The notes beneath the pieces are model-generated. The model searched no databases, was not told the origin of the DNA, and worked only from the letters and a program-made list of their open reading frames with translations. The position numbers and the translations under genes were made by a program. DNA of 64,000 bases from Belnapia moabensis DSM 16746 (GTDB lineage: Bacteria > Pseudomonadota > Alphaproteobacteria > Acetobacterales > Acetobacteraceae): positions 1 through 64,000 of the forward strand of contig NZ_JQKB01000013.1 in assembly GCF_000745835.1 (NCBI RefSeq), given 5' to 3'. Of the stretch, positions 1-64,000 are shown piece by piece. The stretch's first letter is position 1. Each line of letters begins with the position of its first letter.

Positions 1-97
1 GATCGAGCCAGATCGTTAGCGAGCCGCGTCGCTTGAGCCCGTCGCTGTAGGCAGGCCAGTTCCTGGTCTTGTAAGTCGGCGGTGTCGGTCTGCTCAT
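1..97 (-). CDS. IS5-family transposase, N-terminal 32 residues (partial)
   Basis: DDE-type transposase that would cut and rejoin the ends of its own element. Only the N-terminus is present, beginning MSRPTPPTYKTRNWPAYSDG and continuing with LKRRGSLTIWLD, a highly recurrent start for IS5/IS903-group transposases in alphaproteobacteria. The ATG is at 97-95. The catalytic DDE residues lie beyond the left window edge, so whether the enzyme is intact cannot be judged. Confidence 0.85.
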   Translation of the reverse strand, partial: MSRPTPPTYKTRNWPAYSDGLKRRGSLTIWLD

Positions 98-146
98 GCC
101 GTCCAGCTATCACGCTGGATTCACGAGATGAATCCCCCTCAGGCCA

Positions 147-162
147 TTTGTGCAACAGAGCC
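147..162 (-). repeat. Terminal inverted repeat of the IS5-family element
   Basis: The minus strand reads GGCTCTGTTGCACAAA from 162 to 147. This matches the terminal repeat sequence known for IS5/IS903-group elements and sits at the expected short distance upstream of the transposase start. Confidence 0.8.
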
Positions 163-497
163 TAGCAACATCAAAATCGCAACTGTTATTACCACAGGCC
201 AAGGCCTACGACTTCCTCGAGGCTTTGCACGCATGACCGTTCACGCTCCTGCTCAAACTGCCGGTACCGATTCTGACCGGTGCTGTCCGTCCAGCGCAAG
301 CCGCACTAGTATAACATCAAGGCTCATACCTCACAGGTCGTCGCCGATACGGCGCCGTTTCAATGCGAAAATGGCTTGCGAAACTGCAGGCACACACAGC
401 CAAGCGTCGATAAAGTTCTGAAGGCACCACCTATCGAGACGCCCAGACGGCAGGCTTGTCGGAGGTTCAGGGCGATACAGTCTCAGGGGGGCCATCT
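163..497. other. Gene-free lower-GC stretch between the IS end and the truncated portal gene
   Basis: About 335 bp clearly less GC-rich than everything to its right. I find no protein family in any frame. The open frame starting at 128 crosses the IS end and has no coding character. On the minus strand one frame ends with FALKRRRIGDDL and a stop, but I do not recognise it. The stretch is probably scar or foreign DNA left by successive insertion and deletion events at the prophage's left boundary. Confidence 0.5.
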
Positions 498-499
498 AA

Positions 500-1612
500 C
501 GCTCCAACTTCGCCGTCGAGATGCACCAGGCCTTCGTCGAGCTGGTCGTTACCGGCACCGGCGTCCTGCTGGTGGAGGAGGCCCCGCTCGGCGAGCCCTC
601 CGCCTTCCGCTTCGCCGCGCTGCCGCTGCGGAGCGCGGTGCTGGAGGAAGGGCCGGACGGCCGGCTCGACACCATCTACCGCCAGGCGCGGCTGACGCCG
701 GGCCAGCTGCGTGCCCGCTTCCCCGGGGCGCCGCCCGAGCTGGAGCGCGCGGGCAGCGATGCGACGCCGCTGCAGCTGCTCGAGGCGCTCTGGTCCGAGC
801 GCGGCGGCACCGGCTACGCCGCCATCCTCACCGCCGATCCCGGTCGGCCGCTGCTGCTGGCCGAGGGGCGCTTTCACGAGAGCCCATGCATCGCCTTCCG
901 CTGGCTGAAGGTGCCGGGCGAGCTCTACGGCCGCGGCCCGGTGATGAAGGCGCTGCCCGATATCCGTACCGCCAACAAGGTGGTGGAGCTCGTCCTCAAG
1001 AATGCCTCGATCGCCGCCACCGGCATCTGGCAGGCTGAGGATGACGGCGTGCTGAACCCGGCGACGGTGAAGCTCGTCCCCGGCGCCATCATCCCCCGCG
1101 CGCCGGGCAGCAGCGGCCTCACCCCGCTCGCGGCGCCTGGCAATTTCGACGTCTCGCAGCTGGTCCTGCAGGACCTCCGCACCCGCATCCGCGGTGCCCT
1201 GCTCGCCGATCGGCTCGGCGCGATGCAGGCCGGCACGATGACGGCGACCGAGGTGCTGGAGCGCAGCGCGCAGACCGCGCGGCTGCTCGGCGCCACCTAT
1301 GGCCGCCTGCAGACCGAGCTGCTGACGCCGCTCGTCACCCGCTGCCTCGGCATTCTCGGCCGGCGCGGCGAAATCCCGCCAGTCCTGCTCGACGGGCGCG
1401 AGGTGGCGCTGCGCTACGAGAGCCCGCTCGCCCGCATCCAGGGCCGGGCCGATGCGGCGAACACGCTGCTCTTCCTCCAGGCGGTCGGCCAACTCGGCGG
1501 CGAGGCCGCCCGGCAGGTCGATGCCGCGGCGGCGACCCGCTGGCTGGCTCGCACCCTCGGTGCCCCCGCCGAGGTGCTGGTGCCCGCTTCAACCCTCTCC
1601 AACCGGGAGTGA
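500..1612 (+). pseudogene. Podovirus portal (head-tail connector) protein, 5'-truncated
   Basis: T7 gp8-like portal proteins form the dodecameric ring at the capsid vertex through which DNA is packaged. Recognisable family sequence begins at about 500 (SNFAVEMHQAFVEL) just after an in-frame TAA at 497-499, and continues through VTGTGVLLVEE to the C-terminus. Only about 370 residues remain, against roughly 500-550 in full-length family members, and the first 100-150 residues are missing. An in-frame ATG at 521 could still give a 363-residue product but is probably just an internal Met. The scaffold gene follows 7 bp after the stop. Confidence 0.8.
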
Positions 1613-1619
1613 CCCGAAC

Positions 1620-2336
1620 ATGCCCGAGGATCTGTTGCAGCCCGACGGCCCCACGCCGCGCCCCGCCGATGTGCCGGAGAAATTCTGGGATGCCGAGACC
1701 GGCACGCTGCGCACCGAGGCGCTGCTGAAATCCTACCGCGAGCTGGAGCGCCGCCTCTCCCAGCGCGCCGCCCTGCCCGGCGCGGATGCGGCGCCGGAGG
1801 ATGTCCTGCGCTTCCGCCAGGCGATGGGCATCCCCGACTCGCCCGACGGCTATGAGATCACGTCGCCGCACGACCTCTGCTGCGCCGATGCCGAGGTGAA
1901 CAGCCGGCTGCATGCCGCTCACTTCACCCCCGGCCAGGCTCAGCTGGTCTACGACCTCGCCGCCGAACGCCTGCTGCCGCTGATCGCCGAGGCCGCCGCC
2001 GAGTTCGAGGCCAATCGCCAGCGCGAGAAGCTCGCCGCGCATTTCGGCGGCGAGGAGCGCTTCAAGGCCATGGCCGCGCAGCTCTCCGCCTGGGGCCGCG
2101 CGAAGCTGCCGGCGCCGGTCTATGCCGCGCTCTCCTCCACCGCCGAGGGCGTGCTCGCGCTCGAGCGGATGATGCAGGGCGGCGAGCCCGGCCTCTCCCG
2201 CGAAGGCATGACGCCGCCTGGCGAGAGCGAGGCCGAGCTGCGCGCCATGATGCGCGACCCGCGCTACTGGCGGACGCGCGAGCCGGCCTTCGTCACCCGC
2301 GTGACCGAGGGCTTCCGCCGCCTCGTCGGCCAGTAA
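1620..2336 (+). CDS. Phage capsid assembly scaffolding protein
   Basis: A 238-residue acidic protein placed between portal and capsid, the position of T7 gp9. It starts MPEDLLQPDGPTPRPADVPE at an ATG 7 bp after the portal stop. The sequence has a proline-rich acidic head (residues 1-25), a segment RQAMGIPDSPDGYEI (around 65-80) typical of podovirus scaffold proteins, and a long alpha-helical Ala/Glu-rich middle. Scaffolds direct prohead assembly and leave before DNA packaging. The call rests on position plus these motifs. Confidence 0.75.
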   Translation: MPEDLLQPDGPTPRPADVPEKFWDAETGTLRTEALLKSYRELERRLSQRAALPGADAAPEDVLRFRQAMGIPDSPDGYEITSPHDLCCADAEVNSRLHAAHFTPGQAQLVYDLAAERLLPLIAEAAAEFEANRQREKLAAHFGGEERFKAMAAQLSAWGRAKLPAPVYAALSSTAEGVLALERMMQGGEPGLSREGMTPPGESEAELRAMMRDPRYWRTREPAFVTRVTEGFRRLVGQ

Positions 2337-2365
2337 GGCCCCATCCCCTTTCCCGCCGCGAACAA

Positions 2366-2411
2366 CCCCGCCCGCATCCAGCGGGCGGAGCCGCGGCGTG
2401 CCATGCCGCGG
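2366..2411 (+). promoter_or_regulatory. Two adjacent GC hairpins before the capsid gene
   Basis: The 145-bp gap between scaffold and capsid genes contains an 8-bp perfect stem (2368-2375 with 2381-2388, 5-nt loop), followed at once by a 7-bp perfect stem (2391-2397 with 2405-2411). No U-tract follows. They could act as an RNA stability or processing element, or as an attenuator that sets capsid expression apart from that of the scaffold. Confidence 0.4.
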
Positions 2412-2481
2412 CGGTCCTGCAAGCGGGACAAACCGCCGCGCCACGGCGTCACCCCCAAGACCTCCAGCCGAAGGGCAGACC

Positions 2482-3315
2482 ATGTCCAGCTCCATCGACC
2501 AGGCTTTCGTCAAGCAGTACCAGGCCGAGGTTCAGGAAGCTTTCCAGCGCCAGGGCAGCAAGCTGCGCCCGCTCGTGCGCAGCAAGTCCGAGGTGCGCGG
2601 CGCTTCCACCATCTTCCAGAAGGTTGGCCGCGGCACCGCCGCCGCCAAGGCGCGCAACGGCGTCGTGCCGATGATGAACATCGACCACACCAATGTCGAG
2701 TGCTTCCTGCAGGACTACTACGCCGGCGACTGGGTCGACCGGATGGACGAGCTCAAGACCAACATCGACGAGCGCGCGGTGGTGGCGAATGCCGGCGCCT
2801 ACGCCCTCGGCCGCAAGACCGACGAGCTGATCATCTCCGCCCTCGATTCCGCCACCAACGAGGCGGTCGGCACGAACACCGGCGAGACCGACAACGACGG
2901 CATGACGCGCGCCAAGGTGCTGCTCGCCTTCCAGGCGCTCGGCAATGCGGACGTGCCGGATGACGGCAACCGCTTCGCCGTCGTCGGCTGGAAGCAGTGG
3001 AGCGAGCTGCTGACCATCCAGGAATTCGCCAACACCCAGTATATGGGTCCGGACGAACTGCCCTGGAAAGGCACGCAGGCGAAGCGCTGGCTCGGCGCCA
3101 TCTGGATGCCGCATAGCGGCCTGACCAAGAACGGCGCGCTGCGCTACTGCTACTTCTTCCACAAGACTGCGATCGGCCATGCCTCGGCGGCGGAGATCTC
3201 CACCGACATCACCTGGCACGGCGACCGCGCCGCGCATTTCGTCAACACGATGATGAGCCAGGGCGCCGTGCTGGTCGACAACACCGGTGTCGTCCGGATG
3301 CGCTGCAAGGAATAA
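2482..3315 (+). CDS. Phage major capsid protein
   Basis: A 277-residue protein starting MSSSIDQAFVKQYQAEVQEA at ATG 2482. It has the pattern of podoviral capsid proteins: an N-terminal helix, a loop around RGASTIFQKVGRGTA, then IDHTNVECFLQDYYAGDWVD and DERAVVANAGAYALGRKTDE. It forms the icosahedral shell. Upstream in-frame Met codons lie in the hairpin-rich leader and do not look coding. The gene sits between two hairpin regions, in keeping with a separately controlled, highly expressed product. Confidence 0.85.
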   Translation: MSSSIDQAFVKQYQAEVQEAFQRQGSKLRPLVRSKSEVRGASTIFQKVGRGTAAAKARNGVVPMMNIDHTNVECFLQDYYAGDWVDRMDELKTNIDERAVVANAGAYALGRKTDELIISALDSATNEAVGTNTGETDNDGMTRAKVLLAFQALGNADVPDDGNRFAVVGWKQWSELLTIQEFANTQYMGPDELPWKGTQAKRWLGAIWMPHSGLTKNGALRYCYFFHKTAIGHASAAEISTDITWHGDRAAHFVNTMMSQGAVLVDNTGVVRMRCKE

Positions 3316-3325
3316 CGCAGCCGCC

Positions 3326-3353
3326 GCCCCACCCCGCGTCCGCGGGGTGGGGC
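3326..3353 (+). terminator. Strong GC hairpin after the capsid gene
   Basis: A 13-bp perfect inverted repeat (3326-3338 with 3341-3353) begins 10 bp after the capsid stop, followed by acccctttccc. There is no clean T-tract, so it may be a partial terminator. In T7-like phages a terminator lies just after the capsid gene, so the position is telling. Confidence 0.55.
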
Positions 3354-3387
3354 ACCCCTTTCCCTCACCGCCGGAGTTCCGTACCCG

Positions 3388-3957
3388 ATGGCCCTCTCCG
3401 CCCTCGCGCTCTGCACGCGCGCGCTGTTGAAGATCGGCGCCCAGCCGATCGCCTCGCTCGACGAAGGCACCGCCGAGGCCGAGGTGGCGGCCAACCTCTA
3501 TGTCGGCACGCGCGATGCACTGCTCTCCTCGCATCCCTGGAGCTTCGCCACCGGCCAGGCCTGCCTGCCGCGCCTGGCGGCGACACCGGTCGCCGACTTC
3601 CAGCATGCCTTCCAGTTGCCCGCCGGCTTCCTGCGCGTGCTCTCGGCCGGCGTGCCGGAGAGCGGCCGCGGCCTCGCCTACCGGCTGTTCGAGGACCGGC
3701 TGCACTGCAACGCGCCGCAGGTCGTCCTCAGCTATATCTTCCGCCCGGACGAGGCCGCCTTCCCGGCCTTCTTCGCCGCCGCGCTGGCCACGCGCTTGGC
3801 CGCCGAATTCTGCATCCCGCTGACCGAGAACACCTCCCGCGCCCAGCTTCTGCTGGCCCAGGCGGATGCCGAGCTGCGCAATGCCCGCCGCGCCGACAGC
3901 CAGCAGGCGACGCCGCGCGCCATCGAGGACTTCCCGCTCGTCACCGTGCGGGGCTGA
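3388..3957 (+). CDS. Tail tubular protein A (T7 gp11-like)
   Basis: A 189-residue adaptor protein that joins the portal ring to the tail nozzle. The N-terminus MALSALALCTRALLKIGAQP, then TAEAEVAANLYVGTRDALLS and HPWSFATGQACLPRL, matches the gp11 family well, and the size is close to T7 gp11 (about 196 residues). The ATG at 3388 follows the hairpin after the capsid gene, and the next tail gene begins 3 bp after the stop. Confidence 0.88.
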   Translation: MALSALALCTRALLKIGAQPIASLDEGTAEAEVAANLYVGTRDALLSSHPWSFATGQACLPRLAATPVADFQHAFQLPAGFLRVLSAGVPESGRGLAYRLFEDRLHCNAPQVVLSYIFRPDEAAFPAFFAAALATRLAAEFCIPLTENTSRAQLLLAQADAELRNARRADSQQATPRAIEDFPLVTVRG

Positions 3958-3959
3958 GC

Positions 3960-5840
3960 ATGGGCCAGTCCCGCACGCTGAAGACCAGCTTCACCGCCGG
4001 CGAAGTGGCGTCCACGCTGCTCGGCCGGCCCGACCTGCGCGCCTATGCCAATGGTGCGCGACGCCTGCGCAACGTCTTCATCCAGCCGACCGGCGGCGTC
4101 ACGCGCCGGCCCGGCCTCCGCCACGTGGCGATGCTGCCGGGCGCCGCGCGGCTCATCGCCTTCGAGTTCAACACCGAGCAGGCCTATCTGCTGGTGCTGA
4201 CCGGCGGGCTGCTCCAAGTCTTCATCGACGACGGGCTGGTGGCGCAGTTCTCCGCGCCCTGGACCGCGGCGATGCTGCCGCAGCTCGCCTTCACCCAGAG
4301 CGCCGACACGCTGCTGGTCTGCCACCCCGACCTGCCGCCGCAGTGCGTCACGCGCACAAGCCATGTGGCCTGGACGATCGCGCCCTGGTCCTTCCTGCGC
4401 GAGCCCTTCCACCGCTTCGCCGCGCCCGAGGTCACGCTGACGCCGAGCGGCACGACGGGTGCCATCACCCTCACCGCCTCCGCCGCCGTCTTCGCGGCCG
4501 GCCATGCGGGCGTCCGCTTCCGCCTCGGCGGCAAGCGGCTGGTGATCGGCAGCGTCGTCTCGCCGACCCAGGCGAATGCGGTCGTGGAAGAGACCCTCGC
4601 CGGCACCCCGGCGACGACGGATTGGGATGAAGCCGCCTTCTCGCCCGTGCATGGCTGGCCGGTGACGCTCTGCTTCCACCAGGACCGGCTGGTGCTCGGC
4701 GGCTCGCGCGACATGCCGAACCGCCTCTGGCTCTCCTGCACCGGCGACCTGTTCAACTTCGACCCCGGCACCGGGCTCGACGACCAGGCGATCGAGTTCA
4801 GCCTCGTCTCCGACCAGGTGAACGCCATCCGTGCCGTCTTCTCCGGACAGCACCTCCAGGTCTTCACCTCGGGCACGGAATGGATGGTGAGCGGCGCGCC
4901 GCTGACGCCGGGCAGCATCCAGCTCGACCGGCAGACACGCGTAGGCTCGATCACGGCGCGCATGGTGCCGCCGGTCGATGTCGACGGTTCCACCATCTTC
5001 GCCAGCCGCAGCGGGCGGGGGATCTTCGAGTTCACCTACACCGACCTGCAGCAGCTCTACCAGGCGAACGATCTCGGCCTCGTCGCGCAGCACCTGATCC
5101 GCGACCCCGTCTCCATGTGCTACGACCAGCGCCGCCGGCTGCTGCATGTAGCGATGGCCGATGGCAGCCTCTCGACGCTGACGCTCTACCGCGCCGAGCA
5201 GGTCATTGCCTGGACGCGGCAGGAGACGGCCGGCACCTTCCTGGCGCTTGCCGAGATCGGCGGCACGGTCTGGGTCGCGGTGCGGCGGGCCGGCAGCATC
5301 CGGCTCGAGCGCTTCGACGATGCGCTCGGCCTCGACGCGGCGCTGACCGGAGCCACGCCAGCGCCGCAGGACAACTGGTCCGGCCTCGCCCATCTCGAGG
5401 GCCAGCCGGTCGGCGTCGTCGCCGATGGCGCACCGCGCGAGCCGGCGGTGGTGCAGGCCGGCAGCGTCACCATCCACCCGCCCTCGACGAGCGTGCAAAT
5501 CGGCCTCGCCTTCACCCATGTGATCGAGCCGCTGCCGCCCGACCTCTCCACCGCGATCGGCGCCCGCGCGGCGCCGATCCGCCTCGTCGCCGTCACCTTC
5601 CGCCTGCTGGAGACGACGGCGCTCGCCGTCGATCTCGGCCGCGGCACGCAGCCGGTGCCATTCCGCCGGCTCGACACGCCGATGCTCGACGCAGCCCCCG
5701 CGCCCTTCACCGGCGATGTGCGGCTGCGCGCCCTCGGCTGGCGCAGCGATGCGATGCGGCCGCTCTGGCGCATCGAGGACGACACGCCTCTGCCGATGAC
5801 GCTGCTTTCCGTCACCACCGATACGAGGATGACCGACTGA
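3960..5840 (+). CDS. Tail tubular protein B / nozzle protein (T7 gp12-like)
   Basis: A 626-residue tail nozzle protein. The N-terminus carries the conserved start TSFTAGEVASTLLGRPDLRA, then ANGARRLRNVFIQPTGGVTR, typical of the gp12 family. The body is beta-rich, with segments such as VTLCFHQDRLVLGGSRDMPN and WMVSGAPLTPGSIQLDRQTR that also recur in this family. It is somewhat shorter than T7 gp12 (about 794 residues). Its stop overlaps the next start by one base (TGATG), so the two are probably translationally coupled. Confidence 0.85.
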   Translation: MGQSRTLKTSFTAGEVASTLLGRPDLRAYANGARRLRNVFIQPTGGVTRRPGLRHVAMLPGAARLIAFEFNTEQAYLLVLTGGLLQVFIDDGLVAQFSAPWTAAMLPQLAFTQSADTLLVCHPDLPPQCVTRTSHVAWTIAPWSFLREPFHRFAAPEVTLTPSGTTGAITLTASAAVFAAGHAGVRFRLGGKRLVIGSVVSPTQANAVVEETLAGTPATTDWDEAAFSPVHGWPVTLCFHQDRLVLGGSRDMPNRLWLSCTGDLFNFDPGTGLDDQAIEFSLVSDQVNAIRAVFSGQHLQVFTSGTEWMVSGAPLTPGSIQLDRQTRVGSITARMVPPVDVDGSTIFASRSGRGIFEFTYTDLQQLYQANDLGLVAQHLIRDPVSMCYDQRRRLLHVAMADGSLSTLTLYRAEQVIAWTRQETAGTFLALAEIGGTVWVAVRRAGSIRLERFDDALGLDAALTGATPAPQDNWSGLAHLEGQPVGVVADGAPREPAVVQAGSVTIHPPSTSVQIGLAFTHVIEPLPPDLSTAIGARAAPIRLVAVTFRLLETTALAVDLGRGTQPVPFRRLDTPMLDAAPAPFTGDVRLRALGWRSDAMRPLWRIEDDTPLPMTLLSVTTDTRMTD

Positions 5841-6301
5841 TGGGCGCACTCACCTCGATCGCCACCGTGCTCGGCGCCGGTGCGACGGTCTACGGCCAGG
5901 TCCGCCAGGCCCAGGCGCAGAACGCCGCCAACAAGGCCCAGGTGCAGATCAATGCGACGCAGGAGGCGGCGCAGCAGCAGGTGCTGCTGGCCCAGGCGCA
6001 GGAGGCGGCGCTGCAACGGCAGACGGCGCTCGCGCGCACCGTCGCCTCCGCCCGCGCGCGCCTCGCCGCGGCCGGCGTCTCGCCCGACAGCGGGTCGGCC
6101 GCCGCCGTGACCGGCGGCCTCGCCAGCGAGGCGGCAGCGGCCCAGGGCGCGGACGAGGCGACCTTGCGCGCCCGCCTCGCCGATGGCCGCAGCAGCCTCT
6201 TGAACCCGGACGGCACGGTGACGGCGCTGCTGGGCGCTGGCCGCGGCATCGCCGGCATCGGCCGCGGCTTCGGCGGCATCGCCAGGACCCTGTTGGATTA
6301 G
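5840..6301 (+). CDS. Internal virion protein, T7 gp14-like
   Basis: A 153-residue Ala/Gln-rich helical protein starting MGALTSIATVLGAGATVYGQ. A hydrophobic N-terminus (residues 1-18), a long Gln/Ala helix (about 22-75) and a Gly-rich C-terminal end fit the small core proteins ejected at the start of infection. It follows the nozzle gene, the place of gp13/gp14 in T7. The large core genes 15 and 16 that should follow are absent: the tail fibre starts 9 bp after the stop. Confidence 0.6.
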   Translation: MGALTSIATVLGAGATVYGQVRQAQAQNAANKAQVQINATQEAAQQQVLLAQAQEAALQRQTALARTVASARARLAAAGVSPDSGSAAAVTGGLASEAAAAQGADEATLRARLADGRSSLLNPDGTVTALLGAGRGIAGIGRGFGGIARTLLD

Positions 6302-6310
6302 GAGCGCAGC

Positions 6311-8644
6311 ATGGACGACCATATCAGGATCGGCGACGTCGCGCCGCGCGTGCAGTACCGTGCGGATGGCGTGCTGACCGGCTTCACCTATCCCTTCCCG
6401 ATCTTCGCACCGACGGATCTCGAGGTGCGGCTGGACGGCGTTCCGCAGGCCGGCGGCTTTGTTGTCACCAATGCCGGTGCCAGCGAGGGCGGCAGCGTCG
6501 TCTTCTACGCGCCGCCGCGCGCCGGCACCCAGGTCACGCTCCGCCGCAACATGGTGGTGGCGCGCACCACGGATTTCCAGGCGAACGGCATCCTCCGCGC
6601 CCGCACGCTGAACGACGAGCTGGACTACCAGGTCGCCGTGCTGCAGGAGGTGAAGGACGGCCTCGGCAACGCGCTGCATCTCGACCCGTCGGAGAGCGGC
6701 TCGACGGCGTTGCCGCTGCGCGGCGCGCGCGCCAACCGGCTGCTCGGCTTCGACAGCCTCGGCAACATCGCGACCTTCGGCCGCGACGAGGGGCTGCTGA
6801 CCATCGGCTTCCCCGGCGGCGTGCCGCGCACGGTGGAGGACAAGCTTTCCGAGCGCCTCACCGCGCGCGACTTCGGCGCGACCGGCGACGGCACGACGGA
6901 TGACGGCCCCGCGCTCCAGGCGGCGATGACGGCGGCGGCGGCGAGCGGCAAGCTGCTCGAGATCGGCGAGGGCATCTTCCGCACCAGCATGGCGCTGACG
7001 CTGCCGGGCGCCGCCGCCGGCCTCGTCATGCGCGGCAGCATTCTCTATGCAGGCCCCGCCGGCCTGCCGGCGCTGACACTGGGCGATGGCGGCACGGCCA
7101 ACAACCAGGGCAAGCTTTACAGCGGCCTCGCCGTGCTCCGCGCCGTGCAAAGCGACTGGTCGGACGAGGGCGATGTCGGCATCCTGATCCGCAACCTCGA
7201 TGCCGGCACCGTCGATATCCGCCGGGCCGAGCGTTTCACCATCGGTGTGCAGCTGGTGGGCGACGGACGCGGCTGCGAGGACAGCGACCTGCGCTATGGC
7301 CGCCTGATCGACAACCGCATCGGCCTCGACCTGCGCACGCTGACGGCGAGCGGCTGGATGAATTCGCTGCGCCACCAGGGCGGGCATTTCGCCTGCTCCA
7401 GCGCGACCAATCCGACGCAGCCGCGCTTCGGCGTGCGGCTCTCCGCCGCGGCCGGCGCCTACAGGCTGCACAACACGCATCTCTTCACCGGCCCGGCCTT
7501 CGAGCTGCAGCGCCAGGGCACGCCGGGCGCGGTGGATGCCATCCCCTTCCTCGTCGAGGTCGACGGCCGCTGCCTGGTGGCGACGGGCGTGCGGATGGAA
7601 GCCTGCTCCCCCTATGTCGCCCGCCACACCGGCGGCTTCAGCGATGCGCGCTACGAGGTCTCCTATGTCGGCACCTACGGCTTCCTCGGTTGCTCCGTGC
7701 AGTACCAGGGCGCCTCGCGGGCCGGTGGGACGGTGGTGCCGATGCACCAGGCCGTGGCCGCCATCGCCGCGCCGCGGCTGGTGGCGGGCGCGGAGAACCT
7801 GCGGACGCTCGCCTTTCGCCAGGGCATCTCCGTCAGCGATGGCATCGGCTTCGACCAGCTGGCGGTGCTGTCCGGCAACCCCTCCGGCCCGCCCTCGACC
7901 CTGAACGGCTTCTGCTTCCCAGGCCTCAACGCCTTCACCCTCAACGCCGACGACGTGACCATCCCCACCTCGCGGGCGCTGGCCTACATCGTCGATTGCA
8001 GCCATTGCAAGGAGTTCTTCATCGCCGCCGAGGGCATCGGCCTGCGGCCTATGGTGATGCAGTTCGACGCCGCGGAGAATGTGCTCGGCGCCGGCAGCCC
8101 CGTGCTCTTCTCCAACATGAACACGCTGATGCAGGGCACGCCCTCCTACTGGTGGGAGGGCAATGCCGATCTCGACAGCCTCACCGGCGGCTTCGCGCTC
8201 AACAAGCTGCAGCGGGTGACGCTGAGCGCCGATGCGCAATACGCCGCCATCGGCATTCGCGGCAGCTCGGCCAGCGCGGTGCTGCGCTCGCTCCGCCTCT
8301 ACACCTCGGCGCTGCACGCGCCGCGGGTGCTGTTCGGCGGCTCGCGCGCCTGGGGCAAGCGCGAGTACACGGTGAGCGACACTGGCTGGACCATCCCGGC
8401 GCTGGCCGCCGGCGCCACCGCGACCTATGACGTGACGCTTCCCGGCGTGCGGCAGGGCGATTTCGTTCGCGCCGGCTTCGCCCAGTCGGCCGGCTTCCAG
8501 AACGGCGGCGTCGTCTTCCACGCCTCGGTCGGCGGCACGGCGGGCAGCAACCAGGTGCGCGTCACGGCGCAGAATGTGAGCGGCAGCTCGATCACCCTCG
8601 GCGCCGGCACGCTCTTCGTCCGCGCCGTCAAGCCGCGGGTCTGA
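6311..8644 (+). CDS. Tail fibre/tailspike with T7 gp17-like base and beta-helix body
   Basis: A 777-residue receptor-binding protein. Residues 1-115 resemble the virion-binding N-terminal domain of T7 gp17, with FTYPFPIFAPTDLEVRLDGV, VVARTTDFQANG and TLNDELDYQVAVLQ. Around residues 185-215 a pectate-lyase-type repeat onset (RDFGATGDGTTDDGPALQAA) begins a likely right-handed beta-helix, as in depolymerase tailspikes that cut surface polysaccharide. Catalytic residues cannot be assigned by eye. A small gp18-position gene follows 4 bp later. Confidence 0.85.
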   Translation: MDDHIRIGDVAPRVQYRADGVLTGFTYPFPIFAPTDLEVRLDGVPQAGGFVVTNAGASEGGSVVFYAPPRAGTQVTLRRNMVVARTTDFQANGILRARTLNDELDYQVAVLQEVKDGLGNALHLDPSESGSTALPLRGARANRLLGFDSLGNIATFGRDEGLLTIGFPGGVPRTVEDKLSERLTARDFGATGDGTTDDGPALQAAMTAAAASGKLLEIGEGIFRTSMALTLPGAAAGLVMRGSILYAGPAGLPALTLGDGGTANNQGKLYSGLAVLRAVQSDWSDEGDVGILIRNLDAGTVDIRRAERFTIGVQLVGDGRGCEDSDLRYGRLIDNRIGLDLRTLTASGWMNSLRHQGGHFACSSATNPTQPRFGVRLSAAAGAYRLHNTHLFTGPAFELQRQGTPGAVDAIPFLVEVDGRCLVATGVRMEACSPYVARHTGGFSDARYEVSYVGTYGFLGCSVQYQGASRAGGTVVPMHQAVAAIAAPRLVAGAENLRTLAFRQGISVSDGIGFDQLAVLSGNPSGPPSTLNGFCFPGLNAFTLNADDVTIPTSRALAYIVDCSHCKEFFIAAEGIGLRPMVMQFDAAENVLGAGSPVLFSNMNTLMQGTPSYWWEGNADLDSLTGGFALNKLQRVTLSADAQYAAIGIRGSSASAVLRSLRLYTSALHAPRVLFGGSRAWGKREYTVSDTGWTIPALAAGATATYDVTLPGVRQGDFVRAGFAQSAGFQNGGVVFHASVGGTAGSNQVRVTAQNVSGSSITLGAGTLFVRAVKPRV

Positions 8645-8648
8645 GCGC

Positions 8649-8954
8649 ATGGCCGCCAAACGCAGGCTTCGCATCTCAGGCGACTTCGCCGGCGCCGTGG
8701 CGCTGGTCTTTGCCGACTACCGCCGCTTCGTCGCCCTCTGCCTCGAGGAACCGGACGAGGCCATGGTGAAGGCCTTCGCCGCCCGCCACACCGCCGGCCG
8801 CACGGCCCTCGCCCATGCCGAGCAGCTGCTGAAGCTCGCCGCAGATGCTGGCGAGGAGGCGCAGCAGGACGCCATCGCCGAGGTTCTCGCCGAATGGCGC
8901 CGCCTCATGCCAACCCTGCCGGAGGAGGAGGATGACGCAAGCGCCGGACGTTGA
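8649..8954 (+). CDS. Small terminase subunit candidate (T7 gp18 position)
   Basis: A 101-residue helical protein starting MAAKRRLRISGDFAGAVALV, 4 bp after the tail fibre gene. Its last 23 bases overlap the large terminase gene. Size and position match T7 gp18 (89 residues), which recognises concatemeric DNA and hands it to the large subunit. No helix-turn-helix is obvious, so the call rests mainly on synteny. It could be another small phage protein. Confidence 0.5.
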   Translation: MAAKRRLRISGDFAGAVALVFADYRRFVALCLEEPDEAMVKAFAARHTAGRTALAHAEQLLKLAADAGEEAQQDAIAEVLAEWRRLMPTLPEEEDDASAGR

Positions 8955-10368
8955 CTTCCTCGAATTCGCCTGGATCTGGAACGCCGTCCAGAACCAGGGC
9001 ATGCCGGCGCCGCACCGGCGCATCGCCCGCTGGCTCCAGGCCCGCTGGGAGTGCGACGACCGGCGCCTTCTGCTGATGGCCTTCCGCGGCTGCGGCAAGT
9101 CCACGCTGGTCGGGCTGTTCTGCGCCTGGCGCCTGCTGCGGGCGCCGGACACGCGCATCCTGGTCCTCGCCGCCGACCAGGTGCTGGCGGCGAAGATGGT
9201 CGCCCAGGTGCGCCGCATCCTGGAACGCCATCCGCTCTGCCGGCAGCTCCTGCCGGAACGCGCGGAGAGCTGGGCGGCGGACCGCTTCACCGTTTCCCGC
9301 AAGGCGGTGCTGCGGGACCCGTCGATGCTCGCCCAGGGCATCGGCGGCAACATCACCGGCGCGCGGGCCGACCTCATCATCTGCGACGATGTCGAGGTCG
9401 CCGGTAATTGCGACACGGCGGGCAAGCGCGAGGAGCTGCGCGAACGGCTCGGCGAGTGCGAGTTCGTCCTCGTCCCGGGGGGAGGCATCCTCTATGTCGG
9501 CACGCCGCATTGCGCCGAGACGCTCTACCTGCCGCCGGAGGAGCCCGCCGCCTTCCTCCGCGGCTACCGGCGCCTCGCCCTGCCCCTGCTCGATGCCGAA
9601 GGCCGCAGCGCTTGGCCCGAGCGCTTCACGCCGACCTCGGTCGCCGCACTCCGCGACCGCGTCGGCCCGCTGCACTTCGCCCGGCAGATGCTGCTCCAGC
9701 CGGTGGCGGAGGCGGCGCTCCGGCTCGATCCGGCCCTCCTCATCCGCTACGGGGAGGAGCCGGACTACCGCGAGGCCGGCGGCCGCGCCCAACTCTCGCT
9801 GCTGGGCCGGCGGCTGGCCTCGGGCGGCGGCTTCTGGGACCCGGCCTATGGCCGCCCCGGGGCCGGCGATGCCTCGGTGCTGGCCGCAACCTATGCGGAC
9901 GGCGAGGGCAACCACTACCTCCATCGCCTCGCCTACCTCACGCATGACCCGGACAGCCAGGTCGACCCCGCGACCCAGCAATGCCGGGCCGTGGCGCGGC
10001 TGGCGCGGGAGCTGCTGCTGCCGGTGATCCGGGTGGAGACGAACGGCCTCGGCCGCTTCCTCCCCGCCCTGCTCCGCCGGGCGCTGGCGGAGGCGGGGGC
10101 GCCCTGCACGGTGATCGAGCATGCCAGCCGCCGCGCCAAGGCGGAACGCATCCTCGCCGCCCTGGAGCCGGCGCTCGCCGCCCGCCGCCTGCATGCCCAC
10201 GAGTCGGTGTTCCGCACGCCCTTCCCGGGCGAGATGGCCGCCTGGCGGCCGGACGCACCCGGCCAGCGGGACGACGCCCTCGACGCCCTGGCCGGCTGCC
10301 TGCTCGCAGAGCCGGTCCGCCTGCCCGCCGCCATGCCTGCCCCGCGCCAGCCCGCCTGGCGCGGCTAA
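8932..10368 (+). CDS. Phage terminase large subunit (T7 gp19-like)
   Basis: DNA packaging motor with ATPase and nuclease domains, 478 residues from the ATG at 8932 (MTQAPDVDFLEFAWIWNAVQ). The Walker A motif is FRGCGKST (residues 51-58) and Walker B is LIICDD (148-153). The nuclease domain shows WDPAYGRPGAGDASVLA (acidic residues D303, D313) and a late QRDDALDALAG. An in-frame Met at 8845 lies inside the preceding gene and is rejected. The length is slightly below T7 gp19 (586 residues), but all core motifs are present. Confidence 0.92.
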   Translation: MTQAPDVDFLEFAWIWNAVQNQGMPAPHRRIARWLQARWECDDRRLLLMAFRGCGKSTLVGLFCAWRLLRAPDTRILVLAADQVLAAKMVAQVRRILERHPLCRQLLPERAESWAADRFTVSRKAVLRDPSMLAQGIGGNITGARADLIICDDVEVAGNCDTAGKREELRERLGECEFVLVPGGGILYVGTPHCAETLYLPPEEPAAFLRGYRRLALPLLDAEGRSAWPERFTPTSVAALRDRVGPLHFARQMLLQPVAEAALRLDPALLIRYGEEPDYREAGGRAQLSLLGRRLASGGGFWDPAYGRPGAGDASVLAATYADGEGNHYLHRLAYLTHDPDSQVDPATQQCRAVARLARELLLPVIRVETNGLGRFLPALLRRALAEAGAPCTVIEHASRRAKAERILAALEPALAARRLHAHESVFRTPFPGEMAAWRPDAPGQRDDALDALAGCLLAEPVRLPAAMPAPRQPAWRG

Positions 10369-10595
10369 CCGGCCTTCTTCAGCCGCAGAATCTCCCCGGC
10401 ATGCCGCTCCCGCCCCGCCGGGGTCAGCTCGTACCGCCCATCCGCCCTGAGCCTCGCCAGCCCCATGCCCTGGAGCCGTTCCAGGCATGGCCCGTCCTTC
10501 AGCCCATCGGGCCGTCCGCCTCCGCCCACCAGCACCAGCCGGTGGAGCGCCGCGCGGCAGCAGGTCTCGAGATAGGGCTCGTTCCAGATCGTCAC
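10365..10595 (-). CDS. Small winged-helix-like protein antisense in the prophage
   Basis: A 76-residue frame from a GTG at 10595 (VTIWNEPYLETCCRAALHRL), transcribed against the phage genes. Its stop overlaps the terminase stop by 4 bp. The C-terminal half (LERLQGMGLARLRADGRYEL, then TPAGRERHAGEILRLKK) has the helix plus beta-wing pattern of a winged-helix DNA-binding domain. An in-frame ATG at 10676 would give 103 residues but would overlap the next plus-strand start. It fills the only 300-bp gap in the cassette. Function unknown; a small regulator is an inference. Confidence 0.5.
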   Translation of the reverse strand: MTIWNEPYLETCCRAALHRLVLVGGGGRPDGLKDGPCLERLQGMGLARLRADGRYELTPAGRERHAGEILRLKKAG

Positions 10596-10669
10596 TGTTC
10601 CATCGCGTCCCGGTACCGCCCGAGGGTGGTCGCACCGGCACGCCGCTTCAAGGAGGCATGTGAGCCGCG

Positions 10670-10987
10670 ATGTCAATCGAACCCACCTGGTGGATCAGCG
10701 CAGTGGAGGCGCCGATCGCCGCCGCCCTGTTCTGGATGCTCCACGGCCTGCGGAAGGACCTGCACGACCGCATCGACCGCACCACGGAGCGGGAGAGCGG
10801 CGAGGTCCGCCGCACCCGCGACGAGCTCGCCGACTTCAAGCTGGAGGTGGCGCGCAGCTACGTCCCGCTCTCGCTCATTCGGGACGTGGACCGCCGCCTC
10901 TCCCAGCACCTGCTGCGCATCGAGGAGAAGCTGGAGGCAGCCGGCACGCTCCGCCTGCGCGACCGCCTCGGGGGAGACGAGCCATGA
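10670..10987 (+). CDS. Membrane-anchored coiled-coil protein, holin/spanin-like candidate
   Basis: A 105-residue protein with one hydrophobic segment near the N-terminus (about residues 8-25, WISAVEAPIAAALFWML) followed by a charged helical stretch rich in Arg/Glu/Asp (about 27-95). It overlaps the endolysin gene by 4 bp (ATGA), so a role in lysis is likely: it could be a holin, an XhlA-like anchor or an inner-membrane spanin. No family motif settles which. ATG 10670 is the only sensible start. Confidence 0.5.
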   Translation: MSIEPTWWISAVEAPIAAALFWMLHGLRKDLHDRIDRTTERESGEVRRTRDELADFKLEVARSYVPLSLIRDVDRRLSQHLLRIEEKLEAAGTLRLRDRLGGDEP

Positions 10988-11412
10988 GCGCCGAGGTCCT
11001 GGCCCTCACCCTCCGCGCCGAGGCCGGCAGCCGCTCCGTCCGCGCCATCGAGGCGCTCGCCGCCCTGGTGGTGAACCGCGCCTGCCTGGCTGCCGAGGCC
11101 CCGGCGCTGCGCACCCGCTTCGCCCCCGGCCTCCGCGCCGGGGCAGGTTGGGCCGCGCTGCTGGCCGAAGCCTGCCGCGCCCCCTTCCTCTTCCGCTGCT
11201 GGCAGCCCGGCCGGCTGCGCGCCGAGGCGCCGGCCGATGCGGCGATGGAGGTCTGCCGCCGCATCGCCGCCCGCGCCATGGGCGGCGCCCTGCAGGACCC
11301 GACCGAGGGCGCGACGCACTGGCACGACGGCGCCTCGCTCCCCGGCTGGGCGATCGGCCAGGTGCCGACCGCCGAGATCGGCGGCCTGGTCTTCTACCGC
11401 CTGCCCGGCTGA
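10984..11412 (+). CDS. SleB-type cell wall hydrolase (phage endolysin)
   Basis: A 142-residue protein of the Hydrolase_2 (SleB) family, which cuts peptidoglycan glycan strands. The N-terminal segment EVLALTLRAEAGSRSVRAIE carries the expected catalytic Glu (about E14), followed by AALVVNRA. The C-terminal motif GATHWHDGASLPGWAIGQVP and VFYRLPG is diagnostic. There is no signal peptide, so export or a holin would be needed, in keeping with the upstream membrane protein. It is the last phage gene; the next gene, on the other strand, is host-like. Confidence 0.85.
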   Translation: MSAEVLALTLRAEAGSRSVRAIEALAALVVNRACLAAEAPALRTRFAPGLRAGAGWAALLAEACRAPFLFRCWQPGRLRAEAPADAAMEVCRRIAARAMGGALQDPTEGATHWHDGASLPGWAIGQVPTAEIGGLVFYRLPG

Positions 11413-11419
11413 GCCCGCG

Positions 11420-12013
11420 TTACAGCAGGACAAGCCCCGCCCGCGCGCCGCGCGCCACCGCATCCGCCCGGCTCGCGGCGCCGAGCTTCTGCAATACGGC
11501 GGCCACATGCGCCTTCGCCGTATGGAAGGAGAGACCGAGCCGCCGAGCGATCACCTTGTTGGAGGCCCCGGCGGCCAGCAGGTCCAGCACCTCGCGCTCG
11601 CGCCGGGTCAGCCCCGCCTCGACCGCCGCCGGCGCCGGCACCCGGCCGACGAGGCCGGCAAGCTGCGCCGGCGGCAGCACCGCCAGCCCACGCGCGATGG
11701 CCGGCAGCGCGGCCGCCAGCAGGGCAGGGGCCGCATCCGGCGGCAGCACCGCCCGCGCCCCGGCGCGGAGCGCGGCCAGCGCCGTCGCCCCCTCGGCCAG
11801 CACCAGGGTCGGCGGCCCCTCGGGCTCCACCGCCGGCAGTTCGGTGACGACCACCGCCGCCGTCGCCGGCTCCTCCACCAGGCGGATACCGGGCAGGTCG
11901 GCCAGCCGCGCGGCGATATCGGCATCGGCGGCATGCACCGCGACGGAAGGCAGGCTCGCCGGACGCCGCGGCGGCGTCCCATGCGAAGGCCGTTCGAGTA
12001 GGATAGCAGCCAT
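11420..12013 (-). CDS. LuxR-family transcription factor with degenerate receiver-like N-terminus
   Basis: A 197-residue DNA-binding regulator. The C-terminal LuxR helix-turn-helix is clear (about 135-197: LTRREREVLDLLAAGASNKV, then IARRLGLSFHTAKAHVAAVL). The N-terminal 130 residues alternate short strands and Ala-rich helices like a response-regulator receiver, but I see no phosphoacceptor Asp pocket, so it may be phosphorylation-independent. The ATG at 12013 overlaps the upstream gene's stop (TGATG), showing translational coupling with the HtrA-like protein; a GTG one codon earlier is possible. Confidence 0.8.
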   Translation of the reverse strand: MAAILLERPSHGTPPRRPASLPSVAVHAADADIAARLADLPGIRLVEEPATAAVVVTELPAVEPEGPPTLVLAEGATALAALRAGARAVLPPDAAPALLAAALPAIARGLAVLPPAQLAGLVGRVPAPAAVEAGLTRREREVLDLLAAGASNKVIARRLGLSFHTAKAHVAAVLQKLGAASRADAVARGARAGLVLL

Positions 12014-12897
12014 CACGCAGCAGCCCTTTCACCGATCCGCAGCGTTACCCGTCGCTGCTCCCCGCCCCGGAGCAGGTCGAGCACCACCTCGGTGCCGACG
12101 CTCTCCGGGTCGAGCCGTGCCAGCATCTCCCGCACTGACCCGAGCGGCACCCCGTCCCAGGCCGCCAGCACGTCGCCCAGCATCAGCCCGGCCTGGCCCG
12201 CCGGGCTCTTCGGGTCGATGCCGACGACGATGAGCCCGCGCAGCCCCTCCGCCCGCACCGGCTGCAAGGCGAGGCCGACATAGCCCCGCGCCACACGCCC
12301 ATGACGTTGAATGTGCCCGACCGAGCGGGCGATGGTTTCGGCCGGAATGGCGAGCGCCCGCCGCCTTGGTCCGGGGACGGCCATGCCGACCAGCCGCCCG
12401 GCATGGTCGAGCACCGCCCCGCCCTCGCAGGCCGGGTCGAGCCGGAGCCCGAGCTGGATTCGCCGCTCCAGCCGCCCGCCGCGCATCGAGCGCCAGGGCC
12501 CCGCCACCTGCGCCGCCGCGCCGTAGGCGACCAGCGGCCCATGCTCGTCCCGCCCGATGGCGATCACCAGATGCCCCGCCGCCAGCGCCTCGGCCGGCGC
12601 CGTCTCAAGCCCCGGCAGCGGCCCCGTCTCGGCCCGCAGCAGGGCGACATCCGTGCCGGGATCGCGCCCGATGAGGCTCGCCGTCACCTCCCGCCCGTCC
12701 GGCAGGGTCAGGGTCAGCTCGTCGTCGCGCTCCAGCGCCTCCTCGGCGGTGACGACCAGCCCCTCGGCCCAGAGCAGGCCGGACCGCGCCCGCCCGTCGC
12801 GGCCATGCACCGCGACGGTACGGGCAGCCCCCAGCGCGCCGAGGCTGGCGAGCCGGTCGGAGAAGGCGGCGAGGGCGGGAATCAGGGCGTCGCTCAT
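12013..12897 (-). CDS. HtrA/DegP-like protein with PDZ domain, catalytic residues lost (pseudoprotease)
   Basis: A 294-residue S1C-type fold from the ATG at 12897 (MSDALIPALAAFSDRLASLG). The trypsin-like domain spans about 20-190 and a PDZ domain about 205-290 (GYVGLALQPV, SPAGQAGLMLGDVLAAWDGV). Where active HtrA has TNNHVV this protein has TAEEAL (E53), and where active HtrA has GNSGGP it has CEGGAV (E158). The middle Asp survives (GTDVALL, D83). It should therefore bind peptides but not cut them. No signal peptide is seen. It is coupled to the LuxR gene, so a sensing or adaptor role is plausible. Confidence 0.8.
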   Translation of the reverse strand: MSDALIPALAAFSDRLASLGALGAARTVAVHGRDGRARSGLLWAEGLVVTAEEALERDDELTLTLPDGREVTASLIGRDPGTDVALLRAETGPLPGLETAPAEALAAGHLVIAIGRDEHGPLVAYGAAAQVAGPWRSMRGGRLERRIQLGLRLDPACEGGAVLDHAGRLVGMAVPGPRRRALAIPAETIARSVGHIQRHGRVARGYVGLALQPVRAEGLRGLIVVGIDPKSPAGQAGLMLGDVLAAWDGVPLGSVREMLARLDPESVGTEVVLDLLRGGEQRRVTLRIGERAAA

Positions 12898-13073
12898 GAT
12901 GCTTAATGTGTGCATGCCCTGGCCTCGGCGCCATGGCCCGAATGGGCGGGCCGCGGATAACCGCCGGCCATCAACCCTTTCGTGAAAATCGGGTGCGATG
13001 ATGCAACGGACCGGTGGTTGACCAAAACGGCCGGAACGGGCGCCATAGGCGGCATCGGGGCGTGGGGGATAGA

Positions 13074-14537
13074 ATGTCGAAGCTGCTGTCATGGCAAGGG
13101 CCGGCGCTGGCCGTGCTGCTGGTGCCGCTGGCCGGGTGCGGCCTCACCGTGGAACGCAGCGAGCGCGTCGCCGCGATGCAGCGGAATCTCCAGGCGTCGG
13201 AGGCCCAGGGAACCGCCCTGCGCGGCCGCGTCGCCGAGCTGGAACAGGCGCTCGCCGCCGAGCGCCAAGCCGCCGGCGACCTCGCCGCCCTCGAGCAACG
13301 CCTGAGCGCCGCCCGCGGCGCGCTCGCCAATGCCCAGCGCTCCCGCGGCGGCGCCGAGGCCGAGGCGCAGCGCCTGCGCGAGCGCCTCGCCGCGGAGGAA
13401 CGCCAGCTCGCCGAGCTGGAGCAGAGCAGCACCGCCCGCCGCGGCAGCCTCGGCGAGGCGGAGACGCGCATCGCCAGCCTGCGCGACCAGGCCGCCGCCG
13501 CCGAACGCCGCCTCGCCGAGCTGCGTGACCAGTCCTCCGCCCAAGACGGCCGCCTCTCCTCCCTCGGCGAGCGCGCCGTCGCCGAGGAACGCCGCCTCGC
13601 CGGCCTGCGCGAGATGGCCGCCACCACCGAGCGCCGCCTCGCCAGCCTGCGCGACGAGGTGGCGAACGAGGACCGCCGCCTGGTCGGCCAGCGCGAGCGC
13701 GCGACGCAGGAGGAGGCGCGGCTGCAAAGCCTGCGCGCCACCATCGCCGAGGCGCAGCAATCCCTCGCCGAGCGGCAGCAGGCCGGCACCGAGGCGGAGC
13801 GCCGCATCGCCACCCTTCGCGCCGACACGGCCAATGCCGAGCGCGAGCTGGCCGCCCGCCGCACCGCCCTCGCCGAGGCCGAGACCCGCCTGACCAGCAC
13901 CAACCGCAGCGCCGACGAGGCCGCCGGCCGCGCCCGCGCCTCGCAGCAGCAGGTGGCCGAGGCCGACCGCCGCCTCGCCGGCCTGCGCGACGAACTCAGC
14001 CAGGCCGAAGCTGCCCTGACGCAGCGCCGCGGCGCCGTCGAGCAGGCCCAGGCCGAGCTGGCCCGCATCACCACCGCCCGCGACGAGGCCCAGACCACGC
14101 TGCGCGGCCTCGAGCAGCGCAGCGCCGCCCTGCGCCAGGAAGTCGGCGCCGCCGAACGCCGCCTCGCCGAACTGCGCGACGGCACCGCGGCGGAGGAGCG
14201 GCGCCTCGCCTCGGTCCGCGCCGAGGCCGAGGCCGCCGGCACCGAGCTCGCCGCCCGCCGCGCCGCCCTGGCAGAGGCCGAGACCCAGGCCCGCGCCGTC
14301 GAGGCCGCCCGGCGCGACGCCGCCCAGCTGCTCGACCAGGCGGCCGCGCTGCGGGCGCAGGTGGCGCAAATGGAGCAGCGGCGCCAGGAACTCGCCAGCG
14401 AGATCGCCGAGGGCGAGGGCCGCCTGGCCCGGCAACGCCGCGAGATGCAGGCCCTCGGCGAGCGGATGACGCCGGCCAGCGGCCAGTCGCCTACGCCCGA
14501 CACCCCGGCCGAAGGCGGCGGCGCCCCGCCTCGCTGA
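13074..14537 (+). CDS. Lipoprotein with long 14-residue-repeat coiled coil
   Basis: A 487-residue protein from the ATG at 13074, preceded by a GGGGGA ribosome site. The signal peptide ends in the lipobox LAGC (C22). Nearly all the rest is an Ala/Arg/Glu-rich coiled coil. Residues 127-350 are sixteen back-to-back 14-residue units of the type AAAERRLAELRDQS, with about four more from 358 to 413, and the C-terminus is short and proline/glycine-rich. No globular domain is visible. It is divergent from the pseudoprotease/LuxR pair. An envelope spacer or scaffold role is inferred; no family is assigned. Confidence 0.85.
   Translation: MSKLLSWQGPALAVLLVPLAGCGLTVERSERVAAMQRNLQASEAQGTALRGRVAELEQALAAERQAAGDLAALEQRLSAARGALANAQRSRGGAEAEAQRLRERLAAEERQLAELEQSSTARRGSLGEAETRIASLRDQAAAAERRLAELRDQSSAQDGRLSSLGERAVAEERRLAGLREMAATTERRLASLRDEVANEDRRLVGQRERATQEEARLQSLRATIAEAQQSLAERQQAGTEAERRIATLRADTANAERELAARRTALAEAETRLTSTNRSADEAAGRARASQQQVAEADRRLAGLRDELSQAEAALTQRRGAVEQAQAELARITTARDEAQTTLRGLEQRSAALRQEVGAAERRLAELRDGTAAEERRLASVRAEAEAAGTELAARRAALAEAETQARAVEAARRDAAQLLDQAAALRAQVAQMEQRRQELASEIAEGEGRLARQRREMQALGERMTPASGQSPTPDTPAEGGGAPPR
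13452..14312 (+). repeat. 42-bp periodic coding repeats (14-residue coiled-coil units)
   Basis: Within the lipoprotein gene the protein repeats every 14 residues (two heptads) for sixteen units from 13452 to 14123, and again in about four units from 14145 to 14312. The core is (A/E)ERRLAxLR. The DNA copies have diverged, so this is an old repeat and not a recent slippage tract. Confidence 0.8.
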
Positions 14538-14550
14538 CGCGGGGAGGGCG

Positions 14551-14574
14551 CCTAAAGCCCTAAATTCCTAAATG
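14551..14574 (+). repeat. Three CCTAAA direct repeats at exact 8-bp spacing
   Basis: CCTAAA occurs at 14551, 14559 and 14567, separated by two bases each time, 14 bp after the coiled-coil gene's stop. This is a small AT-rich island in otherwise very GC-rich DNA, about 180 bp before the ferredoxin gene. It could be a binding site array or a melting-prone element. Confidence 0.6.
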
Positions 14575-14581
14575 TCCGAAG

Positions 14582-14605
14582 CCGCGCCTGGCCGCCCCGG
14601 CGCGG
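14582..14605 (+). terminator. GC hairpin after the coiled-coil lipoprotein gene
   Basis: A 7-bp perfect stem (14582-14588 with 14599-14605) with a 10-nt loop lies in the 210-bp gap before the ferredoxin gene. It lacks a T-tract, so it is only a candidate terminator. Confidence 0.35.
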
Positions 14606-14747
14606 AACGGGCAGGCTGGAGCCGGCCGGCACCCGTGGCGACCTGCGGCACGGCAAACGGCGCGGATCAGCGCGATGGACGAGGTGGCGCCCCATTGATG
14701 AAGAACCGACCCGTCACCTGCCCGCCGCATGTAGGGCCGGTGGCGCC

Positions 14748-15044
14748 ATGATCACCGTGCGCTTCCTGACCAGCGGGCGCGAGGCCCGGGTGGCGGAGAG
14801 CACCAGCCTGCTGCGCCTCTCCATCCGCGAGCAAGGCGGCATCCCCTTCAAATGCGGCGGCGGCGTCTGCGGCACCTGCCGCTGTAAGGTCGAGGCGGGG
14901 CGCGACCATCTCGAAGCGGTGACGCCGAAGGAGCGCCGGCACCTGACCGAGGCCGAACTCGCCGATGGCTGGCGCATCGCCTGCCAGGCCCTCGTCATCG
15001 GCGACGTATCGGTCTCCTGGCCCGAGGCCGGCAGCAAGCGGTGA
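14748..15044 (+). CDS. Plant-type [2Fe-2S] ferredoxin
   Basis: A 98-residue electron carrier starting MITVRFLTSGREARVAESTS. Cluster ligands are C36, C41, C44 and C79 (FKCGGGVCGTCRC, then WRIACQALV), the C-x4-C-x2-C-xn-C pattern of plant-type ferredoxins. It overlaps the flavodoxin-like gene by 4 bp (GTGA), so the two are probably co-translated. Likely partners are an oxygenase or reductase elsewhere, since none is adjacent. Confidence 0.9.
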   Translation: MITVRFLTSGREARVAESTSLLRLSIREQGGIPFKCGGGVCGTCRCKVEAGRDHLEAVTPKERRHLTEAELADGWRIACQALVIGDVSVSWPEAGSKR

Positions 15045-15526
15045 AGACGCTCCTCATCGTCTGGCACAGCATGACGGGCGGCACCCGGCAGATGGCCGAG
15101 GCCGCCGCCCGCGGCGCCGCTGGCGAGGTGCGGGTGCGCCTGCTCCCGGCACCCGAGGCCGGCCCGGACGACATGCTCGCGGCCGATGGCTACCTCTTCG
15201 CCACGCCCGAGAACCTCGCCGCCATGTCGGGGCTGATGAAGGACTTCTTCGACCGATCCTACTACCCGGTGCTCGACCTGGTGAACGGCCGCCCCTATGC
15301 GACGATGATCTGCGCCGGCAGCGACGGCAGCAACGCCGCCAGGCAACTTGCCCGCATCGCCACCGGCTGGCGGCTGCGCCCGGTGGCGGAGCCATTGATC
15401 CTCTGCACCCGGGCACAGACGCCGGAGGCGATCCTCGCCCCCAAGACCATCCCGCCCGAGGAGCTTCGCCGCTGCGAGGAGTTGGGAGCGATGCTCGGGG
15501 CAGGCCTGGCGATGGGGATTCTTTGA
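15041..15526 (+). CDS. Flavodoxin-fold / NAD(P)H-dependent FMN oxidoreductase-like protein
   Basis: A 161-residue protein that probably binds FMN. Its N-terminus MKTLLIVWHSMTGGTRQMAE has the phosphate-binding loop of flavodoxins (HSMTGGTRQMA), and LFATPENLAAMSGLMKDFFD resembles the second FMN loop of NADPH-dependent FMN reductases. The GTG start at 15041 overlaps the ferredoxin stop. Pairing with a ferredoxin suggests a small electron-transfer unit. The exact redox partner is unknown. Confidence 0.75.
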   Translation: MKTLLIVWHSMTGGTRQMAEAAARGAAGEVRVRLLPAPEAGPDDMLAADGYLFATPENLAAMSGLMKDFFDRSYYPVLDLVNGRPYATMICAGSDGSNAARQLARIATGWRLRPVAEPLILCTRAQTPEAILAPKTIPPEELRRCEELGAMLGAGLAMGIL

Positions 15527-15549
15527 CACCGACGGGCTATGGTGCAGGC

Positions 15550-16134
15550 ATGTCCCGGCCCTTCCTCCGCCGCATCGCGCATATCCCCATCATCCTGCTC
15601 GCATTGGTGGCGGTGCTGCTGGAGTCGACGCTGTGGCGCTGGCTGACGGCACTCGGCCATGCGCTGTCGCGCCTGCCGGTCTTCGCGGCGGTGGAACGGC
15701 TGGTGGCGCGGCTCAGCCCGCGCATGGTGGTGGTGGTCTTCGTGCTGCCCTTCCTCGCCGTCATCCCGTTGCTGAAGCTCGGCGAGCTCTGGCTCTTCCT
15801 GCACGGGCATTTCGTGCTGGGCATCGTGCTGCTGCTGGCGGCGAAGGTGCTGGGCGTCGCCTTCTCCGCCCGGCTCTTCGCCATCGCCCGGCCGAAGATG
15901 CTCCAGGTCCCGAGCTTCGCCTGGGCCTATGGCGGAGCGATGCGGCTGCTGGCCTATGGCCATGCGGTGCTGGAGGGCATTCCCGCATGGGTGGCGGCAC
16001 GGGAGTTCATCCACCGCCTCGGCGCGACCGGCCGAGCACTGCTGGCGACGGGCTGGCGCGCCTTGCGCGGCGGAGGCGGCCCTGGCCTCCGCCTGCGCTT
16101 CGCCGCCGCGATGCGCCTTCTCCGCCGGGGCTAG
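15550..16134 (+). CDS. Conserved integral membrane protein of unknown function
   Basis: A 194-residue protein starting MSRPFLRRIAHIPIILLALV. Hydrophobic segments lie at about residues 10-32, 58-78 (VVVVFVLPFLAVIPLLKLGE) and 83-105. The rest is basic and helical. No catalytic motif is seen. It starts 23 bp after the flavodoxin-like gene and its stop overlaps the stop region of the convergent dehydrogenase. It could be a member of the same operon. Confidence 0.7.
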   Translation: MSRPFLRRIAHIPIILLALVAVLLESTLWRWLTALGHALSRLPVFAAVERLVARLSPRMVVVVFVLPFLAVIPLLKLGELWLFLHGHFVLGIVLLLAAKVLGVAFSARLFAIARPKMLQVPSFAWAYGGAMRLLAYGHAVLEGIPAWVAAREFIHRLGATGRALLATGWRALRGGGGPGLRLRFAAAMRLLRRG

Positions 16135-17219
16135 CGCCAGGGCTCCACCAAAATCTTCGCGTGCCGCTCCGGGCTGGCGAGGTCCTGGAAGGCCTGGCGC
16201 ACGCCATCCAGCCCTGTCCGCCCGGTGACCAGCGGCGCCGCGTCTATCCGCCCGGCAGCGATGTGGTCGAGCGTCTCGTGGAATTCCTCCGGCGTGTAGC
16301 CCAGCACGAATTGCAGGCTGAGCTGCTTGACGATGCCGAAGAAGGGCTCGATCTGGTCCGGCTGCATGCAGACGCCTACGACGACGATGCGGGTGCCGGC
16401 CGGCGCGCCCTCCATGATCTGCTGTACGACGCCGGGCACGCCGACGCATTCAAAGACGACCGCCGGCCGCCGCCGCGGCCCGGTGCCGAAGAGCTGCGCA
16501 TATCGGCCAGGATCGAAACCCTCCGGCGTCACCGCCGCCTCCAGCGCCGCATAGGGTGAGTCGCGCGCCGGATCGATCACCGTGGTCGCCCCCATCCGCT
16601 CGGCCAGCGCCCGCCGCGCCGGCGAATAGTCCGAGGCGATGATCGGTCCCGCCCCGCGTAGCTTCAGCGCGGCGATCACCGCCAGCCCGACCGGCCCGCA
16701 GCCGATGACGAGCGGCACATCCGCCTCCATCATATGCGCGAAATTGACGGCATGCAGCCCGACCGCCATCGGCTCCACCATCGCCGCATGGTCCGGCTCC
16801 ATCCCCTTGGGCAAGGGCAGCAGCATGCGCTCGGCGAGCGGCATGTACTCGGCGAAGGCGCCCGGCACCTCCGGGTTGTAGCCGATGCCCTGCACGGTGC
16901 TGCCGCGGATGGTCAGCGGCATGGAGGTGACGAGCGTGCCAGGGGCGAAGCGCCCTTCGGTGCCCGGCCCGTTCGCCACCACCTCGCCGACGAATTCATG
17001 GCCGAACACCACGTCGCGATCGGCCGGCATGCCGAAGCGCCCGCCGCTGCGTGCCGACAGCTCGGCGAATTCCTTCGCATGCTTGGCGGCATGCAGGTCG
17101 GAGCCGCAGATGCCGCAGGCGCGGGTGCGGACCAGCACCTGGCCTTCGCCGAGATCGGGGTCGGGGACGGTGTCCACCACCAGATCGCCCTGGCGGAAGA
17201 TGGCTGCGCGCATCGACAT
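16131..17219 (-). CDS. Zinc-dependent alcohol dehydrogenase family protein (MDR superfamily)
   Basis: A 362-residue oxidoreductase. Residues 34-43 (ACGICGSDLH) give the zinc ligand C38, and VFGHEFVGEV (H74, E75) the GHE motif. The NAD(P)-binding region has IGCGPVGLAVIAALK near 170-185. The structural-zinc four-Cys lobe is absent, as in some MDR subgroups. The substrate is unknown. The gene is divergent from the phosphonate monoester hydrolase operon, with a 128-bp shared promoter region. Confidence 0.85.
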   Translation of the reverse strand: MSMRAAIFRQGDLVVDTVPDPDLGEGQVLVRTRACGICGSDLHAAKHAKEFAELSARSGGRFGMPADRDVVFGHEFVGEVVANGPGTEGRFAPGTLVTSMPLTIRGSTVQGIGYNPEVPGAFAEYMPLAERMLLPLPKGMEPDHAAMVEPMAVGLHAVNFAHMMEADVPLVIGCGPVGLAVIAALKLRGAGPIIASDYSPARRALAERMGATTVIDPARDSPYAALEAAVTPEGFDPGRYAQLFGTGPRRRPAVVFECVGVPGVVQQIMEGAPAGTRIVVVGVCMQPDQIEPFFGIVKQLSLQFVLGYTPEEFHETLDHIAAGRIDAAPLVTGRTGLDGVRQAFQDLASPERHAKILVEPWR

Positions 17220-17347
17220 TTCCTCCGGTTGTTGTGCGCATTGAACCGCCCATCGCCTGCAACCCGCAAGCTGTCATCGAAGGGACGCTGAACCGCCATC
17301 CGCCTGTCAGGACGCATGCGCTATCGGCCCCGGCCGGAGAGAGGTGG

Positions 17348-18889
17348 ATGATGCAGCGGCCGCGGAACGTGCTCCTGATCGTGGTGGACCAATGGCGGGC
17401 GGATTTCGTGCCCTGGCTGGGCGCGGATTTCCTGCGCACGCCCAATCTCGACCGGCTTTGCCGCCAGGGCGTCACCTTCCGCAACCATGTGACGACGACC
17501 GTGCCCTGCGGCCCGGCCCGCGCCAGCCTGCTGACCGGCCTCTACCTGATGAACCACCGGGCGGTGCAGAACACCGTGCCGCTCGACGTCCGGCACATGA
17601 ATCTGGGCAAGGCGCTGCGGCGCATCGGCTACGACCCGGCGCTGATCGGCTACACGACGACGACGCCCGACCCGCGCACCACCGGCCCGCGCGACCAGCG
17701 CTTCACCTATCTCGGCGACCTGATGGAAGGTTTCCGCAGCGTCGGCGCCTTCGAGCCGACGATGGACGGCTATTTCGGCTGGCTCGCCCATAAGGGCTAC
17801 ACGCTGCCGGAGCGGCGCGAGGATATCTGGCTGCCCGCCGGCGAGGATGCCGTGCCCGGCGCGACCGACCGCCCCTGCCGCATCCCGGCCGAGCTGTCGG
17901 ACACCGCCTATTTCACCGACCGCGCGCTGACCTACCTGAAGGGCGTCAACGGCAAGCCCTGGTTCCTCCATCTCGGCTACTATCGGCCGCACCCGCCCTT
18001 CATCGCCCCGGCGCCCTACAACACGATGTACGCGCCCACGGCGATGCCTGGCCCGGTGCGTCAGGCGGACTGGCGCGACGAGGCGCGGCAGCACCCGCTG
18101 CTCGACTTCTACCTGCGCGGCATCAGCCAGGGCTCCTTCTTCCATGGCGCGGGCGGGGCGGTGACGGGGCTCGACGAGGCCTCCATCCGCCTGATGCGCG
18201 CCACCTATGCCGGGTTGATGAGCGAGATCGACGACAATCTCGGCCGCGTCTTCGCCTATCTCGAGGAGACCGGGCAGTGGGAGGACACCATGGTGGTGTT
18301 CACCTCCGACCATGGCGAGCAGCTCGGCGACCATTGGCTGCTCGGCAAGATCGGGTATTTCGACGAGAGCTTCCGCATCCCGTTGGTGGTGAAGGAGGCC
18401 GGGCGGCCCGCGCGCCCCGGCGCGGTGGAGAGCGCGCCGACCGAGAGCATCGACCTGATGCCGACCATCCTCGAGGCGCTCGGCGGCGAGATCCCGCGCG
18501 CCTGCGACGGCGCCGCGCTCGCGCCGCTGCTGCGTGGCGGGGCGCCGGCGGGCTGGCGCGACGAGCTGCATTACGAGTTCGACTTCCGTGACGTCTTCTA
18601 CTCTCGGCCGGAGAGCGAGCTCGGCCTGGACATGGACGAGTGCAGCCTCTGCGTCATCCAGGACGGAAGGTACAAATACGTCCACTTCGCCGCCCTGCCG
18701 CCGCTGTTCTTCGACCTGGAGCGGGACCCGCACCAGTTCACCAATCTCGCCGAAAGCCCGGAGCGTGCCGCGCTGGTGAAGGAGTATGCGCAGCGCGCCC
18801 TCTCCTGGCGGCTGCGCCATGCCGAACGCACGCTGACCGCCTATCGCGCCACGCCCGATGGGCTCGAAGACCGGGGGACCCCAGCATGA
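17348..18889 (+). CDS. Phosphonate monoester hydrolase / sulfatase-family phosphodiesterase
   Basis: A 513-residue alkaline-phosphatase-superfamily enzyme starting MMQRPRNVLLIVVDQWRADF, after a GGAGAGAGG ribosome site. Metal ligands include D14, and FTSDHGEQLGDH further on. The formylglycine sequence PCGPARASLLTG puts the modified Cys at C54. From memory, the sequence runs closely parallel to the Rhizobium phosphonate monoester hydrolase (PMH/PehA), which splits phosphonate monoesters, phosphodiesters and sulfate esters. Its stop overlaps the start of the transporter's binding protein, so it heads a six-gene operon. Confidence 0.9.
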   Translation: MMQRPRNVLLIVVDQWRADFVPWLGADFLRTPNLDRLCRQGVTFRNHVTTTVPCGPARASLLTGLYLMNHRAVQNTVPLDVRHMNLGKALRRIGYDPALIGYTTTTPDPRTTGPRDQRFTYLGDLMEGFRSVGAFEPTMDGYFGWLAHKGYTLPERREDIWLPAGEDAVPGATDRPCRIPAELSDTAYFTDRALTYLKGVNGKPWFLHLGYYRPHPPFIAPAPYNTMYAPTAMPGPVRQADWRDEARQHPLLDFYLRGISQGSFFHGAGGAVTGLDEASIRLMRATYAGLMSEIDDNLGRVFAYLEETGQWEDTMVVFTSDHGEQLGDHWLLGKIGYFDESFRIPLVVKEAGRPARPGAVESAPTESIDLMPTILEALGGEIPRACDGAALAPLLRGGAPAGWRDELHYEFDFRDVFYSRPESELGLDMDECSLCVIQDGRYKYVHFAALPPLFFDLERDPHQFTNLAESPERAALVKEYAQRALSWRLRHAERTLTAYRATPDGLEDRGTPA

Positions 18890-20505
18890 TCGACCGTCGT
18901 AGCCTCCTCGCCGGCACCGCGCTCGCGGCCGGCCTGCCGCGCTTCGCCATCGGCCAGTCCGACCAGCGGCCGAGCATCACCGTCGCGGTGCAGAAGGTCA
19001 GCAACTCGAACACGCTGGAGCCGCTGCGCGAGCAGTCGAATGTCGGCGAGCGGGTGATGCTGACCTCGCTCTGGGAAGGCCTGCTCGGCCGCGACTACGG
19101 GAGCCGGCTGGAAACCGTCCCCGTGCTCGCCACCGAGGTGCGCCGCATCAGCGACAGCGTGCTGGAGCTGAAGCTTCGGCAGGGCGTGAAATTTCACAAT
19201 GGCGACGAGCTGACGGCCGAGGATGTCGCCTTTTCCTTCGGCAACGAGCGTATGTTCGGCCCGGGCGGCCCGAACAGCGGCAGCACCATCCGCATCAACG
19301 AGGTCAATCCCGGCCGCGCCGGCCGCGAGTTGCCGGTGGAGGTGCCCGCCGTCGCCAATCGCAGCTTCCCCGGCTTCGAGCGCATCGAGATCGTCGACAA
19401 GTACACGCTGCGCTGGGTCAACCGCACGCCGGACGTGACGCTGGAAGGCCGCCTCGCCCGCTACGGCGCCGAGATCGGTAGCCGCCGGGGCTTCGCCGAG
19501 GCCGCCACCTGGCTCGATTGGGCGCGCAAGCCAGTCACCACCGGCCCCTACAAGGTAGCGGAATTCCGTGCCGACAACTCACTCACCCTTGTCGCGCATG
19601 ACGAGTACTGGGGCGGCCGCCCGCCGCTGAAGCAGCTGCGCTTCGTCGAGGTGCCTGAGGTGTCCTCCCGGGTGAACGGGCTGCTTTCCGGCGAGTACCA
19701 CTTCGCCTGCGACATCCCGCCCGACCAGATCGCCGGCATCGAGCGTAACCGCGCCTTCGAGGTGCTGGGCGGCACCATCCCGAACCACCGGCTGACGGTA
19801 TTCGACAGGAACCATGCTACCTTGCGCGACCCGCGGGTGCGCCGCGCCTTCACCCATGCGATCGACCGGCAGGCAATCGTCGACAGCCTCTGGGCCGGGC
19901 GGACGGCGATCCCGCGCGGGCTGCAATGGGATTTCTACGGTGACATGGTCATCGCCAATTGGGCGGTGCCGAAATATGATCTCGCCGAGGCCCGCCGCCT
20001 GCTGCGGGAGGCTGGCTACAAGGGCGAGCCCATCCCCTACCGCCTGACGAACAACTACTACACCAACCAGGTGGCCACGGCGCAGGTGCTGGTCGAGATG
20101 TGGCGCGCCGCCGGCCTCAACGTGCAGATCGAGATGAAGGAGAACTGGTCGCAAATCCTGGAGGCGACGCCGACGCGGGCGGTGCGCGACTGGTCGAACT
20201 CCGGCCTGTTCAGCGACCCGACCTCCTCGCTCACCAACCAGCACGGGCCGAACGGCCAGCAGCAGCAGGTCGGCGAATGGACCAACGAGGAGTTCAACCG
20301 CCTCTCGGTCGAGCTGGAGACGAGCACCGACCGCGCCCGCCGCAAGGCGGTCTTCCGCCGCATGCTGGAGATCGCCGAGCGCGAGGACCCCGCCTATACG
20401 GTGCTGCACCAGAACGCGACCTTCACCGCCAAGCGCCGCGACATCCGCTGGCGCGCGGCGCCGGCCTTCGCCATGGACTTCCGCGCGGCGAACTGGGGTG
20501 TCTGA
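18886..20505 (+). CDS. ABC transporter substrate-binding protein, dipeptide/oligopeptide family 5
   Basis: A 539-residue periplasmic receptor. The signal peptide is MIDRRSLLAGTALAAGLPRF, ending near AIGQS, with an RR that may make it a Tat substrate. The family 5 signature is FHNGDELTAEDVAFSF (LKLRQGVKFHNGDELTAEDV). The ATG overlaps the hydrolase stop (ATGA), and the gene overlaps the next ATPase gene by 8 bp. The ligand is unknown, but co-translation with the hydrolase suggests an organophosphorus or sulfate ester, or its product. Confidence 0.9.
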   Translation: MIDRRSLLAGTALAAGLPRFAIGQSDQRPSITVAVQKVSNSNTLEPLREQSNVGERVMLTSLWEGLLGRDYGSRLETVPVLATEVRRISDSVLELKLRQGVKFHNGDELTAEDVAFSFGNERMFGPGGPNSGSTIRINEVNPGRAGRELPVEVPAVANRSFPGFERIEIVDKYTLRWVNRTPDVTLEGRLARYGAEIGSRRGFAEAATWLDWARKPVTTGPYKVAEFRADNSLTLVAHDEYWGGRPPLKQLRFVEVPEVSSRVNGLLSGEYHFACDIPPDQIAGIERNRAFEVLGGTIPNHRLTVFDRNHATLRDPRVRRAFTHAIDRQAIVDSLWAGRTAIPRGLQWDFYGDMVIANWAVPKYDLAEARRLLREAGYKGEPIPYRLTNNYYTNQVATAQVLVEMWRAAGLNVQIEMKENWSQILEATPTRAVRDWSNSGLFSDPTSSLTNQHGPNGQQQQVGEWTNEEFNRLSVELETSTDRARRKAVFRRMLEIAEREDPAYTVLHQNATFTAKRRDIRWRAAPAFAMDFRAANWGV

Positions 20506-21466
20506 GCCGCTGATCGCGCTGCGCGGCCTCACCGTCGATTTCGGCGGAGCGCCGGCGCTGCGCGGAATCGACCTCAGCGTGGCGCCGGGCGAGGCGCTCG
20601 GGCTGGTGGGCGAGAGCGGCTGCGGCAAGTCGGTCACCTGGCTCGCCGCGCTCGGCCTGCTGCCGGGGCGGGCGCGCGTCGCCGGCAGCGTGCGGCTCGG
20701 TGGCGAGGAGTTGCTGGGCGCCCCGCCGGCGGTGCTGGACCGGGTGCGCGGCGGACGCGTCGCCATGATCTTCCAGGACCCGGCGAGCAGCCTCAACCCG
20801 GTGCACCGCATCGGCCGCCAGGTGGCGGAGGCGCTCGGCTTGCATCGAGGGCTGCGCGGCGCGGCGGCGAGGGCCGAGGCGCGGCGGCTGCTCGATCAGG
20901 TCGGAATCCCCGATGCCGGGCGGCGGCTGGATGCCTATCCGCATGAACTCTCGGGCGGCCAGAACCAGCGGGTGATGATCGCCATGGCGCTCGCCGGCCG
21001 GCCGGAGCTGCTGGTGGCGGACGAGCCGACCACGGCGCTCGACGTCACCATTCAGGCGCAGATCCTCGAACTGCTGGGCGCGCTGCGGCGGGAGACGGGC
21101 ATGGCACTGGTGCTCATCTCCCACGACCTCGGCGTGGTGGCGGAAACCTGCGAGCGGGTTGCGGTGATGTATGCCGGGCGCATCGTGGAGGAGGCGTCGG
21201 TCGGCCGCCTCTTCGCCCGGCCGACACACCCCTACACGCAGGGCCTGCTCGGCGCCCTGCCGCCGCTCGACGGGCCCCGCCTGCCGCTCGCAGCCATCCC
21301 CGGCAGCGTACCGGAGCCGACTGCCATGCCCTCCGGCTGTGCCTTCGCCCCACGCTGTCCGCAGGCCGCCGCCGCCTGCGCCGCGGGCGTGCCGGCCACC
21401 ATCGCCGTCGAGCCGGGCCATGCCGCCGCCTGCCTGCGCGCGGTGCGGGAGCTGGTGCCGGCATGA
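20498..21466 (+). CDS. ABC transporter ATP-binding protein, DppD/OppD type
   Basis: A 322-residue ATPase from a GTG at 20498. It has Walker A GESGCGKS, signature LSGGQNQR, Walker [13 protein letters not shown] and the H-loop ISHDLG. The C-terminal oligopeptide-transporter extension [17 protein letters not shown] carries the Cys residues typical of the DppD family. It is the first of two ATPases that energise the importer, and overlaps the second by 4 bp. Confidence 0.93.
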
Positions 21467-22446
21467 GCGATGCGCCGTTGCTCGAGGCCGTCGGCCTCAC
21501 CCGCCGCTATGCGATGCGCCGCGGCCTCTTCGGTCGGCCGGTAGAGGTGCGGGCGGTCGATGGCGTCTCGCTCACGCTGGAACGCGGCCGGACCCTCGGC
21601 CTGGTCGGTGAGAGCGGCTGCGGCAAGTCCACCACCGGGCGCCTGGTGCTGGGGCTAGAGCGGCCGGATGCCGGCAGCGTCGTCTTCGAGGGCAGGCCGA
21701 TGCCCGGCCCCGGCACGCCGGCCTGGCGGGCTCTCCGGCCGCGGATGCAGATGGTCTTCCAGGACCCGCTCGGTGCCCTCGACCGGCGCATGACCATCGG
21801 CGCGCAGATCGCCGAGCCGCTTGAGATCCACGGCATCGGCGACCGCGCCGACAGGGTCGCGGCGCTGCTTCGCGATGTCGGCCTGCGTGCCGACCAGGCC
21901 GGGCGCTATCCGCATGAGCTTTCCGGCGGCCAGCGCCAGCGCGCCGTACTGGCCCGGGCGCTGGCGACCGATCCGGCGCTGCTGGTCTGCGACGAGCCGA
22001 TCAGCGCCCTCGACGTCTCGATCCAGGCGCAGGTGATGAACCTGCTGGTGGAGCTGCAATCCCGCCTTGGCACCGCGATCCTCTTCGTCAGCCATGACCT
22101 GCGCGCGGTGCGGCAGGTGAGCCACCGGGTCGCGGTGATGTATCTCGGCCGCATCATCGAGGAGGGCGAGCCGGATGCGGTGCTGCACGACCCGGCGCAC
22201 CCCTATGCCCAGGCGCTGGTCTCCGCCATCCCGCATCCCGGCCGCAGCCAGCGGCGCATCCTGCTGCAGGGCGACCCACCCAACCCCGCCGACCGGCCGA
22301 GCGGCTGCGCCTTCCACCCTCGCTGCCCCGTCGCCACGCCGCTCTGCGCGAGAGAGGACCCGGTGCTGAAGCCTCGTGCCAGCGATGGCCGCCGCGTCGC
22401 CTGCCATGTGGCACAGGGCGATGTTCCCGCCCGGAGGGCGGCGTGA
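21463..22446 (+). CDS. ABC transporter ATP-binding protein, DppF/OppF type
   Basis: A 327-residue ATPase partner of the preceding one. Walker A is GESGCGKST, signature LSGGQRQR, Walker B LLVCDEPISALD and H-loop VSHDLR. The C-terminal PSGCAFHPRCPVATPLC matches the OppF extension. The start ATGA overlaps the upstream stop, and its own stop overlaps the permease start. Confidence 0.93.
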   Translation: MSDAPLLEAVGLTRRYAMRRGLFGRPVEVRAVDGVSLTLERGRTLGLVGESGCGKSTTGRLVLGLERPDAGSVVFEGRPMPGPGTPAWRALRPRMQMVFQDPLGALDRRMTIGAQIAEPLEIHGIGDRADRVAALLRDVGLRADQAGRYPHELSGGQRQRAVLARALATDPALLVCDEPISALDVSIQAQVMNLLVELQSRLGTAILFVSHDLRAVRQVSHRVAVMYLGRIIEEGEPDAVLHDPAHPYAQALVSAIPHPGRSQRRILLQGDPPNPADRPSGCAFHPRCPVATPLCAREDPVLKPRASDGRRVACHVAQGDVPARRAA

Positions 22447-23369
22447 TGCTCCGCTTCCTCGGCTTCCGCCTGCTGCGTGCCGCCATCACCATCGTCATGG
22501 TGGTGAGCTTCGCCTTCGTCGTGCTGCGCCTCTCGGGTGACCCGGCGCAGATCATCATGGGCGCCGATGCGCCACCCGAGGCCATCGCCGCCTTCCGCCG
22601 CGCCTGGGGGCTGGAGGAGCCGCTCTGGCTGCAATATTTCCGCTATTTCGGGGCGATCTTCAGCGGCGACCTCGGCCGTTCCATGCGCGATGGGCGGGAA
22701 GCCATCGGCCTCGTCGCGGAGCGCATCCCGGCGACGCTGGCGCTCACCGTTCCGGCGCTGCTGATCAAGCTCGGCCTCGGCATCCCGGCCGGGATCACCG
22801 CGGCGCTGCATCGCAACTCCTTCATCGACCGGGCGGTGATGATGCTGGCGGTCGCCGGCTTCACCGTGCCTTCCTTCGTGCTGGGGCTGTTGCTGGTGCT
22901 GGTCTTCGCGGTGCAGCTCGGCTGGCTGCCCTCGGGCGGGCAGGAGGGGTGGCGCCATGCCATCCTGCCCATCGTCACCATGGGGGCCGGAGGTGCTGCG
23001 GTGCTGGCGCGCTTCACCCGCAGCGCGATGCTGGAGGTGCTGGGCCAGCCCTATATCCGCACCGCCTCGGCCAAGGGCGTGCCCTGGCGGGCCGTGGTCT
23101 GGGGCCATGCGCTGCCGAATGCGGCGATCCCGACCGTCACCATCATCGGCTTCATGGTGGGCAGCCTGATCGCGGGCGCCGTGGTGGTGGAGAGCGTCTT
23201 CTCCTGGCCCGGCGTCGGGCGGCTGCTGGTGGTGGCCGTCGCCAACCGGGACCTCGCTGTGGTGCAGTGCATCCTGCTGCTGGTGGCGGCGACCATGGTG
23301 ACGGCCAATCTCGTGGTCGACCTGCTCTACGGCGCGCTCGACCCGCGGCTTCGGCAGAGGACGGCCTGA
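22446..23369 (+). CDS. ABC transporter permease, DppB type
   Basis: A 307-residue inner-membrane permease with about six membrane spans. It begins MLRFLGFRLLRAAITIVMVV and has the EAA-loop region RTASAKGVPWRAVVWGHALP. I chose the ATG at 22446 in the TGATG overlap. A GTG one codon earlier is also possible. It forms the channel with the DppC-type partner downstream. Confidence 0.92.
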   Translation: MLRFLGFRLLRAAITIVMVVSFAFVVLRLSGDPAQIIMGADAPPEAIAAFRRAWGLEEPLWLQYFRYFGAIFSGDLGRSMRDGREAIGLVAERIPATLALTVPALLIKLGLGIPAGITAALHRNSFIDRAVMMLAVAGFTVPSFVLGLLLVLVFAVQLGWLPSGGQEGWRHAILPIVTMGAGGAAVLARFTRSAMLEVLGQPYIRTASAKGVPWRAVVWGHALPNAAIPTVTIIGFMVGSLIAGAVVVESVFSWPGVGRLLVVAVANRDLAVVQCILLLVAATMVTANLVVDLLYGALDPRLRQRTA

Positions 23370-23370
23370 G

Positions 23371-24231
23371 ATGTCCGGCATCGCACTTCCGGTCCGGCTG
23401 GCCAGCAAAGGGAAGCGGCGGCGCTGGCCGGCGCTGGTGGTCTTCGCCATCGCCTGGCTCTTGCTGATGCTCGGCGTCGCGCTGCTGGCCGATGCCATCG
23501 CCCCTTACGCCTATACCGCGCTCGACCTCCGCAACCGCCTGGCGCCGCCTGGGGCGACGATGCTGCACCCGCTCGGCACGGACGAGCTGGGGCGCGACGT
23601 GCTGTCGCGGCTGATTTTCTCCATCCGCATGAGCCTGCTGATCGCCTTCGGCGCGACCATCATCGGCGCGCTGATCGGCACCTCGCTCGGCGTGCTGGCG
23701 GCGCATTTCCGTGGCCTGGTCGAGCAGGTTGTCCTCGCCCTGGTGGATTTCTCGGCCAGCCTGCCCTTCCTCATCCTGGCGCTCGCGGTGCTCGCCTTCT
23801 TCGGCAACTCGCTGACGCTCTTCATCTGCCTGCTCGGCCTGCATGCCTGGGAGCGCTATGCGCGGATCGCGCGCGGCCTCGTCATCAGCGCCGGCGCGCA
23901 AGGTTATGCGGCGGCGGTGCGGCAACTCGGCGCCTCGCCCTGGCGCGTCTATGGCCGGCACGTGCTGCCGAACATCGCCTCGACGCTGATCGTCTCGATG
24001 ACGCTCGCCTTCCCGGAGGTCATCCTGCTGGAGAGCGGCCTTTCCTTCCTCGGCCTCGGGGTGCAGCCGCCGGAGACCTCGCTGGGCTCCATGGTCGGCT
24101 ATGGGCGCGAGTATCTGACGCGGGCGCCCTGGATCCTGCTGTCGCCGGCGGCGGTGATCGTGCTGACGACCTTCTCAGTCTCCGTCCTTGGCGACTGGCT
24201 GCGCGACCGGCTGGACCCGACCCTAAGCTAG
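23371..24231 (+). CDS. ABC transporter permease, DppC type
   Basis: A 286-residue permease with a short cytoplasmic N-terminus, a first span near residues 20-42, then LGTDELGRDVLSRLIFSIRM, a hallmark of the DppC family, and the EAA-loop region AVRQLGASPWRVYGRHVLPN. It is the last gene of the operon. Its stop overlaps that of the convergent apaG, leaving no room for a terminator between them. Confidence 0.92.
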   Translation: MSGIALPVRLASKGKRRRWPALVVFAIAWLLLMLGVALLADAIAPYAYTALDLRNRLAPPGATMLHPLGTDELGRDVLSRLIFSIRMSLLIAFGATIIGALIGTSLGVLAAHFRGLVEQVVLALVDFSASLPFLILALAVLAFFGNSLTLFICLLGLHAWERYARIARGLVISAGAQGYAAAVRQLGASPWRVYGRHVLPNIASTLIVSMTLAFPEVILLESGLSFLGLGVQPPETSLGSMVGYGREYLTRAPWILLSPAAVIVLTTFSVSVLGDWLRDRLDPTLS

Positions 24232-24665
24232 TGGAGCCGCCCCGGCTGGTGCGGGCTGTCGAGGCTGAAGGTGGGGATCGCCACGTCGAAACCCTCGCCG
24301 GTATCGCTCAGCACCATGTGGTAGGTGCCCCGCATGAAGCCCGAGGGCGTCGCCAGCGGCGTGCCGGAGGTGTACTCGAAGCTTTCGCCAGGATCGAGCA
24401 CCGGCCGCTCGCCCACCACCCCATCGCCATGCACCTGCTGGGTGCGCCCTTGGGCATCGGTGATGAGCCAGGTGCGCTTCAGCAGCTGCACCGTCTGCCG
24501 GCCCTCGTTGGTAATGGTGACGCGATAAGCCCAGACGTAATGACTGCGTTCCGGCGCCGACTGGTCGGCGAGGAAGAAAGTTCGGACCGAAACCCGCACG
24601 CCCCGCGTCACCTCGGTATAGCCGGGCTGGCGGGCCGGGTCGGCATCGGTAGGCGAGCGCTGCAT
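24228..24665 (-). CDS. apaG: ApaG protein
   Basis: A 145-residue single-domain beta-sandwich protein of the ApaG/DUF525 family, from the ATG at 24665. Diagnostic segments are VSVRTFFLADQSAPERSHYV, WAYRVTITNEGRQTVQLLKR and TPSGFMRGTYHMV. Its role is not settled; the family is linked to divalent cation resistance and nucleotide metabolism in enterobacteria. It lies downstream of metZ on the same strand with a 119-bp gap, an arrangement I believe is common in this class. Confidence 0.9.
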   Translation of the reverse strand: MQRSPTDADPARQPGYTEVTRGVRVSVRTFFLADQSAPERSHYVWAYRVTITNEGRQTVQLLKRTWLITDAQGRTQQVHGDGVVGERPVLDPGESFEYTSGTPLATPSGFMRGTYHMVLSDTGEGFDVAIPTFSLDSPHQPGRLH

Positions 24666-24784
24666 GGCTTCAGCTCTCCCCCAGACGGAAAGTGGCGGTC
24701 GGGTCGCTCCAGGTCTCAAGGCCCATGATGTAGTTTCCCCCCGTTTGGGGCCACAGCCTGCCACGGCCGCGACCCCGCGCGCTA

Positions 24785-26005
24785 CTATTCCGCGGCGCGG
24801 GCTACAGCCCCGCCCGCCGCGTCCAGCGCATCGGCCAGGTCCTCGATCAGGTCCGCTACATCCTCCAGCCCGACCGAGAGCCGGATGGTGCCGTCCGTGA
24901 TGCCGAGCCGCGCCCGCTCCTCCGCGCCGATGCGCATATGTGTGGTCGTCGCCGGATGTGTCACCATGCTCTTCGAATCGCCGAGGTTGTTCGAGACGTC
25001 GATCAGCTTCAGCGCGTTGCAGAAGCGGAAGGCCGCCTCCTTCCCCCCCGCCAGGTCGAAGGTGACGATGGTGCCGCCGCCCGTCATCAGCTTCTGCGCC
25101 AAGGCGTACTGCGGATGGCTGGCGGAGAGGGGATAGAGCGCCCGCTTCACCTCCACCCGCTCGGCGAGGAAATCGGCGATGGCGGCGGCGCTGCGGCACA
25201 TGGCGTGGACGCGGAGATGCAGCGTCTCCAGCCCCTTCAGGATTACCCAGGCATTGAAGGGGCTGATCGAGGGGCCAGTGTTGCGGATGAAGGGCTGCAG
25301 CACCTCGTCCACCCACTTCTTGCTGCCCAGGACGGCGCCGCCGAGCACGCGGCCCTGGCCGTCCATGTGCTTGGTGCAGGAATAGACAACGACATCGGCG
25401 CCGAGCGTCAGCGGCTTCTGCAGCAGGGGCGTGGCGAAGACGTTGTCGACGACGACGATGGCGCCGGCCTTGTGCGCAAGCGCCGCGACGGCCGGCAGGT
25501 CGACCAGTTCCAGCATCGGATTGGAGGGCGTCTCCAGCAGCACCAGCGCCGCCGGCCGCGACAGCGCCGCCTCCCACTGCGCGAGGTCGGCGCCATCGAC
25601 GAACTCGCCGGTGATGCCGTAGCGCGGCAGCAAGGTCGAGACGATCCAGTGGCATGAGCCGAACAGCGCCCGCGAGGCGACGACACGGTCGCCCGCCTTC
25701 AAGTGCGACAGCATCGCCGCATGCACCGCCGCCATGCCTGTTGCGGTGCAGCGGCAGGCCTCGGCCCCTTCCAGCGCTGCCAGCCGGCCTTCGAGCATGG
25801 AGACGGTCGGGTTGCCGAAGCGGGAATACTGGTAATGCGTGGCGGTGCCGGCGAAGGTCGCCTCCGCCTGCTCGGCGCTGTCATAGACGAAGCCCGAGGT
25901 GAGGAAGAGCGCCTCCGCCGTCTCGTCATGGTTGGAGCGCATGGTGCCGCCGCGGACGAGCAGGGTCGCGGGGCGGAGGGGACGCTCGGGCAGGGACTTG
26001 GACAT
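24785..26005 (-). CDS. metZ: O-succinylhomoserine sulfhydrylase
   Basis: A 406-residue PLP enzyme of methionine synthesis that joins O-succinylhomoserine (or the acetyl form) and sulfide to give homocysteine. The PLP lysine is K212 in VVVYSCTKHMDGQGRVLGG. YSRFGNPTVSMLEGRLAALE and LLETPSNPMLELVDL are typical of the Cys/Met-metabolism family. I chose ATG 26005 (MSKSLPERPL). The upstream leader carries a SAM-II-like aptamer, so expression should fall when S-adenosylmethionine is plentiful. Confidence 0.92.
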   Translation of the reverse strand: MSKSLPERPLRPATLLVRGGTMRSNHDETAEALFLTSGFVYDSAEQAEATFAGTATHYQYSRFGNPTVSMLEGRLAALEGAEACRCTATGMAAVHAAMLSHLKAGDRVVASRALFGSCHWIVSTLLPRYGITGEFVDGADLAQWEAALSRPAALVLLETPSNPMLELVDLPAVAALAHKAGAIVVVDNVFATPLLQKPLTLGADVVVYSCTKHMDGQGRVLGGAVLGSKKWVDEVLQPFIRNTGPSISPFNAWVILKGLETLHLRVHAMCRSAAAIADFLAERVEVKRALYPLSASHPQYALAQKLMTGGGTIVTFDLAGGKEAAFRFCNALKLIDVSNNLGDSKSMVTHPATTTHMRIGAEERARLGITDGTIRLSVGLEDVADLIEDLADALDAAGGAVARAAE

Positions 26006-26058
26006 CGGATTGGAACACCCTGGCAAACCAATGGCGTCCGGCACCCTTCACGGGGCGC

Positions 26059-26080
26059 GAGGGCACCCGCAGGCACCCTC
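26059..26080 (-). promoter_or_regulatory. Hairpin next to the SAM-II-like aptamer, possible expression platform
   Basis: An inverted repeat GAGGG (26059-26063) / CCCTC (26076-26080) starts right after the aptamer and includes two of three GGCACCC copies (26040, 26062, 26072 on the plus strand). It lies 54 bp upstream of the metZ start and could be the switching element. I saw no clear ribosome site inside it. Confidence 0.4.
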
Positions 26081-26185
26081 GACGGCCGATTTAGCGCGAA
26101 TATTTTGAACCCATCACCGTCGCTGCGCGTCGCCGATGGGGACCCGTAAGGACCTCGCCGCAAGCTGGCCGGACAAATCGCGAGG
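26081..26185 (-). promoter_or_regulatory. SAM-II-like riboswitch aptamer with a long loop, upstream of metZ
   Basis: Read on the minus strand, stem P1 is CCTCGC (26185-26180) with GCGAGG (26158-26153). Its loop begins GATTTG and contains CGGCC (26171-26167). The 3' part has the conserved GCTAAA (26095-26090) followed by GGCCG (26087-26083), which can pair with the loop CGGCC to make the SAM-II pseudoknot. The connecting loop is long and holds a hairpin with a 6-bp stem (26110-26115 with 26135-26140). Position before metZ fits the known role. A covariance-model search has not been run. Confidence 0.75.
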
Positions 26186-26304
26186 GGGCCTCGCGGCCCG
26201 GGCGCAGTTAGCGGCCCCGGACGCATGCGGTCAACCCTCCATACCGTCTGATGCAAGAGGCGGGCTTGAGCCCAGCGCCGGCTGCGGCTAATGTCATCCC
26301 TACT

Positions 26305-26379
26305 GCGGGCGTAGTTCAGAGGTAGAACGTCAGCTTCCCAAGCTGAATGTCGTGGGTTCGATTCCCATCGCCCGCTCCA
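26305..26379 (+). tRNA. tRNA-Gly (anticodon CCC)
   Basis: A 75-nt cloverleaf: acceptor GCGGGCG pairs with CGCCCGC, the D arm is GTTC/GAAC, and the anticodon stem TCAGC/GCTGA encloses TTCCCAA, so the anticodon is CCC, reading GGG. The T arm contains GGTTCGATTCC, and CCA is encoded at 26377-26379. The sequence is close to bacterial glyU-type tRNAs. Confidence 0.96.
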
Positions 26380-26466
26380 CCATCCCCTCATCAACGGCCT
26401 TTCACTTGGCCTGCGCCACCCTCCGGGGCAGAGTGCAGGCCGAACCCCTTTGGGAATTGCGACAAG

Positions 26467-27066
26467 TTGGAATTAACGCCTGAACAGGTCGCCGCCGCCC
26501 GAGCCATCGGCTGCGCCTTCTTTCCCGCGACCGAATTGCAGGTCCAGCGCCTCACCATGCAGCAGCGCATCTTCAAGGTGGAGGGCAAGCATTACCTGCT
26601 GAGCCGCGACGGTTCCTATTTCGAGACGGCCGGCACGCTGCGGGCGCTGATCGCCAAGGCGGCGCCCCCGCCCGCGCCGGTGCCCGAGGTTCCCGTCGTC
26701 GAGGCCCGGACTCCCAAGCCACCGCCGCCTGAACCAATCATCGAGGCTCCGGCGCCCGAGCCGCCGCCACCCGATCCGGTTGCCGAGGCCACCATCCCCG
26801 AGCCGCCTCCACCCGGCCCGGAGGCCGAGGCCGCGATTCCAGAGCCGCTTCCGGCGGAGCCGGCCCCGCCACCCGCCCCCCGTCGGCGTGGCCGCCCGCG
26901 GAAGGCTGCTGCCGCGCCCGTGGAGGCCGAAGCGCCCGAGCCCGAGCCCGAGCCCTCACCGCCCGCTACCGAACCCGCCCCGCCCCGCCGCCGCACCAAG
27001 GAGACCCAGCCCCGCTGGAAGACCGCCGGCCCCGCTCGTCGCGGCCGCCTCAAGCCTTCCTCCTGA
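26467..27066 (+). CDS. Proline/glutamate-rich protein with AT-hook-like basic motif
   Basis: A 199-residue protein if translated from TTG 26467, or 169 from ATG 26557; codon usage looks coding from the TTG. Residues 1-65 form a small folded domain (FKVEGKHYLLSRDGSYFETA). Residues 66-170 are low-complexity Pro/Glu/Ala, interrupted by RRRGRPRK (139-146), which matches the AT-hook core GRP. A second basic patch (RRGRLK) ends the protein. DNA binding is an inference. The gene starts 88 bp after the tRNA, and no family name is known to me. Confidence 0.65.
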   Translation: MELTPEQVAAARAIGCAFFPATELQVQRLTMQQRIFKVEGKHYLLSRDGSYFETAGTLRALIAKAAPPPAPVPEVPVVEARTPKPPPPEPIIEAPAPEPPPPDPVAEATIPEPPPPGPEAEAAIPEPLPAEPAPPPAPRRRGRPRKAAAAPVEAEAPEPEPEPSPPATEPAPPRRRTKETQPRWKTAGPARRGRLKPSS

Positions 27067-27122
27067 GGCTGGACAGAACGCCCCGCCTCGGCTTCCTTGC
27101 GCATGAGGATCGAGGAACGTTC

Positions 27123-28094
27123 ATGCTGCTTCGCCGCACCACCTTGGCCGGTCTCGGTACCCTGCTGGCCGCCCCGGCGCTTCACGCCCAACCGGCCGAG
27201 TGGAAGCCCGACCGGCCGCTCCGCCTGATCGTCACCTACCCGCCGGGTGGCGTAACCGATATCGTCGGCCGCATCGCCGCCGATCCGCTGGGCCGGGAAC
27301 TCGGTCAGCCCGTGGTGGTGGAGAACCGCGCCGGCGCCGGCGGCAATATCGGGACGGGGGCCGCCGCCCAGGCGGAGGCGGACGGCACCACCATCCTCTT
27401 CGGCACCACCGCCATGTTCGGCGTGAATCCCGTCCTTTACGCCAATAGCGGCGTCGATGCGGTGCGCGACTTCATCTGCCTCGGCACGATCGGGGAGGTG
27501 GCGAACATCCTCTCCGTCATACCATCCCGCGTTCAGGCGAAGGATGTGCGGTCCTTCATCGCCGAGGCCAAGGCGCGGCCGCTGATCTACGGCTCGGTCG
27601 GCAATGGCAGCTCGTCGCATCTCTCGGCCGCGGTCTTCCTGAAGGAGGCGGGGATCGACGCGACGCATGTGCCGTACCGCGGCTCCTCGCCGCTGGTCGC
27701 CGCCATGCTGGCGGGCGAGGTGGATTTCGGCTTCGACACCACCGCCACCTCCACCGCGCATATCCAGTCCGGCGCCTTCCGCCCGCTCGCCGTCACCACC
27801 GTCCGCCGCGCAAGCGCCCTGCCGCAGGTGCCGACGCTGAAGGAGAGCGGCATGCCGGATGTCGACCTCGGCATCTGGTTCGGCCTCTTCGTGCCGCGGA
27901 AGACGCCGCCGGCCATCATCCGGCATCTCACCGCGGCGCTGGAGCGGACCCGCACGCCGCAGACCGAGCAGCGCCTGCAATCGGCCTTCGTCGACCCGCT
28001 CTATATCCCGCAGCCCGAGGTGGACGGCTATATCCGCGCCAGCGCCCTCCGCTGGCAGGCCATTGCGAAGGACGCCCGCATCTCGGTCGATTGA
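27123..28094 (+). CDS. Bug/TctC-family tripartite tricarboxylate-type solute-binding protein
   Basis: A 323-residue periplasmic receptor with signal peptide MLLRRTTLAGLGTLLAAPAL ending at HAQ. The family marks are LRLIVTYPPGGVTDIVGRIA, VVENRAGAGGNIGTG and THVPYRGSSPLVAAMLAGEV. These proteins deliver carboxylates to TctAB-type permeases or act as sensors. No tctAB gene is in the window, so it is an orphan receptor and its ligand cannot be named. Confidence 0.9.
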   Translation: MLLRRTTLAGLGTLLAAPALHAQPAEWKPDRPLRLIVTYPPGGVTDIVGRIAADPLGRELGQPVVVENRAGAGGNIGTGAAAQAEADGTTILFGTTAMFGVNPVLYANSGVDAVRDFICLGTIGEVANILSVIPSRVQAKDVRSFIAEAKARPLIYGSVGNGSSSHLSAAVFLKEAGIDATHVPYRGSSPLVAAMLAGEVDFGFDTTATSTAHIQSGAFRPLAVTTVRRASALPQVPTLKESGMPDVDLGIWFGLFVPRKTPPAIIRHLTAALERTRTPQTEQRLQSAFVDPLYIPQPEVDGYIRASALRWQAIAKDARISVD

Positions 28095-28104
28095 GCCATG
28101 CTGC

Positions 28105-29529
28105 TCAGCGCTGCCAGAGGCCGAATCGGCGCGCCTGCTTGAGCCACCAGCCCTGCTGCCGCCACCAGGGCAGGAAGGCCCGCCGCGCCGCCGAGGCCGG
28201 CGCCCAGCCGGACGGGTCGGCCAGCCGCTCCAGCAGCAGTTCCGGCCCGCAGGGCAGCATCGTCACCGGGTCCAGGTAGCGTGGGTAGAGGATCAGCGCG
28301 CCGGCGACCAGCGCATCCAGCGGGAGGGCACGGCCGCGCCGCGGCACCGGCTCCATGTCCCGCGTCAGGCCCCAGCCGGCATAGAAGGGGCGGCCCCAGA
28401 CCGTTACCTCCAGCCCGCGCAGCAGCGCCTCGAAGCCGGCGAGGCTGGTGATGCCGTGCAGCGCATCCACCTGGGCGAAGAGCGTGCCGATATCGCCCTC
28501 CGCCGCCACCGCATCGGCGAAGCGGAGTGCCAGCCGCCGCGGGACATAGCCGCGGCGATAGCCCGTCTCCACATCCGGGTGCGGACGGAAGACGATGAAG
28601 GCTCCCGGCTCCTGCCGCCGCACCGCCTCCAGCAGGGCGAGGTTGCCGCGCACCCGCCCGGCGCCAAGCCGGATCGAGGCATCGTCCTCGACCTGCCCGA
28701 CGACGAGGATGCGCCGCCGCCCCGGCGTCGCCGGCAGGGGCGGGGCCGGGCGGCGGAGGTTGTACTTGGTCACCCCCTGCGCGACGATCGACATACGCAG
28801 CGCCGCCGCGCGCGCCAGCAGGGCAGGGGTGAAGGCCGTCTCTGCCAGGATGCGTTCCAGCGTGGAGGCCTCGCCCGCATCGTAATGCGGCACCAGAGGA
28901 TCGACGGCCAGCGAGGCGGAGGGGATGAAATCCACCCCGAGCCCGACCGAGCGCAGGAAGCCATCCTCCACCCAATGCAGCGGCACCCCCGCCGCCCGGC
29001 AGCGCGCCGCCAGCCCCGGCGAAGCCCGCGTCGCCCAGACAGCGATGCCGCCCTGCCGCTCCCGCGCCACGGCCAACGCCTCATTCTCATCTCCGGCGAA
29101 GATGACAGGCGGGCCGTCATGCGCGAAGGCGGCGGCGATGGCGGCCTGCTTCCACCGCGCCATGCCGAGGAAGGCGGCGATGCCCCGGTTCGCCGCCGCC
29201 TCGCGCCGCCACAGCGCGAGCAGGGCCAGCCCCTCCTCGGCGGTGGAAGCCTGCCCGCGGAACGGATCCGCCCAGCGCGTAGCCGCCAGCAGCCGGGGAT
29301 CGATAGGGTCCGGCCAGAGCGGTTGCAGCGCGGCCGCCTGCGCCTCAGCCTCGGCCGATGCCGGACGGGCCAGCGCCGCCGCGACCGGCTCCTCGCCGAT
29401 GGCCGCCAGCAGCCCCACCACGCGCCGCCGTGGGCCGAAGGCGGGTGCCGCCCAGGGCCCCTCGGCCAGCTGTACCCCCTCCGGCACGCCCTCGGGGAAG
29501 AAGGCTGCCAGATGCGGAAGCTCGGTCAG
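28105..29529 (-). CDS. KpsC/LipB-family capsule polysaccharide biosynthesis protein, single domain
   Basis: Family proteins add Kdo linkers to lipid acceptors for capsule export. The signatures are HWVEDGFLRSVGLGVDFIP and HGITSLAGFEALLRGLEVTV followed by WGRPFYAGWGLT. At about 475 residues it carries one catalytic half, whereas classic KpsC has two. The start is uncertain: homologous sequence reaches LPHLAAFF, upstream of the first GTG (29487), so translation may begin at CTG 29529 (CTGA overlap with the ccmI stop) or at ATG 29607 inside ccmI. A capsule locus is not visible around it. Confidence 0.75.
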   Translation of the reverse strand: MTELPHLAAFFPEGVPEGVQLAEGPWAAPAFGPRRRVVGLLAAIGEEPVAAALARPASAEAEAQAAALQPLWPDPIDPRLLAATRWADPFRGQASTAEEGLALLALWRREAAANRGIAAFLGMARWKQAAIAAAFAHDGPPVIFAGDENEALAVARERQGGIAVWATRASPGLAARCRAAGVPLHWVEDGFLRSVGLGVDFIPSASLAVDPLVPHYDAGEASTLERILAETAFTPALLARAAALRMSIVAQGVTKYNLRRPAPPLPATPGRRRILVVGQVEDDASIRLGAGRVRGNLALLEAVRRQEPGAFIVFRPHPDVETGYRRGYVPRRLALRFADAVAAEGDIGTLFAQVDALHGITSLAGFEALLRGLEVTVWGRPFYAGWGLTRDMEPVPRRGRALPLDALVAGALILYPRYLDPVTMLPCGPELLLERLADPSGWAPASAARRAFLPWWRQQGWWLKQARRFGLWQR

Positions 29530-30332
29530 GGCAGCTCCTGCATCCGCCGCTCGACCATAGCACGCCAGGGGGCCTCGGGTGGCGCCTCGGCCACCAGCGC
29601 CTGCCACAGCTCGCGCGCCCGCTCGGGGTGCCCCGCCCGCGCCTCGACCAGGCCAGAGAGGAAGCGCAGGCCCACATGCTGCGGCGCCTGGGGCAGGGCC
29701 GTGGCGAGCAGCCGCCGCGCATCCTCCACCTTCTCGTCCTCCAGCAGGACCTGGGCGAGCTGGCTGGTCAGCTCCGGGTCGAATTGCGCTGCCAGCGCGC
29801 GCTTGTAGGCCGCCGCCGCCGGGCCGAGTGCGCCGCGGCTGCGTTCGGCATTGCCGAGCAGGCGGTAGCCCTCCTGCGCCTGCGGCGTCGTTGGGTCGAG
29901 CCGTGCGAGGCGGCTGCGCAGCAGCTCCAGCATCTCCTCGTCCCGCGCCGCCACCTGCTGACGCAGCGAGAAGGGCGCCGAGGGCATGTCCGGCAGCGCG
30001 CTCGGCCAGTAGAGGGCGAGGGCCAGCAGCGGCACGGCGGCCACCGTCGCCCAGAGGGCGAGCTTCGCCCCGCGCCCGGCCTGGGTGCCCGGCTCGGCCG
30101 GGGCCGCCAGCAGCCGGCGCTGTACCTCGAGCACGGCAGCCTTGTGCGCCGTCTCGTCCAGCCGGCCGGCGTCGCGCTCGCGGTCCAGCTCCTCCATCTG
30201 CGCCCGGTAGAGGGCGAGGTCGGCCTCGCGTCGCCCGCGCGCCGCCGGCGGGCGGAACAGGCTGGCGGCGAGCGGCAGGATCGCCGCCACGGCCAGCAGG
30301 CCGAGCAGCGGCCAGAACGGAAACCAGTTCAC
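29526..30332 (-). CDS. ccmI: Cytochrome c maturation protein CcmI
   Basis: A 268-residue apocytochrome c chaperone. The N-terminal span (residues 4-25, FPFWPLLGLLAVAAILPLAA) is followed by the cytoplasmic segment LYRAQMEELDRERDAGRLDE typical of CcmI, a second span near 90-108, and a periplasmic TPR-like tail (AYKRALAAQFDPELTSQLAQ and repeats). Start and stop overlap ccmH (4 bp) and the KpsC-like gene. It holds apocytochrome for heme ligation by CcmF/CcmH. Confidence 0.9.
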   Translation of the reverse strand: MNWFPFWPLLGLLAVAAILPLAASLFRPPAARGRREADLALYRAQMEELDRERDAGRLDETAHKAAVLEVQRRLLAAPAEPGTQAGRGAKLALWATVAAVPLLALALYWPSALPDMPSAPFSLRQQVAARDEEMLELLRSRLARLDPTTPQAQEGYRLLGNAERSRGALGPAAAAYKRALAAQFDPELTSQLAQVLLEDEKVEDARRLLATALPQAPQHVGLRFLSGLVEARAGHPERARELWQALVAEAPPEAPWRAMVERRMQELP

Positions 30333-30787
30333 TCGCGCGGCCTGCCGGAGAGTTGGGCGAGGCGATCGCGCTCCGCCTGGGTGAGCTCCTGCGGCCCGGG
30401 CGCCACCCGCTGCCGCCGCCGCATGCCGCGGATCAGCAGCGCGCCACCGAGGAGCGCGATGGCCGGCATCCCCCAGAGCAGCGCCGTCTCCGGCTTGAAG
30501 GGCGGCTTCAGCAGAACGAAGTCACCGTAGCGCTCATGCACGAAGCGGAAGACGGCATCGTCCGGCTTGCCCTGCGCCACCTGCTCGCGGACGATCCGCC
30601 GGAGGTCGCGGGCAAGGTCGGCATCGCTGTCCTCGATCGACTGGTTCTGGCAGACCATGCAGCGCAGCTCGCGCCCGATGACGCGGGCGCGCTCTTCCTG
30701 CGCCGGGTCGGGGAGCTGGTCGGCCGGGTCGCCCACGGCGAGCGCCGGACCCGCGGCCAGCATCAGCAGCAGCAGCCAGCGGATCAT
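30329..30787 (-). CDS. ccmH: Cytochrome c maturation protein CcmH (thioredoxin-like reductase)
   Basis: A 152-residue protein with a signal peptide (1-17, ending ALA), then the redox motif RCMVCQNQSIEDSDADLARD with C43 and C46, which reduces the apocytochrome CxxCH disulfide. A C-terminal span lies near 103-122 (LLWGMPAIALLGGALLI). It overlaps ccmI and ccmG by 4 bp each. Confidence 0.93.
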   Translation of the reverse strand: MIRWLLLLMLAAGPALAVGDPADQLPDPAQEERARVIGRELRCMVCQNQSIEDSDADLARDLRRIVREQVAQGKPDDAVFRFVHERYGDFVLLKPPFKPETALLWGMPAIALLGGALLIRGMRRRQRVAPGPQELTQAERDRLAQLSGRPRE

Positions 30788-31371
30788 GCGGTGCGCCGCA
30801 GCAAGGGAGTCACCTGTTGCGCCAGGATCTCCTCGGTGATTGGCCCGGCCATCCGCCAGCGGATGATGCCCGACTTATCGAGGAGATAGGTCTCCGGCAC
30901 GCCATACAGCCCCCAATCGATCGCGACCCGCCCCGGCTGGTCCACGCCGAGCCGCGCGTAGGGCGTGCCGCGCTGCTTCAGGAAGCCGAGGCTGTCCGCC
31001 GGCTTGTCCTTGTAGGCGATGCCCATGATGGCGACGCCGTCGCGCGCGAGGCGCATCAGCTGTGGATGCTCGATCACGCAGGGCACGCACCAGGAGGCGA
31101 AGAAATTCACCAGCAGCGGCTTACCCGTCTTCAGATCGGCCGCCGACAGCCCCGGCAGCCCCGTGCCCTCGAGCGGCGGCAGGCTGAAATCCGGCGGCGC
31201 CTTGCCGATCAGTGCGGAGGGCACGCCGCGCGGGTCGTAGTTGCCGGTGCCGAGGCCGCGCAGCATGGCGTAGAAGCCGGCGCCGCCGAGGCCGGCGACG
31301 GCCAGCGGCGCCAGCAGCAGCGCGCGGCGGCGCCAGGCGGCCGCTTCGGGGTTGGGGGCCGCCTCGCTCAT
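30784..31371 (-). CDS. ccmG: Thiol:disulfide interchange protein CcmG/DsbE
   Basis: A 195-residue membrane-anchored thioredoxin. The anchor is at about 16-37, and the active site FFASWCVPCVIEHP has C95 and C98. RVAIDWGLYGVPETYLLDKS contains the cis-Pro region conserved in DsbE. It passes reductant from CcdA/DsbD to CcmH. It overlaps ccmF and ccmH by 4 bp. Confidence 0.93.
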   Translation of the reverse strand: MSEAAPNPEAAAWRRRALLLAPLAVAGLGGAGFYAMLRGLGTGNYDPRGVPSALIGKAPPDFSLPPLEGTGLPGLSAADLKTGKPLLVNFFASWCVPCVIEHPQLMRLARDGVAIMGIAYKDKPADSLGFLKQRGTPYARLGVDQPGRVAIDWGLYGVPETYLLDKSGIIRWRMAGPITEEILAQQVTPLLRRTA

Positions 31372-33332
31372 GCCCGTGCCCCGGCCTTCACGGCCTTCGG
31401 TGCTGGCGCCGAAACACGGACGCGTCGGTCGCTGAGCGAGATGCCGCCGCCGAGCGCCATGATCGCGGCGCCGAGCCAGATCCAGGGCGCCAGCGGGTTG
31501 TGGTGGATGCGCAGCACCGCGCCGCCCTCCCGTTCCTCGCCGAGCACCACATAGAGGTCGGCGAGCCAGTTGGTGTGGATCGCCGCCTCCGTCGTCGTCA
31601 TCCGGGCGACGGGGAAGCTGCGGCGCTCCGGCGTCAGAACCGTCACCAGCCGGCCGCCATCGCGCACCTCGACCGTCGCACGCCGGGCCGAGAAATTCGG
31701 CCCCGGCGCATCAGCGACGCCGACCAGCCGGTAGTCGTACCCGGCCAGCGCCACGCTCTCGCCAGGCTTCACCAGCCGCAGCGTATCGGTGGCGAGGCCC
31801 ATGCCGGCGAGGCCGAGGATCATCACCCCCATCCCCGCATGGGCCAGCGCCCCGCCCCAGGCCGCCCGCGGCAACCCCTTGGCCCGCGCCCAGGCCGCCC
31901 GCGGCCGGCTGAAGAGCGCGATGCGGTCGGCAATGTCGGCGACGGCGGCGAGGATCACCCACACCGCCGCGCCGAAGCCGAGCGCCGGACCGACGCGATA
32001 GCCCTCGATGGCGAAGCAGAGCACGAGCGCCACCAGCCCGGCGAGCGCCGCCCACCACAGCCGCTGCAGGGCGGGGAAAAGCCGCGCCCGCTTCCAGGGC
32101 ATCAGCGGCCCGAGCGTCATGGCACCGATCAGCGGCACCGCCAGCGGGAAGATTGCCGTGTTGAAGAAGGGCGGCCCCACCGAGAATTTCTCGCCCAGCA
32201 CGAGGTCGGCGAACATCGGGTAAAGCGTGCCGGCCAGCACCACCGCCGCGATCGAGCAGAGCAGCAGGTTGTTCAGCACCAGCGCCCCCTCGCGGGAGAC
32301 CGGGGTGAAGACGCCTGTCGGCAGCATCGCCTGCGCCCGCCAGGCGAAGAGCAGGAAGCCGCCGCCGATATAGACCGCGAGCAGGATGAGGATGACGGTG
32401 CCGCGCGCCGGGTCGTTGGCGAAGGCATGCACGCTGTTCAGCACCCCGGAGCGGACGAGGAAGGTGCCGAGCAGGCTCATCCCGAAGGCGAGGAGGGCGA
32501 GGAACACCGTCCAGGTCTTCAGCGCCTCCCGCTTCTCGACGACGATGGCGGAGTGCAGCAGCGCGCAGCCGGCCAGCCAGGGCAGCAGGGAGGCATTCTC
32601 CACCGGGTCCCAGAACCAGTAGCCGCCCCAGCCAAGCTCGTAATAGGCCCACCAGGAGCCGAGCGCGATGCCGAGCGTCAGGAAGGACCAGGCGGCCAGC
32701 GCCCAGGGCCGCACCCAGCGCCCCCAGGCCGCGTCGACGCGCCCCTCGATCAGCGCGGCGACGGCGAAGGCATAGGTCACCGCGAAGCCGACATAGCCGA
32801 GATAGAGCAGCGGCGGATGGAAAGCGAGGCCCGGGTCCTGCAGGATCGGGTTCAGCCCCTGGCCGTCCATCGGCGGCGGCCAGATGCGCTCGAAGGGATT
32901 CGAGGTGGCGAGGATGAAGCCGAGGAAGCCGAGCGCCACCAGCGCCAGCACGCCGAGCACCCGCGCCTGGAGCGCCGAGGGAAGGTTGCCGCCGAAGGCC
33001 GCCACCGCCCCGCCGCAGAGGGCGAGGATGAGCACCCAGAGGAGCATCGATCCTTCATGGTTTCCCCAGGCGCCGCTGATCTTGTAGAGCGTCGGCTTCA
33101 GCGAGTGGCTGTTCTGCACCACGTTCAGCACCGTGGTGTCATTGGCGACATAGGCCCAGACGAGGCAGGCGAAGGCCGCGGCGACCGTCACCAGCACGCC
33201 GGCGGCGATCGGCCCGGCGGCGCCCATCAGCCGCGCATCGGCCCGCTGCGCGCCGGCTAGCCCGACCAGCGCCTGCGCAAGCGACAGGGCCAGCGCGAGG
33301 GCGAGGGCGAAATGCCCGATCTCGGGGATCAT
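31368..33332 (-). CDS. ccmF: Cytochrome c heme lyase subunit CcmF
   Basis: A 654-residue polytopic protein with about fifteen membrane spans, starting MIPEIGHFALALALALSLAQ at ATG 33332. The tryptophan-rich heme-handling signature is WGGYWFWDPVENASLLPWLA. GNHEGSMLLWVLILALCGG is another conserved family segment. It attaches heme delivered by CcmE to the apocytochrome. The length is typical of the family. It overlaps ccmE and ccmG by 4 bp. Confidence 0.95.
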   Translation of the reverse strand: MIPEIGHFALALALALSLAQALVGLAGAQRADARLMGAAGPIAAGVLVTVAAAFACLVWAYVANDTTVLNVVQNSHSLKPTLYKISGAWGNHEGSMLLWVLILALCGGAVAAFGGNLPSALQARVLGVLALVALGFLGFILATSNPFERIWPPPMDGQGLNPILQDPGLAFHPPLLYLGYVGFAVTYAFAVAALIEGRVDAAWGRWVRPWALAAWSFLTLGIALGSWWAYYELGWGGYWFWDPVENASLLPWLAGCALLHSAIVVEKREALKTWTVFLALLAFGMSLLGTFLVRSGVLNSVHAFANDPARGTVILILLAVYIGGGFLLFAWRAQAMLPTGVFTPVSREGALVLNNLLLCSIAAVVLAGTLYPMFADLVLGEKFSVGPPFFNTAIFPLAVPLIGAMTLGPLMPWKRARLFPALQRLWWAALAGLVALVLCFAIEGYRVGPALGFGAAVWVILAAVADIADRIALFSRPRAAWARAKGLPRAAWGGALAHAGMGVMILGLAGMGLATDTLRLVKPGESVALAGYDYRLVGVADAPGPNFSARRATVEVRDGGRLVTVLTPERRSFPVARMTTTEAAIHTNWLADLYVVLGEEREGGAVLRIHHNPLAPWIWLGAAIMALGGGISLSDRRVRVSAPAPKAVKAGARA

Positions 33333-33847
33333 GAGCCGCGCCTCGGCTGCGCCTGCGCCGGCTCCAGCATGTTCCAGGTGGCGGCCGGGGGCGGCGCCCC
33401 CTGGTTCGGGTTCCAGTGGCCGCTCTTCTTCAACGCATCGGCCACTTCGGGCGGCATGTAGCTCTCGTCGTGGCGGGCCAGCACCTCGCTCGCGCGGAAG
33501 GTGCCGTCGGGCCCGAGCTTGCCAAGGGTGACAACGCCCTGGCCCTCGCGGAACAGGTCCGGCAGCACGCCGGCATAGGTGACGGCCACCCCATTCGCGC
33601 CATCCGTCACGCGGAAGCGCGCCTCCGGCTTGCCGTCTGGCGCCGTCTCCCGCACCACGCTGCCGGTCTCGACGAGGCCGCCAAGGCGGAAGGCGCGGTC
33701 CGGCTTCGGCGCCTCGCGGGCGATGTCGCTCGGCGAGCGGAAGAAGACGAGGTTGTCCTGGAAGGCGGAGAGGGTCAGGGCCGTGGCGCTGCCGAGCCCG
33801 AGGGCACAGAGCAGCAGCAGCCAGAGCCGGCGGGACTTGCGGGTCAT
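33329..33847 (-). CDS. ccmE: Heme chaperone CcmE
   Basis: A 172-residue protein with one N-terminal span (about 8-28) and a periplasmic OB-fold. The heme-binding His is H126 in EVLARHDESYMPPEV, with the nearby Tyr (Y130) also conserved. RAFRLGGLVETGSV and PDLFREGQGVV are typical. The ATG at 33847 starts MTRKSRRLWL; the open frame further upstream overlaps ccmD and is not used. Confidence 0.95.
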   Translation of the reverse strand: MTRKSRRLWLLLLCALGLGSATALTLSAFQDNLVFFRSPSDIAREAPKPDRAFRLGGLVETGSVVRETAPDGKPEARFRVTDGANGVAVTYAGVLPDLFREGQGVVTLGKLGPDGTFRASEVLARHDESYMPPEVADALKKSGHWNPNQGAPPPAATWNMLEPAQAQPRRGS

Positions 33848-34002
33848 GCGGTATCCTGTGCGCGCCTTGCGGCACGCGGGTCGAGCTGGGCCAGCCGGCG
33901 CTTCGCCGCGGCATGACGCAAGATGGTGGCGATGGCGAGGATCAGGAAGCCACCGAGCACCAGCGCATAGCTGGCCGTGACATGCATCCAATGGAGGCTC
34001 AT
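33844..34002 (-). CDS. ccmD: Heme exporter protein CcmD
   Basis: A 52-residue single-span protein: MSLHWMHVTASYALVLGGFL, continuing through a hydrophobic segment and a basic tail (LRHAAAKRRLAQLDPRAARR). It is part of the CcmABCD complex that loads heme onto CcmE. ATGA overlaps on both sides (ccmC stop and ccmE start) support it as a real gene. Confidence 0.88.
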   Translation of the reverse strand: MSLHWMHVTASYALVLGGFLILAIATILRHAAAKRRLAQLDPRAARRAQDTA

Positions 34003-34793
34003 CAGGCGGCCTCCGCCCGTCGCGCTGCGGCGAGTTCAAGCGCCCGGATGCGCCGCTCCATCACCGCCGCCCGCGTCCGCGCCAGGACCAGTGCCATGAA
34101 GGCGAGGGTGAAGCCGAGCGCGCAGACCAGCAGCGGGTAGAGGATGTCGACATGCAGCCCCGGCGCGCCGAGCCGCGTCACGCTCGCCGGCTGGTGCAGC
34201 GTGTTCCACCAATCGACCGAGAATTTCACGATCGGCACGTTCACTGCCCCGATCAGCGCCAGGATGGCGCCCATCCGCGCCCCGCGCTCGGTGTCGTCGA
34301 AGGCGCGGACCAGGGCGGCATGGCCGAGCCAGAGGAAGAACAGCACCAGGACCGAGGTGAGCCGCGCATCCCAGACCCACCAGGTGCCCCACATCGGCTT
34401 GCCCCAGAGGCTGCCGGTGGCGAGGCAGAGGGCGGTGGCGAGCGCCCCGATCGGCGAAAGCTCCCGGCAGGCGAGGTCGGCCAGCGGGTGCCGCCAGATC
34501 AGCGACAGGATCGAGCCTACCGCCAGCCCGGCATAGCCGCCCATCGCCAGCCAAGCCATCGGCACATGGATGTAGAGGATGCGGACCGTCTCGCCCTGCT
34601 GCCAGTCGGGCGGCGAGAAGAACAACCCCCAGGGCAGGCCGATACCGAGCGTCAGCACCGCCGCCGCCGTCAGCCAGGGCAGCACCCGCCCGGACAGCCG
34701 CAGGAAGCGGCCCGGATTGGCGAAGCGGTGCAGCCCGCCCCGCGGGGCAGGGGAGAGGGGCCTGGCGCCCAGGCTCGTGTCGGCGGTTTCCAC
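34002..34793 (-). CDS. ccmC: Heme exporter protein CcmC
   Basis: A 263-residue protein with six membrane spans. The WWD-domain signature is WGTWWVWDARLTSVLVLFFL, and the flanking histidines lie in ILYIHVPMAWLAMGG and WWNTLHQPASV. It presents heme to CcmE. It is the first gene of the cluster in this window. The ATP-dependent ccmA and ccmB are not upstream and must lie elsewhere if present. Confidence 0.95.
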   Translation of the reverse strand: METADTSLGARPLSPAPRGGLHRFANPGRFLRLSGRVLPWLTAAAVLTLGIGLPWGLFFSPPDWQQGETVRILYIHVPMAWLAMGGYAGLAVGSILSLIWRHPLADLACRELSPIGALATALCLATGSLWGKPMWGTWWVWDARLTSVLVLFFLWLGHAALVRAFDDTERGARMGAILALIGAVNVPIVKFSVDWWNTLHQPASVTRLGAPGLHVDILYPLLVCALGFTLAFMALVLARTRAAVMERRIRALELAAARRAEAA

Positions 34794-34880
34794 GGCGCCA
34801 CCCTAAGCCTTGTGCGCGACGGATTGAAGCTTTCGCACAGCCGGGTAACCTGCCGCCCTCGATAACCGAAAGGAACGATT

Positions 34881-35351
34881 ATGCGGCACGGCTTGGCCAG
34901 CACGGTCGCCCTCGCAGCCATGGCTCTCGCCCAGGCGGCCATGGCGGAGACCTTCCTTACCTGCCGCTTCCCCAATGGCGGGCAGCTCCGGGTCGTGGTG
35001 GAGGAGCGCGGCCTTGCCGTCGAACGGCCCGGCCAGACCGCCTGGCTGGAGTCGGAGGAGATGGGCATGCGGCGTGATCCGTTGGCCGCCGGCTTCGGCT
35101 CACCCCTGCCCGGCGAGGGCTGGCGGGGCGTGCCGGCGCATGACCGCTTCGCTCTCAGCCTGTCCCGGGTGACGGGGGAGGCGCGGCTGCTCTTCTCCCG
35201 CCGGCCCGATCCGGCGCAGGTCGAGGCCTGCCGCGCCGCCGCCGCCGCCCGCCCGGCTGACCAGCCCCCGTCGATGCCGGTGCCTTGCGAGGTTCCGGTC
35301 GCCGCCGGCACCCTGGCCGGCACCTGCGAGGTCCAGCGGTTGAAATTCTGA
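34881..35351 (+). CDS. Small secreted protein of unknown function
   Basis: A 156-residue protein with signal peptide MRHGLASTVALAAMALAQAA cleaved near MAE. The mature part has four Cys (TCRF, VEACRA, VPCEV, GTCEV), which could form two disulfides, and a Pro/Ala-rich stretch before the last pair. AGGAACG just upstream is a good ribosome site. It is divergent from ccmC, and I recognise no domain. Confidence 0.7.
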   Translation: MRHGLASTVALAAMALAQAAMAETFLTCRFPNGGQLRVVVEERGLAVERPGQTAWLESEEMGMRRDPLAAGFGSPLPGEGWRGVPAHDRFALSLSRVTGEARLLFSRRPDPAQVEACRAAAAARPADQPPSMPVPCEVPVAAGTLAGTCEVQRLKF

Positions 35352-35354
35352 ACC

Positions 35355-36647
35355 TTACAGCATCCAGGCCGAGCCGACCGGGTGGCTCACGGCCGGCAGC
35401 ACCCCGCTGCCGAGCCCGGTCTCCATATGCCAGGCCGCGCTGCCGCCCAGCGCCTGGCCGACCCAGACCCCGTCCGGATCGGCCGCCGCCGCCAGCGCCG
35501 CGTCCGAGCCCGCCAGATCGGCGACGAGCTGCGCCCGGGTGACCCCGGAGGCCAGCCGGCCGAGTTGCAAGGCCAGCTCCGCCGCCTCCGGGTCACGGTG
35601 CAGGGCGGATTGGTAGAGCGTCGTCACCAGCGCCGCATCGTCGAGCCCGGCCATTGCCCCCGTCACCAGCCCCGCCGCCAGATCGACCCAGCCCTGGCCC
35701 GCGGTGTTCTGCTCCACCAGCGTCGCCCGCTGGGTCCCGCCCGCCGCTTGTCCCGTCACCGTGCTGTGCAGGGCCGAGGCACGTACCGCCTGCCCCACCG
35801 GGTCGAAATCGAGGTAGCCATCGGCGAGGCGGATGGTCTGCACCGCCGGCATCCAAACCTCCTTGCCCTCGGCGAGCAGCACCTGGCGCAGTTCCTCGCC
35901 GTAGCTGTTGGCGGCCGTGACATTGCGGGCCTCATGCAGCGTCACCGCCTGGCTCGGCGTGTGGAGGACGAAGCCAGATTGCGGCGTCACCGGCGTCAGC
36001 ACATCCACATGGCTCTGCTGCGTGCCCGGATCCGTCACCGTGAGGTTGAGGGTGAAGCCCGCGCTCTGCCGGCCGTCGGAGACCTGGACGAAGAGCGGGC
36101 GCGTCGGCATCTCGTCAAGGCCGAGGCTGATGCCATCCTTCAGCTTCAGCACATTGCCCACCACCTCGAAGCGCCAGGCATCCTCCTCTGAAAAGGTGAA
36201 GGTGAAGGGCCCGGCCGAATCCGGGTCGGTGACGGAGAGCGTGCCGATCGCGCTGCCGATGGCCCCTGCCACGACGCTGCCGCCGGTGACGAGACGCAGG
36301 TCGCTCGGCGGCGCGTCGTCCTGGTCGAGCACGGCGATGCGATAGACCGTGCTCGGGCTCTGCCGGCTGCCATCGGCGAAGACGAAGCGGAGCGAGAAGG
36401 AGAGCTGTGTCGGCAGGTGGGCGGCGGCGAAATACTCGTAGTCGACTGGGGCGGCGAGGCCGAGGGTGACGAGGCCCAGGCCCGGATCCCACGCCGCTGA
36501 GAAATTCAGCGCGTTGGCGCCGATGAGCTCGATCCCGACCAGGCTGTTCGTGTCGCCGGTGAGCGTCAGGCCGGCGGCCCATTCCCCGGGTTTCGAATTC
36601 TCCCGCAGCGTGCTGGGAATGGTCCCGGAAACCTGGACGCTCGGCAT
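35355..36647 (-). CDS. Cadherin-like / DUF4214 domain exoprotein
   Basis: A 430-residue protein from the ATG at 36647 (MPSVQVSGTIPSTLRENSKP); an ATG 12 codons earlier is possible. Two beta-sandwich modules come first: residues about 5-110, and a cadherin-like repeat about 115-210 (IGTLSVTDPDSAGPFTFTFS, ending VQVSDGRQSAGFTLNLTVTD). The C-terminal third holds a DUF4214 unit (LVTTLYQSALHRDPEAAELA). There is no signal peptide, so type I secretion or an uncleaved signal is possible. Such proteins are often surface or biofilm factors, which is inference here. Confidence 0.7.
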   Translation of the reverse strand: MPSVQVSGTIPSTLRENSKPGEWAAGLTLTGDTNSLVGIELIGANALNFSAAWDPGLGLVTLGLAAPVDYEYFAAAHLPTQLSFSLRFVFADGSRQSPSTVYRIAVLDQDDAPPSDLRLVTGGSVVAGAIGSAIGTLSVTDPDSAGPFTFTFSEEDAWRFEVVGNVLKLKDGISLGLDEMPTRPLFVQVSDGRQSAGFTLNLTVTDPGTQQSHVDVLTPVTPQSGFVLHTPSQAVTLHEARNVTAANSYGEELRQVLLAEGKEVWMPAVQTIRLADGYLDFDPVGQAVRASALHSTVTGQAAGGTQRATLVEQNTAGQGWVDLAAGLVTGAMAGLDDAALVTTLYQSALHRDPEAAELALQLGRLASGVTRAQLVADLAGSDAALAAAADPDGVWVGQALGGSAAWHMETGLGSGVLPAVSHPVGSAWML

Positions 36648-36721
36648 GGTTTCTCGCCCCGTCTGTGTGACAGGGCGGACCATGTGGCACCGATCTTACG
36701 GAAGCATAAATGAGACTGGCG

Positions 36722-37555
36722 CTATTTCCGTTGGGCGGCTGCCAGCTGCGTCCGCACCGTCCAGAGTTCCGGAAAGAACCCCCGCTCGAGCACGCCCTTG
36801 AGATAGGCGACGCCGGCCGAGCCGCCGGTGCCCATCCGGTGGCCAATGATCCGCTCCACCGTCCGCATGTGCCGGAAGCGCCAGGTCTGGACGGCGTCCT
36901 CGAGGTCCACCAGCTCCTCGGCCAGTTCATAGAGGTCGAAATGCGCTTCGGCCTGCTCGTAGACGATGACCCAGGCCGCGGTGACGCCTTCGTCGGCCGC
37001 ATGAGGCTTGCTGGGGTCGCGCCCGAGCACCGCCTCCGGCACCGGCAGGCCGCGGCGACCAAGCAACCTGAGCGCCTCGTCATAGAGCGAGGGCCCGTGA
37101 AAGGCCGCCTCCAGCACCGCCAGGATGTCCGGCCGATGGGCATGCGGCTTCAGCATGAAGCCGTCCCGCGCGCCGAGCTTGAACTCGATCAGCCGGTACT
37201 GCCAGGACTGGAAGCCGGAGGAACTGCCGAGGCTGTCGCGGAAGGCGAGGTAGTCGTGCGGCGTCATGGTCGAGAGCACGTCCCAGGCCTCGACCAGCTG
37301 CTTCTGGATGCGCGAGACGCGCGCCAGCGCCTTGAAGGCCGGCCGCAGCGCATCGGCGCGGATGTTGGCCATCGCCAAGTCCAGCTCGTGGTTCAGGAGC
37401 TTCATCCAGAGCTCCTGCACCTGGTGGATGGTGATGAAGAGCAGCTCGTCATGCTGGCCGGAGAGCGGCTGCTGCGCCGAGAGGATCTGGTCGAGATGCA
37501 GGTAGTCGCCATAGCTCATGCGCTTGGCGAAATCGGTCTCGACACCCTCGACCAT
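36722..37555 (-). CDS. kynA: Tryptophan 2,3-dioxygenase
   Basis: A 277-residue heme enzyme that opens the indole ring of tryptophan to give N-formylkynurenine. Family marks are MSYGDYLHLDQILSAQQPLS, LLFITIHQVQELWMKLLNHE and SSSGFQSWQYRLIEF, and near the C-terminus the heme His region FRHMRTVERIIGHRMGTGGS. The length is normal. It is transcribed away from the kynureninase-like gene, with a perfect palindrome in the 59-bp gap. No formamidase gene (kynB) is nearby. Confidence 0.95.
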   Translation of the reverse strand: MVEGVETDFAKRMSYGDYLHLDQILSAQQPLSGQHDELLFITIHQVQELWMKLLNHELDLAMANIRADALRPAFKALARVSRIQKQLVEAWDVLSTMTPHDYLAFRDSLGSSSGFQSWQYRLIEFKLGARDGFMLKPHAHRPDILAVLEAAFHGPSLYDEALRLLGRRGLPVPEAVLGRDPSKPHAADEGVTAAWVIVYEQAEAHFDLYELAEELVDLEDAVQTWRFRHMRTVERIIGHRMGTGGSAGVAYLKGVLERGFFPELWTVRTQLAAAQRK

Positions 37556-37580
37556 GGTGATGGCCTCCTCGGAAGACTTA

Positions 37581-37594
37581 CTTTAAGCTTAAAG
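37581..37594. promoter_or_regulatory. Perfect 14-bp palindrome, probable operator for the kynA/kynureninase pair
   Basis: CTTTAAGCTTAAAG is fully self-complementary and lies in the 59-bp gap between two divergent genes, 26 bp from the kynA start and 21 bp from the other. Its AT-rich sequence stands out in this GC-rich genome. Symmetric sites like this are typical for MarR- or GntR-type repressors; which regulator binds is unknown. Confidence 0.65.
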
Positions 37595-37614
37595 CAATCA
37601 GCCGGAGCAAGACC

Positions 37615-38766
37615 ATGCTGGACCTCCGCCCGCACTTCTCCCGGAGCCTCGGCGCCGCGCCGGAGCGGCTGCATTTCGCAGCCCACAGCCACCATCCGCG
37701 GCCCGACGTGACCCGCGCAGCCCAACTTGCCGCCTGGGACGACGCGGCCCGGTTGCTGGACACCAAATGGGGGCATGTCCTCGGCCCGGTCTGGCAGTCG
37801 GCCCAGCGCCATGTTGCCCGGCATTGCCGCCTGCCGGACCCGTCGACCATCGTCTTTGCGCCGAACACCCAGGAATTCGTCGTCCGCATCCTCTCGGCGT
37901 TGCCCACCCACCGGCGGCCGCGCATCCTGACCACGGATGGCGAATTCCACAGCTTCGCCCGGCAGGTCGCCCGGCTGGAGGAGGAGGGGCTGATCGTCGT
38001 CACCCGTATCCCGAGCGAGCCAGCGTGCGACTGCATCCCGCGCCTCGCCGAGGCTGCCCGGCAAGGCTTCGACCTGATCTGGGCGAGCGAGGTCTTCTTC
38101 ACCTCCGGCGCCGCGCTGACGGACCTGTCCGCCCTGGCCGAGGCAGCGGGCGAGGCCGCCCTGGTCATCGACGGCTACCACGCCTTCATGGCCCGGCCGG
38201 TGGCTCTCTCGGCCATCGCTGGCCGCGCCTTCTACCTGGCCGGCGGCTACAAATACGCCATGGCGGGGGAGGGGGCCTGCTTCCTCCATTGCCCGCCGGG
38301 CTGGCTGATGCGGCCGCGCTCCACCGGCTGGTATGCCGGCTTCGGGGCGCTGGCGGAGGGTGGAGCCGGCGTGCCCTATGCCGAGGATGGCTGGCGCTTC
38401 ATGGGCTCCACCTTCGACGCCAGCGGCCTTTACCGGCTGAACGCAGTGATGGACTGGCTCGCCGGGCTCGGCCTCGACGCCGCCGCCATCCATGCCCATG
38501 CCCATGCGCTGCAGGCGCGCTTTCTCGCCGGCCTGCCGCACACCGGGCTCGATCCGGCCCGGCTGGTGGTGGCGCCGGATGACCCGGCGCGCGGCAATTT
38601 CCTCGCCTTCAACCTCGAGGATGCGGAGGGCTGGCAAGCCCGCCTTGCCGCGGCCGGCATCGTCACCGACCGGCGCGGACGGCGGCTGCGCTTCGGTTTC
38701 GGCCTCTACCAGACGGGGGAGGAGGTGGACCGGCTGCTCGATCGGCTCCAGAATCTGGCGCCATGA
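37615..38766 (+). CDS. Kynureninase-like PLP-dependent enzyme (aminotransferase class V fold)
   Basis: A 383-residue PLP enzyme starting MLDLRPHFSRSLGAAPERLH with GGAG 10 bp upstream. The PLP site shows VIDGYHAFMA (D186, H189) and the Schiff-base lysine K213 in AGGYKYAMAGEGACFLH, resembling the GYKY motif of kynureninases. Pairing with kynA supports cleavage of kynurenine to anthranilate and alanine. The sequence departs from classical KynU, so another class V activity is possible. It overlaps the DUF952 gene (ATGA). Confidence 0.7.
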   Translation: MLDLRPHFSRSLGAAPERLHFAAHSHHPRPDVTRAAQLAAWDDAARLLDTKWGHVLGPVWQSAQRHVARHCRLPDPSTIVFAPNTQEFVVRILSALPTHRRPRILTTDGEFHSFARQVARLEEEGLIVVTRIPSEPACDCIPRLAEAARQGFDLIWASEVFFTSGAALTDLSALAEAAGEAALVIDGYHAFMARPVALSAIAGRAFYLAGGYKYAMAGEGACFLHCPPGWLMRPRSTGWYAGFGALAEGGAGVPYAEDGWRFMGSTFDASGLYRLNAVMDWLAGLGLDAAAIHAHAHALQARFLAGLPHTGLDPARLVVAPDDPARGNFLAFNLEDAEGWQARLAAAGIVTDRRGRRLRFGFGLYQTGEEVDRLLDRLQNLAP

Positions 38767-39113
38767 ACTCCCCCATCTACACCATGGTCCGCGCCGCCGA
38801 CTGGCGTGCGGCCGAGGCCGCCGGCGCCTATCACGGCAGCGCCGATGACCGGCGCGACGGCTTCCTCCACTTCTCGGCCGGCGCCCAGCTCCGCGCCAGC
38901 GCCGCCAAGCATCGCGCCGGCGAGCGGGACCTGCTGCTGGTCGAGGTGGACCCTGTGAGCCTCGGCGAGGCGCTCCGCTGGGAGCCGGCCGGCAGCCGCC
39001 CCGGCCTTTTCCCGCACCTCTACGGCGCCTTGCCGCTCTCCGCCGTGCGCACGGTGACGCCGCTGCCGCTCGGCCCGGACGGCACCCATGTCTTCCCCGC
39101 TGGGATCGACTGA
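38763..39113 (+). CDS. DUF952 family protein
   Basis: A 116-residue protein with the DUF952 pattern: IYTMVRAADWRAAEAAGAYH, DDRRDGFLHFSAGAQLRASA and FPHLYGALPLSAV. The fold is related to ADP-ribosyltransferase-like domains, but no activity is established. ATGA overlap with the kynureninase-like gene indicates one transcript. Its last 94 bp overlap the convergent DMT transporter gene. Confidence 0.85.
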   Translation: MNSPIYTMVRAADWRAAEAAGAYHGSADDRRDGFLHFSAGAQLRASAAKHRAGERDLLLVEVDPVSLGEALRWEPAGSRPGLFPHLYGALPLSAVRTVTPLPLGPDGTHVFPAGID

Positions 39114-39967
39114 GCCAGCCCGCGCCGCCGCGCCCGTTCGCTCATCAGACAGGCGAAGACGACGACCGCGCCGCCGGCCAGCATCGCCAGGTCCGGCCAA
39201 TGCCCCCAGATGGCGAGGTCGAGCCCGACCGAGACCGGCAGCGCCGCGAAGCCCCAGGGCGCCAGCCGTGACGCGTCCGAATGCTGGAAGGCGGCCGCGG
39301 TGCAGACCACCGCCCCGCCGGCCAGCAGCCCGTTCCCCAGCATCCGGGCCAGTTCCATCGGCGGCGGCGAGGACCAGTCCAGCGCTGCCAGCGGCCCGAA
39401 CAGCGCGAGGCCCAGCAGGCTCGGCCACAGGATGACGCCGACCAGCCCCGGCTCCGTCCGCAGCTTGCGGTTCAGCGTCTGGTTCATGGCGAAGGCGAAG
39501 GTCGCGGCCAGCAGCGCCAGGTAGCCGCCGAGCGGCGCGTCGAGCCCGCCGAGCTTCGGCGCCACCGCCAGCAGCACGCCGGCGAAGCCGAGCAGGCACC
39601 AGGCCCAGGCCGCCCGCGCCACCACCTCGCCCAGGATCAGCACCGAGAGGCCGAGGGTCAACAGCGGCGCGGTGAAGAAGAACAGGTAGCCCTCCGCCAG
39701 CGGCACATGCCGGAAGCCGAGGAAGAAGCCGCCCGCCGAGACCATCATCGAGCAGGCCCGAAGCGCCTGCAGCCCCGGATGCCGCGTCGAGAGCGGCCCG
39801 CCGAAGCCTGGCCGGACCGCCCGCGCCAGCAGGAAGGCCGGCAGGAGCATGGCGTAGCGGAGGAAGAGCACCTCGCCGAGCCCGTAATGGCCGGAAAGCA
39901 GCTTGCTGTTGGCATCGTTGATGCTGAACAGCACGACGCCGGCCAGCAGCAGCGCTGGTCCCTTCAC
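39020..39967 (-). CDS. DMT/EamA-family transporter
   Basis: A 315-residue protein with ten hydrophobic segments, starting MKGPALLLAGVVLFSINDAN, and with two EamA-type halves (GEVLFLRYAMLLPAFLLARA and the second from about residue 145). It is probably an exporter of metabolites; substrate unknown. The last 31 residues, rich in Gly/Ser/Pro, lie antisense to the DUF952 gene and are hydrophilic, as though the reading frame were extended after losing an earlier stop. Confidence 0.85.
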   Translation of the reverse strand: MKGPALLLAGVVLFSINDANSKLLSGHYGLGEVLFLRYAMLLPAFLLARAVRPGFGGPLSTRHPGLQALRACSMMVSAGGFFLGFRHVPLAEGYLFFFTAPLLTLGLSVLILGEVVARAAWAWCLLGFAGVLLAVAPKLGGLDAPLGGYLALLAATFAFAMNQTLNRKLRTEPGLVGVILWPSLLGLALFGPLAALDWSSPPPMELARMLGNGLLAGGAVVCTAAAFQHSDASRLAPWGFAALPVSVGLDLAIWGHWPDLAMLAGGAVVVFACLMSERARRRGLAQSIPAGKTWVPSGPSGSGVTVRTAESGKAP

Positions 39968-40083
39968 TCGCCTTCCTCCCGGGCTTTTCCCGTGAAGGTT
40001 GTCGCGGGCGGCGCCCAGGGCGTCAACATCAGGGCGTCAACCGCGCTTCCCAACCCGCACCGGCTCGGGCACACAGCGGCGCC

Positions 40084-41127
40084 ATGACACCGCGTCTCGC
40101 CTCCCTTGCCACCCCTTTGCTCCGCCGCCTCGATGCCGAGACGGCGCATGGCCTGGCCCTGAAGGCCCTGTCGGCGGGCCTTGCCGGCCGGACCGAGGCG
40201 GCGGCCGACCCGATCCTGGCGACCGAGGCGCTCGGCCTCCGCTTCGCCAACCCCCTCGGCCTGGCCGCCGGCTTCGACAAGGATGCGGTGGCGGTGCTGC
40301 CGCTGATGCGCCTCGGCTTCGGCTTCGTCGAGGCCGGCACGGTCACGCCGCGGCCGCAGCCGGGCAACCCGAGGCCACGCCTCTTCCGCCTCGCCGAGGA
40401 CGCGGCCGTCATCAACCGCATGGGCTTCAACAATGGCGGGGTGGAGGCCTATCTCGCCCGGCTCCGCGCCCTGCCGCGGCCGTTGCCCGCGGTGTTCGGC
40501 GCCAATATCGGGGTGAACAAGGAGGGCGCTGACCCGGCCAGGGACTACCCGACGCTCTACCGGGCGCTGGCGGGGCTTGCCGACTACGTCACCGTCAACG
40601 TCTCCTCGCCCAACACCCCGGGCCTCCGCGACCTGCAGGGGGAGGAGCGGCTGGCGCAGATCCTCGCCGGCATCGCCGCCATCGAGGGGCCGCCGGTCCT
40701 GGTGAAGATCGCCCCGGACCTTTCGGAGAATGCGCTCGGCCCGATCATCGAGACCTGCATCGCCCAGGGCGTCGCCGGCCTCATCGTCTCCAACACGACG
40801 ATCGCCCGGCCGGAGAGCCTGCGCTCGGCCTATCGCGGAGAGGCGGGTGGCCTCTCCGGCGCGCCGCTGCGTGACCGGGCGACCGAGGTGCTGCGGCATT
40901 GCCACTGGATCGCCCAGGGACGGCTGACGCTGATCGGCGTCGGTGGCATCGCCAGCGGCGCGGATGCGCTGGCGAAGATCAGGGCCGGTGCCAGCCTCGT
41001 TCAGCTCTACACCGCCTTCGCCTATGCCGGCCCCGCGCTGGTGCCGGAGATCCTCCGTGACCTCGCCGCGCTGCTGCGGCGGGACGGTTTCACCAGCGTC
41101 GCCGAAGCGGTCGGCATCGCGGCCTGA
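40084..41127 (+). CDS. pyrD: Quinone-dependent dihydroorotate dehydrogenase (class 2)
   Basis: A 347-residue FMN enzyme of pyrimidine synthesis that oxidises dihydroorotate and passes electrons to quinone at the membrane. FANPLGLAAGFDKDAVAVLP, NRMGFNNGGVEAYLARL and VNVSSPNTPGLRDLQGEERL are class 2 hallmarks (Ser as catalytic base), and GVGGIASGADALAKIRAGAS binds FMN phosphate. The N-terminal helix (residues 1-30) serves for membrane association. The HAD gene follows after 12 bp. Confidence 0.95.
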   Translation: MTPRLASLATPLLRRLDAETAHGLALKALSAGLAGRTEAAADPILATEALGLRFANPLGLAAGFDKDAVAVLPLMRLGFGFVEAGTVTPRPQPGNPRPRLFRLAEDAAVINRMGFNNGGVEAYLARLRALPRPLPAVFGANIGVNKEGADPARDYPTLYRALAGLADYVTVNVSSPNTPGLRDLQGEERLAQILAGIAAIEGPPVLVKIAPDLSENALGPIIETCIAQGVAGLIVSNTTIARPESLRSAYRGEAGGLSGAPLRDRATEVLRHCHWIAQGRLTLIGVGGIASGADALAKIRAGASLVQLYTAFAYAGPALVPEILRDLAALLRRDGFTSVAEAVGIAA

Positions 41128-41139
41128 AGGAAGAGCGAG

Positions 41140-42000
41140 ATGGACATCCTCGACGGCATCGCCCCGCTGGCGGAGCGCTATGACGGCTACGTCCTCGACC
41201 TCTGGGGCGTCGTGCACAACGGCAAGCGCCTCTATCCCGGCGTGCCCGAGGCGCTGGGCGAGCTGAAGAAACGCGGGAAGCGCATCGTCTTCCTGACCAA
41301 TGCGCCGCGCCGCGCCTGGTTCGTCCAGGAGATGCTGGACCGGATGGACCTCGACCGCGCGCTCTATGACGGCATCATGTCTTCGGGCGAGATCGCCTGG
41401 TGGATGCTGAAGGAGCGCACCCATCCCTTCTTCGCCCCACTGGGACGCCGCGCTTTTCATATCGGCCCGGAGAAGGACCTTTCGGTGATCGAGGAGGGCG
41501 TCGCCGAGCCGGTCGCCGACCCGGCCGGGGCCGATTTCCTGCTGAATACCGGCCCCGACCCGGAGCGCGGCTCGGCCGACCCCGCTCCCTATCGCCCCGC
41601 GCTGGAGGCCGCCGCCGCCCATCGCCTTCCCATGGTCTGCGTCAACCCGGACCGCTTCGTCATGGTGGGCGAGGACCGGCTGATCTGCGCCGGCGCGCTC
41701 GCCGACATCTACCTGGAACTCGGTTGCCCGGTCTTCGAGGTCGGCAAGCCGGACCCGGCCGTCTACGACCCGGTGATGGAGCTCCTCGGCCTTGCCGACC
41801 GGCGCCGCGTGCTGGCGATCGGCGACACGCCGCATACAGACCTCGCCGGGGCCGCGGCGGCGGGGATGGACGCGCTCTGGGCGATGACCGGCCTCGCCGC
41901 CCACGCCCATGGCGACAACCCGGACCCGGAGCGGCTGCGGCAGGTGGCGCTGGCCGAGGGCGTGGACCCCATCGCCGCCATCCGCGCGCTGCGCTGGTAG
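41140..42000 (+). CDS. TIGR01459-type HAD-superfamily IIA hydrolase
   Basis: A 286-residue phosphatase-like protein. Motif I is YVLDLWGVVHNGKRLYPGV (D20 and the WGVVHNG variant), motif II FLTNAPRR, and the late motifs EVGKPDPAVYDPVM and AIGDTPHTDLAGAAAAGMD. This variant is largely an alphaproteobacterial family; its substrate is not known, though a sugar phosphate or nucleotide is likely. It is close to pyrD and probably co-transcribed with it. Confidence 0.88.
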   Translation: MDILDGIAPLAERYDGYVLDLWGVVHNGKRLYPGVPEALGELKKRGKRIVFLTNAPRRAWFVQEMLDRMDLDRALYDGIMSSGEIAWWMLKERTHPFFAPLGRRAFHIGPEKDLSVIEEGVAEPVADPAGADFLLNTGPDPERGSADPAPYRPALEAAAAHRLPMVCVNPDRFVMVGEDRLICAGALADIYLELGCPVFEVGKPDPAVYDPVMELLGLADRRRVLAIGDTPHTDLAGAAAAGMDALWAMTGLAAHAHGDNPDPERLRQVALAEGVDPIAAIRALRW

Positions 42001-42053
42001 CCCTGGCGTCATTCCGGCCTATGCTGCCCCGGTTGGCAGCGGGAGGTCACGGA

Positions 42054-43637
42054 ATGATCGGACGGCGCAGGCTCCTTCAGGCTTCGGCCCTCACCCTTGC
42101 GGCACCGCGCTTGGCCGGCGCGCAGTCCGGCCAGAAGCTGCTGCGCTTCGCCCCGCAGGCCGACCTCGCCATTCTCGACCCCATCGTCACCACGGGCTTC
42201 GTCACTCGCAACCACGCCTTCCTCGTCTTCGACACCCTCTATGGCTGGGACGAGCAGTACCGGGCGCAGCCGCAGATGGTCGCGGGCCACACCATCGAGG
42301 ATGACGGCCTTACCTGGACCATGACGCTGCGCGAGGGCCTGCGCTTCCATGACGGGGAACCGGTGCGGGCGCGGGATGCCGTCGCCAGCGTGAAGCGCTG
42401 GGGGCTGCGCGACAGCTTCGGCCTTGCCGTCATGGCGGTGACGGAGGAGATCACGGCGCCCTCCGACCGGGTGATCCGCTGGCGGCTGAAGCGGCCCTTC
42501 CCGCTGCTGCCGGATGCGCTCGGCAAGGTCGGCGCCAATGTCGCCTTCATCATGCCGGAGCGGCTGGCGAGCCAGGACGCGGCGCTGCCTATCTCGGAGA
42601 TGGTCGGCAGCGGCCCCTTCCGCTTCGTGGCCAGCGAGCGCGTCCCCGGCTCGCGCGCGGTCTATGCGAAATTCGACGGCTACGTGCCGCGCCCCGACGG
42701 CACGCCGAGCCTGCTCGCCGGCCCGAAGCGCGCCTATCTCGACCGGGTGGAGTGGCTGACTCTGCCGGATGCGACGACGGCGGCCGGCGCGCTCCGCCAG
42801 GGCGAGATCGACTGGTGGGAGCAGCCGACGACCGACCTGCTGCCGACGCTGCGGCGCGGCCGTGGCCTCAAAGTGGAGGTGCTGGACCCGACCGGGGCCA
42901 TCGCCATGCTCCGCTTCAACCACCTGCATCCGCCCTTCGACAACCCGGCCATCCGCCGCGCCGTGCTCGGCGCCATCAGTCAGGAGGATGTGATGACTGC
43001 CGTTGCCGGCAATGATCGCTCGCTCTGGCGGAACGGCGTCGGCTTCTTCGCCCCGGGCTCGATCATGGCGAGCGATGAGGGGATGGCGGCGCTGACCGGC
43101 CCGCGCGACATCGCAGCATCCCGCCGAGCGCTGGAGGCCGCCGGCTACAAGGGCGAGAAGGTGCTGCTAATGGCGCCGACAGACTTTCCCGCCATCAATG
43201 CGATGAGCGAGGTGGTGGGCGACATCTTCCGCAAGCTGGGCCTCAACCTCGACTATGTGGCGATGGACTGGGGCAGCGCGCTGCGTCGCCAGGCTAACCG
43301 GGAGCTGCCGGACAAGGGCGGCTACAACGCCTTTTGCACCTATACGGCGGGAGTGAACCAGTTCAACCCGGCGGCCCACAACTTCATCCGCGGCAGCGGC
43401 CTGACGGCGACCTTCGGCTGGTCCACCAGTCCGCAACTCGAGGAGATGCGGAACCAGTGGCTGCAATCGACCGATGACGAGGCCCGCCGCCGCCTCGGCC
43501 GGGAGATGCAACGCCAGGCCTTCCTCGACGTGCCCTATGTGCCGCTCGGCCAGTTCTACCAGCCGACCGCTTACCGCGAGGATGTCAGCGGCATGCTGAA
43601 GGGGCTGCCGCTGTTCTGGAACGTCAGGCGGGGCTGA
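42054..43637 (+). CDS. ABC transporter substrate-binding protein, family 5 (orphan)
   Basis: A 527-residue periplasmic receptor. The Tat-like signal peptide is MIGRRRLLQASALTLAAPRL, and GGGAGG upstream serves as ribosome site for ATG 42054. LREGLRFHDGEPVRARDAVA and FRFNHLHPPFDNPAIRRAVL-type segments (here LRFNHLHPPFDNPAIRRAVL) mark the family. No permease or ATPase gene adjoins it. It is clearly a paralogue of the receptor at 58215-59783, sharing LDPI and NHLHPPF blocks. Confidence 0.9.
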   Translation: MIGRRRLLQASALTLAAPRLAGAQSGQKLLRFAPQADLAILDPIVTTGFVTRNHAFLVFDTLYGWDEQYRAQPQMVAGHTIEDDGLTWTMTLREGLRFHDGEPVRARDAVASVKRWGLRDSFGLAVMAVTEEITAPSDRVIRWRLKRPFPLLPDALGKVGANVAFIMPERLASQDAALPISEMVGSGPFRFVASERVPGSRAVYAKFDGYVPRPDGTPSLLAGPKRAYLDRVEWLTLPDATTAAGALRQGEIDWWEQPTTDLLPTLRRGRGLKVEVLDPTGAIAMLRFNHLHPPFDNPAIRRAVLGAISQEDVMTAVAGNDRSLWRNGVGFFAPGSIMASDEGMAALTGPRDIAASRRALEAAGYKGEKVLLMAPTDFPAINAMSEVVGDIFRKLGLNLDYVAMDWGSALRRQANRELPDKGGYNAFCTYTAGVNQFNPAAHNFIRGSGLTATFGWSTSPQLEEMRNQWLQSTDDEARRRLGREMQRQAFLDVPYVPLGQFYQPTAYREDVSGMLKGLPLFWNVRRG

Positions 43638-43651
43638 GGCCGGGGGCGAGC

Positions 43652-45067
43652 CTACCGGGCCGGCAGCACCTCGAAGGGCCTGGTGGCGAGGAAGCCCGCC
43701 CCTGCCCGCAGCACCAGGGCATCCGCCAGCCGCGGCCCGGCCAGTTGCAGCCCGACCGGAAGCCCGGCCTCCGTCACGCCGCAGGGCACGGAGATGGCCG
43801 GCCCGTGCGAGAGGTCGAAGGGATAAGAGAATTCCGCCCAGACCAGCCAGTCCCAGTCATGCGCCGGCCAGTGCGGCGGCCGCTGCATCCCGACCGGGAA
43901 GGCGGCGACTGAGGCGGCGGGCGTCGCCAGCAGGTCGAAGCCCGCTTCCTCGAACCAGGCGTTGACCCGGCCGGCATAGGCAAAGCGGCGGGTCTGTGCC
44001 GCATGCGCCTCGGCGAAGCTCAGGTGGCGATAGGCCTCGGTGCAGGCGACGAGGCCGGGGTCCATCTCGGCCGCGGCCTTGTCGTCGGCGGCGAGGAAGG
44101 GCCGCATGGCGCCGCCCCAGAGGTCGCGCTCCAGCCCCGGCCCTTCCGGGCCCCAGGGTGGCGTCACTTCCTCGACGAGCGCGCCGCCCGCCTCCAGCGC
44201 GCGTACCGCCTGGGCCGTGAGGGCGGCGATTTCCGGATCGACCCGGGCATGCCCGAGATCGGAGCTCCAGGCGATGCGCAGCCCCCGCAACCCGCCCGGC
44301 GCCACCTCGGGCGGGAAGCGGTCGGGCAGCGTCGTGTGGTCGAGGGCATGCGGCCCAGCGATGACGGAAAACATCAACGCCGCATCCTCCACGCTGCGGG
44401 CGATGGGCCCGGCATGGGAAAGCGCGCCGTTGTTCGGCACCGGCACATAGGGCACCCGGCCATAGGTCGGCTTGAAGCCGACGACGCCGCAGAAATGCGC
44501 CGGCAGTCGGATGGAGCCCGCCCCATCGGTGCCGAGATGCAGCGGCCCGCAACCGGCGCCGGCCAGCGCCGCGGCGCCGGAGGAGGAGCCGCCGGCCGTC
44601 ATCCCATGCTGCCACGGGTTGTGCGTCGCTCCGGTCAGCGGGTTGTGGCTGACGGCGGTCCAGCCCTGCTCGGTGCTGGTGGTCTTGCCGAGGATGATGG
44701 CGCCCGCCTCGCGCAGCCGCGCCACCAGCGGGGCGTCGGCGGCGGCGGGGCTGGGGTCGGAGAGGCGGGAGCCGCGCCGGGTGGGCAGGCCCTTCACCGC
44801 CTGGACATCCTTGATGGTGACGGGCACGCCATGCAGCGGCCCAAGCACCCCGCCGCGCATCACCGCCGCCTCCGCCTCGCGTGCCGCGGCGCGGGCTCCC
44901 TCGGCATCCAGCGCGACGAAGGCGTTGAGCGCGGGCTCCTTCGCTGCGATGCGGGCGAGCACCGCCTCGGTGATCTCGACGGGCGAGGCGCGCCGCTCGC
45001 GCACCATCGCCGCCATCGTGACCGCCGAGGCGGTCGCCAGTTCAGTCGTCGCCTTGTCCTGGGCCAT
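43652..45067 (-). CDS. Amidase-signature family amidase
   Basis: A 471-residue hydrolase of C-N amide bonds. The Ser-cisSer-Lys triad is K86 (PVTIKDVQAV), the Ser run in MTAGGSSSGAAALAG (161-163) and S185 in LGTDGAGSIRLPAHFCG. The usual GGSSGG is GGSSSG here, a conservative change. The substrate cannot be predicted from the sequence. It overlaps the start-proximal PNPOx gene's end by 26 bp, so the two form one transcript. Confidence 0.9.
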   Translation of the reverse strand: MAQDKATTELATASAVTMAAMVRERRASPVEITEAVLARIAAKEPALNAFVALDAEGARAAAREAEAAVMRGGVLGPLHGVPVTIKDVQAVKGLPTRRGSRLSDPSPAAADAPLVARLREAGAIILGKTTSTEQGWTAVSHNPLTGATHNPWQHGMTAGGSSSGAAALAGAGCGPLHLGTDGAGSIRLPAHFCGVVGFKPTYGRVPYVPVPNNGALSHAGPIARSVEDAALMFSVIAGPHALDHTTLPDRFPPEVAPGGLRGLRIAWSSDLGHARVDPEIAALTAQAVRALEAGGALVEEVTPPWGPEGPGLERDLWGGAMRPFLAADDKAAAEMDPGLVACTEAYRHLSFAEAHAAQTRRFAYAGRVNAWFEEAGFDLLATPAASVAAFPVGMQRPPHWPAHDWDWLVWAEFSYPFDLSHGPAISVPCGVTEAGLPVGLQLAGPRLADALVLRAGAGFLATRPFEVLPAR

Positions 45068-45767
45068 AGGTCGTCCGGTAGCTCTCGGTCATGATCTCGT
45101 CGAGCCTACGACCGGGCATGAAACCTGCCAAACCCGGCGGGTAGGGGACGCCCTCTGGCATGCGCGGGCAGGGCTCCGCGGCGCCGATCACCTGCGTCAC
45201 CGGGAAGCGGGCGGCGTAGATGGGGAGAGCATAGTCCTCCTCCTCGTCGCCGACGCCCTTGGCGCGGATCTTCCCGCTCGCCTCCTCGATGGTCATGCCG
45301 ATGACCATGGTAGCCTTCAGCTCCTGCGTGGTGCTGGGGCGAAGCTCGGCATTCCGGCCGGGGTAGAAGCGGTCGATCATCACGTCGAGCGCCTTCGCCT
45401 TCTCGTCGAGGTCGTCCACGATATGCGCCGTGCCGAAGCACATGGCCGAGCGGTAATCGACCGAGTGGTTAAAGCCGCAGCGGGCGAGGACGAGGCTGTC
45501 GAGATGCGTCACCGTCAGGCAGACCGGGATGCCGGGCTTCTGCGTGCGCAGCATCCGGCTGGCCGAGGAGCCGTGCCAGTAGAGGTGATCGCCCTCGCGC
45601 CAGAAGGCGGTCGGCGTGCAGTAGGGCTGGCCGTCGATGACATAGGCGATGTGGCAGATCATCGCCGCGTCGAGGATGGCATGCACCGTCTCGTGGTCGT
45701 AGCGGCCGCGCTCATGCAGGCGCTTCACCCGGTTGCGGGGCGTGACGGGGTAGGCGGTGTCGGGCAT
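45042..45767 (-). CDS. Pyridoxamine 5'-phosphate oxidase-family flavoprotein
   Basis: A 241-residue split-barrel protein that likely binds FMN or F420/heme-like cofactors. ICHIAYVIDGQPYCTPTAFW and HLYWHGSSASRMLRTQKPGI resemble the nitroimidazole-resistance-like branch of this superfamily. ATG 45767 (MPDTAYPVTPRN) is chosen because the longer frame would run into the divergent promoter. It is divergent from a MocR-type regulator gene and probably regulated by it. Confidence 0.85.
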   Translation of the reverse strand: MPDTAYPVTPRNRVKRLHERGRYDHETVHAILDAAMICHIAYVIDGQPYCTPTAFWREGDHLYWHGSSASRMLRTQKPGIPVCLTVTHLDSLVLARCGFNHSVDYRSAMCFGTAHIVDDLDEKAKALDVMIDRFYPGRNAELRPSTTQELKATMVIGMTIEEASGKIRAKGVGDEEEDYALPIYAARFPVTQVIGAAEPCPRMPEGVPYPPGLAGFMPGRRLDEIMTESYRTTYGPGQGDD

Positions 45768-45810
45768 CGGTCTTCTCTCGCACGGGTCGATGGGTGCATA
45801 TGACAGATCG

Positions 45811-45858
45811 GATTGGTCCCCCGTGAGGGCCAATCGAGCGCCCTGGGGCTGGTCCAAT
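45811..45858. promoter_or_regulatory. Probable MocR-type operator: inverted repeat plus a third half-site
   Basis: In the 94-bp gap between the divergent PNPOx and MocR genes, GATTGGTCC (45811-45819) faces GGGCCAATC (45827-45835), matching at 8 of 9 positions, and GGTCCAAT (45851-45858) repeats the half-site close to the regulator's start. The mixture of inverted and direct copies suits a MocR dimer that controls both genes and itself. Confidence 0.55.
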
Positions 45859-45861
45859 TCC

Positions 45862-47274
45862 ATGGAAGCCGATCTGCTGCTGATCCCGATCGACCGCGCC
45901 GGGCCGGAGCCGGTGCTGCGCCAGGTCTATCTCGGCTTGCGCCGAGCGATCCTTTCGGGCGCCATCCCGGCGGGCGGCCGCCTGCCGCCGACGCGGGCGC
46001 TGGCGGCGCGGCTCGGCATCGCCCGCAACTCAGTGGTCGCGGCCTATGAGCAGCTGCTCGCCGAGGGCTTCATCGAGGGGCGGGTCGGCGCCGGCAGCTT
46101 CGTCTCTCGCGACCTGCCGGAGCCGCTGGACCTGCCGCCGCCCGCCGCACCGCCCCCGCCACCTGTCGTCCCCCATGCCGGGCAGTACGGCGCCGCTCCC
46201 TTCAACACCGGCCGCTGCACGCTGGACGACCGGACGCTCCAGGTCTGGCGCAGCCTGACCTCCCGGCGCCTGGCGCGGCCCGACCCTGCGCTGCTCGGCT
46301 ATGCCGACCCGAGCGGCTCGGCCGCGCTGCGCGGCGCCATCGCCCGCTACCTCCGCGCTGCGCGCGCCGTGCGCTGCGAGCCGGAGCAGGTGGTGGTGAC
46401 GGCGGGTGCGCAGCAGGCGATCGATCTGGTGCTGCGCGTGCTGCTGCGGCCGGGCGACGCCGCCTGGTTCGAGGACCCCGGCTACCCGGCGGTTCGCGCG
46501 GCGCTGGCGGCTGCCGGGGCGCGCATCGTGCCCGTGCCGGTCGATGCGCAGGGGATGGACGTGGCGGCCGGCATCGCCGCGGCGCCCGAGGCGCGGCTCG
46601 CCTATGTGACGCCCTCCTCGCAATACCCGCTCGGCGTGGTGCTCTCCATGGCGCGGCGAATGGAGCTGCTGGCCTGGGCCCACCGCGCTGGCGCCTGGCT
46701 GCTGGAGGACGACTACGACAGCGAGTTCCGCTATGCCGGCCGCCCGCTCGCCTCGCTCCAGGGCATCGATGCGGCGGGGCGGGTCATCTATGTCGGCACC
46801 TTCAGCAAGGTGCTCTTCCCCGGATTGCGGCTGGGCTATGCCGTGCTGCCGCCCGCCTTGCTGGAGGCCGTGCGCTCCGTCAGGCTGCTGAGCGACTGGC
46901 ACCCCGCCGCGCTGCAGGAGGGCGTCGTCACCGATTTCATCGAGGAGGGGCATTTTGCCCAGCATCTGCGGCGGATGCGCCAGCACTACCGCGGCACGCG
47001 GGACGCGCTGGTGACGGCGCTGCGCGAGCACTTGGCCGACATGCTGGAGGTGGAGGTGCCGGACCAGGGCATGAAGCTCCTCGCCCGCCTCCGCCCCGGC
47101 CTCGCCGACCAGGCGGTGGCCGAGGCGGCGGCGCGGCGCGGCGTCATCGCCCGGCCGGTGAGCCCTATGTTCCTCGCGGCCCCGCCGATTCAGGCGCTGA
47201 TGCTCGGTTTTTCCGGGCATGAGCCGGGCAGCCTGCGCTGGGCGGCGCGGGAACTGGCCCGCGCATTGGCGTAA
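45862..47274 (+). CDS. MocR/PdxR-type transcriptional regulator (GntR winged helix fused to aminotransferase domain)
   Basis: A 470-residue regulator from the ATG at 45862 (MEADLLLIPIDRAGPEPVLR). Residues 20-85 are the GntR winged helix (LPPTRALAARLGIARNSVVA, YEQLLAEGFIEGRVGAGSFV). From about 125 comes a class I aminotransferase fold with the PLP lysine in YVGTFSKVLFPGLRLGY and DYDSEFRY. It senses PLP or an amino compound. Divergence from a PNPOx-family gene is the arrangement seen for vitamin B6 regulators, although the target here is not the canonical pdxH. Confidence 0.9.
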   Translation: MEADLLLIPIDRAGPEPVLRQVYLGLRRAILSGAIPAGGRLPPTRALAARLGIARNSVVAAYEQLLAEGFIEGRVGAGSFVSRDLPEPLDLPPPAAPPPPPVVPHAGQYGAAPFNTGRCTLDDRTLQVWRSLTSRRLARPDPALLGYADPSGSAALRGAIARYLRAARAVRCEPEQVVVTAGAQQAIDLVLRVLLRPGDAAWFEDPGYPAVRAALAAAGARIVPVPVDAQGMDVAAGIAAAPEARLAYVTPSSQYPLGVVLSMARRMELLAWAHRAGAWLLEDDYDSEFRYAGRPLASLQGIDAAGRVIYVGTFSKVLFPGLRLGYAVLPPALLEAVRSVRLLSDWHPAALQEGVVTDFIEEGHFAQHLRRMRQHYRGTRDALVTALREHLADMLEVEVPDQGMKLLARLRPGLADQAVAEAAARRGVIARPVSPMFLAAPPIQALMLGFSGHEPGSLRWAARELARALA

Positions 47275-47326
47275 TTGTGCGTCCCTCGCCCTGGGCAGCG
47301 GCGGCGGTGGCGCCTAGAAGGGCCGG

Positions 47327-48556
47327 GTGAGCCCGCGCGACATCCCAGAGGGCAACCTTTCCCCCGCCGCCAAAGCCCCGCCCCGGCGGCCGGTCCCGTC
47401 CATGCTGCTGCTGGTGGCGATGACGGGCATCGGCCCCTTCACCATGCAGATTCTCATCCCGAGCCTGCCGGCCCTGGCGGAGGCGCTGGCCTCCAGCTAC
47501 GGCCTCGCCCAGCTCAGCCTGACGCTCTACCTGGTCGGGGTGGCGGGGGCGCAACTGGTCTACGGCCCGCTCTCGGACCGATACGGGCGGAAGCCGCTGC
47601 TGCTGGCCGGGCTGGTGCTCTATTGCCTCGGCAGCCTCGGCGCGGCGCTGGCGCCCTCCATCCATGCGCTGATCCTGGCCCGCGTGGTGCAGGCCATCGG
47701 CGGCTGCGCCGGCCTCGTGCTCGGCCGCGCCATGATCCGCGACGCCTATCCGCGCGAGGAGGCCGCCAGCCGCCTCGGCATCGTCAGCTCGGCCATGGCC
47801 ATCGCGCCGATGATCGGCCCGCTGCTCGGCAGCCTGCTCGAGGCGCAGTTCGGCTGGCGGGCCAGCATGCTCGCCTGCCTCGTCTTCGGCCTGCCGCTGC
47901 TGGCCGCCATCCGCCTCCGCCTGCCGGAGACGCTGGCCGAGCCTGCGCCGCTGCCCGGCCTCGCCGGCCTGCTCGGCGCCTATGCCGCGCTGCTGCGGCT
48001 GCCCGCCTTCCGCGCCTATTGCGGCATCACCGCCTTCGCCACGGGGATGTTCTTCGCCTTCGCCGGCGGGGCGCCACTGACCGTCATCAAGGGGCTCGGC
48101 TACAGCTCCACCGCCTATGCCGTGGCGATGATGACGACGCCCTTTGCCTGGAGCTCCGGCACCTTCACCGCGGCGCGGCTGACGCAGCGGGTCGGCATGG
48201 TGCGGATGATGGCGCTCGGCACGGCCGTGATGCTGGCGGGCGGCACGCTCGCGGTGCTGCTGCCGCTGCTGGCGCCAGGGCATATCGCGCTGGTCTTCCT
48301 GCCGATGGCGGTCGCCGCCTTCGGCAACGGCATGACCCAGCCGAACGCCATCGCCTGCGCCATCAGCGTGCGGCCGAACCTGGCCGGCACCGCCTCCGGC
48401 CTGATCGGCGCGGCGCAGATGGGCTGCGGGGCGCTGATGACGGTGTTCTGCGGCGTGACCGAGACGGGCAATGGCCTCGCCACCGGCGTCTGGATGCTGG
48501 TCTCGGCCCTGGCGACGCTCTGGGCGTTGCGCGCCTCGCGCCGGCTGAAGGCCTGA
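47327..48556 (+). CDS. Bcr/CflA-type MFS drug efflux transporter
   Basis: A 409-residue 12-span transporter from GTG 47327. The N-terminus is Pro-rich and cytoplasmic (1-25), followed by TMQILIPSLPALAEALAS and the motif A loop GPLSDRYGRKPLLLAGLVLY. FGWRASMLACLVFGLPLL fits the DHA1/Bcr group. Likely exports drugs or metabolites such as bicyclomycin or sulfonamide analogues. It lies 52 bp after the MocR gene on the same strand and may be part of that regulon. Confidence 0.88.
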   Translation: MSPRDIPEGNLSPAAKAPPRRPVPSMLLLVAMTGIGPFTMQILIPSLPALAEALASSYGLAQLSLTLYLVGVAGAQLVYGPLSDRYGRKPLLLAGLVLYCLGSLGAALAPSIHALILARVVQAIGGCAGLVLGRAMIRDAYPREEAASRLGIVSSAMAIAPMIGPLLGSLLEAQFGWRASMLACLVFGLPLLAAIRLRLPETLAEPAPLPGLAGLLGAYAALLRLPAFRAYCGITAFATGMFFAFAGGAPLTVIKGLGYSSTAYAVAMMTTPFAWSSGTFTAARLTQRVGMVRMMALGTAVMLAGGTLAVLLPLLAPGHIALVFLPMAVAAFGNGMTQPNAIACAISVRPNLAGTASGLIGAAQMGCGALMTVFCGVTETGNGLATGVWMLVSALATLWALRASRRLKA

Positions 48557-48651
48557 CTACCATGGCCTGTCGCGGCCTTGCCGCGGCAGGCGTGCCGAAA
48601 TCTCAGAGATGGGGCGGAGCCGGGGCCCCCGCGCAGCGGCATCGTGGGGAG

Positions 48652-49254
48652 TTATGCGTGCCCCGCCGCCCCCGAGAGCAGCAGCGGATCGACCCGCAGC
48701 TTGGCCATGGCCTGCCGCCACTTGCCGTCATGTCCTTCGCCGAAGAGCAGCGCCTCGTCCGGATCGACTGAGAGCCAGGAATTGGCCTGGATCTCGTCCT
48801 CCAGCTGCCCCGGCCCCCAGCCGGCATAGCCGAGCGCCAGGATGCCGCTGCGCGGCCCGCCGCCGCCGGCGATGGCTTTCAGGATGTCGACGCTCGCGGT
48901 CAGCGCCAGATCCTCGGCGACGGGGAGGGAGGCGTCGCTGGTCCAGTCCTTGGTGTGCAGCACGAAGCCCCGGCCGCCCTCGACCGGCCCACCCTGACAG
49001 AGGGCGATGCGCCGCTGCGGCGGCACCGGCTCCAGCTCGAGCTGCTTCAGCAGCTCGTCGAAGGACATGCCCTCGATCGGCTTGTTGATGATGATGCCCA
49101 TCGCCCCCTCGGGCGAATGGGCGCAAAGACAGATCACGGTCCCGGCGAAGCGCGGGTCCTGCATGTTCGGCATGGCGACCAGGATCTGGCCGCTCAGATA
49201 GCCCTCTTCGTGGCTGGCCTGGGCGGTCGGTCGGGTGCGTTGACGTTTGGCCAT
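48652..49254 (-). CDS. YqgE/AlgH family protein (DUF179)
   Basis: A 200-residue cytoplasmic protein from the ATG at 49254 (MAKRQRTRPTAQASHEEGYL). Typical motifs are GQILVAMPNMQDPRFAGTVI, HSPEGAMGIIINKPIEGMSF, QGGPVEGGRGFVLHTKDW and LGYAGWGPGQLEDEIQANSW. The molecular role is not established; alginate regulation was proposed in Pseudomonas. It is divergent from the peroxiredoxin gene, with 156 bp between them. Confidence 0.92.
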   Translation of the reverse strand: MAKRQRTRPTAQASHEEGYLSGQILVAMPNMQDPRFAGTVICLCAHSPEGAMGIIINKPIEGMSFDELLKQLELEPVPPQRRIALCQGGPVEGGRGFVLHTKDWTSDASLPVAEDLALTASVDILKAIAGGGGPRSGILALGYAGWGPGQLEDEIQANSWLSVDPDEALLFGEGHDGKWRQAMAKLRVDPLLLSGAAGHA

Positions 49255-49410
49255 GTCTTCAAGATGGCGGCTGCCCCTGTGCCACGCAAGCCGCCTGCCC
49301 GGGCCCTGCGGAATGGTGAAACGCCTCCTGCCGGCGCTGCCGCATCCCCTGCCGTGACAGCGGCCGGGGAAGCGATTACAGGAATGGACCATCGGAGGAG
49401 AGGACCCCCC

Positions 49411-49893
49411 ATGACGATTCAGGTTGGCGAGAGCATCCCCTCGGCGAAGCTGATGCAAGGCACGGCCGAAGGCCCGAAGGAGACCTCGACGGAGGAGCTG
49501 TTCGGCGGCAAGACGGTGGTGCTCTTCGGCGTCCCCGGCGCCTTCACGCCCACCTGCTCGGCCAAGCACCTGCCCGGCTTCGTCACCCAGTACGACGCGC
49601 TGCGCGCCAAGGGCGCCGATGTCGTCGCCTGCATGGCGGTGAACGACGCCTTCGTCATGGCCGCCTGGGGCAAGGACCAGGGCGTCGGCGACAAGGTGGT
49701 GATGATCGCCGATGGCAGCGCCGAGTTCACGAAGAAGCTCGGGCTGGAGCTGGACCTGACGGCCCGCGGCCTCGGCATCCGCAGCCAGCGCTTCGCCCTC
49801 ATCGCCAAGGACGGCAAGGTGACGCATGTCGCCGTCGAGGCGCCGGGCGCCTTCGAGGTGAGCACGGCCGAAGCCGCCCTGGCGGCGCTTTGA
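49411..49893 (+). CDS. Peroxiredoxin, Prx5 (AhpE/PrxQ-like) type
   Basis: A 160-residue thiol peroxidase starting MTIQVGESIPSAKLMQGTAE after AGGAGAGGA. The peroxidatic Cys is C49 in VPGAFTPTCSAKHLPGFVTQ, the hallmark of the Prx5 group. A further Cys (about C75, VVACMAVND) could be structural or resolving. It reduces hydrogen and alkyl peroxides with glutathione, glutaredoxin or thioredoxin. It is followed 17 bp later by a phasin-like gene. Confidence 0.93.
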   Translation: MTIQVGESIPSAKLMQGTAEGPKETSTEELFGGKTVVLFGVPGAFTPTCSAKHLPGFVTQYDALRAKGADVVACMAVNDAFVMAAWGKDQGVGDKVVMIADGSAEFTKKLGLELDLTARGLGIRSQRFALIAKDGKVTHVAVEAPGAFEVSTAEAALAAL

Positions 49894-49909
49894 TCGGGAG
49901 GCCGCGGCC

Positions 49910-50176
49910 ATGAACCCCTTCACCGCCGCGGCCTTCGCCTGGCAGACGGCCTTCGTCTTCACACTCCGCAGCGCCCAGCTCTGGGCCGAGCCGGCCGAGG
50001 CTCAGGCCCGCCTCACCGGCTATGTGCTGGAGAAGCAGAAGGCCTTCACCAGCGGCGCCTTCGCCGCCGGGCAGGCGGCGCTCTCCGGCGCCGGGGCGGA
50101 GGCGGTGATGGCCGCCGCCATCGCCCCCTCGCATCGCCGGGTGCGGGCCAATATGCGGAAGATCATCCGGGGCTGA
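49910..50176 (+). CDS. Small helical protein, possibly phasin-like
   Basis: An 88-residue Ala-rich protein, MNPFTAAAFAWQTAFVFTLR and a C-terminal basic end (HRRVRANMRKIIRG). The helical pattern, with a WAEPAEAQARLTGYVLEKQK middle, resembles short phasin-like or antenna proteins in related genera, but the match is weak. It follows the peroxiredoxin gene closely and ends 14 bp inside the convergent MFS gene. Confidence 0.6.
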   Translation: MNPFTAAAFAWQTAFVFTLRSAQLWAEPAEAQARLTGYVLEKQKAFTSGAFAAGQAALSGAGAEAVMAAAIAPSHRRVRANMRKIIRG

Positions 50177-51374
50177 GGAGGGGCGCCCGCCTCCGCCGCA
50201 GCGCCAGCCCCCCAAGCAGGGCGAGCGCCGCCAGGTTGCAGGCGATCCCGACCTGCCAGGCGATGGCGTAGAAGCCGAAGCCGTCATAGAGCGCGCCTGC
50301 CAGCCAGGCTCCCGCCGCCATGCCGGAGAGGCTGAGGAAGAGCAGCACCGGCACCCGCCAGGCCGCCTCGCTGGCCGGGAAGAGCTCCCGCACCGCCAGC
50401 ACATAGGCCGGCACGATCCCGCTGAAGCCGAGGCCGTAGCCGGCGGCGACGAGGAACAGCCCGGCCTCGTCCTGGGTGGTGAGGAAGGCCGCCATTCCCA
50501 GCGTCTGGCAGAGATTGCCGGCGAGCAGCGTGTTCAGCCCGCCGATCTGGTCGGCGACCCAGCCCCAGAATTGCCGCGCCAGGAAGGCCGCGATGAGCAG
50601 CACGGAGAGCATCCACGCCCCCTGCTGCGCACTGATGCCGAGATCGCCGCAGAAGGCGACGAGATGCGCCGCCGGCATCGCCATCGGGATGCAGCAGAGG
50701 AAGGAGGCGAGCGCCAGCAGCCCGAGCGCCAGGTTCGGCGGGAGGCCGAGCACCGTCTCCCCGGCGACCGGCCCGGTCTCCGCCGCGGCCCCGGCCAGCG
50801 GCTGCGGCGCCGGCCGCAGCACCAGCGCCGCCAGCGGCAGGATGGTGGCGGCCGCGAAGATCCCGTAGCCCAGCATCACCCGCTGCCAGCCATGAGCGGC
50901 GATCAACCGCTCGAGCAGCGCCGGCCAGAGGGCGCCCGCGACATATTGGCCGGAGGCGACCAGGGCCAGCGCCGTGCCGCGCCGCCGGTCGAACCAGAGC
51001 GACACATAGGTCATCATCGGCGGAAAGAGCGCGCCATTGCCGAGCAGCCCGACCAGCAGCCCGAAGCCGAGCACCAGCTGCCAGGCCGCCCCGCCCGAGG
51101 CCAGCGCCAGCCCTGCGCAGACCATCGCGCCCCCGATCATGGCGATCAGCCGCGTGGAGGTCCGCCCGGCGATCCACCCCATCAGGACGCCCCCCGCCCC
51201 CGCGCCGAGATAGGCGAGCGACGAGGCCAGCGCCGGGATCGAGCGCGCACCGCCGAGATCGGCGGCGATCGGCTGCAAGGCGACCACCACCAGCAGCGGC
51301 GCCCCGAAGGAGATGGAGAGGATGACGACCGCCGTGACCGCGATGACCCAGGAGGCGCGGCTTTCGATGCTCAC
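50163..51374 (-). CDS. MFS transporter (oxalate/formate or monocarboxylate-like)
   Basis: A 403-residue 12-span protein from a GTG at 51374 (VSIESRASWVIAVTAVVILS), overlapping the upstream hydrolase stop (GTGA). Features are GVLMGWIAGRTSTRLIAMIG (motif A-like loop) and GNGALFPPMMTYVSLWFDRR, the latter common in the monocarboxylate/YbfB-like subgroup. The partner hydrolase suggests import or export of its substrate, possibly a lactone or ester. Confidence 0.85.
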   Translation of the reverse strand: MSIESRASWVIAVTAVVILSISFGAPLLVVVALQPIAADLGGARSIPALASSLAYLGAGAGGVLMGWIAGRTSTRLIAMIGGAMVCAGLALASGGAAWQLVLGFGLLVGLLGNGALFPPMMTYVSLWFDRRRGTALALVASGQYVAGALWPALLERLIAAHGWQRVMLGYGIFAAATILPLAALVLRPAPQPLAGAAAETGPVAGETVLGLPPNLALGLLALASFLCCIPMAMPAAHLVAFCGDLGISAQQGAWMLSVLLIAAFLARQFWGWVADQIGGLNTLLAGNLCQTLGMAAFLTTQDEAGLFLVAAGYGLGFSGIVPAYVLAVRELFPASEAAWRVPVLLFLSLSGMAAGAWLAGALYDGFGFYAIAWQVGIACNLAALALLGGLALRRRRAPLLSPG

Positions 51375-52228
51375 CAGCACATGAGCATCCGCAGCCCCTC
51401 CGCGTCGCGGACCACCCGCCCGGCGGTGCGCCCGGCGAAATGCGTGCCGATCACCAGCACCGGCGTGCCGGCCATGCCGCCGAAGATCTCGCGGCGCGTC
51501 GCCTCTGCCTGAGCCGGGTCGGCATCCGCCGTCGAATTCCAGTGTGGCCGGGCGAGCTGGCAGGGGTGGTGAGCAATGTCGCCGGTGATGAAGCCCCGCT
51601 CGCCCCCGGACTCGATGGCGACGCTCACATGCCCCGGTGTATGGCCGAAGCTCGGCACCAGCCGCACCTCGGGGCACAGGCGGTGATCCGCCTCGACCAG
51701 ATCGTGCAGCCCTGCCTCAACGATGGGTTGAACGGAATCGGCGAAGACCGCAGCTTGCGCCTCACCGCCCGCGCCGGCCGACCAGTGCTCGAACTCCCGC
51801 CGACCGAAGAGGTAACGCGCGTTCGGGAAGCTCGGCACCCAACGCCCCTCGACCAGCCGCGTGTTCCAGCCGACATGGTCGACATGCAGGTGGGTGCAGA
51901 GCACCGTGTCGATGCTCTCGGGTGGGAAGCCGGCCTCCGCCATCTCCTCGAGGAAGCGGGACTGCCGGTCGTTCCAGTGCGGGATCTTCCGCCCCTGCTT
52001 GTCGTTGCCGAGGCAGGTATCGACCAGGATGCGCCGCCCCGGCGCCTCGACGACCAGCGCATGGATGCTCATCCGCAGCCGCCCCGCCTCGTCGGCGAAA
52101 TCCGGCAGCAGCCAATCGATCTTCCGCACTTCCTCAGGCGTCGCCTGGGGCAGCAGGAAGCGGCTGCCGCCCGTCGCCTCCAGCTCCACCAGCTTGGTGA
52201 CGGTGACCTGGCCGATGGTCCAGTGCAT
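51371..52228 (-). CDS. Metallo-beta-lactamase-fold hydrolase
   Basis: A 285-residue enzyme. The zinc motif HxHxDH is H113-L-H115-V-D117-H118 (VLCTHLHVDHVGWN), and a later His in FGHTPGHVSVAIES and Asp in FITGDIAHHPCQ complete the site. The IHALVVEAPGRRILVDTCLG opening is typical of lactonase/phosphotriesterase-like members. Quorum-quenching lactonase is one option, but the substrate is not determined. It is co-translated with the MFS gene. Confidence 0.88.
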   Translation of the reverse strand: MHWTIGQVTVTKLVELEATGGSRFLLPQATPEEVRKIDWLLPDFADEAGRLRMSIHALVVEAPGRRILVDTCLGNDKQGRKIPHWNDRQSRFLEEMAEAGFPPESIDTVLCTHLHVDHVGWNTRLVEGRWVPSFPNARYLFGRREFEHWSAGAGGEAQAAVFADSVQPIVEAGLHDLVEADHRLCPEVRLVPSFGHTPGHVSVAIESGGERGFITGDIAHHPCQLARPHWNSTADADPAQAEATRREIFGGMAGTPVLVIGTHFAGRTAGRVVRDAEGLRMLMCW

Positions 52229-52273
52229 GGAAGGCCCTCCCCACCGCCATAGCAGCGGCGGGGGTGGGCTGCG

Positions 52274-52486
52274 TCAAGCCGGGCCGCCGACCCCGGTGAT
52301 GCCGCTATGCGCCGGCGGGTCGCTGGCGGGGAAGCTTTCCTTGCTCGCCTCATCCGCCTCCTGGTCCTGTTCGGCGGCGATGGCGCGGTGCCAATACTCC
52401 TCCGCCTGACCGTTCGGCTGGCCATCGCCGAGCCAAAGGAAATAGGCGCGCTCGCGGATGCGCCTGTCGCGGTCGTCGTCGCTCAT
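52274..52486 (-). CDS. DUF2934 family protein
   Basis: A 70-residue hydrophilic protein, MSDDDRDRRIRERAYFLWLG, then DGQPNGQAEEYWHRAIAAEQ. The short helix-turn-helix pattern RIRERAYxLW..GxPxGxAEExW is the DUF2934 signature, and such proteins are common in alphaproteobacteria. Function unknown. It ends 45 bp upstream of the metallo-hydrolase gene. Confidence 0.85.
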   Translation of the reverse strand: MSDDDRDRRIRERAYFLWLGDGQPNGQAEEYWHRAIAAEQDQEADEASKESFPASDPPAHSGITGVGGPA

Positions 52487-52638
52487 TCCAGGGGCCTTTC
52501 GTTGCTGCCGTCTCAACTGGCCAGGGGGCAATGAGTTCGCCTTGGAATTGCACCGATCCGCGATGCACGGGCCAGTGACTGGAACGGAATGATTGCGTCG
52601 CACAAAATCTGGTCCGCAACGACGCTACGGTCGAACAG

Positions 52639-52896
52639 GTGCAGGACATACTCGATCGACGGAAGACGGAGGCGCGCCAGGCGCTCCGCCCGAACCCCAA
52701 TGCCTGGCAGCAGGCCCGGCCTCGCGCCGTGGCCATGCGCGCGCCGCGTCCAGTGCGAATGAGCCTCAGCGAGGTGTTGCAGCGCCTGCTTGAACAGGGC
52801 GCCGCCCGCAATGCGTGGAGGCTGTTCGGCATCGCCGTTCTCGCCTGGGCGCTGGCGCTGTTCTGCACCGCCTGGCTGCTCGGTGTCTTCCCCTGA
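52639..52896 (+). CDS. Small membrane protein of unknown function
   Basis: An 85-residue protein from a GTG at 52639. It has a basic cytoplasmic part (RRKTEARQALRPNPNAWQQA, with two RP-rich stretches) and one C-terminal span (about 60-82, LFGIAVLAWALALFCTAWLL). No homologue comes to mind. The coding case rests on the clean hydrophobic segment and position before the deoxyribosyltransferase gene. Confidence 0.5.
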   Translation: MQDILDRRKTEARQALRPNPNAWQQARPRAVAMRAPRPVRMSLSEVLQRLLEQGAARNAWRLFGIAVLAWALALFCTAWLLGVFP

Positions 52897-52932
52897 TGAC
52901 AGGCGCCGCCCGCTCCTGTTGACTGCGGGCGC

Positions 52933-53490
52933 ATGAGCATCACCGCCTATCTCGCCGGGCCCGACGTCTTCCTGCCCGATGCCGCCGCCCATGCGGCCCG
53001 CAAGGTCGCCATCTGCGCCCGGTTCGGCCTCACCGGCCGCCCGCCCTTGAACGAGGATGTCGAGACGCTGCGCACCCTGCCGGAGGACCGGCTCTGGCGC
53101 GTCATCTACGACAAGGACGTGGCGATGATGGAGGAATGCGACATCGTCATCGCCAACCTCACCCCCTTCCGCGGCCCCTCGGCCGATGCGGGGACGCTGG
53201 TGGAGCTCGGCTGGTTCCTGGGCCGCGGCAAGCCGATCTTTGCCTATTCCAATACGGCGACGCCCTTCGCCGAGCGCAGCCGACAGTATCTGGCGGCCGT
53301 GCCGGACCCGATGCCCGGCCTGATGGTCGAGGGCTTCGGCCTGGCCGACAACCTGATGATCCCGGGCGCCGTGCTGCAGGGCGGCGGCTATCCGGTCGTG
53401 CTGCCGGCCGATGGTATCGACCGCCCCTTCGACTCGCTCGAGGTCTTCACCGAATGCGCCCGCCTCGCCGCCGAGGCGATGCGCCGGTAA
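52933..53490 (+). CDS. Nucleoside 2-deoxyribosyltransferase
   Basis: A 185-residue enzyme that swaps bases on 2-deoxynucleosides. It begins MSITAYLAGPDVFLPDAAAH. The family's active-site region is DKDVAMMEECDIVIANLTPF, RGPSADAGTLVELGWFLGRG (catalytic Glu in the VELG) and KPIFAYSN. The next gene, a nucleotidase-like HAD, begins 5 bp after the stop, so the pair likely serves deoxynucleotide salvage or turnover. Confidence 0.9.
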   Translation: MSITAYLAGPDVFLPDAAAHAARKVAICARFGLTGRPPLNEDVETLRTLPEDRLWRVIYDKDVAMMEECDIVIANLTPFRGPSADAGTLVELGWFLGRGKPIFAYSNTATPFAERSRQYLAAVPDPMPGLMVEGFGLADNLMIPGAVLQGGGYPVVLPADGIDRPFDSLEVFTECARLAAEAMRR

Positions 53491-53494
53491 CGCC

Positions 53495-53950
53495 GTGCTC
53501 TATCTCGACCTCGACGGCGTGCTGGCCGATTTCGACCGCGGCGTGGAGGCGGTGACCGGCCAGCGACCGGAGGCGCTGCCGTTGAAGACCATGTGGGCCG
53601 CGCTCGCCAAGGCGCCGCGCTTCTTCGAGACGCTGGAGATGATGCAGGATGCCGAGGCGCTCTGGCGCTTCTGCGCCCCGCTCAAGCCCACCATCCTCAC
53701 CGGCCTGCCGCGCGGCGCCTGGGCGCCCGAGCAGAAGCGCCGCTGGGTGGCGCGGGTGCTCGGCGCGCATGTCCCCATCATCACCTGCATGAGCCATGAG
53801 AAGCCGCGCTGGTCCGGCCCCGGCCATGTGCTGGTGGACGATCGCGCCTCGGCCCGTGCCGGCTGGGAGTGGAAGGGCGGGCGCTTCATCCACCATGTCT
53901 CGGCGGCGGAGAGCATCGCGCAGCTGCGGGCACTTGGCCTCGGCGGCTGA
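53495..53950 (+). CDS. 5' nucleotidase-like HAD protein (NT5C type)
   Basis: A 151-residue HAD hydrolase from the GTG at 53495 (VLYLDLDGVLADFDRGVEAV). Motif I is DLDGVLADFD, motif II ILTGLPRG, and a conserved VLVDDRASARAGW gives motif IV. The size and these motifs fit 5'(3')-deoxyribonucleotidases. It could dephosphorylate deoxynucleotides, feeding the deoxyribosyltransferase encoded just upstream. Confidence 0.8.
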   Translation: MLYLDLDGVLADFDRGVEAVTGQRPEALPLKTMWAALAKAPRFFETLEMMQDAEALWRFCAPLKPTILTGLPRGAWAPEQKRRWVARVLGAHVPIITCMSHEKPRWSGPGHVLVDDRASARAGWEWKGGRFIHHVSAAESIAQLRALGLGG

Positions 53951-54032
53951 AGGCGGTCGCTCGATCCGCCTGCGGCTCGGCATCCGCCCCGTGCCAGCCA
54001 CGTTGGCCCCCTGTGGCAACGGAGAAGGCGAC

Positions 54033-54263
54033 ATGACCGACAGGAAGGACGACGACAAGGCGACGCCTGCCCTCGATGAGATGCAGCAGCAGATGCAGCA
54101 GCCTTCGGGCACCGGCAGCGGCGGGCATGGGATCGCCTCGGGCCACAACCCCGGCGGCACCCTGCCGGGCGGCGGCCCGGGGGCCGGACTTGGCAGCCTT
54201 GGCACCGGCGGCGCCTCGACGGGCGGTGCGCCGACCGGTTCGGTGAAGCGCGGCGGCGCCTGA
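54033..54263 (+). CDS. Small glycine-rich low-complexity protein
   Basis: A 76-residue protein after a GGAGAAGG ribosome site: MTDRKDDDKATPALDEMQQQ, then a Gly/Ser/Thr/Pro-rich tail ending GSVKRGGA. No fold is expected beyond the short acidic N-terminal helix. The tail is compositionally biased. Good start signals support it as a gene, but no role can be assigned. Confidence 0.6.
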   Translation: MTDRKDDDKATPALDEMQQQMQQPSGTGSGGHGIASGHNPGGTLPGGGPGAGLGSLGTGGASTGGAPTGSVKRGGA

Positions 54264-54265
54264 GC

Positions 54266-55450
54266 TCAGCGGGCGGCGATCAGCTTGATCCGCCGCCCCT
54301 CGACGCCGACCGCCAGCCGGCCCGCCTTCAGGTCCAGCGCCGCCTCGCCGAAGACCTCCCGCCGCCAGCCATGCAGCGCCGGCAGGTCCGGCTCTGCCTC
54401 GGTCGCCAGCCGGTCGAGGTCCTCGCTATTGGCCAGGAGCCGCGGTGCGACGTGATGCTCCTCCGCCTTGGCGGCCAGCAGCACCTTCAGCAGTGCGATC
54501 AGGGCCGGGGAAGGGGAGGGGCCGCCGCGATCCCGCGGCGCCTCCGGCATGGCCGAATCGGGCAGCGCCTTGGCCGCCTTGATCGCGGCGATCAGCCCGG
54601 CGCCGCTCCGCCCCTTGGCGAAGCCTTCCGAGATGCCGCGCGCCCGGGCGAGGTCGGCCGCCGTCTCCGGCGCGGTCGCGGCCAGCTCCAGCATCGTCTC
54701 GTCCTTCACCAGCCGCTGGCGAGGGATGTTGATGCGCTGCGCCTCCCGCTCCCGCCAGGCCGCGGCGGCCTGGAGTATGCCCAGGAAGCGCCGGTTGCCG
54801 GTGCGTGGGCGCAGCCGCTCCCAGGCCGTCTCGGGGTCGGTGCGATAGGTCTCCGGTCGGGTAAGCACCGCCATCTCCTCGCCCACCCAGTCGAGCCGCT
54901 CCTCCCGCTCCAGCCGCTCCCTGAGCGCGACATAGATGCGGCGGAGATGCGTGACATCGGCCGCCGCATAGGCGACCTGGGCCGGTGAGAGCGGCCGCAC
55001 CGACCAGTCGCTGAAGCGATGCGCCTTGTCGATCTGGGCATTGGCGAGAGAGCGGCAGAGCTGGTCGTAGCTCACCTGGTCGCCGAAGCCGGCCACCATG
55101 GCGGCCACCTGGGTGTCGAAGAGCGGCGCCGGCACCGCATCGAATTTCAGCAGGAAGATCTCCACGTCCTGCCGCGCTGCATGGAAGACCTTCACCACCG
55201 CCGGATCGGCCAGCAGCGCGCCGAGCGGCGCCAGGTCGAGATCGGGGGCGAGGGCATCGACCACCGCCGTCTCCCGCGCCCCGCCGAGCTGGACGACGCA
55301 GAGCTCGGGCCAGTAGGTCCGTTCCCGCATGAATTCCGTATCGACGGTGACGAAGCTCTCCCCCCGTAGCCGCTCGCAGAGGGCGGCGAGGGCCTCGGAG
55401 GTCGTGACGAGGGCGGGCACAGACTCGGTTTCGGCGGAACGGCGGCTCAT
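54266..55450 (-). CDS. rnd: Ribonuclease D
   Basis: A 394-residue 3'-5' exoribonuclease that trims tRNA and other small RNAs. DEDDy motifs: FVTVDTEFMRERTYWPELCV (D37, E39), VVKVFHAARQDVEIF (Asp) and YAAADVTHLRRIY (D, Y). Two HRDC-like helical domains follow (about 210-290 and 300-394). It is divergent from aspS with a 112-bp gap, as in many related genomes. Confidence 0.95.
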   Translation of the reverse strand: MSRRSAETESVPALVTTSEALAALCERLRGESFVTVDTEFMRERTYWPELCVVQLGGARETAVVDALAPDLDLAPLGALLADPAVVKVFHAARQDVEIFLLKFDAVPAPLFDTQVAAMVAGFGDQVSYDQLCRSLANAQIDKAHRFSDWSVRPLSPAQVAYAAADVTHLRRIYVALRERLEREERLDWVGEEMAVLTRPETYRTDPETAWERLRPRTGNRRFLGILQAAAAWREREAQRINIPRQRLVKDETMLELAATAPETAADLARARGISEGFAKGRSGAGLIAAIKAAKALPDSAMPEAPRDRGGPSPSPALIALLKVLLAAKAEEHHVAPRLLANSEDLDRLATEAEPDLPALHGWRREVFGEAALDLKAGRLAVGVEGRRIKLIAAR

Positions 55451-55562
55451 TCGAGGCTTCTAGCCCTGTGCGGGGCAGGGGGAAAGCCATGCGCGCTTGA
55501 CAGGACCCGCCCCGCCCCCCTCTTACGGGCGCTCCGATTGCCAGCGCAGGTCCCGAACCCCC

Positions 55563-57365
55563 ATGCATGCCTACCGCACCCATAGCTGCGGCGCCCTCCG
55601 CGCCACCGATGCCGGCAGCACGGTCCGCCTCTCCGGCTGGGTGCACCGCAAGCGCGACCATGGCGGCCTGCTCTTCCTCGACCTCCGCGACCATTACGGC
55701 CTCACCCAGTGTGTGGTCGCCCAGGGCTCGCCCGTCTTCGAGGCGGCCGACCGGCTACGGCCCGAGAGCGTCATCACCGTCACCGGCGAGGTGGTGAACC
55801 GCGAGCCCGGCACGGTGAACGTCAAGCTCCCCACCGGCGAGATCGAGCTCCGGGTCCGCGAGCTCACGGTGCAGTCGACGGCCGAGGTGCTGCCCTTCCA
55901 GATCGCGACGGAGCAGGAGTATCCGGAGGAGATGCGGCTGCGCTACCGCTTCCTCGACCTCAGGCGGGAGCGGCTGCAACGGAACATGATCCTCCGCGCC
56001 CAGATCATCCAGGACATCCGCGAACGGATGATCGCCACCGGCTTCAACGAGTTCCAGACGCCGATACTGACCGTCAGCAGCCCCGAGGGCGCACGCGACT
56101 TCCTCGTCCCTGCGCGCCTGCACCCCGGCAAGTTCTATGCCCTGCCGCAGGCGCCGCAGCAGTACAAGCAGCTGACGATGGTGGCCGGCTTCGACCGCTA
56201 CTTCCAGATAGCCCCCTGCTTCCGCGACGAGGCCGGCCGCGCCGACCGCACGCTGATGTTCTACCAGCTCGACGTGGAGATGAGCTTCGTCACGCAGGAG
56301 GACGTATTCACCACGATGGAGCCGGTGATCCGCGGCACCTTCGAGCGCTTCGCCGAAGGCCGCCATGTCGATGCCGGCCCCTGGATCCGCATCCCCTATG
56401 CCCAGGCGATGCTGGACTATGGCTCGGACAAGCCGGACCTGCGCAACCCGCTCGTCATCCGCGACGTGACGGAGCAATTCGCCGGCTCCGGCTTCGGGCT
56501 CTTTGCCAAGATCGCGGCGAGCGGCGGCGTGGTCCGCGCTATCCCGGCGCCGGGCGCCGCGGGCAACCCGCGCAGCTTCTTCGACAAGATGAACGAATGG
56601 GCCCGCGAGCAGGGCGCCGGCGGCCTCGGCTACATCACCTTCGAGGCGGATGGCGCCAAGGGCCCGATCGCCCGCAACCTCGAGGCCGACCGCGCCGCGG
56701 CGATCCGCGATGCCTGCGGGCTGAAGGCAGGCGACGCCGTCTTCTTCGCCGCCGGTAAGGCCGCAGACGCCGCGAAGCTTGCCGGCCAGGCGCGGCTCAA
56801 GCTCGGCCACGACCTCGGCCTTTCGGAGAAGACCGGCTTCCGCTTCTGCTGGATCACCGACTTCCCGTTCTACGAGCTGAACGAGGAGACCGGGCAGGTC
56901 GACTTCAGCCACAACCCTTTCTCGATGCCGCAGGGCGAGATGGAGGCGCTGGAGAAGCAGGACCCGCTGACCATCCCGGCCTACCAATACGACGTCGTCT
57001 GCAACGGTTACGAGATGGCCTCGGGCGCTATCCGCAACCACAAGGCGGAGATCATGGTGCGCGCCTTCGGCATCGCCGGCTATCCGCCCGAGGCGGTGGA
57101 GGAGCGGTTCGGCGGCATGTTGAACGCCTTCCGCTATGGCGCTCCGCCGCACGGTGGCATGGCGGCCGGCATCGACCGCATCGTCATGCTGCTGGCGGAG
57201 GAGCCGAACCTGCGCGAGGTCAACCTCTTCCCCATGAATCAGCAGGGGGAAGAGCTGATGATGGGCTCGCCCTCCACCGTCGAGCCCGCCCGGCTCAAGG
57301 AATTGCACATCCGCCCCGAGCTGCCGCCCGCCAAGGGGGCTGCCGCGGCGCCCAAGGCGTCCTAG
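55563..57365 (+). CDS. aspS: Aspartyl-tRNA synthetase
   Basis: A 600-residue class II synthetase from the ATG at 55563 ([20 protein letters not shown]). The N-terminal anticodon-binding OB fold ([20 protein letters not shown]) is followed by the catalytic domain with [20 protein letters not shown], motif 2 region [20 protein letters not shown] and motif 3 [24 protein letters not shown] insert is present at about 300-420. The motif 2 loop reads [10 protein letters not shown] where FRDEDxRADR is more usual. Expected length. Confidence 0.96.
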
Positions 57366-57395
57366 ATCAACACGTCGCTTCGTAAGGACAGAGTG

Positions 57396-58208
57396 ATGCC
57401 GCTGCGCCGCCCCCTGCTCGCCGCCGCCCTCCTCGCTGCCTGGGTAGCGCCCGTCGCCGCGGAGCCGGGGGTGGAGGCAATGATTGGCCATCGCGCCGCC
57501 TACCAGCTGACGCTCGACCGGGTGCGGGAGAATTCCGACATCGCCCGGGCCGAGGGCGCGATGCTCTACGAGGTGGTCGATGCCTGCGACGGCTGGGCCA
57601 CGCGGCAGCGCTTCCAGCTCACCATCACCGACCGGGACGGGACGGAGGTCGAGACCACCTCCGACTACTCGACCTACGAGACGAAGGATGGGCGGAACAT
57701 CCGCTTCTCCCTTACCCAGACCTCGCAGGGCGCCGTCTCCCAGCGCATCTCGGGCGAGGCGGAGGTGACGCCAGAGGGCGGCACGGTCCGCTATGTCGAC
57801 CCGGAGGCGAAGCAGGTGGCGCTGCCGCCCGGCACGCTGCTGCCGATGCTGCACACCATCCGCACGCTTGCCGCCTCCCGCACCGGGCAGCGGCTGCTGG
57901 TCGTGCCGCTCTTCGACGGCACCAGCGCCGATGGCGCGCAAGACACCACCTCAGTCCTCCAGGCCTGGCAGACGCCGCAGGCGAATGAGCGCTTCCCGGC
58001 GCTGGCCTCGCTCGGCAGCGCGCGGATGCGCATCGCCTTCTTCGACCGTACACCCGGCAGCAATGCCGGGGGCGCCAGCGCTCCGGATTACGAGGTTGGC
58101 CTGCGCTACTACGAGAACGGCATCGCCGACGAGCTGAAGATGGAATTCGGCGATTTCAGCGTGAACGGCCGGATGCGCGAGCTGGCGCTGCTGCCCAACC
58201 CCTGCTGA
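57396..58208 (+). CDS. eipB: Envelope integrity protein B (EipB, DUF1849)
   Basis: A 270-residue periplasmic protein: signal peptide (about 1-23, ending PVAAEPG), then IGHRAAYQLTLDRVRENSDI, ARAEGAMLYEVVDACDGWAT and a C-terminal LLPNPC. The two Cys, in DACDGW and at the very end, match the disulfide known in this alphaproteobacterial beta-spiral family, which helps cell-envelope stability. I chose ATG 57396 in GTGATG, with AAGGA upstream. It follows aspS by 30 bp. Confidence 0.9.
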   Translation: MPLRRPLLAAALLAAWVAPVAAEPGVEAMIGHRAAYQLTLDRVRENSDIARAEGAMLYEVVDACDGWATRQRFQLTITDRDGTEVETTSDYSTYETKDGRNIRFSLTQTSQGAVSQRISGEAEVTPEGGTVRYVDPEAKQVALPPGTLLPMLHTIRTLAASRTGQRLLVVPLFDGTSADGAQDTTSVLQAWQTPQANERFPALASLGSARMRIAFFDRTPGSNAGGASAPDYEVGLRYYENGIADELKMEFGDFSVNGRMRELALLPNPC

Positions 58209-58214
58209 GGCGCC

Positions 58215-59783
58215 TCAGCCCCGCCTGAGGTTCCACAGGAAGGGGTTCGGCCCCTGCAGCACCCCCGTCAGCTCCCGCCGGAAAGCGGTGCGAAGGCGGA
58301 ACAGACCTGTTGGGGCGAAGGGCACGCTCTCCCAGGCCGCGGCCTGGAGATCGGCCATGGCGGCAGCCTGAGCCCCGGCATCGGCGGCGCCAATCCAGCG
58401 CTGCACCGCCGCCTCGCTCGCCGCATCGGTCGGCCAGCCGAACCAGGCCCGCTCGCCATGCCCGCGAATGATCGGGCTGACCGCCGGGTTGGCGATGGCG
58501 GCCGCCGGGAAATTCGTATTGTGCAGGTTCCAGCCTCCCGCCTCGGGCGGCGCCTTGTTGGCGCGGCGGGCGATGATCGTCGCCCAGTCGCTCTCCACCA
58601 GCTCGATATTCACGCCGAGCCGCCGCATCAGGTCGGCGGTCACGCGCCCCTGCTGGGTGACGGCCGGGAAGTCGCTCGGGTTGATGAGAACCACCCGCTC
58701 GCCGCGATAGCCGGCCTCGCGCAGCGCCGCCCGCGCCCGCTCCATCGCTGGCTGGCCACCCGGCGAGACCTCAAACTCCCGCACCTGCGGCAGCCCGCAG
58801 GGGAAGACGGCATGGCAGTCCCGCCAATCCCCGGGCAGGGCGACGGATGCCATGTAGTCCGGCTGCGCCATCGCCTCGCGCACCGCTCGTCGTACCCGAA
58901 CATCGCTGAAGGGCGGATGCAGGTGATTGAAGCGCAAGAAGCCGAGGAAGCCGTTCGGGTCGTAGATCTGGGTGGCGACGCCCGGCGCCCGGTCCAGCAC
59001 CGGCACCAGGTCGGGCAGCGGATACTCGATCCAGTCGATCTCCCCGGTCCTGAGCGCCGCCGCCGCCGTGCCGCCATCCGGGACCCAGATCAGTTCCAGC
59101 CGGTCGAAATGCACCCGCTTGCCGCCCGAGGCCGCCTCCGCCGGCTCGTCGCGCGGGACATAGGCCTCGTTCCGCGCATAGGCCGCCTTCGCGCCCTGGC
59201 TGAATTCGTCGGCGAGGAAGCGCCAGGGCCCGCTGCCGACCATCTCGGTGATCGGCTTGTCGGCCGGCATCGCCGCTACCCGCTCCGGCATGATGAAGGC
59301 GGGGCTCGCCGCCGGCTTGGCCAGCGCATCGAGCAGCGCCGGGAAGGGCCGGTGCAGGCGGATCAGCAGCGTCCGATCGTCCGGCGCCGACCACTCGGCC
59401 ACCGCCGCCGCCAGCACCTGGCCGAACCCGTCCCGCACCGCCCAGCGCCTCAGCGAGGCGATGCAGTCCCGCGCCCGCACCGGCTCCCCGTCATGGAAGC
59501 GCAAGCCCTCGCGCAGGCGGATGGTCCAGGCCAGCCCATCGGCCGAGACCTCGTGCCCTGCCGCCATCTGCGGCTGCGGCCGGAGCGCACTGTCGCAGCC
59601 ATAGAGGGTGTCGAAGACGCAGTAGCCATGCGTTGTGGCGATGGTGGTCGGGTTGAAGATCGGGTCGAGCACCGCCGGCGCCGCCTGCGGCATGAAGCGC
59701 AGCGTGCGCGCCCGGCTTCCTTGGGCGAGCGCCGGCCCCGCCAGGACCAGCCCCGCTCCCTGCAACACCTGCCTCCGCCGCAT
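58215..59783 (-). CDS. ABC transporter substrate-binding protein, family 5 (orphan)
   Basis: A 522-residue periplasmic receptor with Tat-like signal MRRRQVLQGAGLVLAGPALA. LREGLRFHDGEPVRARDCIA and LRFNHLHPPFSDVRVRRAVR mark the family. It parallels the receptor at 42054-43637 in length, block order (FDTLYG, FHDGEPVRARD, MVGSGP, NHLHPPF, PSDFPA) and ending (FLWNLRRG versus FWNVRRG), so the two arose by duplication. Again no transporter components adjoin it. Confidence 0.9.
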   Translation of the reverse strand: MRRRQVLQGAGLVLAGPALAQGSRARTLRFMPQAAPAVLDPIFNPTTIATTHGYCVFDTLYGCDSALRPQPQMAAGHEVSADGLAWTIRLREGLRFHDGEPVRARDCIASLRRWAVRDGFGQVLAAAVAEWSAPDDRTLLIRLHRPFPALLDALAKPAASPAFIMPERVAAMPADKPITEMVGSGPWRFLADEFSQGAKAAYARNEAYVPRDEPAEAASGGKRVHFDRLELIWVPDGGTAAAALRTGEIDWIEYPLPDLVPVLDRAPGVATQIYDPNGFLGFLRFNHLHPPFSDVRVRRAVREAMAQPDYMASVALPGDWRDCHAVFPCGLPQVREFEVSPGGQPAMERARAALREAGYRGERVVLINPSDFPAVTQQGRVTADLMRRLGVNIELVESDWATIIARRANKAPPEAGGWNLHNTNFPAAAIANPAVSPIIRGHGERAWFGWPTDAASEAAVQRWIGAADAGAQAAAMADLQAAAWESVPFAPTGLFRLRTAFRRELTGVLQGPNPFLWNLRRG

Positions 59784-59839
59784 CGTCGTCTCCCTTGCCC
59801 CTGCCGGATAGGCCAGGGGCGCCGCCGGCGGAAGAGGGC

Positions 59840-61450
59840 TCAGCGATGACCGGGGCTGTGCTCCGCGAACAGCTCCGGTGGCCGCACGCGGTAGAGCGCC
59901 GCCATCGGCGTATGCGTCACCAGCTCCAGCCGTTCCCGGGCGAAGGCAGGCAGCTCCCCGGCGCCGCCGGCCAGCAGCACCAGCACGTAGTCGAAATTCT
60001 CCTGCCAGTCGGTGAGGTAGGGCTGCCGCCTGAGATCCGGCGGCGGCTCGGCCGCCGGGTCCAGCATCCGGTAATCGGGCAGGTAGCCGGCCGGCTGGGC
60101 GAGCGCATCATAGGGAGGCAGCACCCGCAGCGGTTGCTGGCTGGGGTTGGTGAAGACCATCGGCCAGAAGGCATGCCGCTCAATCGTCAGTAGCGAGCCG
60201 AGATGCTGATCGGTCCGGCAAAAATCGGCGATGATCAGACGCCGCCCATGCTGGCGCCAGAAGTCCGGGTTGCTGCCCGGGTCGACGGTGGCCACCAGCA
60301 CGCGGCTGCCCGGCTCCACCGTCTCGATGCTGCGGCGGATATCGACGACGTCCCGCTCCTGCCCCGACCAGACCGAGGCTAGGATGCCCATCCGCACCAG
60401 GAACAGCGCTGCGAGGGCGACACCCACCACGCGTGCCGGACGTGGCGGTAGCATCGGCAGCGTGCCGGCGAAGAGCAGCATGCCCAGCATGATCGGGAAG
60501 CGCCCGTCGATGAAGGAGGCCTCCTTCAGCGTCATCGGCATGGCCAGGTAGAGGAGGAAGCAGATCATCGCCGCCAGCAGGCTCGCCCGGTTCACCCGCA
60601 GCATCCGCAGCGCCAGGCAGGCCAGGACGAGGCCGAGAACGGCGAGCGCTGTCAACTTGTCGAAGGCGGCGTAGTAATTCATGAAGGGTTCGGTGAGGTT
60701 CGTCAGCTTCTTCATAGGCGAGTTCCAGGTGACGGAACCCTCCTCGGCGCTGGCCAGCCGCGCGCTCAGGTAGAGCGCGGCCGAGGGCAGGAAGACGAGC
60801 CCCGCCGCCACGGCCCGCCGCAGCAGCGCCCCCCAGCTCTGCGCGCGCAAGTGGTCCCACATCAGCAGAAGCTCGCGCGCGCCGATCAGCACGGCGCAGA
60901 AGACGAGGCCAAAGATGTGGCAGAAGAAGACGAGGGTCGCCGCCACCGCCGCCGCGATGACGGTCGCGACGGGATGGCGCTCGCGGAAGACGTGCCAGCC
61001 CGCCGCCGTGATCATCGCCAGCGCGATCCCCACCTGGTAGTTCATGAAGCCCATGAGGAAGAGCGCGTGATAGCCCATCAGCGCCGCCGCCACCGGCCAC
61101 CAGGACCAGCGCCCGAACACCGCGCGGCTGTAGAGGATGATCGCGGCGTAGTTGAGCACAAGGATCAGGCCGAGCATGACGCGCCCGGCAACATAGACGG
61201 GCAAGATCTTCACCAGCCCCGTCAGCACCACATCGATGGCGAGGTTGGGGATGATTTGCCAGTCCTGCGCATAGATGCGCGACAGCACCGGGTCCTCCTG
61301 CCCGAAGGCGAGCACATAGGTCCGAGCCAGATGGTTCGGGTAGTCGAGCAGCGGGGGCAATTCGGTGATGCAGAGCGGCGCCAGCAGTACGAGCAGGGCA
61401 CCGAGGCAGACAAACCAGCGCAGGCGCGGTTGCAGCGACGCGTCGCTCAT
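59840..61450 (-). CDS. Polytopic membrane protein, possibly GT-C-like
   Basis: A 536-residue protein with about ten to eleven membrane spans, starting MSDASLQPRLRWFVCLGALL. After the first span is CITELPPLLDYPNHLARTYV, whose acidic residues in the first periplasmic loop resemble the GT-C glycosyltransferase layout. The C-terminal 150 residues are soluble (DPGSNPDFWRQHGRRLIIAD). Transfer of lipid-linked sugars is only a possibility. A cluster of inverted repeats precedes the start. Confidence 0.6.
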   Translation of the reverse strand: MSDASLQPRLRWFVCLGALLVLLAPLCITELPPLLDYPNHLARTYVLAFGQEDPVLSRIYAQDWQIIPNLAIDVVLTGLVKILPVYVAGRVMLGLILVLNYAAIILYSRAVFGRWSWWPVAAALMGYHALFLMGFMNYQVGIALAMITAAGWHVFRERHPVATVIAAAVAATLVFFCHIFGLVFCAVLIGARELLLMWDHLRAQSWGALLRRAVAAGLVFLPSAALYLSARLASAEEGSVTWNSPMKKLTNLTEPFMNYYAAFDKLTALAVLGLVLACLALRMLRVNRASLLAAMICFLLYLAMPMTLKEASFIDGRFPIMLGMLLFAGTLPMLPPRPARVVGVALAALFLVRMGILASVWSGQERDVVDIRRSIETVEPGSRVLVATVDPGSNPDFWRQHGRRLIIADFCRTDQHLGSLLTIERHAFWPMVFTNPSQQPLRVLPPYDALAQPAGYLPDYRMLDPAAEPPPDLRRQPYLTDWQENFDYVLVLLAGGAGELPAFARERLELVTHTPMAALYRVRPPELFAEHSPGHR

Positions 61451-61465
61451 GCCGATCGCTCCTTC

Positions 61466-61509
61466 GCAATTTTGCAGGTGACGTCTGCAATGTCATTGCC
61501 TGCTGCAAT
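61466..61509. promoter_or_regulatory. Clustered inverted repeats upstream of the membrane protein gene
   Basis: TTGCAG (61472-61477) and CTGCAA (61485-61490) form a perfect inverted repeat with a 7-bp spacer. ATTGC (61495-61499) and GCAAT (61505-61509) form another with a 5-bp spacer. A further GCAAT lies at 61466. The cluster is 16-59 bp from the gene start, a normal operator position, and the cognate regulator is unknown. Confidence 0.45.
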
Positions 61510-61982
61510 GCGGCAACCCAGCTTCGGCAAGATGAACGAACTGTGTGCAGCATTGCGTCCTTGAGGTTGGGCGGAGCTTCCGTCATTCCCCGCTTTGGCG
61601 TCATGGTGTACGAAATCGTCGCAGGACGTCCTGCCGCTGCGTCAGCCGATAGCAGGCGTAGCCTGCCGTCGGCATGAGGGAGCGTGCACTCGATCTACGG
61701 CAGCCCGGCCGTCCGGAGTGTATACGGTCGATTGCCTGTCGGCGGCGGCTGCGAACCCGCAGCCTGTTGGCGCAGACCCCGTTCAAGCCGCACTTTGTCC
61801 AGACATCTGCTGGCACGAACGACAAGCCAAGAAGGCTTTCGCGGAACCAGAACGCGCCGATGCACCGGTCCGGGAGCATCCACCATCCATTGACGCCGCC
61901 GTGTACGACCACTGTGGTTGCAACCTATGGTCGCCTCTGGACCGATTGGCTATCCTGGGACCCGATCTTTCTGGAGGATGGC
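61510..61982. other. Gene-free stretch with strong palindrome and hairpin
   Basis: No protein-like frame is convincing over these 473 bp. It holds a perfect 14-bp palindrome GCAGGACGTCCTGC (61621-61634) and, 11 bp later, a stem-loop with 6 paired bases and a 3-nt loop (61652-61657 with 61661-61666), flanked by an outer 4-bp stem (61646-61649 with 61669-61672). It ends with GGAGG, the ribosome site of the next gene. A small RNA, long 5' leader or degraded insertion is possible. Confidence 0.5.
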
Positions 61983-62618
61983 ATGTTGCGTCGTGCGGTG
62001 CTGGTCGCTGTCTTGGGGTTCATGGCCTGGGTCGGGCCCGGCCAGGCACAGTCCAGCGACCCCTCCTTCCGTGTCGTCAACAATACGCCGAATGTGGTGA
62101 ACGAGGTCTATGCCTCGCCGACCAATGAGAGGAGCTGGGGGCAGGACCGGCTGGGTGACCAGGTGATCGCGCCGGGCGCCAATTGGATCATCCGTCTGCC
62201 GGCCGACGGCAATTGCACTTTCGACATCCGCATCGTCTACCAGGGCGGCACCGCGGAGGAGCGGCGCAACGTCAACACCTGCGCCATGACGGACTTGGTG
62301 CTCGGCCAGCCCGCCGGGCCCGCGCCGCGTACCCAGCGCAACCAGCAGCAGGGTAGCACCCAGCAGGGCAATCCCTCCTTCAACCTCGTCAACCAGAGCG
62401 GCCGGGTGATCGAGGAATTCTACGCCTCGCCCTCCTCCCAGCAGAACTGGGGCCCGGACCGGCTGGGCGACGACGTGGTGCAGCCGGGCGCGACCTTCGC
62501 CGTCCGCCTGCCGCAGGGCGAATGCACCTATGACATCCGCATCGTCTTCGCCGGCGGCCAGGCGCAGGAGCGGCGCAACGTGAACGCCTGCTCGCTGACC
62601 AACTACACCGTCCGGTAG
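61983..62618 (+). CDS. Secreted protein with two tandem copies of a small Cys-paired domain
   Basis: A 211-residue protein from the ATG at 61983, after CTGGAGGATGGC. The signal peptide (1-22) ends GQAQ. Domain 1 (27-107) and domain 2 (131-211) are repeats: both contain EVYASPTNER.SWGQDRLGD- or EEFYASPSSQQNWGPDRLGD-type blocks and CTFDIRIVYQGG / CTYDIRIVFAGG, each with its own Cys pair (C78/C100 and C181/C203). A Gln-rich linker (108-130) joins them. Function unknown; similar single-domain proteins occur in related genera as hypothetical proteins. Confidence 0.8.
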   Translation: MLRRAVLVAVLGFMAWVGPGQAQSSDPSFRVVNNTPNVVNEVYASPTNERSWGQDRLGDQVIAPGANWIIRLPADGNCTFDIRIVYQGGTAEERRNVNTCAMTDLVLGQPAGPAPRTQRNQQQGSTQQGNPSFNLVNQSGRVIEEFYASPSSQQNWGPDRLGDDVVQPGATFAVRLPQGECTYDIRIVFAGGQAQERRNVNACSLTNYTVR

Positions 62619-62642
62619 CGCCTGCGCCAGGGGCGGTGCCGC

Positions 62643-63719
62643 TCAGGCATTCGCCCCCGCCAGCGCCGCGATCACCGCCTCCGTGACCTCGGCGGTCGTC
62701 GCCTTGCCGCCGAGATCGGGCGTCATCACCGCCCCGCGTCCGGTGACCGCCTCCACCGCCGCCATCAGCCGCCCTGCCGCACGCGGCTCGCCGCAATGCT
62801 CGAGCAGCATCGCCGCCGTCCAGAAGGCGCCGAGCGGGTTGGCGATGCCCTTGCCCGTGATGTCGAAGGCCGAGCCGTGGATCGGCTCGAACATCGAGGG
62901 CCGCCGCCGCGAGGGGTCGATATTGCCCGTCGCCCCGATGCCGAGCGAGCCCGCCAGTGCCGAGGCCAGGTCGGAGAGGATGTCGGCATGCAGGTTGGTG
63001 GCGACGACGGTGTCGATCGTCCCCGGCTTCATCACCATCCGTGCCGTCATGGCATCGACCAGCATCTTGTCGACAGTGAGGTCCGGGTATTGCGCCGTCA
63101 CCTCGGCGCAGACCTCGTCCCACATCACCATGCCATGCCGCTGCGCATTGGACTTGGTAACGACGGTGAGCAGCCGGCGCGGCCGGCTCATGGCGATCTC
63201 ACAGGCCTGACGGCAGATGCGGGCCACGCCCTCGCGGGTGAAGACGGCGACATCCATGGCGACCTCGATCGGCAGGCCGCGATGTGCTCTCCCGCCGACG
63301 CCGGCATACTCGCCCTCGGAATTCTCCCGCACGATCACCCAATCGATTTGCCGTCCCAGCTCCTCCCGCAGCGGCCCCTGGATGCCGGGCAGCAGCCGTG
63401 TCGGCCGGACATTGGCGTACTGGTCGAAGCCCTGGCAGATGGCCAGCCGTAGCTCCCAGAGGGTGAGGTGGTCCGGGATATCCGGCGCTCCGACCGCACC
63501 GAAGAAGATCGCGTCGAAGCCTTCGAGCTGGCGAAGCCCGTCCTCCGGCATCATCCGCCCGCTCGCGCGGTACATCGCGCTGCCCCAGTCGAAGCCCTGG
63601 AACTCGCAGGCGAAGCCGCCATCGGCCCGGGCCGTCGCCTCCAGCACGCGGCAGCCGGCCTCGATCACCTCGGGGCCGATACCGTCGCCGCCGATGGCGG
63701 CGATCCTCAGTTGGCGCAT
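62643..63719 (-). CDS. Isocitrate/isopropylmalate-type dehydrogenase, tartrate/D-malate dehydrogenase subgroup
   Basis: A 358-residue NAD-dependent beta-decarboxylating dehydrogenase starting MRQLRIAAIGGDGIGPEVIE. VIVRENSEGEYAGVGGR is the substrate-binding signature of the tartrate/D-malate branch (TtuC/DmlA-like), and FEPIHGSAFDITGKGIANPL binds NAD. Metal ligands lie in DAMTARMVMKPGTIDTVVAT and the following ADILSDLAS. It oxidises tartrate or D-malate. ATG 63719 is chosen; upstream sequence is non-coding. Confidence 0.88.
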   Translation of the reverse strand: MRQLRIAAIGGDGIGPEVIEAGCRVLEATARADGGFACEFQGFDWGSAMYRASGRMMPEDGLRQLEGFDAIFFGAVGAPDIPDHLTLWELRLAICQGFDQYANVRPTRLLPGIQGPLREELGRQIDWVIVRENSEGEYAGVGGRAHRGLPIEVAMDVAVFTREGVARICRQACEIAMSRPRRLLTVVTKSNAQRHGMVMWDEVCAEVTAQYPDLTVDKMLVDAMTARMVMKPGTIDTVVATNLHADILSDLASALAGSLGIGATGNIDPSRRRPSMFEPIHGSAFDITGKGIANPLGAFWTAAMLLEHCGEPRAAGRLMAAVEAVTGRGAVMTPDLGGKATTAEVTEAVIAALAGANA

Positions 63720-63748
63720 GGCGGGCCGTCCTCCAGTTCGTTGCCCGC

Positions 63749-63806
63749 CATCAAGCCCGGGGGCGCGGTGCCCATCAAGCCCCCGCGCCGGAGGTGGCAT
63801 CAAGCC
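63749..63806. repeat. Three CATCAAGCC direct repeats with a small hairpin
   Basis: CATCAAGCC occurs at 63749, 63773 and 63798, spaced 24 and 25 bp. Between them a 7-bp stem GGCGCGG/CCGCGCC (63762-63768 with 63783-63789) can form. The third copy overlaps the end of the RTX-like gene. It lies between two genes on the same strand and may be a terminator or regulator site for the dehydrogenase. Confidence 0.35.
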
Positions 63807-64000
63807 AGGATGAAATCCGACTTCACCAGCTGGTGCACGCCGCTCAGGGTGAAGCTGGCGCTGGGTCCTTCCGGCGCCCCGATCCCGTTGAAGAATGGGA
63901 CATAGATTTCGACCACCGTCTGCCCGCCTTCGACTGCTGCCCGCACCTGCGTGTGGGTGGCATCGGTGAAGGCGCCGGAGCCGAGAAAATCCACCGCCGG
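63800..64000 (-). CDS. C-terminal end of an RTX/calcium-binding exoprotein (5' part outside the window)
   Basis: The last 66 residues of a protein whose frame runs off the right edge: VDFLGSGAFTDATHTQVRAA, VEIYVPFFNGIGAPEGPSAS and a final LVKSDFILA. This is the typical end of alphaproteobacterial RTX (hemolysin-type) proteins and M10-like proteases, with a hydrophobic terminal motif used as type I secretion signal. No glycine-rich nonapeptide repeats are within the window, so the family is inferred from the tail only. Confidence 0.65.
   Translation of the reverse strand, partial: PAVDFLGSGAFTDATHTQVRAAVEGGQTVVEIYVPFFNGIGAPEGPSASFTLSGVHQLVKSDFILA

Follow-up and report, generated by a model that had tools for sequence, protein, structure and literature searches.

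Gene transfer agents (GTAs), as defined in the excerpt of PMC9662315 used here, consist of caudoviricete-derived structural proteins whose genes are endogenised, often at multiple loci, and inherited mostly vertically; their genome is not fully packageable, and mostly random host DNA is packaged and delivered to cells. RcGTA and the other type I GTAs (Rhodogtaviriformidae) are, like the cassette described below, vertically inherited, phage-derived structural clusters without replication genes. The RcGTA large terminase (TerL) is nearest to the P22-like headful terminases (PMC7947584, in the passages on terminases), whereas the TerL of the present cassette is of T7 type. RcGTA-like clusters number zero in Acetobacterales, Azospirillales and Rhodospirillales according to the part of Kogay 2019 (PMC6821227) consulted.

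The FpGTA of Faecalibacterium, a podovirus-like GTA-like element called by its authors the first with such morphology, comprises two operons of 10.5 and 5.5 kb, separated in one genome by about 125 kb, and keeps holin and endolysin, as the present cassette does (PMC12946183, excerpt). FpGTA has a Gram-positive host and its particles, proteomics and packaged DNA have been shown, whereas the cassette is described here from its genes and is likened to FpGTA by description. VSH-1/BhGTA of Brachyspira, as far as the description available goes, has a flexible non-contractile tail and a spirochaete host, unlike the cassette. An Elioraea MAG is listed with an incomplete prophage of 7.7 kb that includes lysin, terminase and a cI-like repressor (PMC8597652, in part); this genus belongs to the Acetobacteraceae and has the cassette (L123), and the likeness is by listing, not by sequence. 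Mitomycin-induced particles of about 10 kb from Azospirillum lipoferum/B510 were called GTAs in the excerpt of PMC3899980 (citing Boyer 2008), where it is also stated that GTA genes are not always straightforward to identify in genomes. A link between the Azospirillum particles and the cassette is only a lead. The particles of the 2008 work are reportedly Siphoviridae-like, which would argue against identity. As far as the excerpts of the GTA and podovirus-prophage literature extend (PMC9662315, PMC12946183, PMC7947584, PMC3899980, PMC3245306, PMC6821227, PMC11909080, PMC8597652 and PMC12142844), no description of the element as a GTA was found.

Gene content and order of the cassette

The window is the whole stretch of 64,000 nucleotides of Belnapia moabensis DSM 16746 that was analysed. 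A sequence-only reading had described structural frames, tightly packed and, apart from the portal, open, in the order of phage T7 between positions 500 and 11412, and the frames and their family matches bear this description out; the order is held, but the counterparts of gp15 and gp16 are missing and a minus-strand gene intervenes between TerL and holin. On the plus strand, the 3′ part of the portal gene, from about codon 103 (500–1612; PF12236, E 2e-93, profile positions 118–489), is followed by the genes of a T7 gp9-like scaffold protein (1620–2336; PF05396, E 1e-10), the major capsid protein (2482–3315; PF19821, E 5e-78; phrog_3437; dN/dS in the genus 0.135), the gp11-like tail tube protein A (3388–3957; phrog_394, E 1e-47) and the gp12-like tail tube protein B, or nozzle (3960–5840; phrog_376, E 5e-143). 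A gp14-like internal virion protein of 153 aa (5840–6301, plus strand) was assigned through its homologue at L051:13359-13799, which matches phrog_418 (E 5e-4). The tail fibre or spike (6311–8644, plus strand; phrog_1640) combines a T7-fibre-like N-terminus and a pectate-lyase-like body (PF03906 and PF12708, both under Pfam's cut-offs), and its frame is open at full length in 54 of the 56 named loci.

The next plus-strand frame (8649–8954) matches only phrog_31793, of unknown function, and is a candidate small terminase (TerS) by position. TerL (8932–10368, plus strand; phrog_38) scores 420 bits against NF033889, the NCBIfam T7 TerL equivalog with a cut-off of 150, and the residues that we take to be its Walker A/B motifs and nuclease acidic residues are at least 95% conserved in an alignment of 45 sequences. 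A conserved 73-aa ORF, u73, lies between TerL and holin on the minus strand (10365–10586); it is full-length in 48 of the 56 named loci, with a dN/dS of 0.17, and its homologue from L051 had no match in Pfam, PHROG or PADLOC. The holin-like protein (10670–10987, plus strand; phrog_29007, of unknown function, and phrog_462; dN/dS 0.11) was assigned by position, and the plus-strand endolysin (10984–11412; phrog_938, E 0.007) is a putative cell-wall hydrolase, with 26.3 bits against PF07486, under Pfam's cut-off of 27.

Counterparts of the large T7 ejection proteins gp15 and gp16 are absent: the gap between tube B and fibre holds just the 153-aa gp14-like frame, an order common to the 56 named loci. 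The whole cassette is about 13.5 kb long and has 16 genes, among which, with the window and L051 sequences taken together, no integrase or replication family was matched and no single-subunit RNA polymerase was found; a PF00940 profile search of the whole genome gave zero matches, but zero in the controls as well.

Interruption of the portal gene and the upstream genes

Window base 1 is base 1 of contig C13, so the DNA to the left of the insertion sequence, where replication genes would have pointed to an ordinary split prophage, falls outside the contig. Foreign DNA at the contig edge (1–499) interrupts the portal gene; the match to the sister genome L031, whose intact portal matches the window's portal part at 97.5%, starts only at base 500. 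Another contig of this genome, C49, carries the 5′ part of the gene. The accompanying genes there are u77, u149, u143 and that of a divergent S24 repressor, beyond which lie the host genes mprF and then lysK. The search to the left of the interruption thus met these genes instead of replication genes. The reading frame of the portal ends on C49 and picks up at window base 500 with the next codon; since the halves are contiguous in codons and foreign DNA flanks each, this strain has an interrupted portal gene, and the cassette here is probably disabled. Of the three called frames of the inserted DNA on C49, one, where the contig begins, is a fragment of a DDE_3 transposase; the other two had no Pfam match, and none matched a replication family. 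The portal is also interrupted in G446 and L383. The statement that RNA polymerase, polymerase, integrase and repressor are all lacking can therefore be kept for replication genes in the window, but as regards the repressor it applies to the window and not to the element.

The repressor, divergent and upstream of the cassette, is of S24/CI type, and its catalytic Ser/Lys and Ala-Gly residues (the CI/LexA self-cleavage residues) are kept in all 59 Acetobacteraceae sequences. A conserved DNA element of the form TCCTAGG-N15-CAATAGG between repressor and u143 is exact in 34 of 55 loci (one locus being a duplicate); in the six genomes with a split cassette, the 700 bases that precede the capsid gene contain no operator shared with the second half. 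The predicted fold of u143 resembles phage 21 Q (Z about 7; next unrelated match 2.8), although for a model made of helices such a Z may reflect no more than a common arrangement, and the Q21-like assignment is a lead only. No match to u143 was found among 50,697 phage records, and Foldseek searches with u143 and u149 yielded nothing significant. A second structure aligner related the u149 model to YiiX (Z 6.8) and a Bacillus cereus cysteine peptidase (Z 6.1), a likeness that is likewise only a lead.

Distribution and inheritance

The presence/absence comparison that the sequence-only reading had proposed places the cassette, in single copy, in seven of eight genomes of the genus; likewise as one copy per genome, it occurs in 15/15 genomes of a second genus and, at an identity of at least 69%, in 112 of 397 genomes of the family (own genome included; 285 have no copy at this level). 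It is also present in many families of the class. Gene order is collinear in 56/56 named loci of at least 18 kb, as judged from the genes found full-length. All 14 core frames are present in 40 of these loci; the holin is not full-length in five and the endolysin in eight, some being cut by contig ends. On re-check the cassettes of L076, L082 and L083 were intact, the gene-caller counts having been too low, and one named locus, L100, is clearly broken mid-cassette. The host genes lysK, mprF and DUF952 recur as flanks across genera and families, with counts that are lower bounds owing to gene-caller undercounting. In an empty-site check of 20 of the 282 capsid-negative family genomes, DUF952 was located in five, always on another contig than lysK. 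Plasmid-borne horizontal spread was considered and rejected, as no capsid match turned up when 72,556 plasmid records were searched with a single distant homologue.

Patristic distances of cassette and rpoB are correlated over 48 genomes (r 0.83; none of 2000 permutations as high), and the two trees have 19 of 45 splits in common; of 28 strong rpoB splits, 15 are recovered and 11 are contradicted by strong cassette splits. These comparisons suggest inheritance that is mostly, not perfectly, vertical. The proposed dN/dS comparison indicated purifying selection, with values of 0.08–0.30 in 13 of 16 genes; the TerS candidate is the least constrained gene (0.56), and the antisense capsid frame is a poor control, its dS being under 0.1. 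The dS of the cassette is of the same order as that of rpoB. In six genomes the cassette is split in two and yet kept, with halves 69 kb to 1.24 Mb apart in five of them; if the head is of T7 size, these halves would presumably be too far apart for joint packaging.

PF13547 (GTA_TIM domain), taken here as a marker of RcGTA, was not found in the genome of the window, while a Caulobacter control matched. Among 385 genomes, 59 have a strong capsid match and 35 have PF13547, and none has both; in G826, of a family with the RcGTA marker (f70), there is one weak capsid match (E 2e-22).

Relation to phages

Among the matches listed, the nearest phages with complete genomes are HTVC010P-type pelagiphages, Hodr, MEP301 and T7-like podophages. 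Capsid identity, among the same matches, is 44% to Hodr and 32% to HTVC010P, tube B is 33–34% identical to Yersinia phages YeP4-6, MEP301 and pelagiphages, and TerL is 33% identical to T7-like phages over 57% of its length. The nearest podophages listed have 33–42 kb, compared with about 13.5 kb for the cassette, and T7-like (Autographivirus) phages share its TerL type (NF033889) but not its lack of gp15/gp16.

In a tree built from portal and capsid, one cassette-free clade (support 0.99) unites eight of the ten viral-type homologues; MT838907, which groups with the cassettes, had been excluded from the viral-type set beforehand, and in a capsid-only tree the viral-type L283/L284 group on the cassette side. 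Primase or helicase genes occur in L283/L284, and internal virion/ejection-type proteins in L284 and L285; in the latter two TerL lies upstream of the portal, whereas in the window it lies downstream of the fibre. With midpoint rooting, G457, G477 and G591 adjoin the viral clade and G412 stands with L277/L278; because of this placement the four are not counted as cassettes despite strong capsid matches, and they remain within the 59 strong-capsid genomes, with G412, G457 and G591 also within the cassette/rpoB comparison. IMG/VR lists cassette copies as viruses; none of the best 80 contigs exceeds 16.3 kb, and the L383 copy stands on a 55.8-kb record, where the part examined (18.4 of 55.8 kb) has a serine-recombinase element beside the truncated portal and not a phage of greater length.

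Discussion

The cassette encodes nearly all of a small short-tailed particle, often at one inherited chromosomal locus, but no virus-copying genes, which suggests a device of the host's own for packaging and transferring DNA. Judged by its genes, the cassette is likely to be a domesticated, mostly vertically inherited particle module of podoviral descent that works like a GTA. Compared with the GTA definition, the structural proteins resemble those of caudoviricetes by profile matches, the recurring host flanks and the six split genomes correspond to an endogenised state with multiple loci, and host and cassette trees are mostly congruent.

The sequence-only reading had left a choice between a recent remnant and a retained particle-forming element, and the sequences strongly support the latter. 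A recently arrived, decaying prophage whose frames are still unbroken would explain the missing replication and integration genes, the portal interruption in this strain and the broken L100, but it is hardly credible for genes that occur once per genome, in synteny and under constraint, throughout the genus and that are orthologous and collinear across genera, present across family and class and set between recurring host flanks with a dS of rpoB order; it was rejected on synteny, age and dN/dS. A minimal prophage or satellite, replicated by the host or a helper phage and maintained by infection, accords with a repressor that retains its cleavage residues, with the copies classed as viruses in IMG/VR, including the 55.8-kb record, and with some of the conflicts between cassette and rpoB trees. 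Even so, we regard it as improbable: the element has only about 13.5 kb and 16 genes without an integrase family match, it recurs at a host locus, and neither the best IMG/VR contigs, the examined part of L383 nor the plasmid records (one homologue as query) speak for mobility, while the persistence of halves up to 1.24 Mb apart fits a mobile prophage poorly.

The retained tail, fibre and lysis genes and the missing ejection proteins might also suit a capsid-and-tail particle for killing or interference, bacteriocin-like or anti-phage, that does not move DNA. For such a DNA-free killer capsid, scaffold, portal and TerL would be superfluous, but all are under purifying selection and TerL keeps its active-site residues; phage-tail bacteriocins are not known to have heads, which also argues against it. 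A PADLOC scan of six of the proteins gave no defence family, a result that weighs little against such a role. This explanation is unlikely, if somewhat less so than an infectious element.

For the GTA-like module a mode of action can be proposed. DNA damage would activate RecA and lead to self-cleavage of the repressor, whose loss would open a promoter at the conserved element that separates the repressor from u143; u143 might then allow transcription to read through the structural operon. TerL would fill the capsid with host DNA, and holin and endolysin would release the particles, which may bind close relatives by the conserved fibre. Lacking gp15/gp16, the particles might bring the DNA only as far as the periplasm, from where competence-type uptake would take over; this is the most speculative step.

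On balance, we lean towards a broader view, in which the cassette would represent a third, very old line of alphaproteobacterial GTAs that arose by independent domestication of a small podovirus and has stayed at a lysK...pyrD locus since the common ancestor of Acetobacteraceae and a number of related families. An S24/CI repressor would control it together with a Q-type antiterminator, and it would occupy the RcGTA-free part of the class. If DNA is transferred, a large section of the Alphaproteobacteria, reported to be without RcGTA-like clusters, has a GTA of other ancestry. Short-tailed phages would then have been domesticated convergently within the class of RcGTA, the reasons for which GTAs are retained would become testable, and many 'viruses' of IMG/VR would be host organs.

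Gene content and the interrupted portal gene

At positions 500–11412, the window, which is the beginning of contig NZ_JQKB01000013.1 (genome 6.73 Mb, 282 contigs), contains a tightly packed array of genes for the portal protein (without its 5′ part), scaffold, capsid, tail tube A, tail tube B, a gp14-like protein, fibre, candidate TerS, TerL, u73, a holin-like protein and endolysin; this agrees with the sequence-only reading, which described closely packed structural frames from portal to endolysin. The NCBIfam equivalog model identifies TerL as T7-type (420 bits against a cut-off of 150), and no counterpart of the T7 large ejection proteins is found among the cassette genes of the window. The 73-aa ORF u73 (10365–10586, minus strand) lies inside the operon; its constraint is close to that of TerL (dN/dS 0.17), and its homologue in the sister locus L051 matches no known family.

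The cassette continues on C49, another contig of the same genome, where the gene order toward the break is lysK, mprF, a divergent S24 (CI/LexA-type) repressor, u143, u149, u77 and the beginning of the portal gene. The repressor is 99% identical to the copy of a sister genome. The portal reading ends on C49 and continues from position 500 of the window, and both sides border foreign DNA; the C49 part of it includes, where the contig begins, a fragment of a DDE_3 transposase, and two more called frames with no Pfam match. In the sister loci L031, L033 and L035, the portal is a single open frame of 472–506 aa. The sequence-only reading had allowed for replication genes left of the break, as in an ordinary prophage split by an IS; the repressor and the rest of the cassette are located there, followed by host mprF and lysK, and no phage replication genes appear in that listed order.

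Portal genes are broken at different codons in three unrelated copies, namely in this strain (1–500), in the class genome G446 (L357/L358) and in L383 (a 55.8-kb IMG/VR record, 18.4 kb examined), a cassette copy with the portal truncated (L383:8492) beside a serine recombinase gene. The portal may be a recurrent insertion target, and perhaps the insertions are selected because they switch the element off.

Gene order and control region

Gene order was examined in those 56 of the 80 named loci that are at least 18 kb long, and the genes found full-length are collinear in all of them: S24 repressor (minus strand), u143, u149, u77, portal, scaffold, capsid, tube A, tube B, gp14-like, fibre, TerS, TerL, u73 (minus strand), holin and endolysin. 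All 14 core frames (the set without u77 and u73) are open across 85% or more of the model in 40 loci, and each portal-to-TerL gene is full-length in 53–56; some gaps in the gene sets arise because contig ends cut the loci, and L100 is broken mid-locus. The same host genes recur on both sides, including lysK (at least 28/56), mprF (at least 30/56) and DUF952 (at least 37/56), with a DMT transporter and pyrD (both names read from frames) farther out in part of the loci. Among the 40 class-level loci (L240–L279), portal, capsid, tube B and TerL lie in one stretch in 24, with identities of about 26–69% for single genes; lysK is upstream in four (L253, L257, L271, L272), and DUF952 is downstream on the same strand in five (L241, L242, L243, L253, L257) and in a different position in L251. 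In three 0.9-Mb genomes (L258, L260, L261), TerL is divided into an ATPase frame and a nuclease frame separated by about 3.3 kb, the nuclease frame adjoining the portal; tube B is likewise in two frames.

Six class genomes have the cassette cut between scaffold and capsid, with portal–capsid distances of 11 kb (G435), 69 kb (G446), 133 kb (G612), 152 kb (G569), 243 kb (G694) and 1.24 Mb (G771). The portal is single-copy in each (E 1e-30), that of G446 being itself broken into two parts separated by about 17 kb. A virus moving as two halves would not be expected, yet both halves are kept in the split genomes.

In the named-locus set, all 59 sequences of S24 have the catalytic Ser and Lys and the Ala-Gly site; in the surveyed-genome set, 26/34 have the Ser and Lys, four of the remainder being gaps. 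Between S24 and u143, 42 of 55 loci carry the 8-mer ATCCTAGG, against a highest count of 6 in 60 shuffles, and TCCTAGG-N15-CAATAGG is exact in 34 of these 55, a set that counts one genome twice (L033, L051). The predicted fold of u143 (pLDDT 81.5) matches all five listed phage 21 Q entries with Z-scores of 6.7–7.0 (next unrelated, 2.8), values which, according to the aligner's own warning, may reflect just a common arrangement in a helical model; a Foldseek search of u143 gave no significant match, and no match was present in 50,697 phage records. In u149 (L051:6825–7238), a His and a Cys are invariant, and the fold weakly matches YiiX (Z 6.8) and a Bacillus cereus cysteine peptidase (Z 6.1).

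Distribution, inheritance and selection

The earlier reading, a recent remnant or a particle-forming element, was followed up by presence/absence and dN/dS comparisons. Capsid searches, whose counts include the genome itself, gave one copy in each of 7/8 genomes of the genus (relatives 90–97% identical; the sole genome without a match is 75% complete), matches in 15/15 genomes of a second genus and in 115/397 of the family (25/102 genera). Exactly one match of at least 69% identity was found in 112 family genomes (among these matches, two are short and partial, one carrying an internal stop), and weak matches alone in three. The class survey yielded 76/385 genomes at E 1e-20 or better (59 strong) and the phylum survey 10/398, two of them outside the class and both weak (E 2e-34, 7e-25). 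A scan of named genomes revealed at least 540 relatives; the 80 kept are titled Belnapia, Siccirubricoccus, Dankookia, Roseicella, Paracraurococcus, Rhodovarius, Rubritepida, Roseomonas and its segregates, Roseococcus, Elioraea, and Acetobacteraceae, Rhodospirillales or Alphaproteobacteria entries. The named loci and surveyed genomes overlap (L033 = L051) and so are not independent samples. Many cassette copies are filed as viruses in IMG/VR (L131–L210, L361–L404; the best 80 are 4–16 kb long).

Trees of concatenated cassette proteins and RpoB from 48 genomes show a patristic correlation of 0.83, reached in 0 of 2000 permutations (maximum 0.39), and share 19 of 45 splits. Of the strong cassette splits, the RpoB tree has 18/30; of the strong RpoB splits, the cassette tree recovers 15/28 and contradicts 11/28. 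Many contradictions run through G412, G457, G501, G525, G591 and G593. The cassette has therefore been passed on largely by vertical descent, apart from some transfer or errors in the trees.

Within the genus (5–7 genomes, Nei–Gojobori), dN/dS ranges from 0.08 to 0.56: S24 0.08, holin 0.11, capsid 0.14, TerL 0.15, u73 and portal 0.17–0.18, fibre 0.20, u143, u149, tube A, tube B, scaffold and endolysin 0.22–0.30, gp14-like and u77 0.38–0.41, and TerS 0.56. The value for rpoB is 0.07, and the dS of cassette genes and of rpoB are comparable in magnitude. Conservation of the Walker A/B and nuclease acidic positions of TerL reaches at least 95% across 45 sequences.

Viral relatives

A tree built from portal plus capsid (65 sequences) places eight of the ten viral-type homologues in one cassette-free clade (support 0.99), and L277 and L278 elsewhere; with midpoint rooting, G457, G477 and G591 adjoin the viral clade and G412 groups with L277/L278. 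The portal-alone tree agrees, and the capsid tree puts L283 and L284 on the cassette side. These two are divergent, prophage-like second copies in family genomes also carrying the cassette; both have genes for DNA primase or helicase. L284 additionally encodes internal virion proteins, of which one is a match to a tail-injection transglycosylase family. In two IMG/VR contigs (35 and 40 kb), frames the size of TerL lie upstream of u149 or the portal, and in the 35-kb contig tube B is followed by frames of 562 and 1382 aa. Among phage records above 5.1 kb, the capsid closest to that of the cassette belongs to Pelagibacter phage Hodr (44%). L318 (MT838907, GenBank 'Bacteriophage sp.', human faecal sample) sits in the cassette clade next to G566 and, given this grouping, is probably a piece of a bacterial chromosome.

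Relation to gene transfer agents

PF13547 (GTA_TIM domain), used as the marker of RcGTA, was found in 35/385 class genomes, in the same draw as the capsid survey, judging by the genome handles. No genome with the marker belongs to the 76 with a capsid match (59 strong); for the strong set, the chance of no overlap is 0.002 assuming independent genomes, which they are not. No family is shared between the 36 with strong capsid matches and the 17 with the marker, and the phylum draw contains one weak capsid match in a marker family (G826, f70). Kogay 2019 (PMC6821227) gives 0 RcGTA-like clusters in Acetobacterales, Azospirillales and Rhodospirillales.

This kind of element is already known, since a podovirus-like GTA-like element has been published for Faecalibacterium (PMC12946183); no earlier description of an ancient podovirus-derived GTA-like element in Alphaproteobacteria was found in the literature searched. 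By sequence, the cassette shows three of the six features that define GTAs and has indirect support for a fourth, the other two being random packaging and delivery.
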